The notes under the pieces: generated by a model
The model's input: only the letters and a program-made list of their open reading frames with translations
Databases searched by the model: none
Told to the model about the DNA's origin: nothing
Assembly (NCBI GenBank): GCA_019828595.1
Contig: JAHQRK010000002.1
Span: 3,348,001-3,412,000, forward strand
Length of the DNA stretch: 64,000 nt
Direction: 5' to 3'
Source of the DNA: Aphanomyces cochlioides
Taxonomy: Eukaryota > Oomycota > Saprolegniomycetes > Saprolegniales > Verrucalvaceae
Shown here: one piece after another, positions 1 to 64,000 of the stretch
Layout: each line of letters opens with the position of its first letter
Position numbering within the stretch: position 1 is the first letter of the stretch
Made by a program: the position numbers and the translations under genes

Positions 1-3000
1 CTGCGGCTTCACGAGACATGACACGATGCGATCCACCGAGAAGCGAACGCCAACTGCACGAACTGTCGGCAGTTGAATGCGAGCTGCGGGGAGGCGATAC
101 TTTGCCACGAGCGCGTCGTAGCGTCCTCCCTCGGCAACGATTTCATTTTGTTGCGTGACAACTTGAAACATGAGTCCCGTCGCGTATTGCTCTTGCCGCA
201 AGCCCAAGTCGAGGCGAAGTGGGATAGTCTTGATATCAGACACAAGAGCTTTCAAGTTTTCAACACCGAGGAGGGCGTCATGGAGCGATTTTCGTAATTG
301 GGAGTCGCGCTTTTGTTCACGCTTACTTCGTTTCGTACTGGAATGACCGAGCTGTGCCATCGCCTGCACGAAGAACGTCTCGACCGAGCAGAGAGCTGCC
401 ACTGGTTCTCGAGGCAAGTGAAAAAAGTGCTTCAAGATATCGCACGCCGACTCGGAGATGGAAGCTTCGACGAGTTTGCGGGCGACGAATTTCCATCGTC
501 CAGTCGATGCAACATTAGTTTCCTAAAGGAAAATATTAATAATGACACATACAACTCGGAACACAATCCTACTTGAGAGAGCCACCTTAAAACATCGCGG
601 CGAGTCGCAACGGGGACGTCGCACATGTCCAGAATACCTCTAGACAGCCTAGCGTCGCTTAAGCGTACGTAGGAGGTTGTGAGGAGACCAAACGACTCGA
701 AAGCTTGTCGGACAACATGGAGAACCTCCATCTCCATAATTCGACCCGTGTGTTTTTCATCCCACACCAAGTCAAAGTCGGCTTCAAATATCTCTCGAGG
801 ATGGCCTCCGCTCACATTCTTGCGAAAGACACGTCCAAACTGGTATCGCTTCATTTGAGTCACGCCATTGCGGGCGATAAATCGGGCCAAGGGTTCCGTG
901 AAGTCAAATGGGAGCATGACAGTCACGCCAGCAGCGTCCAAGAGAGCACATCTATTCACATGGAGGGCACAACTTGGTCGTTTCGGCATAAGCAAAGGTG
1001 TCACGAGTTCGACGGCACCGTGCTGCTCAAACACTTTCTACAAAGAACTGTGTGAAACCAGAAGAGTGGTAGAAATGTACTCGAAGATGCTTGTGAACAA
1101 ACGATCGACCATGTCCATCATGGTACAACGCCGCTGCCTTTTGCTTGTGTACGCCATCAAAAGTATAATCGACGTGGTCCACAGGTTCTTGTACAAAGAG
1201 AGCTTGCATCATTTGGCCGAAGAAATGACCTTTCGGATTCGCAAGCGTTTGCAGAGCTTCCTTCAGGTATTTCTCCTCGACTTCCATCTTTGCTGGGAGC
1301 ATATTCGACGCGAGGAGTTCCGCAGCCGTTGGTCGATTCGCTGGGTTTGGTGCACAGAGCCAATGAACAATTGTTTGGACATTTTGAGGGGCTTTCCAAT
1401 TCGGAGGACACTGGTTCCTCTCCCGCAGATCCATCAGCGCTTCGGCTCGCTCCATGAGAGTTGTAAATGGCGGAGACCACATTTCAAAGAACAAAATCCC
1501 GAGCGAAAACATATCAGCCTTTTGATTGTATCGCTGGCCTTCTTTTTCTTGCTCTGGCGCACGGTAGAACGCAGTACCTACACCTGCCGTGATGTTGAGA
1601 CTCTCGTAAGACACTGTCATGTCTGGAGAGCGCTCTTCGTCATCTTCATCATCATCGTCGTCGTTATCGCGCGTGCTATCGTACGTAGGAATATTTTTCA
1701 AGCGGTCTACGCTCAACGAAGGTTGGTTTAATTCCTTCAGCGAGACGTCTTCGTCGGCTTCGTCATGGGGCACTGTCCTCAGGTCTTTTGGAGGTTTGGT
1801 CGCCAGACCAAAGTCACCCAATTTGACTGTGCCTTCAGCATCCAGAAATATGTTTGGGGGCTACAGGAGCAGATATTTTTTCTTCAACACAATCGAAAAA
1901 GCGTACCTTAATGTCTCTATGGATCACGCCTTGACTGTGAATATACTCAATTGCTTCGACAATCTGACGAAAGAGTGTCCAGACTTTTTCTTCGCATTGC
2001 CATAAGTCATGCTGGTCAATCACATCGCGCAATGTATTGCCACCACAGTACTCCATCTGAATGTACAGCTTTTCGTTGGCACGTTTCAATTTCCTTGGTT
2101 GATGAGTATGTGGTCGATGCGCGTCGATGGTCCATTCCCATTGCTCGCCTTCGTCCGAATCCACGTCGCTGCTGCTTTCTTCTCGCAGCAGCATATGTGC
2201 TGTGGATGCTGACCTTGGCTTGTTTACAATCGATGATGTTTGGTTGCGAGATCGACTATTCCCAAGCCAATCGTCATCATCGTCATCGTCGTCATCATCG
2301 CTAGCTGCGCGACTATCCGAGGACCAGATATCATCGTCTTCGTCGTCATCATCTTCGCTGTCTGACATATTGTCGTCGCCGCCTTCAATCCATGCTTGAA
2401 AGTATCGGACAATATGGCGATGCTGTAGTCTTGAAATCGTTTTGACTTCTCGCAAGAGCTTTTTCTTCATGGTTGGATCGTTTGAGTCCAATTTAATGCG
2501 CTTGACAGCGTACCATTGCCTGTCAAGGCGATTCTGGACCTTGATGACTTCACCACCACCACCACGTCCAAGTACTTTATCTTCTTTGAAATCATTCCAA
2601 TATCGAGAGGATGATATTATGCGCTTGCCACCTTCGTACTCCGAGTCGTCGGAATCGTTCACAGACGAAGAAGTTTCAGATGATGAAATTTCACTCTCTG
2701 ATGAGTCATCCTTGGACGCCAGAGTTGTTGCAGCGATTGATTTTCGTGCTGTCGTTTGCATCTTGACTTTCTTTTCAATGTCAGCTTGGATCACACGCTG
2801 CATTTGTTGTTCTTCTTGCAAAGCCAATTGTTTTTCAAGCTCTTCTTCTTTCCGTCGCGCAGCTTCCTCCGCTTCAGCTTGCTTTTGCTCTCGCTGAACC
2901 ATTCGGTCGAAGAACGACCGCTGATCCTTGATGTGTTTCTGTAAAAACTCTTTGGCTGCATCAATAAGATCGTACACCATAACTTCTTCACCAACTTTTT

Positions 3001-3400
3001 CGCGGCTCAATCGTTGGATCATCTCTTCCAGCTCAACAGCTTCCGAGTCGGTAAGGCCATCAAACGCTTCGATATCGATTTCTGGCACATCCACAAGAGG
3101 ATATCCCTTTCTCAATTGGAAGCGGATATTAGCAGTTGCTTTGCCTTGAATATCTTGACCGTTAGAGCTTAAAAAGTCGCTCTGTGCTTTCACGGAGATG
3201 GAAAAGGCAGGAAACCCTTTGATGCTTTTTCGCGGCTCATATTCGGAGTCAAATATCGCTTGGAGAGCTTCCATTTCGACCTCTTGCATCGAGCGACATG
3301 ATGATAGTGTTTCCTCACTTACAGCTTGCGAAGGAACGTCGAGTTTCGCGGCATTTGCCTCCTGTTTCCTCCGCTGCTTTTGCTTCTTCTTGTTGCCCAT
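1..3400 (-). CDS. GCN2: GCN2-type eIF2-alpha kinase, 3' end cut by window edge
   Basis: Amino-acid-starvation kinase that phosphorylates eIF2alpha. Inferred exons: 3400-1907, 1860-1081, 1037-573, 522 to beyond 1; introns are 46, 43 and 50 bp, each GT-AG. The visible part is about 1087 residues. An RWD domain (about 38-155, the GCN1-binding module) is followed by a charged coiled coil (160-225) and a Ser-rich linker. The kinase starts near 270 with a Gly-rich loop (GRGGGGEV) and ATP-binding Lys300. A long Asp/Glu insert lies inside the N-lobe, as is usual for eIF2alpha kinases. HRDIKPPN is interrupted by intron 1, and GDFGLA follows. After the kinase comes a HisRS-like domain (LVTPLLMP, FGRVFRKN, EGGRYDAL) that is still open at base 1. 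The HisRS-like region senses uncharged tRNA in the family. The order RWD-kinase-HisRS makes the assignment safe. Confidence 0.95.
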
Positions 3401-4159
3401 CCCATGTCAAGATGACAAATTGAAACGCCAGGGTGGACTTTTTAAACATCAGTCGTGAAATTTTATTATGACTGTGAAGTTTTCAATGTTACATAGTCTA
3501 TTTTTATTAAATATTTTGAAATAAATAGAAAATATGCTATTTTAATCTGGGCATAAATAGACTTGATTAAAGTATACCTGTCGTGAATGTATGTTTTGTA
3601 AACGTCATTTTCAGATTTGCGCGCGAGACCAGAAGAATGCGATTGCGGCGTGGAGAAAGTACATCCCAACTTGTGGCTATCAACGTCTGAGCATGATGCA
3701 TAAGTAATCCCACGACGAACTAACTACGACAATGAGAAGGTTCCAGTGATGAGGAAGCATTGTTCAGCTCAATTGATCCAGTTTGCTGGAGAAGTGGACA
3801 ACCAAGAACTGGTATGTCTTCATCGTGACATAAGGCTGAGAGGACACTTGAAAAGGCTCAAAATAAAGATGGATTGGAAGCGCTGGATTTGGGAAATAGT
3901 TCTAAATGACGCTACAGAGAAATTAACAAGGGTTTGGCTCAACATGACGGCGAGACTTGTCTTGAGCAAAAGATCATTGGTAAGTGGACGATTAAATGTG
4001 TCAGACGGTTTTGTGACCCAAGACTAGTGGTCACCGTCATATGGAATGAGGGTAGGAAAGTCGTTCAAAAACCATCCACGCGCATCACTTCAGTCTGGCT
4101 AGGTCCTAGCGATGCCAATAACGCGCAAGGACTTTCAAAAATCGTTGTGACAGTAGACT
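3401..4159. other. Intergenic, no supported gene
   Basis: Spacer between the start of the GCN2-like gene and the stop of the tetraspanin-like gene, both on the minus strand. The part at 3450-3620 is AT-rich. Short plus-strand ORFs here have no domain or splice pattern I recognise. Confidence 0.5.
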
Positions 4160-5476
4160 TTAGTAGCTTTGGGGCGAATGGCAATTTGCAACCCTGTCGG
4201 TAGAACATCCTCTTGTTTCCTCTTGAACATCAAGCACACTGTGGAACATGCAAAAGTAATCTACAGCACCAACCATGTTGATACTCCCCTCGAGTATGAA
4301 TGATTCACTACCGGCAAAAAGAGAAAGATTTGAACGGTAATGCATAAAGCTTGCACCTTCACGCATGTTAGATCCAACGATTGACAAGAAGGCATTCACT
4401 GTTGTAGCAAAACTTTGGTGGAGTGCTTTGGCACATCTACTTGAGAGTGAGGTATATTGAAACGTTCAACCTACCCTTTTCCTTGTGGGCCTGCACCAGA
4501 CATACCGCAACTACCAATTGGCATGTCAAATTGGCAACTTCCACCGACGTAACACAGTGGAGTTGTCGGGTAGTTGCCTCCCTTTAATCTGACCTTGAAG
4601 TTTGCCATTTCTGACGACTTACCTTGCTTGATGGACACAACTGCTGCTCCGTCCACGAAGATGATGGCCGATTCGATGGAAATGGCCTTGTGTCATTCTG
4701 TTTCGGGAGTGATTTATTGTTTCAACCACAAGAATACCATGCAATGGCGAGGTGGTCCCAATCCGCAGCAAATGTTGTCATCTTCAAGGCTTTGCATACC
4801 CTACCAACATGCAGTCCACTTTGTCCTTGAATTGTCTACCGCGCCAGCCGTGACATCAACGAGACTTTCCTCATAGAAGGTGCGCCAGCTCAGCCGAAGA
4901 CCACCAAACTCGTCACTCTACAAAGTTTTGAGACTCGCAGCAAGAGAGTCATCGTCAACAAGAAAGTAGTCGCGGCACTGATCAAGCTGCGTCTGGTTGT
5001 CCAAGTAGCTCTACAAATTGCAGTTATTCATGGGGTATCATGCACGAATACGTTTGTGAGGCAAGCCTCTTGAGTCGCGTATGGTGTGTCTGGCAACGAT
5101 CCAACAAGACCACTGGTAGCGATGAGCATTTGCATGACAGCCTAGAATTGGTTCAAGCCATGTTGCGGTGCCTGAACCAACCAAGGCAATGACCCAGGCA
5201 AAATGCTACATCTTTGCATAGTACCAAGGGAGAGCGCTGAGCAACTTACCACTGCGAGGAGAAATTTGTTGTGGTACTTGGCGCCATAGTAACCAAATGC
5301 AGCGGCGACTGGATAAAACAACGAGATGAAGATGAATCCTGGTGTGGAGATAAGACTATCAAAGATCCGACAGCAGTACCGCCACCGACGTTCTGAACAA
5401 CGGGACCCAATGCCATCTTATAATGATACGACGACGCCAAGCCAGAGCCAATGCCAAGCAGGAGCGCCCCTAGCAT
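4160..5476 (-). CDS. Tetraspanin-like membrane protein, eight exons
   Basis: Inferred exons: 5476-5380, 5338-5250, 5141-5052, 5010-4960, 4917-4840, 4800-4738, 4686-4475, 4439-4160. They sum to 960 bases (319 aa plus stop) with every junction in phase, which is the main support. Introns are 35-51 bp except one of 108 bp (5142-5249), and the intron after 4960 has a weak GTTGAC donor. Hydrophobic segments lie near the N-terminus (MLGALLLGIGSGLASS), at about 32-60 (FIFISLFYPVAAAFGYYG) and 63-77. A Cys-containing extracellular-type loop follows and carries CCG at about 146-148, the tetraspanin EC2 hallmark, with more Cys after it. A fourth TM near the C-terminus is weak, so an intron may be missed there. 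The start could lie in an upstream exon, because CAG directly precedes this ATG. Tetraspanins organise membrane microdomains; function here is inferred only. Confidence 0.55.
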
Positions 5477-5814
5477 CTGGATGCGTATTTAAGTTGCAGA
5501 GTCAGGAATGAACGAACGAACACATTCAAGCACGGCCGCAACAACCATGCTGCTGATGAGGTTCTCTTTGCCGCACATTGGCGATGGAACCGCCGTTTGA
5601 CACGATCAGTTTCGGGCGTTTCGAGTCGAGTCCACATGCACGACGAGCGCTCAAGAAGAGGATCGATCATCCTCCTCGTGGCGCATCATACCCTTTCGCA
5701 CCTTTTGAGTGAATGCGAAGTTTGTCCCTCTGTCTGCCAGATGGCAAGTGAACGAACTACGACAAAGTTGGTTGATTGGCGAGATCACAGTACTGAAGCA
5801 TTTCGACTTCTGCT
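5477..5814. other. Divergent intergenic spacer
   Basis: A 338-base gap between the tetraspanin-like gene (leftward) and the oxidoreductase (rightward). It probably holds both promoters. No clear element is recognised. Confidence 0.4.
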
Positions 5815-6938
5815 ATGTCCTCGTCATTGCTTCGCGCTGGTCTTGTCGGTTTTGGTACTGCTGCGACGTTCTTCCACCTCCCGTTGCTCCAAGCTTCAAA
5901 GCGTTTCACCATTACGCATGTGTTGGAGCGTACACAGTCTCGCAGCGCTGCTTTGCTTCCTGACGCCACCATCGTTCGCTCGATGGAAGCTCTCCTTGCT
6001 ACGGACATCGACGTCGTTGTGATCGCCACACCGACTGATATGCACTACGCTCAAGCCAAGATGTCGCTCGAGGCAAAGAAGCATGTCGTGGTGGACAAGC
6101 CATTTTGTGTCACACACGCTGAAGCTCTGGAATTGGTCGCACTTGCCAAGGCCCAAGGCGTCTTCCTCACGGTGTTCCACAATCGCCGATGGGACAGTGA
6201 CTTCCTGACGGTCCAAGGCCTCTTGCGCAGCAATGCACTCGGTCAAGTCCAATACGTCGAGATCCACTTTGACCGGTTGGGCCTCTTTCGTCCGCATGGA
6301 GTACTCAGCCGACATGTAGATTTCGCCCCGAGCCCAAGCATAACTGGAAGGAAAACCCCGCGACCCCTGGAGGCGGCATGATGTACGACTTGGGATCGCA
6401 TCTCGTGGACCAAATGCTGCAACTTTTTGGTCAACCACTCGACATAAAAGGTATTATCGTCACTAGTTGAATATTTACTGAATATGAAATATTTGTAGCT
6501 GACGTCCAAAGTCAGCGCTGTGCCGACTTGAACGACGACTACTTTCGTCTCGAGTGTAGCTTCCCAAACGACTTGACGGTGATCTTGACTGCTGGCATGC
6601 TCGTCAAAGATCTCGGCCCAAAGTACATTATCCGCGGCACGGGTGGTTCGTTTGAAAAGTACGGCTTGGATGTCCAAGAAGCGTCCATGCGTGAGGGGAA
6701 GTCGCCTCTGGATGCCGACTTTGGTGTCGAGGGACAAGATATTTGGGGAACCTTGACGAAAGGTGACGGAACGACTGAAAAGATTCCAAGTCGCACGGGT
6801 CAATACGTCAACTTCTACATTGGCGTAGCCGACTCGATCCAACATGGTGCTCCTCTCCCCGTGTCGCCCGAAGACGCGGCTCGTGTGATTGAAATCGTCG
6901 AGAATGCGAAAAAGGTACATCGTAAACCACAAAATTAA
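5815..6938 (+). CDS. Gfo/Idh/MocA family NAD(P)-dependent oxidoreductase
   Basis: Cytosolic sugar/inositol-type dehydrogenase family; the substrate cannot be read from sequence. Inferred exons: 5815-6275, 6320-6450, 6499-6938, with introns of 44 and 48 bp. The product is about 343 aa, usual for the family. The N-terminal Rossmann fold shows AGLVGFGTAATFFHLPLLQ (about 8-26) and VVVIATPTDMH. It is followed by the family signature VVVDKPF (the EKP-type Lys) and TVFHNRRWDSDF. Exon 2 restores the frame through FRPEPKHNWKENPATPGGG, and YDLGSHLVDQML carries the conserved Asp/His of the C-terminal catalytic domain. The C-terminus is uncertain: a GTACAT donor at 6915 and CAG acceptors near 6945 could add a further short exon instead of the stop at 6938. 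Confidence 0.9.
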
Positions 6939-7018
6939 TCCAGCAGATGCTTTGTCGCCAATTGTCTCGTCAAGTTGTCAATCTACTGATCGTCAGCCAT
7001 AGCTGACATCCTCGATTT

Positions 7019-8483
7019 CTACCTGGTCTGCAGCGGCTTCGACAAGTTGATAGAAAACGGCATTCTCACGTCGGAGGCGCTCATTTTCTTCCCGTAGCTA
7101 TGCTGAACATGAGCCATCCATGGCAAAGACGCGTGACGTACTCTTTTGAGCTCTTTGAAAGTGTCTGGGTGAGTCGTGACGTCCTTGGCTGACTTTGGCG
7201 ATGTTGGACACGTCGATTTAGTACTGCGAGCTGCTGGAGAGACCACTTGACGATGTTCAGGTGTGACTTCGACGGGGGCATCGATCGTCAGGACGCGGAC
7301 AATGTGATTGCCACTATCACATACTCCAACCACCAGCTTCCCATTGGATGGCTCACAAGTTCCAGTGTGCCAGGCGTGGTGGAGCTCTGTCAACCCTCTA
7401 GGCAGCAAGAATGACGGCTCGATGCCTTTGGGGAAATGCCAATTCGGAGCCAAGTGTCCGACGTCAATCGTGCGCACCCAGCAATACTTTCGAGGGTTCA
7501 CGTACCCACCGATCTGGCGGATACAATTGTTGCCCTTGTCCGAAACGAAGAGCGATCCATCTCGAGTGCGGCACAGCCCGACAGGTTGGTTGAACAGCGC
7601 CGATGCGCACGCTCCATCCAAATGTCCGCTCTGTCCCCCAGTGCCTGCAATCGTGTGAACTGTCCAAATGTTCTTCTCGCCAGACTCGGCGACAGCACGA
7701 ATGCAATGGTTGAATGTATCCGCGACCAAAAGCTCGCCTGAAGACCCCAAGGCAAGTCCACTTGGAGCTCGAAACAATGCTCGAGACCCTGGTCCGTCCA
7801 TGTAGCCTGAATGCATGGACAGTCGTCCTCGGACATTCTTCGAGGGTACTTGATTCATTCCGCCAGCAATCGTCGACACGATCCATTGATCGCCTTGGAC
7901 GCGGCAAAGCTGGCGGATGCAGTGGTTGCCCGTGTCTGATACGTAGATCGTGTTGTCGTCACCAACGCAAATATCGGACGGCTGGTTGAATGCTGCGACG
8001 GCGGCTGGTCCATCACGCAGTCCACGTTGACCACATCCAGCAAACACTTGAAATGTCATGTCCGTCAACAAGGATGTCGTGGGAAGATTCGCGAGTTGAA
8101 GGCGATGGTGGCCAGCATCACACACGAGCAACTTGTCCGGACTTGATGGCGACGACAACATTGCAAGACCTCGGGGCGTATTGAACGTTGAGCTCCGCAA
8201 CGAATGGACCTTTGCTTCTTTGCCAGGGGCAATGAAGCGCAGTGTGTTGTTCTACCGTGAAGGATCAAACCACATCAGCATGTGGAATGTTGTCTACCTG
8301 GGCGTCCGAGACAGCCAGAGTTCCATTAGCGTCGCCCAGCCAGCAAATATCACTTGGGGAATTAAACGTCGCCGATGTTGCCCGTCCATCGCCACAGCCT
8401 CGTTGACCACATCCAGCCAGCAAATACACAGTGTTCGTCTCGTCCTCAGGAGTAAATGGCCGTCGCCGTGTCCTTTGCGGCAT
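7019..8483 (-). CDS. NHL-repeat beta-propeller protein
   Basis: Exons 8483-8298 and 8251-7019 join across a 46-bp GT-AG intron (8252-8297) and give 472 aa. Repeated NHL units carry the motif pattern AGCGQRGxxDG, FNxPSDIC and VSDTGNHCIRQL, followed by ADTFNHCIR and SDKGNNCIRQI. At least four or five blades are visible between residues about 15 and 380. The last 70 residues are basic and of low similarity. NHL propellers are usually protein- or ligand-binding platforms. No RING, B-box or catalytic domain is present, so a binding role is as far as the sequence goes. The gene ends close to the converging oxidoreductase gene. Confidence 0.88.
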
Positions 8484-8710
8484 TTGAGTTTGAAACGTCG
8501 CAGTTCAGAAAAAGCGACTGACGCTTTCGTTAACTAAGTTATGGAAAAAAAGTCTCTTGGGAGATGAAAGATCGCCATGCAGCCTTGAAAATGATCGCTT
8601 TATATCTCAATAGAGCTGTGTGTGTTGCTTGCATTGGAATCGTTTGGTCTCGAGATCAAGGTGGTGGTGCCGTCAATGTCAACGCTTCGACTAGGTCAAA
8701 GTCGAATTGC

Positions 8711-11700
8711 TTATGCTTTCTTGTCTTCAGTTAAGCTCTGAGCGCTGCTTCCGCCTTGGGATATGGCACTCAAGTTCAAGTTGTTGGGATGGTCGCAAGA
8801 TGCTGCGCCGGGGGATTTCGGTCTTGGAACAATCTTGGCCACGCGGTCAACCATCGTTTTATGAATGGGTGGAGGTGGCATTTTCGATTTCATGCGGGAG
8901 CAGTAGACAAATTCCTTGACAATGTCGGCCGGCGTCGGGAAGAACATGACGCTGGCAGCGCGAACGACGTATGTGTAGAACAGGATGAGCACGACGACAA
9001 ATGGTGCAGCGAGCCAGACGACATGATGCGCCACGGTAAATTGCAACATGTTGGCCCAATTTATCCCCGAGAGCATGTTCATTTTCGAGGAGACGAACGC
9101 CGTGGCAACCCACAGCACGATCGATCCCACGAGGAAGATGGGATTGAAGATGAAGAACCGATGGTGCATGAACAAGAGCTTGGCGTTGGCCGTCACAATC
9201 ACAAGCGAGAAAACTATGTTGCCAAGGAACCAAAGCCCTGGACTGTCACCGTAGATGCCACAACAATCGACGGCTGCCACGACGACAAGCGTGATGGAAA
9301 TCGCTTCGATCAAGGCACACATAACCCAGTAAGCAAAGACAGCATGGTTCAAGTGCATATTGAGCGGTCCAGCGCGGTACAGTGACGGCAATCGCAGCAC
9401 GACATGGTCGTAGACATCGTGATCCCAAACCGCCAGCGCAATGATCGGCAGCGACGTGAGCAGCACGTTGTAGAGCTGCGAGCCCGTCTCGAGGAAGATC
9501 TTCTGCCCCGATAAGCCCGCGTACGTCGTGTAGACAAACTGCGCCGTGATGAGCAAGATGTTCTTGTAGATAATGTAGAGCACGAGTTTCGCCAAGCGCT
9601 CATAGTTGGCGCGACCGTGGACAAGCAGTAGCCTCGTGAGGAAGGCAAACTGCGCAATGGCGTAGTCGCTAGCATTGACGGCTTGGAGCCCTTCCTGACC
9701 GGATATTCCAACGCCAATGTGCGCTTCTTGGATCATTGGCACGTCGTTGGCCCCGTCGCCGATGGCCAGCGTCCGACTTGTGGCAACGCGTTCTTTGACA
9801 AGCGCAACAAGTGCAGCTTTCTGCGCCGGAGAGACACGACATGCCAAGACAACTTTGCATCTCTGGGCCAGTTCGACAAACTTCGCAGGGCATGACGCAA
9901 GTGCATGGAGTACACACTCGCCGTCAATCACAAGCGCTAACGTCTCGTTTGACTTTTGGTTGAGTGAAATGCGCGATTGCGACACCGTACGATGTGATTT
10001 TGTTCGAGATCGACTGCGCAGACTGTTGCGAAGAGACCCTTGGCGCGTGACCAGCGGTGGCGCCGCTACGTGGACATTGTGGAGGCTGTCATGGATCTCT
10101 CGTACTGTCGCCTCCGACGTCGCACACTGCTTTGCCGTGATCGTCATGAGCCGCATGTCAATTTGGAGCAAGTTGCTTGCGTAGCCAATATTGACTGCTG
10201 TGTCGTCTTTGTCACCCGTGAGCATCCACACTTTAATGCCAGCGTCAATCAACGTCGCTAGGGCGTCAGGAACACCATCTTGGAGTTTGTCTTCGATCGC
10301 AGTCGCTCCAACAAGTCTCAAATCGGCTTCAAGGTCGTCCATGCACTTGTCGATTGCATTCGGAAGCGTTGCAGTTTTAAATTTTTCCATTTCGTCCATG
10401 GACGACAGCGCCGCTTGATACGTCTCGAGCCACTTTGTAAACTCTGCCGTAGGAATTTTTTTGCAGGCGACCGTGAGCGTGCGCAGACCTTCCTTGGCAA
10501 ACCCTGAAATATGCGCCAGCGTAATCTCGTTCGTTCGCAAGTCGTCGTCCGTTGTCGGTACTGTGACTCGAGGAAGCACGGCACCGTCGGCGCCTTTCGT
10601 ATAGAGCCAAATGACGTCATTGTCAACTTCACGGACCGCCATGGACATGCGTTTCCGCGTCGATGTGAATTCCAAATGGGCAAGAATATCAAATGTCCGC
10701 CTCGTGCCGCGTATTTCAACCGTGATGGAGCGTTGTGTTCGGTGGATAAACTTGAATCCAAAGAGCGCCGCGGCCGTCACGAGCGCTTGTTCGTCAGGAC
10801 TTGCCGCTGAATACCTCATCGTCCCCGGTGTCGTTGCCTTCATTGAGTTTTCGTTGGATTCGGGGAGAACGGTATGACAGACAGCCAAGATGGTAAAGAA
10901 GAGATCAATACGCTCGATTTGCTCCTGGGGGCCGGACTGCAAGTCCTTGAGCAGCTCAACGTCAGCGGTGTACGGCACCGACGCAGTTTTCTTGACCTTC
11001 GCCTTTGGAGTCAATGATTTCTTGGACGAGTCGGAGCGGGTGAGTCCTCGTCGCGTCGGTTTGACCATGCCTTCAGGTTTCGTCTGGCCATAGGAAATGC
11101 CGCCGATAGAGCACTTGCGGAATTCCATCATGTTGCACGTGAGCGTGCCCGTCTTGTCGGAGAAAATGTGGCTAATCTGTCCAAGCTCTTCGTTGAGGTT
11201 CATCGTCCGGACGACCGCTGGCGTGTTCGACGGCGCGTAAAACATCGCGACGTCCCACGCGATGAACAAAGCTTGGAGGTATTTCACCGTCGCCATCGAT
11301 ACGTACAGCGAGATCGGGATGAATTGGTACATGAGCAGCACATAGTAGAAGAACGACGTCAACCATGTCACGAGGGGGTTGGCAGGCGGCGGAAGCATCA
11401 AGTACGGCGTATGGCCAGCGTGGAAGTTGAGCCAGAGGAGATTCCCCGACGCGGCGATCGTACAGCACGCGACCAAGAGGAGGACGAGCACCAGAATGTA
11501 CTGGTTGATACAAACGTCCAGGCGGCTTTGCTTGGATGTGCTTGGCTTATTGCTCTGCATGATCTTCGTCTCCGGGCCAGTGCTCAAGACAAAGCCGTAG
11601 ATGGATTCCGTATTGCGCAGCGTCGACCCACGGAGAAGAATACTCGAGATCGGGATGGCAATCTTCGTCACGCTGCTCCTTTCTCGATTGTCGTCGGTGG

Positions 11701-12430
11701 CAGCAGAAGGAGCAGTGGGAGTTTCTAACGACAAGACTCCCTTGAATGAATGGATCAAACTATTCGGTGACTCGGCGAGAATGTGGCCACGCAGTCGATG
11801 TAGATCTGGAGGAGTGGCGCAAATCGACGCTGTCGCTTCTAAGGCTTCGCGGACTTTCATGTTGGTTTCGCCGTCCAATGACTTGGTTTCCACATACGCC
11901 ATGCCAGAATCAACACCGGGAACGCTAATTAGCAACAAATCTGCGGGGACCACGTCGCGATTGAAGAGCTGGACGTAGTCACCGACTCGGATGTCCGCCC
12001 ATTGCCGAGATACAAACGTTTCCGCTTCAAGAACGTGAGTGGTACGGCTATTGGCGACGGCGTCTGCAAGGTGCCGCTTGCGGTCCTCAGTGATGGCAAA
12101 TGTGGCATCAATGAGGAGGATGAAGAGAAGTGTCGGAAGAGTCGCGGGGAGACCGTTTGTATTGCTGATTGACGTGATGCATTGCATGATGGAGACGACG
12201 AGAAAATAGCAATTGGCTGCTTTTCGGAACGATTCGAGTAGAAAGAGCGGCAAAAACGTCGCGGGTTTGTACTTGAATGTGCGCACGTGGTTGGAGCAAT
12301 AGTGTGCATTCTGCGCCGAGTCGTGGAGAGAAATATGACGTCGGGGGGTCTGATTCGTGCTTGGTTCTTGGCTCACCGTCGACGACGCCCAACGTGAGAT
12401 CCCCATGACGACGGCGGCGACTTCCCACAA
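8711..12430 (-). CDS. P4-type ATPase (phospholipid flippase)
   Basis: A single uninterrupted 1239-residue ORF. P4-ATPases move aminophospholipids from the outer to the cytosolic leaflet of Golgi, endosome and plasma membranes. The N-terminal flippase signature is present (FKYKPATFLPLFLLESFRKAANCYFL, seen around 53-77). The actuator motif DGET lies at 186-189 and the phosphorylated Asp at 425 in DKTGTLT. KGADGAV marks the nucleotide-binding domain, followed by LTGDK, and the hinge GDGANDVPMIQ begins near 891. About ten TM helices are visible, with a cluster of six after the P domain. Family lengths are typically 1100-1300 aa, so this copy looks complete. Partner CDC50 proteins are not seen in the window. 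The absence of introns contrasts with the intron-rich neighbours. Confidence 0.95.
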   Translation of the reverse strand: MWEVAAVVMGISRWASSTVSQEPSTNQTPRRHISLHDSAQNAHYCSNHVRTFKYKPATFLPLFLLESFRKAANCYFLVVSIMQCITSISNTNGLPATLPTLLFILLIDATFAITEDRKRHLADAVANSRTTHVLEAETFVSRQWADIRVGDYVQLFNRDVVPADLLLISVPGVDSGMAYVETKSLDGETNMKVREALEATASICATPPDLHRLRGHILAESPNSLIHSFKGVLSLETPTAPSAATDDNRERSSVTKIAIPISSILLRGSTLRNTESIYGFVLSTGPETKIMQSNKPSTSKQSRLDVCINQYILVLVLLLVACCTIAASGNLLWLNFHAGHTPYLMLPPPANPLVTWLTSFFYYVLLMYQFIPISLYVSMATVKYLQALFIAWDVAMFYAPSNTPAVVRTMNLNEELGQISHIFSDKTGTLTCNMMEFRKCSIGGISYGQTKPEGMVKPTRRGLTRSDSSKKSLTPKAKVKKTASVPYTADVELLKDLQSGPQEQIERIDLFFTILAVCHTVLPESNENSMKATTPGTMRYSAASPDEQALVTAAALFGFKFIHRTQRSITVEIRGTRRTFDILAHLEFTSTRKRMSMAVREVDNDVIWLYTKGADGAVLPRVTVPTTDDDLRTNEITLAHISGFAKEGLRTLTVACKKIPTAEFTKWLETYQAALSSMDEMEKFKTATLPNAIDKCMDDLEADLRLVGATAIEDKLQDGVPDALATLIDAGIKVWMLTGDKDDTAVNIGYASNLLQIDMRLMTITAKQCATSEATVREIHDSLHNVHVAAPPLVTRQGSLRNSLRSRSRTKSHRTVSQSRISLNQKSNETLALVIDGECVLHALASCPAKFVELAQRCKVVLACRVSPAQKAALVALVKERVATSRTLAIGDGANDVPMIQEAHIGVGISGQEGLQAVNASDYAIAQFAFLTRLLLVHGRANYERLAKLVLYIIYKNILLITAQFVYTTYAGLSGQKIFLETGSQLYNVLLTSLPIIALAVWDHDVYDHVVLRLPSLYRAGPLNMHLNHAVFAYWVMCALIEAISITLVVVAAVDCCGIYGDSPGLWFLGNIVFSLVIVTANAKLLFMHHRFFIFNPIFLVGSIVLWVATAFVSSKMNMLSGINWANMLQFTVAHHVVWLAAPFVVVLILFYTYVVRAASVMFFPTPADIVKEFVYCSRMKSKMPPPPIHKTMVDRVAKIVPRPKSPGAASCDHPNNLNLSAISQGGSSAQSLTEDKKA

Positions 12431-14060
12431 GTTAGGTGGTTAAACGCGCTGGCTGCGTGGACAGAAATAGATTTGAAACGAGCCGACGAGTCAAAGCATG
12501 GACATTTTACAGTTTCCACACCATCAACATGCATATCACATGAACATTCTTGCTTCTTCGTCCTTGGAGCGCCGAGTTGAGTTGGCGCCTTTCTGTCCCC
12601 ATCGCACTGGGTTCAAATGTCACCAGGGGTTTAATGGAAACGGGTTGTAGGGGTTAACATAGATCAGGGGTTAAAGGGTGAAGGGTTTTGATCTCAAACA
12701 TTTCATCAATTTGCATTGGATAAAATGTCGAGAAATGGCGAATATTTAGAGGTATTGGGTCGCGAAATTATCACGAAATTCCTTCCAATATACATATATT
12801 ATTTTTCAGGAGTTTGGCCAGATGACTTGGCATTCAGCGATTTGCATCATTGTTCTCAAGCAAAAAATTACTTAATAAAAATATATTTAAATATTGTGAA
12901 TAAAATTACTCAATAGTATGAACTTGTTAATTGAAATAAGTTATCCTCTTGACCTTTGATAAAAAATAAATAACTTGTGATCTTATGCGTTAAAAAATAG
13001 ATTACGGACTTGCTATGAATAATTTTGAATATTTTGACTATCGATTTCAGTCAGCTTCATTGATATCAAAGCTCTCCCATTCATCCAGAATACCAATTTG
13101 ATCGGATCTCGGGTTCAACTACTGAGACTTGATTGCTCGGACAGCATCTCGGTACACGTTTTGATATTTTGGATTCGACAAGCACTCTCTGTGTTGAAGA
13201 GTGTTGGTTGTTTGTAGCAATGAACACCAACAATTTGAGCAGTAAAGCAGTTTATGATCTTTATTGGGATTTAGAAAGTACTGGCTGTATCGTTAGAACA
13301 TTCTCTCAACCGATTTCAAGCTCCATTTTGGACAGGAGAACTGCCTGTGAACTCAATGTAAAATATAAGAATTATTCGAATAAATTATTTTGCAATGATC
13401 TCGAAAAAGATACCTTGGTAGTCGAGGAGGTGAATAAGTTACTCGATCTGAACAACTCACAGAATAAGTTACTCGAATTCCCTTGAGTAAAGAATAAGTG
13501 GAAAATACTATTTTGAGGATCTCTGCTCTCGAGTCCTGCCAGGCCCGACATATCCCAGGACCTTCCCAGGGGACCTCAGCTAGAGTGAAGTCTTGTTCTT
13601 GTTTGCTATGCGCGAAGCCTGAAGATCATGCCCGCCTTGCCAAGAGCCGACTTCTTGTTCTCGCCATCCAAGCACCAAGTCGCACTGGCAAGAGCCAAGA
13701 ACGCTCCAGTTTCTCAAGCGTTGGTTGATTAGATTGGACAGAGAGATGCACGTCCTTGGCGGCTTCCAATCATCCAAGTTAACCAACGCTTGAGTTGACT
13801 ACGAATGGTGATTGCAAACTCATGGTTTATTCTCAAATCATGATCAGTTTGTGCAGATCCTCATGAACAAACATGACAGCATTCTGCTGATGGAAACTGA
13901 GTTTGAATCATCGCACGCTAGCATGTGAATTGTACTTTATGAGCTTGTCAAATGCATTTCGTGACGTTTGCCAGAATATTGTGTTTGAGTTCATCACCGA
14001 CGTGAACTGATACAAGTACGAGAACACTATCATTATAACTCACACAATAGAATATCTACC
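12431..14060. other. AT-rich intergenic accessory stretch
   Basis: No supported gene. 12600-12695 contains a G-rich, T/A-spaced tract related to TTTAGGG-like repeats (see findings). 12700-13480 is strongly AT-rich with only short, featureless ORFs. Confidence 0.5.
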
Positions 14061-14606
14061 TTACAGCTCAAGGCTTCGCTTGATGAGGTCATACAAGGTT
14101 GGGAGCTTCATATCATTGGATCGGCGCTTCGATCTCGAGTCACTCGATGGAAATAAAGATTTTACTAATGCAGAGAAGCACAAGTGGAAATGGAGAGACC
14201 TTTCAGAAATCGAGAGCCTTGACACATCACTGTTGTGCAATGTTGATTTTTCCATGAACTTCGCCATAACAAACTTGAGCTTAGAAAAATTCACTCGATC
14301 GCGACCTTGGGCAATTTGTTTTGTAGACAATCGAACTGGGGGACAGCTAGTAGATGGCACACCACACCACCAAGCATTCCAAACATCGAATACTCTCCCC
14401 GTTGGGCACGACCAAGTCCTCTGCATGGCCGTACTTTGTTGGCTCCACGACTCAAACGTTGTGACGCCATTGCAGTCCTCAGAGATTTGGCTCGTAGATG
14501 AAGTGTTAATTGAATTGTTCGACAGAGCCGCACGAACTTGGTCAAGGAGTTGTCTAATGCTGTCACTTAGAGTGGTGGTGGATTGTTCAAAGGGAATAGA
14601 AACCAC
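14061..14606 (-). CDS. Unrecognised ORF, possibly a repeat-family protein
   Basis: A 181-residue ORF with a Ser/Thr-rich N-terminus and a central Trp-rich patch VWNAWWCGVP, then VNFSKLKFVMAKF. The spacing (Trp-rich patch, then a Ser-Lys/aromatic helix) reminds me of ORFs found in oomycete repeats, but that is memory, not a search. The plus strand across the same bases is also open (14080-14619), so either could be a shadow. No promoter or splice support is seen. It lies next to a decayed Crypton, so a mobile-element origin is possible. Confidence 0.25.
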   Translation of the reverse strand: MVSIPFEQSTTTLSDSIRQLLDQVRAALSNNSINTSSTSQISEDCNGVTTFESWSQQSTAMQRTWSCPTGRVFDVWNAWWCGVPSTSCPPVRLSTKQIAQGRDRVNFSKLKFVMAKFMEKSTLHNSDVSRLSISERSLHFHLCFSALVKSLFPSSDSRSKRRSNDMKLPTLYDLIKRSLEL

Positions 14607-15100
14607 TATGATGCTATGAAGCGATCAAGGATCACTGTCGTGTGAAATCCCCATGCAAATAAGATGAAAAGTCGCTGGCGATCCAAAATGCGAGATGCTT
14701 ATAACTCCCGCTGACAGTATCGATGCAAATCGAATCTGGGAAATCTATTATTAGCAAGGGGGCAAACTAATCATCCGAGTTTACCATGGAGCAGTCGAGC
14801 CAGCCGCCGGTGGCTAAGCCAGTCGTTATTGCAGCATCAGAAATCTTGAGCTCTAGAGTTCCCCAGGCATTGAGAGATATTCGAAGTAAACGAAGGATAG
14901 CTTACTCTATGCGAAAGGTAAATATATATGGTTTGCGAAATATTTTGACGGATATAGACAGGGATCACGAAACACGAAATTTCGTGAATCGATTTGTGAG
15001 ATATAATTTAACTTGATATATCTATTGCGAGTTTATATCTCGAGATATCTGTGTTTCACGAAATTCATCATCCGTACATCCGTTTAAATAATCAAACATC

Positions 15101-16857
15101 ATGGCTTATATCCATCGATTTTCCCAAATGAACGAGGCAAACTCAATCGAATCAACGGGAAGTGAAATCCTCCGATTAAAATATGGTGACAAGACGCGCT
15201 ATCAATATGAACGAACCATCCAGCGCTTTGCAGCATGGCTCTCTACAGAGCGACCATCTGCAGTCGCTGGTGGTCAAATTTTTACCTCTTGATGCTGGTT
15301 TGTGCATCAAGTTTCTTGATGTAGAATGCCGCAAAACACCCAATTCCACAGACGGAGAACGTCCAGTGTTTAAGTCTTACTCATCCGTCAATGCTTAAAA
15401 GAGCGCGATAAGTATTTGCACCCAGAAACGGGCGTAGACGTACCAGAAAAGCTCAATCGACTACTGGCAGGTGTTGCAATGGATTAAAACGATGTCAAAA
15501 TACTTAGACTATGCCTGTGGCTATAAAAGAAAGGTTGCTCAGTTGAAAGACTCTGGCGAGATAAATGTAAATGAGGGGAAAAGACCAATTACAACTCAAG
15601 GTCAATCAATATCGTAAGCATTAGTGAGAATTGACAGTCAAATGAATCTAGGTTTCCAGTTTCTGGCACGAATTACCATGCAATACCAAAAAGATTACTC
15701 TCTGGCAACTATTGTTCACCCTTTCTTGATTTTTTGCTGGAACTTGATGGCTCGATCAGCGTCAGTAGGATCAATTCGATTTGATCATATGACTTGGGAA
15801 GGTTCGTCTAAACAATCAGGTTTAGTCTAGATTGATTAGGTGATGCACTTGTTGTGCGCTTTGCATTCACAAAAAACGATCAAGAAGGGGTAAACAATGT
15901 CCCTCGCCATGTATATGCGAATGTGTCTCAGCCTTCTATTTGTCCCATTTTAAGGTAGTTTTCTCTTAGCTATTCATTCATTAATTAGCGTCATAGTTTG
16001 GCTATCCTCGTGTTTACTCGTGGCGTTCGGCTGGAGAACACCAGTCGCTTAGTGTTTGATCAAAATGCCAAGGACAGATTCTCCTCCTGGCTGTCAAAAA
16101 CGTGTGCCGAGAATGGGCAACAATTTGAACTGCTGGGTTTGCCAATCGAAGACATTGGAACCCATTCGTTTAGAAAAGGGGTCGCTAGTGAGATTCAAAT
16201 ACACCAGGAGGGCCACCTGCAGTTAATGTCTGGCTACGAGCGGGTTGGACGCTTGGAAGTGTGCAAGGACGCTATATCTTTGCTGGTGACGGTGGTGACC
16301 AGTTTGTAGGGCGTGCAGCCACAGGTAATCGACTATATACTATAATCTAACGTTAACTAGGTCTCAATGTCCATGGTTCAGAGTTTGCCAGCTTACCGCC
16401 ACACTTCGACCATAAAAGCTCTGAGTATCATATATTTGAGGAGATTTTGCCTGGGTTTGCTTCATTTTATCCTTCTAGCTTTCGCTGTATTGTACTAGTA
16501 CCATTTTTGCTTGCATCTTTGACCTACCATCGCGAGTGGCTTGAGTCAAACTTGCCAAAGAAACACATCCTCTTTCTTTCACCACTATGGAGACGTGGAA
16601 TTTTGAATGAATTGGCTGAATTCGTTGAGACTGGGCATTTGGTGAACACGAAAACAAATATGCGAGCGTCGGGGGTTCCTCCACATGTCGTTCTCTCCTC
16701 CAGACAGGACTCGATTGAAAAAGCTGTTCATGACATCCACCAACAGCTCGTTGAGCTCCCAGACAAAATTTGCAAAAATGTTATCCAGCAGCTGAAGAAA
16801 GTGGATGATTTCGGGGTGCAGGGGGTTATAGGAAAATTAAATTTTGGAGGTTTATAA
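15101..16857 (+). pseudogene. Decayed Crypton-type tyrosine recombinase
   Basis: Pieces of one tyrosine-recombinase protein in order. A core-binding-like N-terminus (KYGDKTRYQYERTIQRFAAWL, 15179-15240) is followed by a frame change to LPLDAGLCIKFLDVE and then several stops. Next come NLMARSASVGSIRFDHMTW (about 15744-15800), continued after a 16-40 bp gap by VVRFAFTKNDQEG. The catalytic-type motif IGTHSFRKGVAS lies at about 16150-16190. A one-base shift near 16195 leads into VNVWLRAGWTLGSVQGRYIF and DQFVGRAATG, then a GT-AG gap, then a C-terminal tail to 16857. Cryptons carry a YR with R...HxxR...Y residues and no TIRs, and are known from stramenopiles. Stops and frameshifts show that this copy is dead. 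Some internal gaps may be old introns. Confidence 0.7.
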
Positions 16858-16898
16858 AGTTCAACAGGTTGAATTGATGATTTGGGACTTTTTCTCTC

Positions 16899-18444
16899 AT
16901 GCTGAGGATCGCGGCATGGACTTGTTTGCTGGCGCTGGCCAACGTTTCCTGCGGAGAGCCAACATACAAGCAGCGCGAACCAGTTTGGACAAGCGATGCG
17001 TCCCCCATGCTCTACTCTGCAGCTCTTCCCATGAGTGTTGCTGAAACTGTGACGAATGCCCAAAGTTTTAGTCAAGCAATTGGAATCCATGTCGTGGAGA
17101 GTCTACCTGTTGGCGACTTTGAGCTCTTGCCATTACCAGGAAGCAAGAATACAGCTGAAGCTTTGGTAGAGCTCATCGATAGTGCATTGCATCGATTGGA
17201 TATTTTTGCAATGTATTGGAATCTTCTTGGAGAGGAAGATCGCGGCGAGCACTCACCTGAAGAGATGAAACGATTCGGAGCTGATCGAGGCGTTGCCGTC
17301 TTCAATGCAATTGAGCGTGCCACTCAACGCGGCGTTCCGGTATACTCCCCCCAGCCCACTTTGTTCATTTTGTCCGTAGGTTCGTGTCATTGGATCAAGC
17401 AACCCGGCGTTTGCACCAAATGAGCTCGACAAACTACAAGTGCAGCTTCGTCTGTGGAACTCCTCTCACTGGTACGGCGGCGGTATCATGCATCAGAAGA
17501 TGGTCATCGCTGATGGACAACACGCTTACGTTGGAAGTGCCAACATGGATTGGAAATCTCTGGCTCAGGTGATGGAAGTTGGTGTTGTCATTGAGTCCAC
17601 TCCGGCGGTGGTCGAAGACATGGCTCGCCTCTTTGAGCTCTGGTGGCTCTGGTCTGGTCCAACTGCACCCCTGGGAGCGCCTGTCGATGTGTTTGTTGAG
17701 AAATTCCAGTGCACTTTGCGTCTGCCACGTTGGTCTTCCTTTGTTCCACCCCAGTGGCGTCAACCTAGTCCATTCAGGTCACCTTCACTGAGCTCCTCCT
17801 ACAACAAAGACAACCCGATGTCCGTCGTCTGGAATGATGAAGCATCGAATGTGTTTATCACAGCTTCTCCAGATGCAGCCACTGCCAAATCTCGCACGCT
17901 GGACGAAGACGGACTCGTGTACACGATCCAAAGTGCCAAGGAACGAGTGAGCTTGAGCGTCATGGACTTCACTCCATTTTCGACATTCCCTATTGAAACA
18001 CTCAAAGAAGGATCAATCTACTGGCCAGCTTTGACCGATGCAGTCCTTAGCGTAGTCTACGCTCGTCCTGTTACGGTTCGCCTTCTCATCAGTCAGTGGT
18101 TACACTCAAGTCAAGTCATGATCCATGGTCTCAAGCTTCTCAAGGGGCAGGCAGATCTTTGTGTCAAGTGTCCTGGAAGCCTCGAGATTCGACTTATGCA
18201 AGTCCCAGGATGGAATCAAACGGAGGCGCCTCAATCGACGTGGCCTCAATACTCCCGTGTGAATCACGCCAAGTACATCGTGACCGACCAGCGTGCGAAC
18301 ATTGGGACGAGCAATATGGAGTGGGGCTATTTCTACAACACCGCCGGCACGAGTCTCAACACGGACAACAAGTATGTCAAGGACGCACTGCAGCAAATCT
18401 TTGATCGCAATTGGAACTCGCCGTATGCCAAGCCTCTCCCTTAA
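16899..18444 (+). CDS. Secreted/endolysosomal phospholipase D family protein (PLD3/PLD4-like)
   Basis: Exons 16899-17339 and 17380-18444, joined by a 40-bp intron, give 501 aa. Residues 1-19 form a signal peptide (MLRIAAWTCLLALANVSCG). Two HKD motifs are visible: HQKMVIADG beginning at about 185, followed by GSANMDWKSL, and HAKYIVTD at about 443, followed by GTSNMEWGYF. Both HxKxxxxD cores are intact, so an active phosphodiesterase is expected. The length and luminal layout match PLD3/PLD4, which in animals act as 5'-3' exonucleases on nucleic acid ends in lysosomes. Substrate here is unproven. The start is only about 40 bases downstream of the dead Crypton, so the promoter may lie within or beside element DNA. 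A second, unrelated PLD-like gene is at 35961. Confidence 0.88.
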
Positions 18445-19613
18445 CTCTTCACCATCGTCTGTTCGTCCAAATCTGATGCATATTGTCGTCTGTTCGTCAT
18501 GTCTTGGAATTTCCTTACACATGGCAATGACAAAGATCCATCAAAGTGCCAAAGGAGTATTTCCTGTCGATTTTCAGTCGAGGCATACTGGAGCCAAGAT
18601 AATAAAAACAATTTACCTCAAATCAATCTCGGACACTTCGCTACTTTTGGCACCAAGTTTGCAAAGAAAAGACAGATTAACTCTCAAATCAGCCTGGGAT
18701 CGCGATGGAAGATGATACGCTTCTTCTTGTGAGAGTCCTTATGGGTTAGCAACATCTGGATGGATCCTTGATTCATTTCGATCGGGTCAACTCGCCAACG
18801 ATGTTGGAAATCGACGACAAAGAGTTTGATTTCATCCTCGTGCACTCGCATTCGGTGCGGAATAAATGATCGTTGAGATTTCGACGACCTCGAGAAGAAA
18901 TGGAGGCAAGCGCATGCAAAACGTGCAATGCACTCGAGCAGCATCGACATCGGCCATCAATCATCAAACATCCAACTTTTGTCTCTTTCTTCCAAGTCGG
19001 GCTTGATCTGGGACCTTTTCTTGTATCCTCCAGAATGCAAACCTCTACACATTGCATTCTGGAGGATATATTGAGCTGTCGCGTGAAAAATGCACGGAAC
19101 TTGTGAGGTGCACTTCTTTAGGGAACGACCTCCGGTTGTCCAAAAGGTGTGCATCCCGTTGGCTTTAAGCTACCCATGGCTGGTTTGTGAATTGTCTCTC
19201 GGTTGCTGCCTTCCTCTTCATAGATGGACTGCTTGGAGTATGCTAGCACAATCAACTTTACAGCGCCTATAGCTCGTCAAAGTCGGAATGCAGTGGTCTC
19301 ATTTCACACAATCAGCGTGGTATTGGCTTTGAAAAACGCTTCTGCTGTGGACGTAGCTTTTAGCTGGATGGTGTGGCTATAACGCACTGCTAGATGAGAT
19401 CTTGTCATCATGACGAATTGCGTCTGCCAATGTCGTTTGTGTCAATGAGGTATGGATCATATAGAAAGTGCATGTAGCTTTTCTGTCGCGATCCATCCAC
19501 GCCAATGAAATAATCCGCGGCATCCACGTCATGGTCAGTCGCATGTTTATATCCACAAAGATTCATCAAGAGATATTGGATTTGCCTCCAAACGTCATTT
19601 CCAAACAGCAGTC
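18445..19613. other. Intergenic region with a perfect hairpin
   Basis: No coding region is supported. It contains the 17-bp inverted repeat listed separately. Short ORFs in all frames show no recognisable motif. Confidence 0.5.
19024..19068. repeat. Perfect 17-bp inverted repeat (hairpin)
   Basis: The left arm 19024-19040 (TATCCTCCAGAATGCAA) is the exact reverse complement of the right arm 19052-19068, separated by an 11-base loop. It would form a stable stem in DNA or RNA. Which strand is transcribed, if either, cannot be told. Confidence 0.85.
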
Positions 19614-20400
19614 ATGGGACGCAACGATCTGCCAGCACCAGTATCCGATGAAGAATGGGCTCTCCGTGTCGAACTTGCCGCGGCCTACCGACTCTTCCAC
19701 CAATTTGGCTGAGACGAAGTCATTTACGGCCACTTGACGTGCCGCGTGCCCAACGACACGGACGATTACGACGTCAAGAACGCTCATTTCCTCATCAATC
19801 CACTTGGCATTCGCTACGACGAAATGACGGCCAGTAAATTGGTCACGATCGATATCCATGGCAACTACATCAACCGTGGCTCGACTGGTTTGGATATCAA
19901 CCAAGCTGGTTATGTTGTCCATTCGTCTATCCACGAAGCTCGGCACGATATGCGTTGCGTCATGCACTGCCACACGGTTGAAGGGTCTGCGGTCGCGTCC
20001 ATGAAGTTTTGGTCTCCTTCCCATCTCTCAATTGAGCCACGTTGCTTTAAGTGGCGGAGTAAGCTACCACGACTACGAAGGCTTGGCTGTTTCAGAAGCC
20101 GAAAAACCTCGTTTGAAGGCTGACTTGGGTCCTGACAATTTGGTTTACATCCTTCGCAACCATGGTCTCTTGACTGGCGGCCGCACCATTGCTGAAGCTT
20201 TCTTCTTTATGTACTACACGGTGCATGCGTGCAAGATCCAAGTGGCGGCACTCTCAGCTGGAATTGAAAATGACAGCTACGCGTCAGAAGAAGTGGCGAC
20301 GCATTTCAAGAAGGGATTAGCACCATTTGTCAAGGCTGGCGTTGGCAAGGAAATGTTCGACGCTCTCAAACGTGGCTTGTCTCCAGGGTATGCCACATAA
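19614..20400 (+). pseudogene. Class II aldolase/adducin-domain gene with a nonsense codon and a frameshift
   Basis: The ATG at 19614 opens a class II aldolase fold: VELAAAYRLFHQFG, then an in-frame TGA (19710-19712) where the family usually has Trp (FGW-D-x-I-Y), then the same frame resumes with DEVIYGHLTCRVP. INPLGIRYDEMTAS and MHCHT (metal-binding His pair) follow. At about 20004-20010 (AAGTTTTGG) the frame shifts by one base and resumes as GLLPISQLSHVALSGGVSYH. It then reaches RNHGLLTGGRTIAEAF and a stop at 20400. There is no intron candidate at either site. Everything else is well conserved for about 260 residues, so inactivation is recent or the lesions are sequence errors. Confidence 0.75.
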
Positions 20401-20432
20401 CCGACTGCCCAGGAGTAGCGTATTATAAATAG

Positions 20433-21374
20433 ATGTCGTGTGAAAATATGGCAGAGACGTTGGTGGAGCACATGCAGCTCCAGCGAGTCTTTCGCATCCT
20501 TGCAGTTGACATACCAGACAAGCGAGTGTCCGAGAGGCTTGAGGCACGAAGTGTGTGCATTCATCAAGTTTTCAACGCAAATTTGTAGTCACTTGATACC
20601 AAATTGACGGAGCTGTATCAAACATTGCTCCGAGATGGTGTCGACGCACACAATCACCAAGAAGCAAAGCGACTTGAAGGGCTGAAAGCGACTTACGTGA
20701 GCGAGAGAGCCAAGCTTCATGGTAAGACGCCATGACATGAATGTCTTAATAATTTCGACACAGATCAAGTCGCCAGTGGTCGAAGAGTGACCAAGGAAGC
20801 TCTTGTTCAAGTCTTTGAGAAGCTAGGGCAACCTCGCTCAATGGGAGACGTGGAAGATCTTATTTGGGAAGTAAATGACAGCCTTGATGGAGGCATTTCC
20901 TGGGATGAGTTCAAGCGTGCCTTCGTTCGGTGTAAATACGACAAGACGTGCTTGGAACCGTCGGATTTGTTTCACTTGACATGCTTTCTCATGTACGATC
21001 GCGAATGCACGGGCAAAGTACTTCCATGTCATTTTCACCAGTTTTGTTGACCGAGGTCACATGTAGGTTTCCATGGATGACGCAATGCGCATCCTCTTTT
21101 TAAAGCATGGAAATCACATGGAAGATGAAATGGAGTCTCTCTTTGGAAAGCGGCTCAAGGATGGCGAATTGATTCTCACATTGACATTTCCACAGGTAAC
21201 TCTTCTTCATGGAAATAGTCTTCCTCAACTGCAAAGTATTTTGAGGCAGTCGAGCGCCGCCGTATCGACACCGTCGATTCCTCGACAGCTGCGGCCAAGG
21301 GACGAAAGCGTGGAAGCTCCAAAGCATCCATACGCACTACAGCTCAACCAGAAAGTCAACAACAAGCGGCATAA
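20433..21374 (+). CDS. EF-hand domain protein, five exons
   Basis: Inferred exons: 20433-20552, 20589-20721, 20764-21017, 21067-21195, 21237-21374. They sum to 774 bases (257 aa) with every junction in phase. The introns are 36-49 bp and the first is the shortest. The N-terminal half is helical and charged. One EF-hand loop is clear (NDSLDGGISWDE, with Glu at position 12), and a second, weaker loop is DRECTGKVSMDD. The C-terminal exon is Arg/Lys/Ser/Ala-rich and ends QQQAA. The layout resembles axonemal or calmodulin-like regulatory EF-hand proteins, but no specific orthologue is recognised. Calcium binding is plausible for loop 1 only. Confidence 0.7.
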
Positions 21375-22001
21375 GGTCGATAATTGTCTTCATGATACGT
21401 CGTGCGCAACCTGTCAAACTTGCAAAACCTCGCTGGACCGGTTACGACGTGGTGACATGAAATCGCAACACCTTCTAGCCCCGTTCTCTTCCCAGGAGCT
21501 TTCGCGGGCTGAGTGACGCACTTCTTTTGGTAGCTTTGCAGCTTCTTTTAGCCAAAGCAGTTGAGTATCACCAGTGTGAGTTGCATATTGCTTTTCTGTT
21601 CCAGGTGGTCGCTGGACACGCGAAAAATTGTGGCCGCAAATCTTCTATCCAGAACGTCAATCGAAGGATTTCACAGCTTGGACAGGCTTCATGTGCTTCT
21701 CAGGGAGGGAACCATCAATCCATCATGTTGTACGAGTATGAAGGAGCATGACCATTTGGTCCCTTTGAATCTTATCGCCAACGTTGATCTTCGCGTTTCT
21801 CTTCATGATGTCGGTGATGGATCTTTCAACGGGATTCTCAGCCAGATCTGCCCATTCAGAGATGTAGTCCAAAAATAGTCCACCACTCACAGAGCCAGAA
21901 TAGTGGGGCTCAACAACATGACTGCCGCGCCTCCATCTTCATCAAACGTTGGTAGAGGTCACGAGCGAGGTCATTCCTGCGTCTTGCGCGCTTGAGTCAC
22001 C
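21375..22001. other. Intergenic, no supported gene
   Basis: Spacer between the EF-hand gene and the first PX gene, both on the plus strand. Short ORFs on both strands lack motifs or splice support. Confidence 0.45.
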
Positions 22002-22691
22002 ATGGAGCTCTCTTCAAACATCATGCGTCCGTCGGATGTATCGGCAATCCAAATCTTCTTTGTCGATTCCGCCAAGAAAGAAGGCAAAACCAAATACTTG
22101 CTCCATGTGAAGCACACAGCGACGCACGCCAAGTGGGCCATCGAGCGGAGCTACTCCGAGTTTCTTGATCTCAGGGACAGGCTTCATATTTGTGTCAAGT
22201 ACGCTCGGCATAGATGTCCAGGCTGTGTGAGCTACGCACGAATGCTTGACCGATTTGGATTTCCACCCAAGAAATTGCTGAATCAATCACCGAAGGTCAT
22301 CGTCGAGCGTAGTCAGCAGCTGTCTCGATTCATGACGGCAATTGCTTCCCATACGTTTACGAGCACACCAAAATGCCTAAATTGTGGCGGCACGGCCTTT
22401 GACATGACCAAAAAGTTTCTCCTTCGTGATGGTACAAGTTTCCAAGACACGTGCACCATGGCCATGATTGAAGAGACGATTACACCTCGAGCATTTTTTT
22501 ACGAGTATTGCCGGTCGTCCAGCAAAATCGAATGCTACAAGGGCCGAACTATTGTCAAGGTTGTTCAAGTCCAACGAGTGCCTTTGAATGCAATTCGCCC
22601 CCGACCAACCCTACTACGCATGGAAAACGACGCTATGATCCACCAAATCGAAGCAGAAGCACAACATATACGAAGCATCACAGTCATGTAA
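22002..22691 (+). CDS. PX-domain protein with paired CxxC motifs (copy 1)
   Basis: A single-exon 229-aa ORF. The PX (phosphoinositide-binding) core is visible: YLLHVKHTATHAKWAIERSYSEFLDLRDRL (about 32-61), FGFPPKKLL with the Pro-rich loop (about 85-93), and the membrane-facing helix VIVERSQQLSRFM. Two CxxC pairs are inserted: CPGC between the first helix and the Pro-rich loop, and CLNC after the last PX helix. The same pairs occur in the neighbouring paralogue, which suggests a structural zinc site joined to the PX fold. The C-terminal 80 residues carry no known domain. The alternative start is Met8. The expected role is endosomal membrane recruitment through PI3P or related lipids; that is family knowledge, not shown here. 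Confidence 0.85.
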   Translation: MELSSNIMRPSDVSAIQIFFVDSAKKEGKTKYLLHVKHTATHAKWAIERSYSEFLDLRDRLHICVKYARHRCPGCVSYARMLDRFGFPPKKLLNQSPKVIVERSQQLSRFMTAIASHTFTSTPKCLNCGGTAFDMTKKFLLRDGTSFQDTCTMAMIEETITPRAFFYEYCRSSSKIECYKGRTIVKVVQVQRVPLNAIRPRPTLLRMENDAMIHQIEAEAQHIRSITVM

Positions 22692-24199
22692 GCTCAGTGC
22701 TCTATCGATTGCATCGTCGTTGGGAAAGATGCAAAATGACGAACTCAAGTTGTATCAATCTAAATATTTTTTCTTTTGAATTTTTAGCTTGAATATAGTA
22801 TGGAATTAAATTGTTCCCCGGCAAGTTGAAGTTTATAGTGAAATTAAGTCATTTTCGCCAAAGTTTGGCGCGCTTTGCTTCATTCTCAAATGCCTCCTGA
22901 AGATCGCAAGTCAAGCAAAGCCCTGTGGCGGTCATATTTGCGCTGATAGAACCGATTGTCGCTTTGCTGGTGTCGAAACTAGGCTCAATCATGTTTGATT
23001 GAGGTAGAGGTGATATCACTTCAACAAGGTCGTGTGAATGGAACATGGAACGAAACAGGCGAACTATTTGTTGTGCCCCGCGCATTTGTCACTTGTGCTC
23101 GATAGTGAGCAACGGTTTGGAAGAACTTGCAATAACGTGGGCCGGCTCGACTTTATGTGTCCACGCATGTCTCGCATGCGAATTGTCCCTTTTTTGTTAC
23201 ATCGAAGGTTGAATCCAATTCAGGTTGGTACCTCGCTCAATGAGATGCCGGGGAGGTGCGTTCTGTTCTGTTACCAGGCCTCTCCTCTGAACTTCATGGA
23301 CGTTGTTGGCACCACACACCACACAATCCTCCATGTTTGGTCTTTACACTTGCTTTCTTTCGCATCCACTGCATTGGCTGTATCAATACCTTGTCATACT
23401 GTGCGTCAGTTGGCGTGGCCATCATCCAGGATTCGTCAATCTGGCAATGTCCACTGCAAGTGTAAAGTGGTCATGGATGCGAGGATGCGGCTGCTGTTCT
23501 CGTGATGCACATGGGGGCTCAATGGCCTCTTGATACATCATCTTGTTCATCGCATTGACCCAGCCGAGCAGCCACAGTTGCTGTCAGTCGTGGATTGTGC
23601 CCTGGCGTCAGCTCACATTTTGATGGGTTCCTCTGACGTACGTACACTTAAATGTACCTCGAATGTAAATATACGTACAGTATTGTATATCCAAATTAGT
23701 CAGAGAATTAAGGTATGTACATAGAGTACACTCAAAGTACGGGCTGTATCTCATCACAATTTCGACTTTGTGGAGATTGACATGGTGGTTGAGGAAGCAG
23801 TGTCGTCATCAATCTATTGCTAGGCTTGTCTTGCAATGAAAAAACAAGACGACACGTCATGGTCATTCGTCTTATCTATCATTTTCAGCGAGAACTTCTT
23901 CGTCTGCCAAGCAAGAACGGGCAAGCAAGTCTAGAGATGAAATGTGACAAAGTCCGAGGGTATACATTTTTCAATATATTGGTGACAATGACAAAAGGCG
24001 AGGTATCTCACGCCAGTAAGACACACCCAGAACAGGTGCCAAAACAAGAATGTATACTTCAACTAAGTGATAAATGTTGACAAATGTCGCGCCATATCTC
24101 ACTGGTTTCAGAAAGTCCGCTGGATTTGGCAGTTGGCGTGAAATTTTTCACAAGGCAGTCACACATGAACAGTCTCCGAACGTCTCCCTAGTCCGCAAG
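22692..24199. other. Intergenic; possible remnant of a minus-strand zinc-finger gene
   Basis: On the minus strand, fragments at 23400-22850 read as short coding pieces with CxxC pairs: CVVCGANN near 23320, FACETC near 23170, and CLTCDLQEAFENEAKRAKLW ending near 22855. They are separated by plausible GT-AG gaps but do not assemble into one convincing frame. They could be the tail of a degraded FYVE/START-type gene. 23640-23760 and 24000-24070 hold nothing recognisable. Confidence 0.3.
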
Positions 24200-25186
24200 A
24201 TGTACGCCAAAAGCAGTAGCATGACGCCACGCGGCTCTTTCCTGTCGTCGGCGTCACCGCGTGTATCTTCGTCGATGAACCTTGATGATGTCAACATCAA
24301 GACATGGATTCTCAACACCAGCGTGATTGACAATGTCACGTATTATCGCATTCTCGTTCGCCGCGGCACGTCGAATGTGATTCAAGAAACCAAACATCGC
24401 TACAATGAGTTTCTGGAGTTTCGCGACAGCTTGTTGGAGTTATTTGAAACGATGCCGACGTGTCCGCGCTGCATGAACATTGCGAAGGCTGTGGCGAGCT
24501 TTGATTTCCCCAAGAAGCATTACTTCTCGGCCAGATCCAAAGTTGTGATCAACTACCGCATGCATGCGTTCCGAAACTTCGTTTCCATGCTCGTAACCAA
24601 GGTGTTCAATCCATCTCCAAAGTGTCCTACTTGTGGTGGCCAAGTGATCACGGTGGTTTTGCGATTTCTTCTCCAGAACGCGACGATCTTGCCTGAAAAT
24701 CAAATCCCACGTGACGGTCTCATGCAACGCTCGGAAACCCCAAGCTCGACACGGAGTACAGCGTCGTCAGCTGGCTTCCAGAACTTTCCGCGGTCTGTGT
24801 CCGCACCACTGAACAGCCTGAACCAGTCTGTGTCTCAACAACCACCAGCCAGTGCTCCTTCTGCGGCAACGAATGGTGGCCCACTCCCTGTCCAACCGGC
24901 TCCACAAAGCAACTTTTCATCGCTGCACCGTTATTCTGTGCCGCAGGAAGAGCAGGAAGACATGTACGACGATTTTGATGAAGATGTTGATAAAGTTCGC
25001 CGGGAATCACGCCAACAAGTCATGTTTGACAGCTTCTTGCACGACAAGGACAGTGTCAAGGAACGCGGCATGAGTGCAGTGTCGGACACGATTCCTGATG
25101 CACCAGAACTTGAAGGCGACAACACAAGTGAGAGTTCGGACGAAGAAGAGATTGAAATGACGGGTGTCTTCACTGCGCCTCAGTAA
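24200..25186 (+). CDS. PX-domain protein with paired CxxC motifs (copy 2)
   Basis: Paralogue of the gene at 22002, same orientation, 1.5 kb downstream. The preferred start at 24200 gives 328 aa. The frame is open back to 24074, so an upstream ATG there is possible. PX core: YYRILVRRGTSN, KHRYNEFLEFRDSLLELF, FDFPKKHYF and INYRMHAFRNFV. CxxC pairs CPRC and CPTC sit at the same places as in copy 1. Downstream is a Ser/Pro/Gln-rich linker (about 185-260) and an acidic tail (DDFDEDVD, then SSDEEEIEM), absent from copy 1. The low-complexity tail may be regulatory or phosphorylated. No other domain is seen. Confidence 0.85.
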   Translation: MYAKSSSMTPRGSFLSSASPRVSSSMNLDDVNIKTWILNTSVIDNVTYYRILVRRGTSNVIQETKHRYNEFLEFRDSLLELFETMPTCPRCMNIAKAVASFDFPKKHYFSARSKVVINYRMHAFRNFVSMLVTKVFNPSPKCPTCGGQVITVVLRFLLQNATILPENQIPRDGLMQRSETPSSTRSTASSAGFQNFPRSVSAPLNSLNQSVSQQPPASAPSAATNGGPLPVQPAPQSNFSSLHRYSVPQEEQEDMYDDFDEDVDKVRRESRQQVMFDSFLHDKDSVKERGMSAVSDTIPDAPELEGDNTSESSDEEEIEMTGVFTAPQ

Positions 25187-26665
25187 TCGTTTTGCATACG
25201 TCGCTGCTAAGTTATTCTTCATGCATTTATATATTGTGCTTTTGCTGTAAATTTCTATTTTTTGCGTGATTTCTCAATTTCAGCAGAATGACGCCTTCAA
25301 CCGCGCCAGAGGGAAAATATGGCGATAGGCTTCTTTAAAGCGGGTCCGTCCTAGCTCTACTATTACTTATCATCAATTTTAAGCATTATTCATCGTTGTG
25401 ACGAGCAAAATCCAATGCGTTGTCGCTTTTAACCCACTATTTCATCCAGCATTTGTGAAATCGTACATGCTGAGAAGTTAGTGAGCATTTTGCCCAGTCA
25501 AAACAGCCGTATCTTGCGTCACACGCTCCTCGCGGCTTCCTTAAGAGTAATTTGAATCATCTCGTCTGTCTGCATGAACGGACGAGCGTGGACAAAGGAG
25601 CATGATCGATGATTGTTCATGTCTCGACATTGTTGTTTATAATTGACCAATCAAATCAATTAATATTATATTTTTATCCAATCAGATGTGTGGTCGATTG
25701 GCGGCGCGATTCGACTGGCGTGATTCGATTGCGCAGGAAGTGGAAATTTGTACCAAATCGACAATATAAGGGCCCGTCGGGATGCCAAATAAAAAATATT
25801 GTGAAAATTCGTTATGTGATATTTTGTATTTTGGTCAAAATAATACAAACCACGCATTATAATATCACGATAATTAAAATTTCGGACTGTCTGGATTCCC
25901 ACGAAAATAAAATAATCATTGGGAATTTGTGTGGATTATACGATATTGGGGAAAATATTCTACTTTGAGTAGAATATTTTCCTCAATATCGTATAAGGCC
26001 AAATATGCAAAAAAAATTATGCAATATTTGGCATCCAGACAGTGCATTTTGCGATAATCAAAATTATGCAATAATTGTTCAAAATATTGCGAATTATCTC
26101 AATAATAGGTGGCATCCAGACGGGCCCTAAAAACTCGTCGAAGTTGACTCTTTCTCGACTCTTTTCAACTCAGCTCTCAGCGACACGCTACATTGTTCCA
26201 TTGCGCTTACCAGGTATTGAATGGCCAATCTGTTGTCCATGGAGTCCTTTATTTTTGCCGACGATCAACTCAGGGTGTGAACTTCACTTGACTTTCTCTT
26301 GGAATGGAGTCTACCTGCAGCATTCTTTGAGTTTTATAGGGCAGCTCTAGCTCTAAGGCATGTGAGCTGGCTAGGCCGTCGACAGAGGGGGTGAGCGCTA
26401 ACGTCATTCCTGAAATGCAGAGAAGGTTTCTCGTGCTGCCACGTCATACAATTACCAACAAGCGAAACGCTATTTGTGAATGAGCCAATCAATTTCAATT
26501 TATTTTGTATTTTTAACCAATCATGTCACAGAAAAAGTGTCAAATATTCAAGTGACATATTACTTTTTAGTAGATTCAGTGTCAGAAAATATATCATAAA
26601 ATTGGTTTTTCGTTGCGAAATGAATCTTCTTTTACAAATCACAATTTGGTGTTAACGTAGACAAG
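25187..26665. other. AT-rich intergenic region holding a MITE
   Basis: No supported gene. The MITE at 25770-26127 is listed separately. AT content is high either side of it. Confidence 0.5.
25770..26127. mobile_element. Snap-back MITE with GGGCCCGTC TIRs and TAA target duplication
   Basis: The left end GGGCCCGTCGGGATGCCA (25770-25787) matches the reverse complement of the right end (26110-26127) except at one position. Both sides are flanked by TAA (25767-25769 and 26128-26130). Length is 358 bp with no ORF of note. Inside, 25936-25964 and 25968-25996 form a 29-bp inverted repeat with one mismatch and a 3-base loop. A 3-bp T-A-rich duplication fits PIF/Harbinger-type elements, but no transposase is in the window, so the superfamily is an inference. 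The element at 59980 has related ends. Confidence 0.8.
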
Positions 26666-28133
26666 ATGGAGCGCGTCTACTCGGCCGTCTTTGGAGAAGA
26701 AGCGCAGAAAGCAGCGGTGCAACAGGACATCCTTGTGCTTCATGAGGAAGATTTCGTGCGTCCTCTGACCCCTGAGCTCTTGGAACAGCATAATCTCCAC
26801 ATGCAGAAGCTAGGTGATCCATCGTTCAAAGACGATGCACCTGGTCAAGGCGAGAGAACCAAGCTGTCTGAACTCGGTGGAGCATTCAAAGCTGGTCTGC
26901 GAGCATTTGTTTTGGCCTATGGAGCGAAGGCGTTCACGGCATTGCTACTGGCTTCGCGCAAGTGGGGGATGAACACCCACTCGCTTGCTGATGCGCTCCG
27001 TCTGCTCGCCCAAGCTGATACTTTGCGATTTGGGGGTTGTGTTGGCGTCATGGTCGGATCATTCCACGCAACAGAAATCATTCTCAACTATGTGCGTGGC
27101 AACGATCCCGACAGTCGGCTCCACAAAGCGATTGCAGGAGCTGTATGTGGTCTCAGTCTCTTTGTGGACACTCCGTCTCGACGTCCGATCATCTCGCTCT
27201 ATATCTTTGTGCGCATGCTCGACATTTATGTTCGACATGCTTCGGAGTCGAGCGAGTTTCTTCGCGCAATTGAAGCGAAATTGCCCATGCAGTATGCGAC
27301 AGAGATTTGCTTTGCTCTGGCGAATGGCCCCATTATATACGCCACTGCGTACAACCCAACGCTCTTGTCCAAGGTATGCTTGCCCGTGTACTGACATCCT
27401 CATGTTAGCGTAGGGCTACTACAATTTCATCTTGAATGCAGGCCGCTTGACGCACCACGGGGTTGATTATACACTCCGCCGTCGCCTGCGGGGCGACATT
27501 GATCCGTTCACCAACCAGTTGGCGACGTTTACCCCATGTCAGCCCCACTTCCACCTGTACAACACGTCTGCAATGTTGTGCGCACTGACATTTTGGCATG
27601 GGTAGGGAGTCTTGCCTCGCGCATGTTGCTAAAGACTGGCTCAAGGATGGCATGTTATGGTCGGCCAAGCTATACATTCCCGTTCATTTCACGCCGCTCG
27701 TGTTGTTCAAGTGGAGAAAGTTGTTGGACGCACCGCTATCGATGACAGGACGTACAATTTTTGCCACGCTTCGCTCTTGCGCGTTTCTCTCCACGTACCA
27801 GGTCGCTCTCCGTTCCATCCATACCCCTAGCTCACTCAACAACGGCTAGGCGGTCGTCAAACTGTTCCTCTGCACGTATCGCAACATCCTTCAAGAAGAT
27901 TATGCCATCGGGGGGTTCATTGCTGGCGTACATTGTATTTCTCTCAGCTCGCCTTCACTGCTCTTTCGTAGGTCTTGTCGGCCTTGGGTCTATTTTGTGA
28001 AGATCCCAAGCGGCGGACAGAATTGATGCTCTACACCGCAGTGCGTGGTCTTGAAGTCGTTTGGGCATACCTCAAGCGCAAAGGCGTCGCACAATATTTG
28101 CGATTGAAGCATGGCGATGTACAGTTCACGTGA
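26666..28133 (+). CDS. TMEM135-like multi-pass membrane protein
   Basis: Inferred exons: 26666-27373, 27414-27556, 27606-27801, 27850-27927, 27972-28133. These give 428 aa, all junctions in phase, introns 40-49 bp. Features typical of the TMEM135/Tim17-related family are a Gly-rich membrane stretch (GGCVGVMVGSFHATEIIL), then AIAGAVCGLSLFVD. A CxPHFH...ESC cysteine/histidine patch follows in exon 2-3, then LYIPVHFTPLVLFKWRKLL and RSCAFLSTYQ. The last part reads GGFIAG, then EDPKRRTELMLYTAVRGLEVVW. In animals the family acts at peroxisomes and mitochondria in lipid and cholesterol trafficking and in organelle division. Location here is not shown. The donor chosen at 27557 (GTACAA) removes a stop and gives a normal 49-bp intron; an alternative 31-bp intron is possible. 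Confidence 0.78.
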
Positions 28134-28284
28134 CGACTCGGAAGACTGACAGTGAGTTTTGTAGGTCTTTTTCTTTTCGCTGTCCATGGCGTGCATCTTG
28201 TCGAGTCCGCCGCGTCATTTCAAGCCAACGTATTTAAGTTTGATTCGATTCATGTTTGGCCCATCGGCCATTTAAGTATACAAC

Positions 28285-30414
28285 TTACAAAGCCATTTTT
28301 TGCACGCTGGGCGTCAAAAGCCCCGTGTGGTTGGACGTCGGAGCGTCTTTCGGCGTGGGGGCGTGGTCGTGCACGAGCGGGCACACGAGATCATACAAGG
28401 CACATAGCTTGCAGTGGTCCATGGTGCCTTGTTGATGCAGCTCGCAATACGACGACGCTTTAAGCGCAAATTTAAAACATTGCGTGTGGTTGCATCGTGT
28501 GGCGTGTTCATGCGTGAGGCACGTCGTCGGGTTGTTGCCCATGACTGGCATGTGGCAACCATCGACAGCACATTGGTTGTGCAACGTATGGAGGGGGCAA
28601 AACCCAGGCGTGACGACCAATTCTTCACAAATAGGGGACGAACACAACGTCGCGCTGGCGTGCAGAAGACACAATGGCGCTTTTGTCGCCATGCGGCAAT
28701 TACCAAACTTGCACTGGCGCGTTGCTTTGGGATCGTAGTAGGATGGATGCGTTCCATACGACTGGGGATACGGCGATTGCTTGGTTTGGTGGACATCTCG
28801 ACCGCTGTCGGTGTAGAAAAACTGAGGCGGGTTGTGGGGATGATGATGGTGGTGGTTCTGGTGGTGCGTCGACGAGTGGGGCTGTTGTCCCCCTGACCAG
28901 TGGAAGTCTGCTTGGGGCACAGGCTTGGCGTCAAACGACGATGGGGCGTACGACGAATTGTTGTTGCCGCTCATTCCATTCGTTGTGCCATTGGGATGCA
29001 TCGTTGGCGAAAAGTTGACATGGGTCGACACACCCAAACACACTTCGCACATTCCCTTGCCGATGACTTCACGACCGCACGCCGGATTGGCGCACTTGGT
29101 GGTCCGCGACGATGCGTACAGACTTGATTCTTGAAGAAAAGAAGCGGACGGCTCGTACTCAAAGGACAAGCTGCCGTATGTCGAGGTTTGTTGAGTGGAT
29201 CGGTTCAACGCGTTAACCGCATTTCGTGCCGCGAAAAACGAATTCGAGCGCGCATCGTCTTTCTTGACAAAGCCCGAATCATCAAGAGTCAAGTCGGGGT
29301 AGACCAGTGAGTCCTTCTGAGGGTAGAGTAAGTCCACCATGGAGCTACTGGCTGCGGCTTGCAGGGGAGGCGAAAGGTGGAGATAGTCGGCCGGATTTGA
29401 AGACGAGGACATCAACTTCTTGGGGGGATCCTTGCCCGGCTTGACCGCCGACGGTTTGCCTTTCTTTTCTCGCTGCTCGTAGTGCATTTGGCAAAGCCAA
29501 TTGCAGTAGACGGGTTGGGTACACTTGTCGTCGGAGCAAAACTTGACAACCTTTTCTTTGGCGTCCGACGAGAGAGTCGTCTTGGGGTCGAGGCCCTTCT
29601 CGACTTGACCACGCAAGTGAAAGTGCGTCGTGCAGAGTCGATCGCGCTGCGCGTTCTTTTCGCAGTCGGGATGCGTGCATCGCCTCAGCTTTTTCTGCAA
29701 GTCGGCGAGAACCTCTTCAAACGACAGGGATGCTTGCTTGGTGTCAACTAACTGCTGTGCTTGCTTGATGAGCTCGTTGCCATGGATGCGGCACAAGTGG
29801 TTGCGCTGCGAGTGTTTGTTGCATCCAGGATAGCAGCACATCGTGTACGCACTGTTCAGTCGTCGCTTGTTGATCGCGTGTGGAAGTTGACCAGTCGCCA
29901 TCATGAGCTTTTCATGGCCACGACAGTACCCTCGGCCTTGGTCGTTCTTGAAGCAGCCTTTCGTACGACAGACGGGAATGCTCTGGGACCGCACGGCGAG
30001 CGCTTCGTCGAGCATAGCTGTGCCTTGTTCAGCGTGTTTGGCACATCGTGTGCCATTTGTCGGTGCTTTGTCACGGCAGCCCGGAAAGCCACACGGAAAG
30101 ACGACCGCATGGCGATTGCAAAAGACACCATACGTTTGGATCACTTTGGCTCGGTTGGGGCAGTCATGGTAGGAGCATTTCTGGGCAGATGCGTCTCCTG
30201 GGAGTTCAATCGGCGTCGTCGGGATCACATCAATCGCAGACGGGAGTGGGTGTTTCGTGCGTTGTTTTTTGGTCACATGTGGTGCGTCAAGCTTGGTCGA
30301 GCTCGGTCGTTTAGGTTTGTTATGCGCGTCACAGAGTGCGGTAGGTGTGGCGACGCTGGCCGTGCATCCTCGTGCTTTGCACGTATATGCCTCTTTCTCG
30401 AGCGACACATCCAT
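28285..30414 (-). CDS. WRKY19-like zinc-finger array protein (twelve CxxxxC...CxxH units)
   Basis: The ORF is open from 30621, but the Met at 30414 directly precedes the first finger (YTCKARGCTASVATPTALC) and is preferred; 709 aa. About twelve units follow the pattern C-x4-C-x(8-13)-C-x2-H: eight in the N-terminal two thirds and four at the C-terminus. Examples are CGFPGCRDKAPTNGTRCAKH, CTHPDCEKNAQRDRLCTTH and CKFGNCRMATKAPLCLLH. One unit ends CEVC instead of CxxH. The middle is Ser/Pro-rich with a His run (HHQNHHHHHP). Such arrays are common in oomycetes, often annotated WRKY19-like, and are presumed nucleic-acid or protein binding. No WRKYGQK core is present. The gene converges with the TMEM135-like gene, leaving 151 bases between stops. 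Confidence 0.85.
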   Translation of the reverse strand: MDVSLEKEAYTCKARGCTASVATPTALCDAHNKPKRPSSTKLDAPHVTKKQRTKHPLPSAIDVIPTTPIELPGDASAQKCSYHDCPNRAKVIQTYGVFCNRHAVVFPCGFPGCRDKAPTNGTRCAKHAEQGTAMLDEALAVRSQSIPVCRTKGCFKNDQGRGYCRGHEKLMMATGQLPHAINKRRLNSAYTMCCYPGCNKHSQRNHLCRIHGNELIKQAQQLVDTKQASLSFEEVLADLQKKLRRCTHPDCEKNAQRDRLCTTHFHLRGQVEKGLDPKTTLSSDAKEKVVKFCSDDKCTQPVYCNWLCQMHYEQREKKGKPSAVKPGKDPPKKLMSSSSNPADYLHLSPPLQAAASSSMVDLLYPQKDSLVYPDLTLDDSGFVKKDDARSNSFFAARNAVNALNRSTQQTSTYGSLSFEYEPSASFLQESSLYASSRTTKCANPACGREVIGKGMCEVCLGVSTHVNFSPTMHPNGTTNGMSGNNNSSYAPSSFDAKPVPQADFHWSGGQQPHSSTHHQNHHHHHPHNPPQFFYTDSGRDVHQTKQSPYPQSYGTHPSYYDPKATRQCKFGNCRMATKAPLCLLHASATLCSSPICEELVVTPGFCPLHTLHNQCAVDGCHMPVMGNNPTTCLTHEHATRCNHTQCFKFALKASSYCELHQQGTMDHCKLCALYDLVCPLVHDHAPTPKDAPTSNHTGLLTPSVQKMAL

Positions 30415-32565
30415 CTCGTTTATTGAACGCGTCGACGTCGGCAATGCACACACTATGAAACGACTGTCAAAAGTAACAATGACCACCCTGGCTACACATA
30501 CAATCTCCCATACTCGCCTCGCCGCCAAACCACTCGAACCTACTGTACCATAATCGTACCATGATACAGGACGGTCGACACGTTGGCGTAGTGTCTTCAC
30601 TCTCGTCCTTTCTCGCTTCATCGCTCGTCCCGTCGATTCCAGCCGCGCCTTGCATCCGTATCAAGATATCCCGACAATCTCTTCCCTTCAGCCGTCCCCT
30701 CTTTCTCTCCGACTCTCATCTTCCATGTCTTTGTGGAGCACACGCACCGTCTCGTCGGCGTCGTCGTCGCGTCGCCACGAGGTGGGTGGTGGCTGTATCA
30801 TCGCCGTCTGGGAAAAAAATAGCTTGAATTTTGTACACTGGGCGAAAAAAGCGGAAAAAAACTTCGAAGTACGGTAGACTGTCCCACAAACGCATGCATT
30901 TGATTCGTCTGTTGGGTTTTTTGTCACGTTTAATAAATTCGAAATTTCAAATTTCGGTAGTTGGCCGTAGGTGATAGTAGTCGAATTTTTAAAAAATCCA
31001 AACGCACCAAGCTGGCGAAAAGGAGCCACTCTCTTTCTCTTCACTGGCGTCAGTCAAACGACGTCGTCAATTATCGCACGAGCCTTCAAAAAGACTCGAG
31101 AGCCGCCGCCCTCTTCAACAAAAAAGTACATAGAGCACTTGGTATATAGATATGAAGTCGACGACATTTTCTCCGTAAGGTTGAAGGGGGCTGGCAATCA
31201 TCGTACCGGAATTTGTATCATATATTGGTACGATATGATATATGTATGGTATGCCAGTACTTAGTGTAACGAGTACAATGTCGAGAACTGTATCATGGAG
31301 GAGGCCGGACGGGACGCCAGCAGGCTTTTTTGTCTACAATGTTGCCCTTCTCAAGCAAGAAACAGTATGGTCGATCGTCGACGAGGCAAGTCGACACATT
31401 CACGCGACGCATCGTGTGGTCTTGTCTCTGTATCGTATGCAGGAGATCATGTACGACGAGCATTGTATCTTTTAAACGAGTCGAATAAACGAGACGAATA
31501 AAGGAGACAAATAAACGAGATGAATAAACGACACTGCGAAGAAAGGAGACGAAGAAAACCAAGGACGACCCCCCCCCATGAAGAGAGGTCGATCGTCTTC
31601 TCGACAGCATGGCGCGCACATTGTTGAAGACGACGGTCGCGTTGGATCTCCATAAAGAAGAGAGAGAGTTGGAATGGGCAGGCTGGCTACAGCTTCAACC
31701 ACAAAAGAAAGTTCGTAGGACACCACTCATTTCTTGTATCAACGGGCGAGAAGCTACACGGTACGGTATCATGGCGACACTGTACACGCGATCGTATGGA
31801 GAGTGCGCGCAACAGACGGCGATATCCTCGTGGATTCTTCGTGATCCTTCCTCGAAGAAAGCGCACGGTCGATCGATCCGTCCGTCGTCGTCGCTCGCAT
31901 CGGTCGATCGTCAAAAAGTCCTCTCCATGACGCGGACTTTCTCTGAATTTCCGACCGCTTGTCTTGGCCCTAGAGTACGACGTTTAGTTCATTTTTGACC
32001 GTGGAAAGTTATTCCAAGAGTGTGTCGTCCATGTTGACTCAGATGGGCGCATCCAACTCTTCTCTCTCTCTCTCTCGTCTTTGTCTTCGTGCTCGGTATG
32101 CGAAGAGGATTCAACGACGATCGTCAATGAAGTGTTTGGTGACGCCGGACGAGGGAGAAGGCAGCCACCGTCCGTCGCCAGTCGTTTAGATCCATCGTTC
32201 TTTTATTGTTCGCCACGTGGAAAAGCGAAACTCAATGGACGGGTCTCTCTCTCCATGGAGGTTCGCTTGCAGTATGAGTATGGGTTTGCCCACGGCGAAC
32301 TGTCGCTACGCATGCAGTAGAAGCAGTATGCAGTGGATGGTCGTGGTGGCGCGTGGATCAAGATTGAACTCGAGTCCAGTGGGGGAGAGCCACCCCCGCG
32401 TACACGGTACAAACGTCGGACGTTGAAGTCGTGGGAGCTTTGCATGCTACTTGCAGCCGTTGAAAGATCGAAGCTCGCGAAAGGATAGGAGAGAAACGCT
32501 TGGCGCTACGACGTTGCTCCTCTTCTTCTCCGACAGGATGATAGCACCTCGATCGTCATCTTGAG
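30415..32565. other. Intergenic, two kilobases without a supported gene
   Basis: It contains the upstream extension of the finger-protein ORF, homopolymer-rich sequence around 30810-30860, a run of four 13-bp repeats at 31475-31526, and a C-run near 31570. ORFs on both strands lack domain or splice support. A lost FYVE-like gene at 32000-32460 is possible, but I could not show it. Confidence 0.4.
31475..31526. repeat. Four imperfect 13-bp tandem repeats
   Basis: Units AACGAGTCGAATA, AACGAGACGAATA, AAGGAGACAAATA and AACGAGATGAATA lie end to end, followed by a partial unit. They differ at one to three positions. Confidence 0.8.
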
Positions 32566-33979
32566 ATGAGCCACGACTCGAGCGAGACATCCAACTCGGA
32601 AGATGCCGTCTTCTCCGCGCCATCCCATGAACTCAAGGTTCGCCGTGTCCATGAATGAGGAGCTCATGGAATCTCAATGTAGCCGGGGGAAGACTATGTC
32701 ATCCCATGGACGCGCAACGAAGAAGTAGACCGATGCATGGTTTGTGATACGCCATTCTCCCTCTTTCTTCGGCGCCATCATTGCCGCGTACGACTCGAGA
32801 CTCTAACATTCCATTGAACTGACGTCCGAGTAGAGCTGCGGCGATGTTGTGTGCGCGCCCTGCGCTGAATCGAAGCGCGAAGTCTTCGGCTTGGTTGGCC
32901 TCCACCGCGTCTGCGACCCATGTCTAGCCAACGGCGTTTGGGTCGATCCAGTCATCCAGCGACGGCGCCGCGATCGTCTTGACGATGATGTTGTCGAGAC
33001 GCATTCGTTCCACTCGGAAGACTTGAAAGAAATGCGCGCTGCGAGTGCAACTGCAAGCCAAGGTTCACGACTGCAACACTCGTCTCCTCACGTTCTTGTG
33101 CAGTCGACAGCGATCCAGACATAGACGAGAGCGAGGACGATCTTGCCGAACTCGACCTGTTCTATCGGCGGTATGCTCCTCAAGACGCCGCCAATGCCAA
33201 GGAACAACTAGCGTTCTATGGTGCGGACCGAGAACTCATGTGGCGCATGCTCTGTGCGCGCTACAACGTGGCGTTCCCACCAATGTTCGAGTACGACCGA
33301 CTATTCAAATGGAGATCTTGTGTGCTCATGGTCATCTTGTAGCGAAGAAGACGACGACGACAACGGCGGCAGCAACCTCGACGACGATGCTGCCTCGGCA
33401 GGGCCAGAGGAATGCGCTGTCGACCACGATGACGTTGAACATCAGCCCAGCACCACACACACATCGACGACTCCCCCCGCTACCGTTGTGGAGCCCGCCG
33501 CCGAACCACACATCGAGCGCAAGGAAGACGACAGTGACAAGCGACGCTGTAGCCCTGAAAGCGAGTCAGAGACGCTCGAAATATCGAAGGACACGTCGGC
33601 GGCGACTCAAGAAGTCCATGAACCGGAGGAACAACGAGCTCCTGTTCCAGTCGAGCCGTCACCGTCCACTCTCATCAAGAACACGCCGGTGGATCTCGTC
33701 AGGTGCGTTCATCCGCAAAGTTCTCCATGACCGACGGAATCTCTTTCTCCATGTAGCAAGTCAAGTCCGACGACAAGCTCGAGTCTCTCCTGGGTCTGCG
33801 CGATCGCACTGGGTGTGTCGTTCATGGCGCGCAAGAAACATCCGTCGGTGACGGCGTTGCGAGTGACCGCGGTCGCTGCATTGCTCGTTCCGAAATGCCG
33901 AGCGCTCCTTGTCGACCTCTGGCGACGACCGCGGCAACGACCTGCTGTCGCTCCACTGCCACGGCAATTTGTTCCATGA
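32566..33979 (+). CDS. FYVE zinc-finger protein with C-terminal hydrophobic segment (FYVE copy 1)
   Basis: Inferred exons: 32566-32637, 32683-32787, 32834-33044, 33104-33290, 33343-33702, 33757-33979. These give 385 aa, every junction in phase, introns 45-59 bp. The FYVE domain spans about 35-80: [21 protein letters not shown] with the RRHHCRxCG lipid-binding signature, then CAPC and RVCDPC complete eight zinc ligands. The intron positions inside the FYVE domain match those of copy 2. A middle region is acidic and low complexity. The last exon has a hydrophobic stretch (SLSWVCAIALGVSFMA), then a basic tail, which suggests a tail-anchored or membrane-dipping C-terminus. FYVE domains bind PI3P on endosomes. 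No catalytic domain is present. Confidence 0.8.
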
Positions 33980-34122
33980 AGATGCAGCGTAGCCCTCCAT
34001 CATCGTGAGATTAAAAGATTCCTTCCATCGCGCATATGAGCGTCTCGTAACGGTCTTGAGATCTCCATCCGCGTGTGACTTTGTCTTTGGCGGCGATTCA
34101 CTCGACGGAGGCGATCGCCGAC

Positions 34123-35058
34123 ATGGCATCTCACGTCTCGCCGTCCAAACCACTCAAGAAACACGTCTCGGATCTCGCCCCGGCGTCGCCACTTGTCCCG
34201 ACGCCACTTGCACGTTCGCAGTCGACGTCCATGGACACACCAAAGACCATGTCGTTGTCGAGGCGCATCAAGAAACATTTCCGCCACGGCGTCCGCCTCG
34301 TCTCGAACGCGAGCTACAAAGGTCTCCGCGAGCCCGAGATGAAGTGGCGCCGCGTCGAAGCGCCGACCAAACATCGACGGGTATGTGGCAATCTTCCACC
34401 ATGATGCTAGACAAACTACGTAGGAAGACCAAGTATACAGCGTCTTGTGGGTCGATGACGACGCGCTGACGGGCTGCATGCTCTGCCAAGTTCCCTTTGG
34501 GATGTACTTTCGACGGCACCACTGCCATGTAAGGCCGCGCTCCATCTTCGTCGTCCTGACAATTCCAAGTAGAGCTGTGGCGACGTCGTCTGCTCGGACT
34601 GCTCCAAAGCGCGGGAGGAAATCTACGGCCTCACGGGCGTCCATCGCGTTTGCGATGTCTGCATGGCCAATGGCCTCTGGATGCAACAACCACCGCCGCC
34701 AGTCGACCCCCAAGGCACTCCTCTTCCACAGCGTCACCGTGTAGCTCACCTCGAGGTAGATGCCGCCACCGCCACGGACGTCAAGAAGCAAGAAGACGAT
34801 CAAAGTTCACCGGCGGCTGGCGGCAACCAGGAAGAAACCAGCGAGACGACGGCACCACCAACACTCGATTGGGAAGCTCACTTTGACGACAACCAAGAAG
34901 CCGACATCGCAGTAGCGGCGGTACCTCCTCTGGAAGACAACCACGAGATCTCCGTCATGCCGCCGCGACGAGCTCAACTTTATGAAGAAGACCAAGATCA
35001 TCTTGGCGTTCCATCAGGATGCGGCGGCGGATGCCAAGACTGCTGTGCGATATCATAG
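34123..35058 (+). CDS. FYVE zinc-finger protein ending in a CaaX box (FYVE copy 2)
   Basis: Exons 34123-34380, 34424-34528 and 34573-35058 give 282 aa; introns are 43 and 44 bp. The FYVE domain lies about 95-150: CMLCQVPFGMYFRRHHCH, then SCGDVVCSDC and RVCDVC. The signature Arg-Arg-His-His-Cys is intact; the expected Arg after it is His. A basic N-terminal segment (SLSRRIKKHFRHG) precedes it. The C-terminal half is Pro/Glu/Asp-rich and disordered. The protein ends CGGGCQDCCAIS: CAIS is a CaaX prenylation motif preceded by additional cysteines suited to palmitoylation. It shares FYVE intron positions with the upstream paralogue and lies 144 bases downstream on the same strand. The first in-frame ATG was taken as start. 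Confidence 0.8.
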
Positions 35059-35193
35059 ATTGCATCTTTCTAACAGAGGGAACGTCTCCACGCCGCCGCC
35101 GCCGCCGCTGGAAAGACGCGCGTGGCGAGGAGCATGTGCATCTCGAGACGGGAGACGCGGGCGGCCGGCGGCGGCAATGACGGCAATACTGCG

Positions 35194-35457
35194 TCAGGAC
35201 CGCCAGCTCGCCATGCCTCTGCCGACGTGACATTTGAGCCATCCATGGCCGCTGGGAGCGCGTCGTCGCAAGGCGGCATCCATCGCTCTATCGGCGGTAT
35301 CAAAGTCTGCATCGAGCAGCACGTCGCAGGTTGTCGACTGCTTGGGCAACAGCGTGCGAGGAGCGGATTGTGGAGAGGCCACCACGCTTGCTGAGGTCGT
35401 CGGGCGTACACGCATGCCACGCTGTCGCTGCTTGAAACAACAGACACTGGAGCCCAC
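35194..35457 (-). CDS. Possible small acylated protein (MGSSVCC N-terminus)
   Basis: An 87-residue ORF starting MGSSVCCFKQRQRG: Gly2 and Cys6/Cys7 followed by basic residues is the usual pattern for N-myristoylation plus palmitoylation and plasma-membrane targeting. The rest has no recognised domain. The ORF lies tail-to-tail with FYVE copy 2 and head-to-head with the PLD-like gene. Overlapping ORFs in the other two minus frames are also open, so coding is uncertain and an intron near the 3' end is possible. Confidence 0.3.
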   Translation of the reverse strand: MGSSVCCFKQRQRGMRVRPTTSASVVASPQSAPRTLLPKQSTTCDVLLDADFDTADRAMDAALRRRAPSGHGWLKCHVGRGMASWRS

Positions 35458-35960
35458 CTACGAGCACGGTCACTGCCAAACGACCGCCATGCAATCGCGA
35501 CCTCGCTGGCCCCATGGCGCTTCTACATGGACTGAAAGAGGCAGGATGTCGCGAAAAGAGTGGCGCGGACTCGGCGCTAGTAAAACGCCAAAGGTGACGG
35601 CATGGGGAACGACACCGCCGCCGACTTGGATGACTCCCCAGGCGATATCCATCGTCTTCTTGCTATCCAAGACAACGGAGGACCGCCGCATGAACTCAAT
35701 GCATTCCACAGCGAGGTATACAATGCATGATCCCGTTGGTTTGGGGGCGTCAAACTCCACTCCAGCATTAGCTCCATCACCGCACCAGACACGAAGACGA
35801 TGGGCGTTTGATCGGTGGAGTGCTTTGGCAAGTGTTCTAGCAGGCAAGACGATGGTGGTTGCTCTGTCCTTGGCGCTGGAGGAGCATCCATGGTCCCGTC
35901 GATCATCATGTCTTCTGTGGTGGTTACACCAGAAAAAAATATCCAAGTGTGGGTCGTCGC

Positions 35961-37997
35961 ATGACAAGTTCGCGGCGTCTCCTCGCGTGGTGGTCGATCG
36001 TGCGTCGTGTCGTGTGGACGGCTGCTGCCGAGTCGATCGTGTGCTCCAAAGTGACGTCGTTCACGAGCTTGCTCACGTACTGGTGTATCTGCACGCCGTG
36101 TCACTTGTGCTATTACAATCTCGCCACGGGATGCCAAGTCGATACGTCGCATGCCGTCACGCTGAGCGATGGCCACGATATTCCAACGCGGCAGCCATCT
36201 CTCGCTCCATCCGACTGGTTTCTCACCACGGACGAGGTGACAAAAGCGCGCATGGGCGTGCCGCGCACCGACTTGACGACCTTCACGACCAACGACGCGG
36301 TGCATGTATTTGCAGCGACCAACGAGTATTTCCGCGCCATCTACGACGACTTGGCATCGACAAATGCCAACGATTCCGTCTTCTTCAATGGATGGTCGCT
36401 AGCCAACGTGCCCTATCTCCCCGACGTCGATCCATCCGTGACGGTCAAATCCGTCTGGGGGGGATCTCATCGCGCGCCAAGCGCAATTCCGCGGCCTGCT
36501 CTTTGAAAACTTGGAGGTACGTACGTCGCTCGTGCAGTGTCTTCACGACGCAGACAGTAGGGAGCTTCGAGCATGACCGACATGTTCAATTGGTTCAATG
36601 GCCTACTGCCAGCTCTGTCGTCGTCGCCAGGTAGTCAATTCGTCCTGGACGACCGCGTCCTGGCCATCTCGGGGGCGTTGCACCAGAAATCCACCGTGAT
36701 TCAAAAGGCAGACGGCGGCGTACATTGGCGGCGTCGACCACGACCTCGATCGATGGGATACAAAGTTCCACAACGTCTCGGGCGTTCGCAATGCATCCCA
36801 AATTCGGCAAAAATACAATGGCTGGGTCGACGTCCATGCGCAAATCCGCGGCCCCGCGGCGCAGGATATCTTGGGCAATTTCGAAAGTCGATGGAATGAT
36901 CCAGCCATGCCGTCCATCTCGGCGGCGTTCAAGCTTCTCGCGTCGCCCAACTCTGCGTATGCCAATTCGCCCAAGCAAATTTCTTCCTCAGCGCCATGGA
37001 ATGCAAATAGCGGCGGACCGCATGCAATCCAAATCGTGCGCACGTATAGCTGCACGTACGGCGGCTACAAACTGTTTGCGCCGCGGGGCGAGACTTCCAT
37101 CTTGGCGGCGCGGATCAAGGCGATTCAGCAGGCGAAAAACTTGATCTACATTGAAGACCAGTATTTCATCGACGTCCCCGACTTGACCGCGGCATTGCTG
37201 GCCGTCTTGCCGACGATTCAACGCCTTGTCGTCGTCACGTGCGAGCGCAGCCGCATGTCGACCGCCGTCGGGTATGAAAAGTATTTGTACGACTTGGTCG
37301 CGCCGCTGCAGCAAAAATTCCCCCACAAGTTTCAACTGTACAAGACGCCCACGGACATTTACGTCCACACCAAGGTGCTCCTCGTCGACGATGTCTTCTT
37401 GTCTGTCGAGTCGAGCAACTGGAACGTCCGCAGCATGACGTCCGACGCCGAAAAAATCGCCGCCAATATCGTCGACAATGGCACGCTTGTCCAGCAGGAA
37501 ACCATTGTCGTGGCAACACTAGCGCGACAATTTCGCATCGACAAGTTTGGCGAGCTGACACGCTTTTCGGTGGATTTTTCAAACTTGACGTACGTCCAGG
37601 CGGCCGACGCGCTGGCCAACTACGCCGCGATGCAGCCTGATGCGTTCATCACACCGTTTGTCGTGCAGTACGAGCTCTACTTTGAGCTCTACGCGTCGGC
37701 CAAAGCTATTTTCGACGGCGATGGGCGATGTTTCGACACGTCGGCCGATTTCTGCGCGACCGTGACGTCCAACGACTACGACGTGCTCCAAATCGCCTGC
37801 CAGTGCGCTCGCGACAAGATGGATCTCAGCGTCTGTCCGGCCATGGTCAACTACAACAGCAACCAAGTCGCAGCTCAAATCAACACGACCAAGTTTCACA
37901 AAGTCCTCGCATCGTCGTCGTCGTGGCCATCATCGTCGCCATGGCCATTTCCATCGTTTGCATCCATCGCAGGTGCTGCAAGAGGAATCGACGATAG
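35961..37997 (+). pseudogene. Phospholipase D-like gene with three single-base frame breaks
   Basis: It reads as a PLD-like membrane protein over about 660 codons. Exon 1 (35961-36516) has a hydrophobic N-terminal segment, then SHAVTLSDGHDIPTRQPSLA, SDWFLTTDEV and VFFNGW. Exon 2 begins at 36561 after a 44-bp intron. Frame breaks: (1) the 7-G run at 36457-36463, where six Gs would keep the frame into ARQAQFRGLLFENLE; (2) about 36705-36720 at GGCGGCG, just after the first HKD-type His (LHQKSTVI), where the frame changes to reach YIGGVDHDLDRWDTKFHN; (3) about 37905-37912, where a base appears missing before a C-terminal TM (VVVVAIIVAMAISIVCI) and the tail RRCCKRNRR. The second HKD-type site is YVHTKVLLVDDVFLSVESSN. 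No stop codons accumulate otherwise, so this is either a young pseudogene or a gene hit by consensus errors. Confidence 0.75.
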
Positions 37998-38302
37998 TCG
38001 AAAACGAATCCGACCGCGACGCTGCCTGACGAAAAGCCAAGCAGGAATGTGCCTTCCACTTGGATAAAGCAGTAAATATCCAAGTGGAAGACATGGGTAG
38101 AGCTTGTAGACATTGCTAGAAGTGTCAAGCAGCTCCATGACGACCATCGCTTGATCCTTTGGACGCAGTGTTGTAGATAGGTGGAGCGCAACGAATTTCA
38201 CGTTTGGACCATTGTTGACGCTTAGTCGAGCTCAAAATATAGCTCGCAGCACTCGACACACAGCGTGATCGCACATTCTGGACCAAGGATGGACGTTGCA
38301 GA

Positions 38303-38548
38303 TTACCACGGAAGGAACGCAGACGCAGAGCACCACATCATACATTTGCTTTGTGCCGCGTTGCACGCCAAGAGCACGGCTGGTGTGGCAGGACCAGCCA
38401 CGACGGTGCCGGCAACAAATCCAGCTGCGCCGTAGCACGCGACCCAGCCAGTGTTGCAAGCTGCAATGCATCCCAGGTAGGATAAAAAGAGCGCGTCAAT
38501 CGTTGCAGCGGACAACAGCGCGACAACAAAGAGCCACTTGATTCCCAT
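38303..38548 (-). CDS. Small secreted cysteine-rich protein
   Basis: A single-exon 81-aa ORF. Residues 1-19 form a clear signal peptide (MGIKWLFVVALLSAATIDA). The mature part is short, Ala/Gly/Val-rich and has six Cys: CIAACNTGWVACYGAAG, then CNAAQSKCMMWC. The CxxxC...C...CxxxxxxCxxxC spacing with a hydrophobic Gly-Ala-Thr-Val core resembles small secreted proteins of unknown function in oomycetes and fungi. It may act at the cell surface or in host or substrate interaction, but that is inference. The stop is followed by the converging PLD-like gene about 300 bases away. Confidence 0.6.
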   Translation of the reverse strand: MGIKWLFVVALLSAATIDALFLSYLGCIAACNTGWVACYGAAGFVAGTVVAGPATPAVLLACNAAQSKCMMWCSASAFLPW

Positions 38549-39422
38549 CGTTCGTTTTCAACTCTGCAGCAAAGAACGAACGCGACGAGCATTCCAACGA
38601 CGAGGTTTCGACCTTTTTTCTGCATGGGACAAGGGCAGATGTGACGTAACAGCGAGGAGCTGCTCAAGTGATGGCTTGGCGTTCGCAGTGCGTCAATGGA
38701 GAGATCCGTGGCTTGGGGAATATCCCGGCACGACTCGTCTTGTTTTATTCCCGATGGTAGACCGCGTTGCACAGAGAGCAGAGTCGTTCGTCTACTTGCA
38801 TCAACAGCTAACGCCTTGGAACCAACGAGAGAAGCAGCATGGTTCAAACCGTCAAGCCATCGGTCGCTTCGTTGCGAGTCCCCAAGGGTTTCTCTTGCTC
38901 ACGAGGCTGGCTGCTGGCTGCTGGCAGTTGATGCCCGAGACGACATGGTGTGCCCAGTGTCGAAATGGCAACATCGACGATCTATCGATGCATCTTGTTG
39001 ACGAGCGGCGGAGCTGGTCGACTTCCATCAAGAGCGACCACGGTGAATCGCCAAGTTCTTCGTGTTTGGACTTTGGTCGCGACGCTGGGAGTCGGTAAAT
39101 TCCATGAGCTATACACGTCCAATCGAGCGCACAACGAGCTAGAGATCGTGCGATTGACAGCGCGCCCAAGCAACTGGATGCTCACGAGCGGCGTTGGACA
39201 ACACAATCGACGTCAGGTTTCATCGGGGATAAATGATGTACTTGGGCTGTCATCTCGGCAGTGCACTCGTGCCGCCATGCTCACCAGTGGATGTCCTGTG
39301 CCATGTCTGTCTTTGTTCTTTTTGCGGTGAAAGTGATCGCGACAAGTTGGTGGATCGCCATGTTCCATGCTGTCGGTTACGCAGCGTTTCGATCCTGTCA
39401 AAGGTCACCTTTTGTGTCGACG
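38549..39422. other. Intergenic between small secreted protein and giant calpain gene
   Basis: No supported gene. The in-frame ATG at 39261 could extend the calpain-like ORF by 54 residues, but the signal-peptide ATG at 39423 fits better. Confidence 0.4.
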
Positions 39423-42400
39423 ATGGCGAGCTCGGGTCGTCGTCGGCGGCGGCGGCGTTTGCATGCTGTTCATCGCAGATCGACGCTTGTTGTGCTGCTG
39501 CTGTTGCTCGCACCGTCAACATGTGGGCAGACGAGTTATTCGCCAGGACGAGCCGACACTCGCGTGGAAGCGTTGCGACTCAACAATTCGTTTTCATGCG
39601 CCGGTGGACCGACGCTGTGTCCTGACGCCGGCACGTTCAAATACGCTGGGGGCAACCTCACAATCACAATCGTCGAGATGCGCAATTTGCCACAACTGGA
39701 CCACTTTGGACCGTTTTCCCTCGAGACAGATGCCTTCATTACCGTCTCGTTTGGCGTCGATGTGCTCTCGACGGCGCCATTCCTCAATAGCCTCAACCCC
39801 GTCTGGCCTCCATGCGCGCAGCCAGGATGCCGCGGCGCGTCGGACATCCACCGCGACTTGACATTTGGCTTTCGACCGTCCGGGACGCCGTTCACGCTGA
39901 CCGTTTGGGATTACGACGACGGCCTGGAATTCGCCAACGATTTCATCGGCAGCATGACGCTCCATGTCATTTACTGCTCGGCGTTTACGAGCATCGCGCA
40001 GCCGACGCCCCACGCAGGCCACGATTCCTCGTTTGCGATGCCAAAACAACCTCTGTGCGTCGAGGAAATTTGGCTCCCGCTCGCTCCTGGCACTTGTTTT
40101 GATGCCAGCGGCAACGCAACGTCCACGCCGTGCATGCGGCTGCGGCAAACCGTCGTCCCGTTCCAAGTGAAATTTGAGGAAACCTTTGTCACGAACGCAC
40201 TCATGGCCGGCGGCATGGGCGGGTACTACGCGGCCACGACATCGAGTCTTTATGGCCGCGTGTGGACGCCGGGCGACCAGCGGCTGCAGAATTATTACAA
40301 AATGTCGAGTTGCCAAGGCGGCATTCTCGTCCGTCCCGACAACACGCGCGGGATGAACAACAATCCCGGCAATGCGTCGCTCATTCCCCGCTTCGGCTTT
40401 GCGCCATTTGCCCGCTTCACGATCAACTTTGACGCGACCATGTACGTTTTCCGCCGCGCGACAGACGTGGCGACCGACTCGATCGTCGGCACTTTGGAAT
40501 GGCTCGATCCAAAATTTGGATGGACGACGCAAAAGCAAGAAGCGGCGCAGCTTGTCGGCGTGGCGGAAGATTTTCTCGCGGTTTCCAAAGACGTGAATGC
40601 CCATGTCGTGAATCAATATGGCGACGCGCTCGGTGCTGGCGTCGTCACGGGCGTCAATATCCAGCAAAAGAACAACGACGTCACGCTCTCCATGTACTTC
40701 ATCGTCATGGTGCCAAAGGTGCCAGGGCTTGGAACGCCTGCCGTGTACTCGAAAGAGTTTTCTCGCGGCGCTTTTCTCCTCTCGGCGCTTCAATTTGGAC
40801 CGTCGTTTGCATTGTTGCTCTTCCTCGCCGTGCGCTACTGCCGCATGATGCACTTCCGCCTCGACCGCGTGCCATCGTACTTGGCAACGCTCGCAACAGC
40901 CGACAAGAAATCGCCGTCCATCGTCGCCATGTTGTTTCTCTGCTACGAGCGATCGCCGGCCAATGTCGACTTTCGCCGGAATTTGTTTTACGCAACGTGG
41001 GCCGTCCGTGTCTGCTTGGCGTCGCCGTTCTTCGTGCTCATCACATGGGGCGCGACGGCGATTTCGACCGTCCAGCCTCCCGCCGTCGGCTTTTTCCTCC
41101 TTTTTGTCGGCTCGGGCGGCCTCGTCGGACTCTACGCGTGCTTGAAATGGCGGCGGATGGGCTGGCGCATGACGCGCGAGGTCATGGCGTGCTTGGCGAC
41201 TGCTTGCGTCTGCGGCTTTTTATTCTTGTTTTGCTCGATTTTCGCCGACCCGCGCGTCTTTGTCGGCGGCCAAAGCATCGAATTCTTCAGCTTGACGGCG
41301 TTTTCGCTCACGCTCAACATGGTGCCGATGATCTGGCTCACATTTACCAACGACAGCAAGATCATGAAGTCGCTCGCGCAAGTGCTGGCCGTCGTCACGG
41401 TCGGGAAAAAGGTCGGGCTGCTCAAGAAGAAGTTTAAAAATCTCGGCACGGTCGGGCTCAAGTTGGCCACCGCGACGGAATCGCTGCGGCACGAGCGCGG
41501 CATCCAACCCGTCTCGCCGTTCGACGCGCTTCTCGGGAGTTACTACTCGATCGTCCGGACGATTCCAGGGTTTGCCATGGCGGATATCCTCCAGTCGGCG
41601 TTTGTCAACGACAAGCCCCATCATGCGAATCGCAAACTCTACGGCGCGGCCGTCGCCATCCTCGTCGCGTATGCCATCGTCGGCTTTGTCCGGAGCGAGT
41701 ACCCCACGCAGGGCATGGGCATTCTCGTCACGGTGCTCCTTCTCGACGCGACGCTTGGGCTTGTGCTGCGGGGCCATTTAACCTGGTCTGCCGGGTATAT
41801 TTCGCTCCTCATGGGCTTGTGCCGCGTGAGTTTGGCGGCAACGTGCGGCAAATATTGGCTCCTTGGACAGACCATGAGCTTTGCGATCATGGGCGGCGCG
41901 CTGTGTCGTGAAATCGTCGGGCGGAATCTCCCACGGATGAGCGCCCAGGAAGCTGGCGGGATTACATTTTTCGGCCACGAAGTCGCGCATGAAAAGCTCT
42001 TGGATATCAGCGCGACGCCAGAGTTTGGTTTGGGCTTTCTCTCCTTCTTCTTTTTGTTTCTCCTCGTCACGGTCGCGTTTGTCGGCGACAATTCCGTCAA
42101 ATTGCCCGTCCTTGGTCAATTCTGGCCGCTGTGGGTCTTTGGCGTCTTGAGTTTTGTCCTCGTGCTCTTCACGGGCATCGCGCTCGCGAGTTCCCGCGCC
42201 TTCTTCCTCATGAAGCAGCGCTTGCTCTCCGAGTACGCCGCCAACGTCTACTTGTACAAGCGTGGCTTTCATCTCCCGTTTATTCTCGCCGCGGGGTCCG
42301 AGCTGCTCGTCGTCATGTCGGGCCTTTTCCTCTTCGCGGCGACAAATTCATCGTTCATCCTGCTCTTGTCCATCTTCTCGCCCGTGCTGCTCATGCTCTC

Positions 42401-45400
42401 GACGGTCGTCTTTGTCCAGTGGCGGAAAAATGACCATCGGCTCGTCGTTTGGCCACCGGAAGACGACGACGACGATGTGGACGACGACGAATTTGACGAA
42501 GAGACCGAGTTTGCCAAGGAAGCCGACGCGATGCGCAACACATTTGTCCTGCCACCGCTGCGGCAAGCGAACGACGTGGCCGCTTCGACGGGGGAATTTA
42601 AAATGCCGCCTCTTCCTGTCTTGAAAGGCCATGCCAATCTCGGCGCTGGCGTCGCGTCGGTGCTTCAACTCGCTGGGAAAGCTGGACCTGCCGCCACGAC
42701 ATCTCGAGAGGAAGACGAGATGGAAGCTGCTGCCAAGGAAGCCGACGCTGCCGCGCAAGCCAAGAGCGACAAGGTTGTCGAGTTAGAAGCAGGTCAAGGC
42801 GACAATCCTGCCGCCGGTGGCGACACCAAAGAGCCAACGAATGCCGTCGTCGTCGTGGAGGCTCCACCGCCGGCGCTGCAATCTGGATGGCGCGGCTGGC
42901 TCTTCAAGTGGATGACGCGGATTCCATGCCGTCGTCGGTGCCGGAGTAAAAAATACCACCACGTGGCCTCTCGCCGCGATACCGCCGCGACGACTGGCGG
43001 CGCCGAGGTGGATTTTGAAACCATGACGCTCTATCAAGCGTTCCGTCAAGGCTATCTTCTCCAGGAAGATTATTTAACGCTTGGTTGCTTTGGTGGTCTC
43101 GTCGGTTGCTTGTTTCTCTTTGGGTTGCTGGCGTCGTTGACGGAAGCGCCGTCGTGGATCGGCCATTTGATCTCGGTCGGCTCGATCGTGCTCCTCTTTT
43201 CTGCGTTTCCCGTCTTGAAATGGTACAACGTGCTTGAAATCACCACGGACATGAAGAGGAGCGTCGCGCTGAGCACGGTCATGGCATGGAGCATGGGCTT
43301 TTATCTCTTCTTTGGACCTCAAAAGATGCGGCTCGACGACGTGCAGTCGCTTTGGATCTTGACGATTTTAATCTTTTATCCGCTCGGGCTGCTCGTCGTC
43401 GTCGCGCTCTGCAAGTGGCACGACGACCACTGGATCCTCTCCAACTTTGTGCGGCAGGCGGGCATCGTGCTCACGGGCGTCGCCCCCGTCTTCCTCTTTG
43501 AAATGTACATTTGGGGGAGCCTCCCGACGGGCGGCGCGTTGACATTTGTGCTCTTCACGACGTACACGACGATCTTTTTCCTCCGCCAGTGGGTCCGCAA
43601 CGATTATTACCTCGCGCCAAAGTTCCAGCGGCTCGCGCATCGACTCATCCTGAGCTGTGCGGTCGGCTTTGTCTCGCTGGCGGTCGTCGCGGGCGTCAAC
43701 GTTTTTTTCTGCTTTTCGATCGCGATGATCGTCCTCTTGCTCAAGTTTATCATCGACATCATTGCGATCCGCATGACGCGCGAGCCCGATGTCGTGCTCT
43801 TCTACTCGCCATACGTCTTTCCCATCTTCTCGTACAACGCCGCGACCAACAACGTCGTGGACGAGAAGAGCGAGACGCTCCACGTCTACTACGCGCTCTT
43901 GACGGCGTTCTTCTGGGGCTGCATCGGCGTTTTGTTCTTTGACCCGCTCGGCTTTGGCATTGGCCTCTGTTCGTTTGCCTTGCTCGCCTTCATCGGCTAT
44001 ACGGCGCATCTGTGCTCCGTGACGCCGGTGCGCCTCGGCATTGCGTCCAAGTACGTGAACGAGGCCATCCTGCGCGAAGCGAGCGTCGTGGCCAAGTCGG
44101 TCTTTGACGAACGACGGCAGCCGCTCGTGCTGGAATGCGTCGAATTTGTCGAGCGCGAACGGAGGGAGAAGGAAGCCGAGCTGGAATACCAGCGGCTCTC
44201 GTACGGCAAGAAAAAATCCGCGACGGCAGCGACAGCAGCAGCGCTGGAACTGGCACGAGATGCCAAGCCGCCGCGCACATCCGCCGCGGATTTTGCGCTT
44301 TTGATCGACGACACGCTCTGGCAATGCTCGAATCGCCTCAAGGAGGATGGAGCCGCCGCTGTCCGGCGCCACGACGCCTTCTTCACGTGGAAAGATGTCG
44401 TGATTGACATTGTCCAGCGAGGACGCGGGCCATTTGGGTACGTCGCGCTCTTTGGCTACGGCTACAAGGGCTACATGTTCGTCAAGCGCCACAAGTACTA
44501 CGACAGGATCAAGCATTTCTTCCGCCAGCATCTCTGGGCCGCACGATCGTCGGGGAATCGCCTTTTGCCGCCGCCAGTTCCAACCGCCACGTCCGTCGAC
44601 GGCCATGACGACGACAACGCTGCCGCCATCGAGGGACACTCTGAAAGCGACGACAAAGGCCATGGCGCTGTCGTTCTTTTTGAGCCGCCGAAAGGAGGAA
44701 TCGCAGACAAGGACGACGGCGACTTGGTCGATTCCATGCGCCATTTGCAATCGTTGCCGGGGATGGACGTCGAGCTGGACTATGAATTCTTTGAGGAAAC
44801 GCGCTGCATCATCCACTTCCAGCTCATGCTGCTCAACGCCGCGGACGCTCGCTTGTCGCGAGAACGCGTCTTGTTTCAAAAGTTTCTCCGCGAGAATCGC
44901 TTCAAGCTCATGTCGAACGGGATCAATCCGCCCGCGGAGATCTTCAAAACGTCGTCCCAGGCGTCGATTGACATTCCGCTCGTCGCGACGTGGCTCGTCT
45001 CGCTCACGCGCGAGGAGCGGCAGCGTTTCCATTCCCTCAAAGCGGCTTTCAGCATCGAAATGGATCGGAAAGATGCCATCATTGACGCCGAAGACGCCGC
45101 GAGCGTCGCGCATCAAGCCGACGTTGTCGCGTACTGGAAAACGCGTGAAGCCGACATGTGCCGCAAAATGTACGAAGAGAGCTTGGCGCGACGCCTTCGA
45201 CGGGAACAAGAAGGCATTGCAGTCGATCCATCGCTGCCGGAAGCGATCGTCAACGCCCAGGAAGCGATTGCCGAGATTGAATCGGGCTACGCATGCGTCG
45301 TCGGGCAATTTGGCCGCTCGCTGCAGTTCATTGACCCGGAATTTCCGCCCGACAGGTCGTCCATTGCCGGCTGCGCGCATGAGGCGGATGTCGTCGACTG

Positions 45401-47018
45401 GAGAGTATCGACGGCGATCAATATCACCGCGGGGCTGTTCGACGGCGGCACGGATCCAGACGACGTGCGCTATGGCCGGCTCAATGACGGCTGGTTCCTC
45501 AGCGCGGTGAGCATTTTAGCAGCGTCGGGCGGCATCGACGACGGCAAAGTCGATCCCGTCATTGACAATTTGTTCTTGACCAAGCAGACGTCGCTCACCG
45601 GCGCATATGCGATCCGTCTCTTCAAGAACTCGCAGTGGGAAACCGTGATCGTGGACGACTACTTTCCCGTCTTGGACGACAGGCACAAGATGGACATCAG
45701 CGCCGGCGCCGCGTTTGCGCACAGTCGGCATTTTGAAGAGCTCTGGGTGCCGCTGCTGGAAAAAGCGTACGCGAAATACTACGGCGGCTACGCGGCGCTC
45801 GAGCAAGGCTTTGTCCATCATGCGCTTGAAGCGTTGACGGGATATGCGTCGGAAGAGATCTTTTTGTCGCAAGCGTCGCGCGGCGCGCGCAAGAAAACGC
45901 TGTGGAAGTCGCTGCTGAGTCACAAGCGGAATCGGTTCTTGATGGGCGCCGGCACGATCACGAGCGACAACGCCGACCATGAAATCCTCGACACGGGGCT
46001 CGTCTTTGGCGCGTGCTACTGCATTTACGACATCCGTGAAATTGACGGCTACCAGTTGATCAAACTGCGCAATCCACCAGGCGATCATGCAGAATGGCGC
46101 GGCGATTGGGCCGACGATTCGCCGCTGTGGACGCGCCGCTTGAAGAAACACTTGGGCGTGACGGCCAATGCCAACGACAACACGTTCTGGATGAGCTTTG
46201 ACGACTTTTGCAACGCATTCCGGTGCTTGTACGTGTGCAAGTACTACGATCCGACCAAATGGACGACGCAAACCTTCCACGGCACCTTTAGCGTCGCGCA
46301 GGACACGGCAAGCGGGCTTCCCACGCGGCATAATCCAAATTGCACCGTCGAGAACAATCCCCACTACGCTCTGGACGTCACACGGCCGACAGAAGTCATC
46401 TTGACACTCATTCAAGTCGATAAGACGGGCTTGGCACCTGTCATGGTGCTTCCCGTCGCCATTTACATCGTCCAGAGCTCCATGGCGGATCGTGCGTCGC
46501 GGGTAAAAGTCTTGGAGAAGACCAATGTCGTCAAACACAGCGGTCAGCCGGTCCGAGAGCGTCGAATCACCTTGCAATGTACGTTGAAAGCTCGGACATA
46601 CGCAATCGTCGTCGCAGCGTATCAAAAAGGCATGGAGGGGCCGTTCCAATTGACGATCCAAACAAATTATGCGGTCGAGATGGAGCAGATATGGCCAGCC
46701 GTGTGGCGCGAGCCGAAACAAATGACCCGTGTTGAGAAAATGGCCCTCAAGCTCAAAGAGACTGTGGAGGATACGGTCGCGGCAAAGAAACTCGTCGAGC
46801 AAGCCAACAAGTACAAGAATCGGATCGCGGCGGGGCTTGACAATGCGCTTGAAGACGAGTCGGATCAGGTCGCCGAGCTCGAGCAGGCCGCCGCCGCTGA
46901 AGCCAAGAAGGCGAAGAAGAGCCCATGGATCGAGCAGTGGGACGACGCGCAGAACAAGCCGTACTACTTTAACAAGGAGACGGGCGTCTCGCAGTGGGAA
47001 ATCCCGCCTGACATGTAA
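39423..47018 (+). CDS. Giant DEK1-like membrane pseudo-calpain with C2 and WW domains
   Basis: A single-exon 2531-aa ORF. A signal peptide (basic start, then LVVLLLLLAPSTCG) is followed by a C2-like domain (about 78-250: GNLTITIVEMRNLP, LTVWDYDD, NDFIGSMTL). Then come about 22 hydrophobic helices in two blocks, split by an acidic, low-complexity loop with DDDDDVDDDEFDEE at about 1014-1030. A calpain CysPc-like domain begins near 1970 (INITAGLFDGG, YGRLNDGWFLSAVSILA, VIVDDYFPV, LWVPLLEKAYAKYYGGY). A C2-like calpain domain III follows, and a WW domain closes the protein (WDDAQNKPYYFNKETGVSQW). Compared with QGxLGDCWFL and GLVxGHAYS, the catalytic Cys is Gly (2023, codon 45489-45491) and the His is Ala (2197). 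The Asn is kept (2217, LRNPPG). So proteolysis is not expected. The layout parallels plant phytocalpain DEK1. Minus-strand ORFs here are antisense shadows. Confidence 0.9.
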   Translation: MASSGRRRRRRRLHAVHRRSTLVVLLLLLAPSTCGQTSYSPGRADTRVEALRLNNSFSCAGGPTLCPDAGTFKYAGGNLTITIVEMRNLPQLDHFGPFSLETDAFITVSFGVDVLSTAPFLNSLNPVWPPCAQPGCRGASDIHRDLTFGFRPSGTPFTLTVWDYDDGLEFANDFIGSMTLHVIYCSAFTSIAQPTPHAGHDSSFAMPKQPLCVEEIWLPLAPGTCFDASGNATSTPCMRLRQTVVPFQVKFEETFVTNALMAGGMGGYYAATTSSLYGRVWTPGDQRLQNYYKMSSCQGGILVRPDNTRGMNNNPGNASLIPRFGFAPFARFTINFDATMYVFRRATDVATDSIVGTLEWLDPKFGWTTQKQEAAQLVGVAEDFLAVSKDVNAHVVNQYGDALGAGVVTGVNIQQKNNDVTLSMYFIVMVPKVPGLGTPAVYSKEFSRGAFLLSALQFGPSFALLLFLAVRYCRMMHFRLDRVPSYLATLATADKKSPSIVAMLFLCYERSPANVDFRRNLFYATWAVRVCLASPFFVLITWGATAISTVQPPAVGFFLLFVGSGGLVGLYACLKWRRMGWRMTREVMACLATACVCGFLFLFCSIFADPRVFVGGQSIEFFSLTAFSLTLNMVPMIWLTFTNDSKIMKSLAQVLAVVTVGKKVGLLKKKFKNLGTVGLKLATATESLRHERGIQPVSPFDALLGSYYSIVRTIPGFAMADILQSAFVNDKPHHANRKLYGAAVAILVAYAIVGFVRSEYPTQGMGILVTVLLLDATLGLVLRGHLTWSAGYISLLMGLCRVSLAATCGKYWLLGQTMSFAIMGGALCREIVGRNLPRMSAQEAGGITFFGHEVAHEKLLDISATPEFGLGFLSFFFLFLLVTVAFVGDNSVKLPVLGQFWPLWVFGVLSFVLVLFTGIALASSRAFFLMKQRLLSEYAANVYLYKRGFHLPFILAAGSELLVVMSGLFLFAATNSSFILLLSIFSPVLLMLSTVVFVQWRKNDHRLVVWPPEDDDDDVDDDEFDEETEFAKEADAMRNTFVLPPLRQANDVAASTGEFKMPPLPVLKGHANLGAGVASVLQLAGKAGPAATTSREEDEMEAAAKEADAAAQAKSDKVVELEAGQGDNPAAGGDTKEPTNAVVVVEAPPPALQSGWRGWLFKWMTRIPCRRRCRSKKYHHVASRRDTAATTGGAEVDFETMTLYQAFRQGYLLQEDYLTLGCFGGLVGCLFLFGLLASLTEAPSWIGHLISVGSIVLLFSAFPVLKWYNVLEITTDMKRSVALSTVMAWSMGFYLFFGPQKMRLDDVQSLWILTILIFYPLGLLVVVALCKWHDDHWILSNFVRQAGIVLTGVAPVFLFEMYIWGSLPTGGALTFVLFTTYTTIFFLRQWVRNDYYLAPKFQRLAHRLILSCAVGFVSLAVVAGVNVFFCFSIAMIVLLLKFIIDIIAIRMTREPDVVLFYSPYVFPIFSYNAATNNVVDEKSETLHVYYALLTAFFWGCIGVLFFDPLGFGIGLCSFALLAFIGYTAHLCSVTPVRLGIASKYVNEAILREASVVAKSVFDERRQPLVLECVEFVERERREKEAELEYQRLSYGKKKSATAATAAALELARDAKPPRTSAADFALLIDDTLWQCSNRLKEDGAAAVRRHDAFFTWKDVVIDIVQRGRGPFGYVALFGYGYKGYMFVKRHKYYDRIKHFFRQHLWAARSSGNRLLPPPVPTATSVDGHDDDNAAAIEGHSESDDKGHGAVVLFEPPKGGIADKDDGDLVDSMRHLQSLPGMDVELDYEFFEETRCIIHFQLMLLNAADARLSRERVLFQKFLRENRFKLMSNGINPPAEIFKTSSQASIDIPLVATWLVSLTREERQRFHSLKAAFSIEMDRKDAIIDAEDAASVAHQADVVAYWKTREADMCRKMYEESLARRLRREQEGIAVDPSLPEAIVNAQEAIAEIESGYACVVGQFGRSLQFIDPEFPPDRSSIAGCAHEADVVDWRVSTAINITAGLFDGGTDPDDVRYGRLNDGWFLSAVSILAASGGIDDGKVDPVIDNLFLTKQTSLTGAYAIRLFKNSQWETVIVDDYFPVLDDRHKMDISAGAAFAHSRHFEELWVPLLEKAYAKYYGGYAALEQGFVHHALEALTGYASEEIFLSQASRGARKKTLWKSLLSHKRNRFLMGAGTITSDNADHEILDTGLVFGACYCIYDIREIDGYQLIKLRNPPGDHAEWRGDWADDSPLWTRRLKKHLGVTANANDNTFWMSFDDFCNAFRCLYVCKYYDPTKWTTQTFHGTFSVAQDTASGLPTRHNPNCTVENNPHYALDVTRPTEVILTLIQVDKTGLAPVMVLPVAIYIVQSSMADRASRVKVLEKTNVVKHSGQPVRERRITLQCTLKARTYAIVVAAYQKGMEGPFQLTIQTNYAVEMEQIWPAVWREPKQMTRVEKMALKLKETVEDTVAAKKLVEQANKYKNRIAAGLDNALEDESDQVAELEQAAAAEAKKAKKSPWIEQWDDAQNKPYYFNKETGVSQWEIPPDM

Positions 47019-47695
47019 CAATCTTCCAAGATTTTGTCGAGTGATCGTGGTGGGTGAAGGGGTGTAGGGGTTCGTGGAGGGTTTAAGGGTGAAGGGTTTA
47101 GGGGTTGAGTGAGCAAGGGGTGTTGGGGTTTGATCAAACACCCACATGTCGGACAGACAATCGGACAGATGGGTTGCCGGTTCCATGATGATCGTCATGA
47201 TATCCTACATGTGCATTGAAAGGAAGCCAGGAGCTGTTGGCGCAAGGGCGTCTCAGTTGACTACTGCAGTCAGAGTCTATCGAGTCCCAAAGACACAGTT
47301 ATTTCTATACTTCGTGGCAGGTTCAAATGCTCATGACAAACGCGTTGACACTTTGCGCAAGAAGATGACCGAGTCTCGTCGAGGATACCTGCTGCTCTCT
47401 CTCTCTCACCGAGTAGGTCTGCTACTGTACTTGGAATACAACTCGTTCGCTTGCCGCTGTGAAGACCAAATCAACTGGAAGACACCATGGTTTTAGGAAT
47501 CGAAGTTGGAAAGTGTGGCTGCAGCAGAGGCGGCGGGTGGACTTGGAAAAGATGCAAGACGAGTCAGCGTTGACTGCGAGGAAGAAAGCTCATGAGCGGT
47601 CCGTGGAGTGGACCCAGGAAGATTGTAGCAACCCTTGGAGAAGATGGAGATAGTCAGATATCAAGCGGAAGGATTGCATCGATTATGAAACATTT
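47019..47695. other. Intergenic with G-rich TTTAGGG-like tract
   Basis: 47040-47135 is G-rich with units such as AGGGGTT and TTTAAGGGTGAAGGGTTT, similar to a tract at 12600-12695. No gene is supported. Confidence 0.5.
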
Positions 47696-48927
47696 TCAGA
47701 GAGAGTCTATGCTAGCATGGTCCATGTGTGTCTTGTCATGGATGGGTTGCCTAGACTTGCAAGCCCATTTCTTGGAAGCTACGCAAAGAGATGAGTTGCA
47801 TGGGTCTCCATGACGCATGGCGTACTTCTTTTGGTGTTTCTCCAACAACGCTTGGAGCTGCGCTTGGAAATTTGGATCTTGGCTGTACTTGGATACCGCG
47901 GCGTTCAACACGGGCTCCGACACGCCATACTTGGTATGGACTTCCTCTGTGTACGCAGTTGTCTTCTTCATGTAGCTATCGTCGGTTGTCATGACAACTG
48001 CAACGAGTAGGAACACTTACTTTTCTTGCCACATGTGGGCTTCCGCCGTGACGTCTTTCATGCCAGCCTCCTTGGCATCGTCAATCGCTTCCTTCATGGC
48101 ACGGCACAAGCTTTCAAGGACTTGCGAGAGGATGTCAAGCGTGCGGTCTGAGGTCAAGTCTTCAGGGAGCTCAACAGTTTCGCCAAGAGGACTACAGAGC
48201 AAGCGTCAGCGACGACCGCATCACGTCGTCCTCCAACCTGTTTTGAATGATCGTTTGCAATCGGAAGATCGCCGCTTGGACTTCCGGCATGTCCTGCAAT
48301 TCAAGCATCGCGACTTCGATGCCTTCTTGGGAGAATTTGTACTTTTGGGCAAGCTACAACATGCATCGTGAAATATTTCTTAGCAATGGTTGCAGCAGTA
48401 CGTCTCGGTCGGCCATTTGGACGGCTTGGCCCAATCGATCGCTCAAGATGGCCTTCACTTGCGCTTCCGAGACGTCTTGGCCAGTCGCACGAGCTTGTTG
48501 CATAACTTGTTCTGTCAATTGGGGCATTTGGCTCTACAAAAAAACAACGCACGTCTTCATTGACTCATGCACGCATGGACGGACATACCACCAATTCCTC
48601 GACGATATCGGCCAACTCGTTGAAATAGCTTGCGAGGCTTTCCTTCGTGATGGTCGCATTCGCAGCCGACGATGCGTCCCACCAGATCTTACCAACGCCA
48701 GCGACACCCAACACAGCCGCGACTGCAATCGCGATCGTCGTAATGTCACCTTTCACATGAGCAGGAGCTGGGACAACGGCCACTTGTGGCTGCATCAATG
48801 GAGCCATACGAGCCTTGGAAAAGCTGCGAGGCGCTACAGGAGCACTGCTGGCAAGGGCCAATGTAGTGGCAGCAGGCTTGTTTCCCTTGAGCTGACGCAA
48901 TGCCGTCGAAGTCGCGCTGCGGAACAT
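47696..48927 (-). CDS. Unknown five-exon protein, possibly organelle-targeted
   Basis: Inferred exons: 48927-48589, 48533-48402, 48353-48238, 48191-48021, 47975-47696. They give 345 aa with all junctions in phase; introns are 45-55 bp, all GT-AG. The first 45 residues are rich in Arg, Ser, Ala and Lys with no acids (MFRSATSTALRQLKGNKPAA), like a mitochondrial presequence. They are followed by one TM helix (ITTIAIAVAAVLGVAGVG). The rest is predicted helical: MPQLTEQVMQQARA, LSDRLGQAVQMADRD, LAQKYKFSQEGIEVAMLELQ, and YGVSEPVLNAAVSKYSQD near the end. No known domain is recognised. A decayed relative lies 1.2 kb to the right. The true C-terminus may be shorter, because the final 30 residues look less conserved against that relative. 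Confidence 0.7.
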
Positions 48928-50121
48928 TGTCGTCGATTACGATGTGATTCATGCCATTCAATCGCAAACCCAAAACCCATCCGGATACATCCGGATACAA
49001 GAAGCAAGGAAACCCGTGCTATGCTCATTACTTGCGACTTTTAAGGCCATGCCTTCCACTGACGATAGCTTTGCATCCACTGCCTTGAAAAGCGCCAGAC
49101 TAACCACTTCATGCTGTTATATTATAGCTCACAACGTCGGCCATGCCACGGATGTAGCCCACCGATGGTTGTACAGCTTGTTAGGTGGCAAGTCTCGGTG
49201 CCAAGTGATGGCAATACAATGCTGGAATGGCATGCTCAACGTGTTGTCAAAAGCAACAGACATCCCGCTCATCCCGCCGACAGAATTCGCGACAGATCCA
49301 CAGCAACAGGTCGAATAAAACATCACGATGTATGCCACAAGTACCCTGTCTCGATTTCCGCATACAGTGCCGTCGCAATACTGTAGTGAAATGGTACAAC
49401 TCTTATAAATTTCCGTGGTATTATTTTCCACAGGAAATATAGATTAATAAAGGATATGTGAGAACTATAATTCAAACAAGGAGGCTCGCAGTAGGATTGT
49501 CTTCATGGTACCTCCATATAGCTCTCTTCTGTCCGTACGTCAATCGGAGTCGCATTGTTTGACGTCCCATGGTGCGTGTCATTCAAAATTTGAAAATGAT
49601 GTCGATATTCTCTATAAATTTATTTTCATGCCAATTACCAAAATTATAAAAATTGAAGATTTATTAATTTTTACCATTTTCACAATTGCGAGGGGAGTAC
49701 TGTACTGTCTTGGAATTATATACCACCAAGTATACCACACATTGCTATTTTCGCATATGGGATTTTAAGCATCAAGTGATATACAAGCTGTCTGTCCACA
49801 ATAAAGTTCACAAGCCTACAAGATGGAAACGAGGTGGACTGCACACCCTTTGCTCGCTTCTCCTATTCTTGACACTGAGGTATACCGACTGCATATGCGC
49901 AATGTTGTGATCACGATGATCGTTCGACGCTTGGAGAAGGAAAGAAACATGGCGTGAGTCTTGCGGCAGCTCGGAGCGATCATCCTGTTGCTATTCCAAT
50001 CATATCGAATGCGTCAATCGTGGACACAGCTCGTGTTGCATGTTTATTGCCTACATTGGCATTCCCAATTGCCTCAACCTGAATGGGAAGATCAGCGATG
50101 CAAGATGGATTTGACAACAAC
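48928..50121. other. Intergenic, AT-rich at 49380-49780
   Basis: No supported gene. Short ORFs lack motifs. Confidence 0.45.
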
Positions 50122-50957
50122 TTACGCCTCGTTTTGCTTCTCAAGCAATGCTCGATGCTTGACGACGAAAGCAGGATCCGCGTCGTACTTGAACAAAGCA
50201 GCGTCGAGGACCGCCTCCGAGACGCCATACATGGTAGAAATCTCGTCCATATACCTGGCCTTCTTCAGCACGTAAGATGATGAAGGACGGACCTCTGCCG
50301 CCACGCGTCGCTTTCCAAGTCGAGACCAACGCCTCCGGCCATTTTGGACTCATGACTTGCTTCTTCGATTGAGCGTCTGATGCTGTCAAACTGTCGCGAG
50401 AGGATTTACAGAGTCCGCTCTTGCGTCAAGTCATCTCCGAGTGGTCCTGAAAGTCACGTTGCGCCGCTTGGAACGCTTCTGGAGCGAAGTTGTACTTCTT
50501 GCGGAGCTACAAGATCCCCCGTCAGTGAGTGAGAACCCATGTGGAGGTCTCAACCTCTTCCCCTGTTGTTCTTAGCGACTCGTGCAAGAAAGTGTAGAGG
50601 AATTCATCGACTTTGGCATGTCCGTCGTCGTTTTCAGCATCTTCCAACAGGGAAACCTTCAATTGTGGCATGGCGTTCTGTCGTCCCAAGTCGAGACGAT
50701 GCTTCACTCTTGGCTTGGCTCGACGTTTGGACACCCAAGGCTCCAGCCGCCAGCACCCCCCCCCGCAGTCATCGCCTTGTTGGCAGTGACGCCAGAGGGA
50801 GCTGAAGCGGCTGGCAGGCGGCGGCACGGAGTCCGTGAAACTTTGGAAAAGTCGCGTGTCAACGTCGCCGCGATCCGCGCTGGTTTTCTCATAAGCTGGC
50901 GCATCGCCATCACCGTCGTCTTGCGCATCATTCCAGTCGGAATTTTAAATGGCATCG
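50122..50957 (-). pseudogene. Decayed copy of the unknown gene at 47696
   Basis: Fragments align in order with the gene at 47696-48927. An exon-1 relative (MRQLMRKPARIAATLTRDFS, about 50912-50850) is followed by an exon-2 relative (MPQLKVSLLEDAE near 50670). An exon-3 relative (LRKKYNFAPEAFQAAQRDFQ near 50510-50450) and an exon-4 relative (DLTQERTL, then a stop, then ILSRQFDSIRRSIEEA near 50440-50360) come next. The last-exon relative is YMDEISTMYGVSEAVLDAAL, ending at the stop at 50122. Stops and lost splice sites show decay. Confidence 0.6.
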
Positions 50958-51117
50958 AGACATGTGTTTGTTCGATTCCTTGGTCCACGATGACCCCACG
51001 ACGACGGACGCATCCAATGGGCATGCAATGGATCGACACTCCACGGACGACGCGCTTGTGTTTGTTGATTGTTTGCTGGCGTCGATGGGCACTTTAACGT
51101 TCCTCGCTTTGACGACG

Positions 51118-51381
51118 ATGCTCCGCGGTGCAGCTTCCATGGCATCCCGTCCACTCCAGCGGAACAAGCGTGCAACGACTGCTTTGGCCTTTGCCGCCAT
51201 GGCTCCTGCTCCATCTCGTAGCTTTTCAAAGGTCCGCATGACTCTACCCCTCCAGCAACAAGCGACCGTCATCGGAGCTGATCATCGGACACACGGCGTG
51301 ACGCCGATTGCGATGGCAGTCGCATGCATTGCCTTTCAAGCCAAGAGATCGAGACAAAACAATGTGCAACGAGTTCATTAG
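51118..51381 (+). pseudogene. Inverted exon-1 fragment of the same unknown family
   Basis: On the opposite strand to its relatives, this reads MLRGAASMASRPLQRNKRAT, then ALAFAAMAPAPSRSFSKVRM, then IAMAVACIAF. It matches exon 1 of the gene at 47696 (MFRSATSTALRQLKGNKPAA; APVAPRSFSKARMAPLM). It ends where a TM and splice donor would be expected and has no downstream exons before the CNNM-like gene. Confidence 0.6.
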
Positions 51382-53345
51382 ACGTACGCGACGGTATGTC
51401 GTACCGAGTCTTCTTTTTTACCTCGGCGTGGTGGCGGATTTTGGTTGATTTTCTGCATGCTCTCGCGGCGACGGGTGTTCAAGACGGAGTGTTTCTTGGA
51501 CAAGCTGACTGGCCGCAGCATCTTTTGAAATTCGAGGCGTGAAATGCGCAGACAGCGCAAGTAGTCGCCAGGAATGGTCACCGTCACATCGCTGCGATAG
51601 TCTCCATCGACTTGAATCAAACTGTTGACGCCGAGCACCGTCCAGAGCCCTGCAGTTCCTACAATGTGCGTTTAGGTGGGCACCAACGACAATTTTACGA
51701 CTTGTGGCATCTTGCGACGTGATCGCCACCTCGCCTTGCATGACCACCAAGCAGTGATTCGCCACGACATTTGCTTCGTACAGCTTGGAATGCTCATTGT
51801 TGTATTCGACGATAGGTGACCGCATGAGCAGTCCAGCCACGGACTCTGCTGTGAGAGGAAGACCGAAAGAGTCTGGGACTCGAAAGACGGCTTGATTTGC
51901 AACTAAATGCTTGGCCAACGCCGTGGCCTCTGGCTCCGTGATCGATTTAAACTCGGTGTTGTTGTCAATGATATGCCGCACGCCTGTGTCAAAGCTTGGA
52001 TGGGCGATGCGCATGTTTCGCTGGTGCATTGGGGAATTCGCAACGTCTTGTTCGTCGTAAATTTCATCTTGGAGAATTTCCTCGACAATGTCTTCGAGCG
52101 TGACGACGCCTTGGGTCTCATAGAAAGGATCCGTCTACAGATTGCGTCAGAGCATTGAGAGCGACAAGAGGTGTACTTTGCTCCAGTTGTTGACTTCGTG
52201 GACAATCGCAAGATGCGTCCGACCGAATTTAAACGCCTCGAGAACATCGCCCAGCGTCGAATCGGGCCACACGCGGTGCACACTGCGGCCAAATAAATGC
52301 AAAAAGTTGAGTAGCGTCGTCTTGTCCTGAACAAACTTTCACGTGAGGTTACCAGTCAAGATCAATCGAGACGTGCCTCTGGGTCGACGAAGATGAGATC
52401 TTTGACAAAGATGATGCCGAGCACGTCGTTGACGTCTTTGCCCCACACGGGCACGCGGGTGTACCCCATGGAGTAAATCTTTTCAATCATTTGGAGGTCA
52501 AGACGTGTCGACCCTGGGAGCGTAAAGACATCCGCGATTGGCGTCATGACACTCGAGACGGGCGTTTGCTTGTAATGCATCGCTCCTCGCATGATACCAA
52601 GCTCATCTTCGTCGAGTTTCTTCTGCTTGACGTGAATATCGAGCATTTTTTCCAACTACAGGCGACGACATGAATCCACATGGCCTTGTACGTGAGCATA
52701 CCTCGCATCTTGAGAACACCGTGCCCATGTCATGGCCAACAAAATAGTCCAACACCAATGCAATCGGCTTTGCAATAATGTACATGATGCCAATCAAAAC
52801 GTAAATGAGCGGCAAGGCCTTCGCGCCGATCGCTACGTCAACGTCAACAAATTAGCACCGCTGACAGTACCCAAGGGATGCTTGGAGCACAATGCTTGCG
52901 GGATGACCTCGCCAAAGATGACAAGGATGATTGTACTCACGATGAAGCCCACAAAGCCTACGTGAAGGTGAATTCCACGAGCACGGGAGGATGACCAACC
53001 TGACGTCATATCGGCCATGAGGATAGCCATGATGGAATTCACCGCGACGTTGCCAAACAACAGCGTCGTCAACAGCAAATGGCCATCGTGGCGAATGGGT
53101 TGAATCTTCTTGGCGTACTTGGCGTTTCGCCGCTCTTCCTCAGTCGCAGTAGCCTCTTCGCCTGTCGCAATAACGACCTCTAGTCCGACTTTATCGAGCG
53201 ACATGAGACCGAGGGTAAGCCCGGAAAACATGGCAGCTAGGAACACGAGCACAAAGATCGCGCCAAGCCGCAAGGCCCATTCGTCGGACGTCCAGTCTGC
53301 CGACGAGGAGCCGCCATCAGTCATGCCTCCATGCTGCTGTATCAT
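51378..53345 (-). CDS. CNNM/DUF21-CBS transporter (copy 1)
   Basis: Inferred exons: 53345-53000, 52957-52871, 52832-52702, 52655-52377, 52326-52177, 52134-51702, 51658-51378; 568 aa. The DUF21 (CNNM) membrane domain has WALRLGAIFVLVFLAAMFSG, TLGLMSLDK, DGHLLLTTLLFGNVAVNS, and IFGEVIPQALCSKHPL. A CBS pair follows: [72 protein letters not shown] cyclic-nucleotide-binding-like fold follows (VANHCLVVMQGEVAI). The family mediates Mg2+/divalent export or homeostasis in membranes. Intron 4 (52327-52376) starts with GC, not GT: the equivalent intron of copy 2 has GTACGT where this has GCACGT. The start was chosen by comparison with copy 2; the frame is open to 53450. Confidence 0.85.
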
Positions 53346-53540
53346 GGTTTGGTTTATGAGCCCACGAAACGACCCAACTCGCTCGAAACGGTCGCTCAAC
53401 CCGTCAATGATAAGTGTCTCCTTGTGCAGATATTGAGATGGACATTTCAAGCGTGTGCAATTACTTACAGAGGAATTTCACACGTTTGAAATGTCATCCC
53501 AATCGATTGTTGAAAAGTTGTCGAGGCATAAATGACTGGT

Positions 53541-55627
<2,087 letters not shown>

Positions 55628-57312
55628 GATCGCGGTAAAATTGAACTGAGATCTTGGATAAGTTTCATCCGCGGTGGATTTTCATTGGATGTTTGTATGC
55701 TGCATGCCCCAAACCTTCGAAAAAGTGAACTTGGGTAACGACATGGGTGGGCCAAAGTAAGTTCAATGGAAAGACCCGAGGCGACTGATCTACGTGTCGC
55801 AAGAGGTTGCGGAATGTACAGTAAGTGGACGCAACACATGCGCGCCAGGACGACTTGGCAGCGAAAGCCAAGGGTGCAAAGTCGGCGACTTGGCCCTTTT
55901 GCTGTTGCCCTGGAGGTTTCGTCGCCCAAGTGTGCAACTTGCATCCAAAGGAAACGACGGACGACGGGAAATGTCAAGGACAAACTCAGACAATGGGGGC
56001 GATAGTAATATGTGCCGCAGACCAGGTGCAAAGTACGGTAGCCGCTGACAGAGAATATCTACACTTCAGGATAATTCAGTCGACTTGGAGAGCTCCGCGA
56101 TCGTTTGAATTTCGTTCGTAAGGAAAATGGATGAAGAATTGCGACAGAAATGGACTTGAAGCAACTAATCTCTCGGAATCGCTTGAGAGGATGCATCCAC
56201 GGAGCGCACGAATCTGCTACCATGACACGCATTATCCATTTGACAATGGCGACACACATTTCCGACGTTGGACGGGAATTTGTAAAAGATGAATGTCCAG
56301 GAAGATGGCCATGGTCTACTTCATGTTGTGGCCCAGGAGCAATGAGGAAGCTCATCAAGGCGACTCGTATGTCCACTTGGAACAATTACGCATCACTTGG
56401 GCTAACGTTAGCTCACAGTCTTACCAGTATGGTGACCACTCGATTGTCGTATTGGTGACGACGATCAAGCCGCAAGTTGAGCGCGTCTTCCTCATACGTT
56501 TGACTAATCTCTGTGTGGGTATGACCATAATCACCTCTGGCTCGATCGTGCCCTGAGGTGTCTGAGGTCTAGGGAGAGATGAGCCCAAGACGGCGTTGAG
56601 ACAATATCGAAGTTTCGCTGACGTCCATCCATTTTTTGATTTAAAAGCTCATTGAAGATCCAACTGACACTCGGAAAATGACATGTTCTCTCGGTGGAAA
56701 AGCAAGCTAATGGCGAGGTGTCTTCATGTTGTCAAAGTTTCAGTTTGCTTGTGTGCATCTGCGTGCATTGTGCAAATCTACGACAGTCGGATCAACGGAT
56801 GGATTTTGGAAAGATTGTACCTGATCAAGCAGTTCAAAGACGCGGTCGACGTCAGTAGCAAGCGTAAGCTGCACGTCAGACGGGGTCTCTGTAGTTGTAT
56901 GGAGCGAAATAACTGAAATGCCCAGCACGCTCGGCTTGGTGACTCTACAACTTCGACGTCAAGGAAATTGTGAAAATGCCAGTCGGACCGCTCGATCGCA
57001 TCAAATGGAATATCTTTGAGAGTTGCAAACATAAACATGCCAAACTTGAAGATCAGCCGACTAAGAGAGACGTGATAAACATGAGATATGTAGTGCGTGG
57101 ACTCACTCAAACGTCACGAATAACTTGGCTGGGATTTTGCCGAGGATACACGACCCTTCGTAGAGAACGGCGCCTTCCCATGTGCAAGATGACCTAAAAA
57201 TTATGAATTCCTTCGAGCCTAGAGCACTCTTTCACCCCAAGGAGTCCTGCAGCATCGTTTTGGTTCCAGCACTACATTATAGCAATCAGTTCTGCAGCTA
57301 CAAGGTCATGAC
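55628..57312. other. Intergenic; possible degenerate minus-strand gene
   Basis: Minus-strand reading at 57110-56740 joins FLDVEVV to ETPSDVQLTLATDVDRVFEL across short GT-AG gaps, faintly like a LARGE-type glycosyltransferase. Further left, only disconnected pieces (56385-56059) follow. I could not build one frame, so no gene is called. Confidence 0.25.
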
Positions 57313-58581
57313 TTACTGTTTTAGTATGCAAGACACAGCTGCTTGCCGCAATTCACGCGCACATTGGACCCGTCGTTCGACTTGAGACCTCTTTTCACGC
57401 ACTTTTCGTTCGATGGTTGCATTCGCACGAGCACCCAAGGTATTCCATAATTCATGCACCAATTGCGTCACTCTTGCACCTCGTGCCAAGGGTAGTGAGC
57501 CAGGAAGAGCGTCTTCGACTGGTGGAGCCGGCACTGGTTCAGACGATTTCTCCCAAGCAATTCGCTTCGATTGAGGTATCTCAATCGCAAAGCGAGTATA
57601 GATTGGCTCCAGGAGACTGATCAGCTGAGCACAAGCAAGCTCGTGTGCATTTGCATATTCTTCCAATGGCAGCGACAATTGCCGCAAATTGGCCTTCATT
57701 TCTCTAACATGCAAATGCTTCAGCAAAGTGTTTCGTATCGATGGACTACTTGTCAAAGACAGCGGTCACGTCGCGGACATAATCTTCATCCAGTGCTGCT
57801 GCTCGATTGTCAGTTTCTACAGATCCGTGACAAGAGCGTTAGAAAGGCATTACGTACCGCATTGTTCATCGCAGAAAGCTGGTGATGAAAGAATCGTCAG
57901 GGCATAGCCGACATCCATGATGGCTGAGCGGACGACTTCAAAAATCGAATCAGCAGCAGCTTGCAAGGTAGCATCGGAAGAGCCAAGCAATACAGACGGT
58001 GCGATGCCAGTGTGCCCCACATAGAGTCGCAGGACACGTAATTTGGCTGAAGAAACACCAAGTCGAGTGAAGACAGTCTCGTACTTGGCCACATCTAACT
58101 GGAGAAACGACGCGTGCTGAGCGAGAGGTATCTCAGAGAGTTTCTGACGATAGAGACTGCATTCTGCCGGCAGTGTCATCCCTGTCTCGGTCTTCAAGCC
58201 TCGGGCCAGCAATACCGTAGAAATCAAATCTTGCACCGCCGCCAACGAAATGTCTGGTCGAAGCTTGGCTTGGTAAATGACCCATTGTTTCGCTTGGAGA
58301 GGGCAAAACGATAACCATGATGTTGCTTCTTCAATTTCCATCTGCGCTTGTTCAGAGTGCTCCAAAGCGTCCGACGGAGTCAATTTGTCAAAGTCGGGAT
58401 GACCGACACGAGAATTGGCGCTCAAGCTACTGTTTGCGAACAATTCTTCCGTCTCCTGCACCAACGCCGCTAGTGACGAAGACGACCCTGGAATAAGTTC
58501 TTCATCGGACGGCCGAGTCTCTTGCACAGGCTTTCCTTCAACGTCAGTCGATGCCGCGCGATCCTCTTCCTGTCCCAACAT
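57313..58581 (-). CDS. Unknown soluble helical protein, three exons
   Basis: Inferred exons: 58581-57858, 57816-57761, 57717-57313; 394 aa, in phase. Introns are 41 and 43 bp; the second junction has alternative donors nine or more bases upstream in the same frame. The N-terminus is acidic (EEDRAASTDVEGKPVQE, DEELIPGSSSS). The middle contains WLSFCPLQAKQWVIYQAKL and LRVLRLYVGHTGIAPSVLL, and the C-terminal exon is Leu/Glu/Arg-rich and probably coiled (HVREMKANLRQLSLPLEEYA, TIERKVREKRSQVERRVQ). No signal peptide or TM is present. I do not recognise a family. Confidence 0.65.
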
Positions 58582-58930
58582 GGTGAAACGGCAAACGACT
58601 CGAGAAAAGTTGAAAAATAAGAAAATGAGATCTCAATTTTTCTATTTGATACTTTTTATTCAATCAAAATGGAGTAAAATTTGAATATGAGCCAATCATA
58701 AGTGAGAAATAAAGCGAATGACAATGACACTTGCACAGCAACAACCAACTTTGCTGAGTTCCCCAGGAGCGAAGGACTCAACGACAGCCACATTGCTCAT
58801 GGGAGCTCCTCAAACGAATAGAGCGAAGCAACTTGCACGGCCATGGCCTTTGCTGAGAGCTCTAGGTCCAGTAAATCAAACTGTAAAGCCACAAACTGGT
58901 GGAGATTGTAACTCTTGTCATGTCTTTCTA

Positions 58931-59344
58931 CACCTTTTCAGGTTCAAGTTCACCAAATCTGTAGTTCAAGTTCACCCAGATCTGAAACTTTATATTTGCA
59001 TGAAAGAATACACTGTTATATTCAATATCATGTTCCAACCTGAACATCCTCCAAACTCATAACTGTGTCTGTGTAACTGTCGTCTTGCCATTTTGATCCA
59101 ATATAGTGCCGTGTTGAGGTTAACACCAAACGTTTTGGCTATCAACCTCCAATCCTGATTATCTCTTGCGGCGGCAAGTACACTCTTCTTGACGAAAAGT
59201 CGATCGACTTTGTTGTTGCTCATCAGCGACTTCCCAAATGACGATTGCCTTCATTGCAACAATTAACTTCTATAGTTTATAACTATAGTTTCAGATCTGG
59301 GTGAACTTGAACTACGGATTTGGCGAACTTGAACCTGAAAAGGT
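58931..59344. mobile_element. Non-autonomous DNA transposon with about 59-bp TIRs
   Basis: The left end, CACCTTTTCAGGTTCAAGTT onward (58931-58989), and the reverse complement of 59286-59344 match over about 59 bases with two or three differences. TA flanks both ends (58929-58930 and 59345-59346), fitting a TA target duplication. The 414-bp element keeps a minus-strand ORF (59223-58990) whose start resembles a transposase HTH: VDRLFVKKSVLAAARDNQDW, then LIAKTFGVNLNTALYWI. It is therefore probably an internally deleted derivative of an autonomous element, superfamily not certain. Confidence 0.8.
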
Positions 59345-59346
59345 GT

Positions 59347-61429
59347 AATTTCAATCATGGTGTCAATGGAGTCTCTTCTGGTCAATCTGATCGCCATCTA
59401 GCGTTTATCAGTGGGTAGTCGATGACTACCCCAGAGGACAATCGTATCCACTTTGTTAGAACTGCTAAAAGCCAATCCTCAGCGTATCAACAATCGCTTT
59501 GCTTACCACGGTGCACAGTAATGAGTCACTACATCTGCCGTCATTACCCCCTCATCATTTAGCTTCATGATCAATGTACGGCACATCAACCGAGTCGGCA
59601 TTTAGCTGGCACAAGTTGATAAATACCTAGTACAAACATCCATCGACGGCTACGTCTACTGCAGACCGTGGCCCTGACAGCAGCTGTCCAAGCGATGAGC
59701 TGAGCATCGTGCTGGACTTCCGAGGGGGGGATTTACTGTCAGCGAGCACATTTAGCTTGGGGAACTTGGAATGCCCAAGTTGAAAGTAACAAATATAACA
59801 ATCACACACACGCAGAAGCAAGCAATAGAGAAGGGTATACACAATACGTAGAGCTAGAAGGAGCTCAGTTCCGAGGAAGCAAATTGAGTAGTGAGCATTC
59901 CTCTTCACATCATAGCTGATGCACGCCGTGAAGCATAGCCAACAATCAACATATGATAATGTAACAAATGTTACATTAAGGGCCCGTCTGGCAACCGAAA
60001 ATATTACAATAAATAGGCCCAAAATGCCATTTTGAGGCCAAATTCAATAATTGAGGTAAAAATATGACCTTGATTATCTCATAGAGTTTTGCACCAAATC
60101 CTATATTTTCGGTTGGGATATACTCACTGGAGGCTCCCAAAATGCCATTTTGAATATGCCATAAATCGTTGGTCCCAATTTAGCTGAAAATGGCATTTTG
60201 ATTTTGAAATTTTGCCAGACGCACCCTAAATATTATTGGTTGATGACCTTGTTACTATTGTTACTTTGAAGGAGTCGGACTCCTCTTCATAAAATACACT
60301 TATTTAGGGAGGTGTTTCAAGTTTATAGTCGGAATTTGTGGGATTAAGTTGTGAAAGTGTTTTCATTCAAACTAACACAATCATATTTCGTTTTCTTTAA
60401 TGTCGGGAACACAAAGGTCAATAAACTAGCCTGGCTCGCCACGCTGATGATAAAGTCAGAGGGAGCACCGTCCCTGACAGGTCAAGAACAATAAACACAA
60501 GGCCATCGATCAAGCTTATCTTATTGCTATAACCAAACAATGTCAACTTACTAGCTCAAAACTGGATTCAGAGCTCAACGAAGACGATGCAACCACAGCT
60601 TGCATGTTGGCAGCCGAGAAAACTGTGGTTGCATCCACTCCTGTTGAGCCTACGAGGCAGGTGCTTGTAAACCTTATATTGAGGAGTCATGCTACATCTA
60701 AAATGCCACAGGAATACTAACTGCCAATGTGAGGATTATTCCATGCTCGGCAACATTGGCGCCTGGGCGACGAAGACAGGAAACAAATACCCACTCGTGC
60801 GACGTTGAAAAAAGTCGATTAATCATGTGCTATATAACGTCAAACTCGAAAGGATGAGGTTTGTTTTGTCTGGAACCATCTATTGACGAAGTTAGTCGAA
60901 TGACCCTCGACGCACAGCCATCTACTTTAAAGCATTGTGCAACGAACGGCAGTCAAATCATGAAAGTTTACACTTTCTTGAGGGATAAAAATCCCTCGTT
61001 TTTTGATAATCTCGGATCGTATTGGTACTACTTCAAGTTTGTATTGGTTTAATCCTCAAATCAAAATTTGAGGGACTTTCATCTCTCTATATATATTAAA
61101 AAGAGGACATCCATCCCTCAATAATTGGAGAATTTAAATTATTGTGGTTTTAATAAAAAACTGGAGTCGTGCGGAATACATTTTGACGCAAGCAAATTGA
61201 CGCAACAATTGACGCATACAAATTTCAAGTGAAAAGAAATTGAATGTTTCGAACATATTTTCAAACATTTAAAACGTTTGAAATTACTATTTAATGGTCA
61301 CGATCGAGGGCAATATAAGCAAATGTTTGCGTAAACTTTAAATAGTGTATGCGTCAATTATTTGAAACATTTTCAAAACATCTCAAATTTCCAGTTTTGG
61401 ACCCAAACGACAATATAACTTGAATACAT
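59347..61429. other. Gene-poor region with a second MITE
   Basis: Apart from the MITE at 59980-60226, only short ORFs are found. 61040-61430 is AT-rich. No gene is supported. Confidence 0.5.
59980..60226. mobile_element. MITE with GGGCCCGTCTGGCAA-type TIRs and TAA target duplication
   Basis: The left end GGGCCCGTCTGGCAA (59980-59994) and the reverse complement of the right end (60212-60226, GGGTGCGTCTGGCAA) match at 13 of 15 positions. TAA flanks both sides (59977-59979 and 60227-60229). Length is 247 bp with no coding capacity. Inside, the phrase AAAATGGCATTTTGA and close variants recur. The ends resemble those of the MITE at 25770, so the same transposase may have moved both. Confidence 0.75.
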
Positions 61430-61431
61430 TA

Positions 61432-63004
61432 CAGTGCGCGCAGTGGCTACGGTCACCTCCATATTTTATCCAAATATGTCCAATAGCTGAAGTAAACGCT
61501 AATAATTATAGCCAATGAAAGACGCTAAGAAATGAAGTCGTTTGACGTTTTCCCATTCAAATCAGACCACAACTTCGCAAACAACAGTCAAAAGACTCTT
61601 GGCTACTCTGCTACGGCGCGAAGTCGATATACCACCACCTCCAACTTCTTGCTAGAAGTAGCGCTTGGACCCTTTAAAGCGTCTTAGACATCGAGGTATG
61701 GTCAAGTCACGACGAACCTAATTAATGAGTTCATCGAAGGAGCAAGTCAAGATGCCGAGAGGTACCACATTGACCACGAGCGAGCGAGCTGTCATTTTGG
61801 CGTTGCATGAGGAAGGCCTGAGCGAAAGAAAGATAGCTCAGCGCCTTAAACGATCAAGAGACGTTGTTCATTCATATACCGGTATTATGGATCCTGAAGG
61901 CTACAACACTGTTAAAAGACCTGGACCTCCAGAAACAATCACCCCATATGCCAAGCGACGACTGCTTCGTGAAGCTTCAAAAGGAAAGATGAGTGCTAAG
62001 AAACTCAAGACAAAATTGGACCTGCATCTTGGCCATCGTCGCATCCAACAAGTGCTTAAAGGAAGCCCCAATTTGGTGTATGCCAAGCGAAAATCGACTC
62101 CTTTCTTGACAAAGGAACACAAAAAAATCGGCTAGACTGGGCGCGAGAAAAAGTCAAGTGGAGTGACGAAACATGGGACTCTGTTGTCTTTTCTGACGAG
62201 AAGAAGTTTAATCTGGACGGCCCAGATTGCCTCCAGTATTATTGGCATGATTTGCGGCGTGAAAAACAGCTCTACTCTAAGCGCCAAAATGGGGGTGGCA
62301 GTGTCATGGTCTGGGCAGCTTTCTCTGCCTTGGGTAAGTCTGAAATTGTATTTTTGGAGGGTAAGCAGGATAGCCATGCTTACATTTACACTCTATCTGA
62401 GCACCTCCTGCCGTTTATCGACCGAATTTACGGTCGTGACTGCACATTCCAGCACGATAACGCCCCAATCCATTGCGCAAGAAACACTGTGGAGTTCTTG
62501 TATCGTGAAAATGTTGCGCTTATGTCATGGCCAGCAAAATCGCCGGACTTGAACCCAATTGAGAACCTCCGGGGGTGTCTTGCCCGCACCGTTTATGAAG
62601 GTGGACGGCAATTTGATAGCCGCGAAGCGTTGAAGTCTGCAATTCGACTTGCTTGGGGACAGATATCCTCCGAACTCATCACTAAATTGGTCAAATCAAT
62701 GCCAGACCGATGCGTTGACGTTCTCGAGAAAAGGGGAGGCAAGACAAAGTATTAGTTGGCCTGTAGATAGTCCCATTAACGCGATAATCAATGTGGCGGT
62801 ATATATGCTTCGCAGTGTCTGCACTGTAAAATCTAGAAAGATGGTCTTTTATCCTTGTTGAAATGCTCCATATTGGCACCCTTGAGCTGCAGCTGCAGTC
62901 TATTCTCTATCCCTTTGTTATGTTCAAGCAGGCATGCATGAGCTGTTGATATTGGAAAGAAACGTTTGATTATTGGTGTGGCCGTATAGCCACTGCGCGC
63001 ACTG
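61432..63004 (+). mobile_element. Tc1/mariner-type transposon (DD34E)
   Basis: The left TIR CAGTGCGCGCAGTGGCTA begins at 61432, and the right TIR (reverse complement) ends at 63004 and is identical over 18 bases. TA flanks both ends (61430-61431 and 63005-63006). The 1573-bp length and internal transposase fit an originally autonomous Tc1-like element. A further TIR-like sequence near 62785-62820 may be an internal or older end. Confidence 0.88.
61725..62755 (+). pseudogene. Tc1-like transposase with one frameshift
   Basis: Frame 1 (61725-62135) has the paired HTH DNA-binding part: TTSERAVILALHEEGLSERK, IAQRLKRSRDVVHSY, then RRIQQVLK. At the A-run 62121-62127 (seven As) the frame breaks; one more A would read into RLDWAREKVKW. 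The catalytic part follows to 62755: VFSDEKKFNLDG (first D), FQHDNAPIHCARN (second D), and SPDLNPIENL (E). Thirty-four residues separate the second D from the E, giving DD34E as in Tc1. The usual NPIENLW is NPIENLR here. With the break, no full-length protein is made unless the A-run is miscalled. Confidence 0.85.
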
Positions 63005-63380
63005 TATATGTTCGTTGCCGAAACCATGTACTAGTAATAAAATAAGAACTAGGGTGAGGCCAGGGCTTCGCCCCTGGGTGGAGCGTTTTGCTTTGGAAAT
63101 AACAGATTTACTCACACACATGAAACGTTTGAAGCCATACTATGAATTTTGAATTTGATTCAGGCCCAGTTCGAAGTAAAGAATAAGTTAACGCCGAGCA
63201 TTCTGATTGGCTACTGTTGACTGACGAATATTTTTTTTCGTCAGGAGATAAATCATGTCCTGACCAAAAAAACGTCGACTCGTACCGAAAGAAAAATAAA
63301 TTGTCCAATCAGAGATCATATTATTTTGAAACTAAGGAGACGACATTTACTTCGCACTCCTTATTCACTTCTTTTTTATT

Positions 63381-64000
63381 TTACTTCGAATTGGCCTCAA
63401 TAGTTTCCCTGTTTTGTTGTGCAGCATAGATCCTTCGATTGTCAACTCTGCGCTCGCGATCTTCTTGCTCCTGAGCTGCCAGAATCTTGAGATGATGGTC
63501 ACTTTGAGCGTGAAAATGGATTCCGTCTTCTCCCTCCTTGGTTTCCTCTTCGTCGCTCTTATCCATGTCCGTATAGTGCAAAATGATGGCACCCCGCCCT
63601 TGATTCGCAACCTCAGTGTTGTGCTTTTTTTCGCGAGCACGTTTGTTGTATTCCGCCTTCTTGGTTCTTTCCATAGCCACCTCTTTGTCGACCTCTTCCA
63701 GGAGAGCTTGCCGTTTCTTTTCGCGAGCACGATTGTTGTACTCCGCCTTTTTGGATTTTTCCATTGCCACCTCTTCGTCGACTTCATCCAGGATAGCTTG
63801 CCGTTTCTTTTCGCGAGCACGTTTGTTGTACTCCGCCTTCTTGGCCATTTTCATAGCCGCCTCGTCGTTAATATTGCCCTGATTCAAGGCATCGTCATCC
63901 ACAGCCCAGCCATTAGCTCCAGTTGATTCAGACTCTTGTTCCGTAGCATGCACTTCATTCCGCTCTACTTGCTTCCCAGGTTCGGAGTTATCGATCGCAT
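63381..64000 (-). CDS. Charged repeat protein, 5' end cut by window edge
   Basis: The frame is open from the right edge to a stop at 63381 (at least 205 aa). Three near-identical units of about 30 residues lie in tandem: a core KKAEYNKRAREKKRQAxLDE followed by VDEEVAMEK. The third unit is shortened (REKKHNTEV). The last 60 residues are acidic, then Arg/Gln-rich (RRVDNRRIYAAQQNRE). The repeats look like long basic/acidic helices. No domain is recognised. Neighbouring mobile elements raise the possibility that it belongs to a repeat family. Confidence 0.6.
   Translation of the reverse strand, partial: AIDNSEPGKQVERNEVHATEQESESTGANGWAVDDDALNQGNINDEAAMKMAKKAEYNKRAREKKRQAILDEVDEEVAMEKSKKAEYNNRAREKKRQALLEEVDKEVAMERTKKAEYNKRAREKKHNTEVANQGRGAIILHYTDMDKSDEEETKEGEDGIHFHAQSDHHLKILAAQEQEDRERRVDNRRIYAAQQNRETIEANSK

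What the first reader, a model, noticed from the sequence alone, without database searches (positions are those of the whole stretch)
39423..47018. DEK1-like giant calpain that has lost its catalytic Cys and His
One intronless 2531-aa frame joins signal peptide, C2, about 22 TM helices, calpain CysPc, domain III and a WW domain. In the CysPc, the LGDCWFL motif reads LNDGWFL (Cys to Gly, residue 2023) and GHAYS reads GACYC (His to Ala, residue 2197), while the Asn is kept. Plant DEK1 is an active multi-TM calpain; a dead version with an added WW domain in a stramenopile suggests a membrane sensor or scaffold that reused the calpain fold, with the WW domain recruiting PPxY partners.
Basis: partly seen in the sequence, partly recalled or inferred. 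Interest (0 to 1): 0.78.

Follow-up and report, generated by a model that had tools for sequence, protein, structure and literature searches.

The report
Ancient dead membrane calpain in oomycete
This gene of a water mould encodes a giant membrane protein related to the plant growth regulator DEK1, but its protein-cutting part has lost its cutting residues while keeping most calcium-binding ones; its nearest relatives in oomycetes, brown algae and other stramenopiles show the same loss, which suggests an old, non-cutting role for this protein.

Summary
Observation confirmed. One frame (39423-47018, +, 2531 aa) holds C2, a DEK1-type multi-pass membrane region, calpain core, domain III and WW. 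The catalytic Cys is Gly2023, the His Ala2197; Asn2217 is kept. It is no local error: the 110 best-scoring of 120 listed relatives lack the Cys too, and every readable one lacks the His. They include oomycetes, a thraustochytrid, Cafeteria, Ectocarpus and chrysophytes, and form one clade apart from the intact calpains (48-row tree, 96/94). The active-site Trp is gone and the oxyanion Gln mostly; the nucleophile column drifts. Yet the core is the most conserved domain in 8 of 9 species compared, and 91 of 111 rows keep five acids at its calcium sites. The membrane region is collinearly homologous to plant DEK1. A published 'non-canonical triad' fits poorly: 68 of 111 rows have all its residues. 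Most likely this is a tethered, calcium-binding pseudoprotease that tunes or scaffolds its membrane domain; the mechanism is inferred. Novelty is limited: architecture (2012, 2023) and loss of Cys/His in brown algae and oomycetes (2026) are in print. The wider clade, kept calcium ligands and DEK1 membrane homology extend it.

The parts
39423..47018 (+). whole open frame, 2531 aa plus TAA stop: stramenopile membrane-anchored pseudocalpain
   Evidence: one match of its membrane region A in the own genome
39423..39527 (+). signal-peptide-like N terminus (residues 1-35; start codon uncertain)
   Evidence: sequence; no dedicated signal-peptide predictor run
39651..39965 (+). C2 domain (residues 77-181), inferred to lie outside the cytosol; five Asp kept in 30-31 of 33 chosen rows
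39528..40763 (+). N-terminal region with six conserved Cys (59, 66, 185, 212, 225, 237; 30-33 of 33 chosen rows)
40764..42428 (+). membrane region A (residues 448-1002), homologous to the first part of DEK1 MEM
42429..43028 (+). acidic, poorly conserved, mostly low-confidence loop (residues 1003-1202)
43029..44117 (+). membrane region B (residues 1203-1565), homologous to the second part of DEK1 MEM
44118..45314 (+). linker (residues 1566-1964); C-terminal half well conserved in the family, no profile match to the DEK1 linker
45327..46241 (+). CysPc calpain core (residues 1969-2273), catalytically dead by sequence
45471..45473 (+). Tyr2017 at the oxyanion-hole Gln position
45489..45491 (+). 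Gly2023 at the nucleophile Cys position
46011..46013 (+). Ala2197 at the catalytic His position
46071..46073 (+). Asn2217, the kept triad member
46077..46079 (+). Pro2219 at the active-site Trp (NPW) position; Pro in 108 of 110 readable rows
45462..45464 (+). Asp2014, calcium site 1 ligand position
   Evidence: site definition from PMC4631099 (passage)
45738..45740 (+). Glu2106, calcium site 1 ligand position
46092..46094 (+). Glu2224, calcium site 2 ligand position
46113..46115 (+). Asp2231, calcium site 2 ligand position
46176..46178 (+). Asp2252, calcium site 2 region (ligand role recalled from calpain-1 structures)
46302..46658 (+). calpain domain III / CBSW (residues 2294-2412)
46920..47006 (+). 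WW domain (residues 2500-2528)

Best explanation
The gene encodes a stramenopile form of the DEK1-type membrane-anchored calpain whose protease core became a non-peptidase before the sampled stramenopile lineages split. Shown: the DEK1-type membrane region, the calpain core and domain III, loss of Cys, His, active-site Trp and mostly the oxyanion Gln across the sampled family, and retention of the fold and of calcium-ligand residues in most rows. Inferred: the core no longer cuts itself free, as DEK1 is reported to do, so it stays tethered under the membrane region. It binds calcium and changes shape, and acts in cis as a calcium-responsive regulatory tail of the membrane domain and as a docking platform, with the WW domain as an addition in part of the family. 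The N-terminal C2 domain may sense or anchor on the outer side. Confidence in the identity (ancient dead DEK1-type calpain) is about 0.95; in this mechanism about 0.45.
Against: In plant DEK1 a Cys-to-Ser change destroys function, so there the protease is the effector (PMC10762896, section 5 part 1); I saw no report of a non-proteolytic function for any DEK1. Calcium binding is not measured. The site-2 Glu323-equivalent position is Thr here, though it is not Glu in any of the 20 intact rows either. Gly2253, next to the site-2 Asp2252, is invariant in the six intact calpains but kept in only 17% of the dead set, so site 2 may be altered. The site-1 Glu is lost in 18 of 111 rows, and the site-2 pair 2224/2231 in 10 of 111, one of them a partial row, so calcium control is not universal. 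No function is known to me for the membrane region, and no known fold matched it.
Confidence: 0.5

Rival explanations
1. It is still a protease, using a shifted triad: a Cys about 39 residues upstream of the usual site plus one or two His about 64 residues upstream of the usual His, with the kept Asn, as PMC13413365 raises for brown algae and oomycetes.
For: Residues that match by spacing, Cys1984 and His2132-2133, exist here and are frequent; at least one of the two His is present in 104 of 111 rows.
Against: All elements together occur in only 68 of 111 rows, and the Cys (at either of two columns) in 72 of 111; column 1984 sits at the 37th percentile of conservation in the domain. Six of 20 intact calpains carry a Cys in that column, though these six are near-copies of one unnamed protein. 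In the model, Cys1984 lies in a loop, while Gly2023 starts the active-site helix and Ala2197 precedes the strand. The oxyanion Gln is kept in only 29 of 111. Distances were not measured, and which residues the paper means is my mapping.
Confidence: 0.06
2. It is a decoy that binds substrates, inhibitors or partners of the cell's active calpain and so controls that enzyme.
For: The same genome keeps a calpain frame with intact Cys, His, Asn and Trp and no multi-pass region in its 681-aa open frame (locus L001). Dead homologues regulating active ones is a common pseudoenzyme theme (general knowledge).
Against: No evidence of interaction. The changed active-site Trp (to Pro) and surroundings make the same substrate binding doubtful (inference).
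Confidence: 0.2
3. It is mainly a WW scaffold: the calpain fold is a spacer and the WW domain recruits PPxY partners to the membrane.
For: A clear WW domain, 94% and 81% identical in Aphanomyces invadans and Saprolegnia. [quoted passage not shown]
Against: WW is annotated in 58 of 110 relatives (my count; some of the others are partial), falls to 45-65% identity in four other WW-bearing species while CysPc stays at 58-73%, and is absent at the aligned place in the chrysophyte row and two unnamed rows compared. A mere spacer would hardly hold 61 of 311 core columns at 95% or more.
Confidence: 0.2
4. The changes are a sequencing error, unspliced intron or recent local mutation.
For: None found.
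Against: The Aphanomyces euteiches protein is 93.5% identical over the full length, and rows P0002-P0008, which include four Aphanomyces species, Saprolegnia and Achlya, have the same Gly and Ala.
Confidence: 0.01
5. The core is decaying without a function.
For: The nucleophile column is among the most variable in the domain (9th percentile; 30 state changes on a 65-row tree).
Against: The rest of the core is the most conserved segment of the protein in 8 of 9 species, with 61 of 311 columns at 95% or more. Codon-level selection could not be tested.
Confidence: 0.03

Closest known systems
Type 3/4 membrane-anchored calpains of oomycetes (PMC10762896); C2-TML-CysPc(-WW) calpains of Stramenopila (PMC3563603)
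   Same: [quoted passage not shown] PMC10762896 names Aphanomyces species
   Different: In the passages I saw neither paper states that the oomycete proteins as a group are dead; the 2012 paper notes frequent loss of catalytic residues in Ectocarpus among others
Brown-algal and oomycete DEK1-like calpains of PMC13413365 (July 2026)
   Same: Reports that Cys and His are replaced in brown algae and oomycetes and Asn is mostly kept
   Different: It also considers a non-canonical triad; in the passages I read I saw no thraustochytrids, Cafeteria or chrysophytes, no Trp/Gln losses, no calcium-ligand retention and no profile homology of the membrane region
Plant DEK1
   Same: Collinear membrane region with central loop, CysPc and domain III
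   Different: Active triad; laminin-G-like linker domain (PMC10762896) not detected here; no C2 or WW in the architecture given there
Calpamodulin (calpain-6) and other non-peptidase calpain homologues (PMC4631099, PMC3563603)
   Same: Dead calpain core; PMC3563603 cites calpain-6 as microtubule-stabilising
   Different: Animal protein not anchored by a membrane region (recalled); separate origin (PMC4631099 derives it from a calpain-5 duplication in vertebrates)

Membership tests
Membrane-anchored (DEK1-type) calpain | Multi-pass membrane region homologous to DEK1 MEM, N-terminal to CysPc | tested here: met
   profile-profile match prob 100, E 4.2e-56, 846 columns; reversed control prob 48, 33 columns
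Membrane-anchored (DEK1-type) calpain | CysPc plus domain III (CBSW) at the C terminus | tested here: met
   [not shown]
Membrane-anchored calpain Type 4 (PMC10762896) | N-terminal C2 and C-terminal WW as well | tested here: met
   Pfam C2 27.9 bits (cut-off 22) and WW 42.3 bits (cut-off 26.9)
Plant DEK1 proper | Laminin-G-like domain in the linker | tested here: inconclusive
   no laminin-G Pfam match in the window protein and linker-to-linker profile prob 0.5; the linker was not folded
Active calpain peptidase (family C2) | Nucleophile Cys | tested here: not met
   Gly2023; also absent in the 110 best-scoring of 120 listed relatives
Active calpain peptidase (family C2) | General-base His | tested here: not met
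   Ala2197; absent in 110 of 110 readable rows of the dead set
Active calpain peptidase (family C2) | Asn of the triad | tested here: met
   Asn2217; kept in 108 of 110 readable rows
Active calpain peptidase (family C2) | Oxyanion-hole Gln | tested here: not met
   Tyr2017; Gln in 29 of 111 rows
Calcium-binding calpain core | Acidic ligand residues of the two core sites | tested here: met
   Asp2014, Glu2106, Glu2224, Asp2231, Asp2252 present; the position matching Glu323 of calpain-2 is Thr, not Glu in any of 20 intact rows either; Gly2253 changed to Asn
Calcium-binding calpain core | Actual calcium binding | not testable with these tools
   needs protein
Calpain with non-canonical triad (PMC13413365 proposal) | Alternative Cys and His conserved as a set with the Asn | tested here: not met
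   present in this protein, but complete in only 68 of 111 rows
Mechanosensitive calcium channel or its sensor | Stretch-activated current dependent on the membrane region | not testable with these tools
   seen here only for plant DEK1 (PMC5647327, passages)

The most novel reading that the evidence does not exclude
The common ancestor of stramenopiles turned the DEK1 protease into a permanently tethered calcium-sensing pseudoprotease, a natural separation-of-function DEK1. This would show that the calpain core of DEK1-type proteins has an older, non-proteolytic job: gating or tuning the membrane region in cis. Catalysis was lost once and, as far as sampled, never regained, while the calcium switch was kept in most lines.
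Probability: 0.35. Interest if true: 0.78.

Novelty: new member of a known kind. Interest (0 to 1): 0.52.

Why it matters
How DEK1's membrane region and calpain core work together is an open question, and in plants removing the catalytic Cys removes the function. A large eukaryotic group that kept the same membrane region and calpain fold without the catalytic residues is a natural experiment: if they are inactive, whatever they do is non-proteolytic, which makes the in-cis role of the core directly testable. It also warns that annotations such as 'calpain-type cysteine protease' for these genes are probably wrong about activity.

Tried and rejected

Rows and limits: one search listed 120 of 128 hits. 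The dead set of 111 is the window plus the 110 listed relatives without Cys, so its lack of Cys is how it was defined; the independent facts are that these are exactly the 110 best-scoring rows and that the tree groups them. It includes near-copies and partial proteins (for example P0111). Trees used 65 of 131 rows (rows over 78% alike or short left out, four catalytic columns left out) and 48 rows (further thinning, P0081, P0109 and P0110 left out, ten chosen rows put back, eight columns left out). The intact set is small: six rows after thinning, four of unnamed origin, with long branches. Searches scored only about 8000 candidates each, and one search listed 120 of 347. Searches used 33 chosen dead rows and (37, 40) 28 chosen intact ones.

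Full report
What is there. The + strand frame 39423-47018 is open from an ATG to a TAA stop and gives 2531 residues. Pfam finds, in order, C2 (77-181), Peptidase_C2 (1969-2273, 208 bits, full model), Calpain_III (2294-2412) and WW (2500-2528). Between C2 and the calpain core lie two hydrophobic blocks separated by an acidic loop; a crude hydropathy count finds 18 segments there and a predicted model 25 helices of 17 or more residues (my count). Long antisense frames exist and were not examined; the sense protein is 93.5% identical to an Aphanomyces euteiches protein over its whole length. The window lies in a 76.2 Mb, 94-contig genome. By protein similarity it is an Aphanomyces close to A. euteiches; the size recalls A. 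cochlioides, but that name is recalled and untested.

The dead centre. At the three triad positions the protein has Gly2023, Ala2197 and Asn2217. Two more catalytic elements are gone: the oxyanion Gln (Tyr2017) and the Trp that follows the Asn (Pro2219). I aligned the window, the 120 listed relatives, nine further plant DEK1s and an intact calpain of the same genome, 131 rows. The 110 best-scoring of the 120 listed relatives lack the Cys and the ten lowest have it. I call the window plus those 110 the dead set. In it 110 of 110 readable rows lack the His, 110 of 110 lack the Trp (108 have Pro, 2 Ala), 29 of 111 have the Gln, and 108 of 110 keep the Asn. The other 20 rows have Cys, His, Asn, Trp and Gln in every case. 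The nucleophile column of the dead set holds Gly 35, Ala 27, Ser 15, Glu 10, Thr, Asn, Gln and Asp 5 each, Leu 2, Ile 1 and Tyr 1: no common replacement nucleophile, but drift (30 state changes on a 65-row tree).

What was kept. Thirty-seven columns are identical in six diverse intact calpains. In the dead set the lowest are Cys 0%, His 0%, Trp 0%, the Gly of LGDC 2%, Leu at 2202 9%, Gly at 2253 17%, Gln 26% and Ala after His 26%. Gly2253 is not catalytic: it neighbours calcium site 2, which tells against a fully intact site. Gly at 2070 (41%), Asp at 2137 (52%) and Leu at 2173 (66%) also fell, and Leu at 2138 is at 88%. The three calcium-site columns among the 37 stay at 92-93%, and the remaining 22, Asn included, at 94-100%. 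Five acidic positions at the two core calcium sites (site definition from PMC4631099, passage seen; Asp2252 recalled) are all acidic in 91 of 111 rows. The site-1 Glu is lost in 18 rows; the site-2 pair 2224/2231 is lost in 10, namely chrysophyte or chrysophyte-like rows P0103-P0106, the unnamed P0096 and P0107-P0110, and the partial P0111. The core is the most conserved segment: identity to the window in nine species from A. invadans to a chrysophyte is 93, 85, 73, 68, 67, 58, 54, 47 and 47%, above every other segment except WW in A. invadans (94%). The nucleophile column sits at the 9th percentile of conservation in that domain.

Age. Named rows of the dead set are oomycetes (Aphanomyces, Saprolegnia, Achlya, Pythium, Globisporangium, Lagenidium, Phytophthora, Nothophytophthora, Plasmopara, Albugo), the thraustochytrid Hondaea, Cafeteria, Ectocarpus, Chrysoparadoxa and two rows their source calls chrysophytes. 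Hondaea and Cafeteria lie in Bigyra and Chrysoparadoxa in Ochrophyta, all stramenopiles, in NCBI taxonomy. In a 48-row tree (42 dead, 6 intact) built without eight columns of the catalytic centre and its changed neighbours, the dead rows are one side of a branch, 96/94, in 94% of 200 bootstrap trees; the 65-row quick tree agrees at 95. With intact DEK1 and other intact rows outside, the simplest reading is one loss before these stramenopile lineages split. The intact rows are few and long-branched, most dead rows are unnamed, and the searches may have missed stramenopile copies with an intact triad.

The alternative triad. PMC13413365 (passages and section 8 part 1 read) reports the loss of Cys and His in brown algae and oomycetes, calls lack of activity a parsimonious reading for brown algae, and also suggests a non-canonical triad. 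By spacing, the residues it names correspond to Cys1984 (or column 1986) and His2132/2133 here (my mapping). All with the Asn occur in 68 of 111 rows, the Cys in 72, and either His in 104; six of 20 intact rows, near-copies of one protein, have a Cys in the same column. In the model Gly2023 starts the active-site helix, Ala2197 precedes and Asn2217 follows the paired strands, while Cys1984 lies in a loop. I consider this triad unlikely, without having measured distances.

How it may work. In Arabidopsis a stretch-activated calcium current requires the DEK1 transmembrane region; in a line expected to make DEK1 truncated after the TM spans the current inactivates 6-8 times faster, and the DEK1 calpain is reported to be released by self-cleavage (PMC5647327, passages). 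The stramenopile protein cannot be expected to cut itself free. The reading that best unites the facts is that the dead core stays tethered, binds calcium and acts on the membrane region or holds partners there. This is inference. In plants a Cys-to-Ser change abolishes DEK1 function (PMC10762896), so a non-proteolytic role would be a real departure.

Prior work. Architecture: PMC3563603 (passages) and PMC10762896 (abstract, passages, section 5 part 1). Dead calpains in general and calpamodulin: PMC4631099 (passages). In the listings of my searches (top rows only) I saw no title or abstract reporting stramenopile-wide loss with kept calcium ligands beyond these papers; the library lacks most subscription journals.

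Noticed in passing
36871-38067 + and 17440-18444 +: Phospholipase-D-like frames; the nearer one lies upstream of the calpain gene. The A. astaci database protein P0004 carries a PLD domain and the calpain, perhaps a gene-model fusion that would show conserved gene order.
   Followed up: partly
L001 1105-3147 (own genome contig C8): A calpain frame with intact Cys, His, Asn and Trp in the same genome, without a multi-pass region in its open frame (one hydrophobic segment, at the active-site helix region): an internal contrast to the dead one.
   Followed up: partly
L004 (own genome contig C6): Another calpain-like frame that reads LNDTWLL at the nucleophile, so a second calpain-like protein of this genome may also be dead.
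   Followed up: no
L007 (own genome contig C14): Exon pieces of a further calpain with GDCWFL and RNPWG intact.
   Followed up: no
family rows P0103-P0106, P0096, P0107, P0108: Chrysophyte-like and some unnamed relatives have also lost the second calcium site as a set, a second step of change in part of the clade.
   Followed up: partly
8711-12430 -: A phospholipid-translocating P-type ATPase (flippase) frame.
   Followed up: no
1835-3400 -: A protein kinase frame with an N-terminal RWD domain.
   Followed up: no
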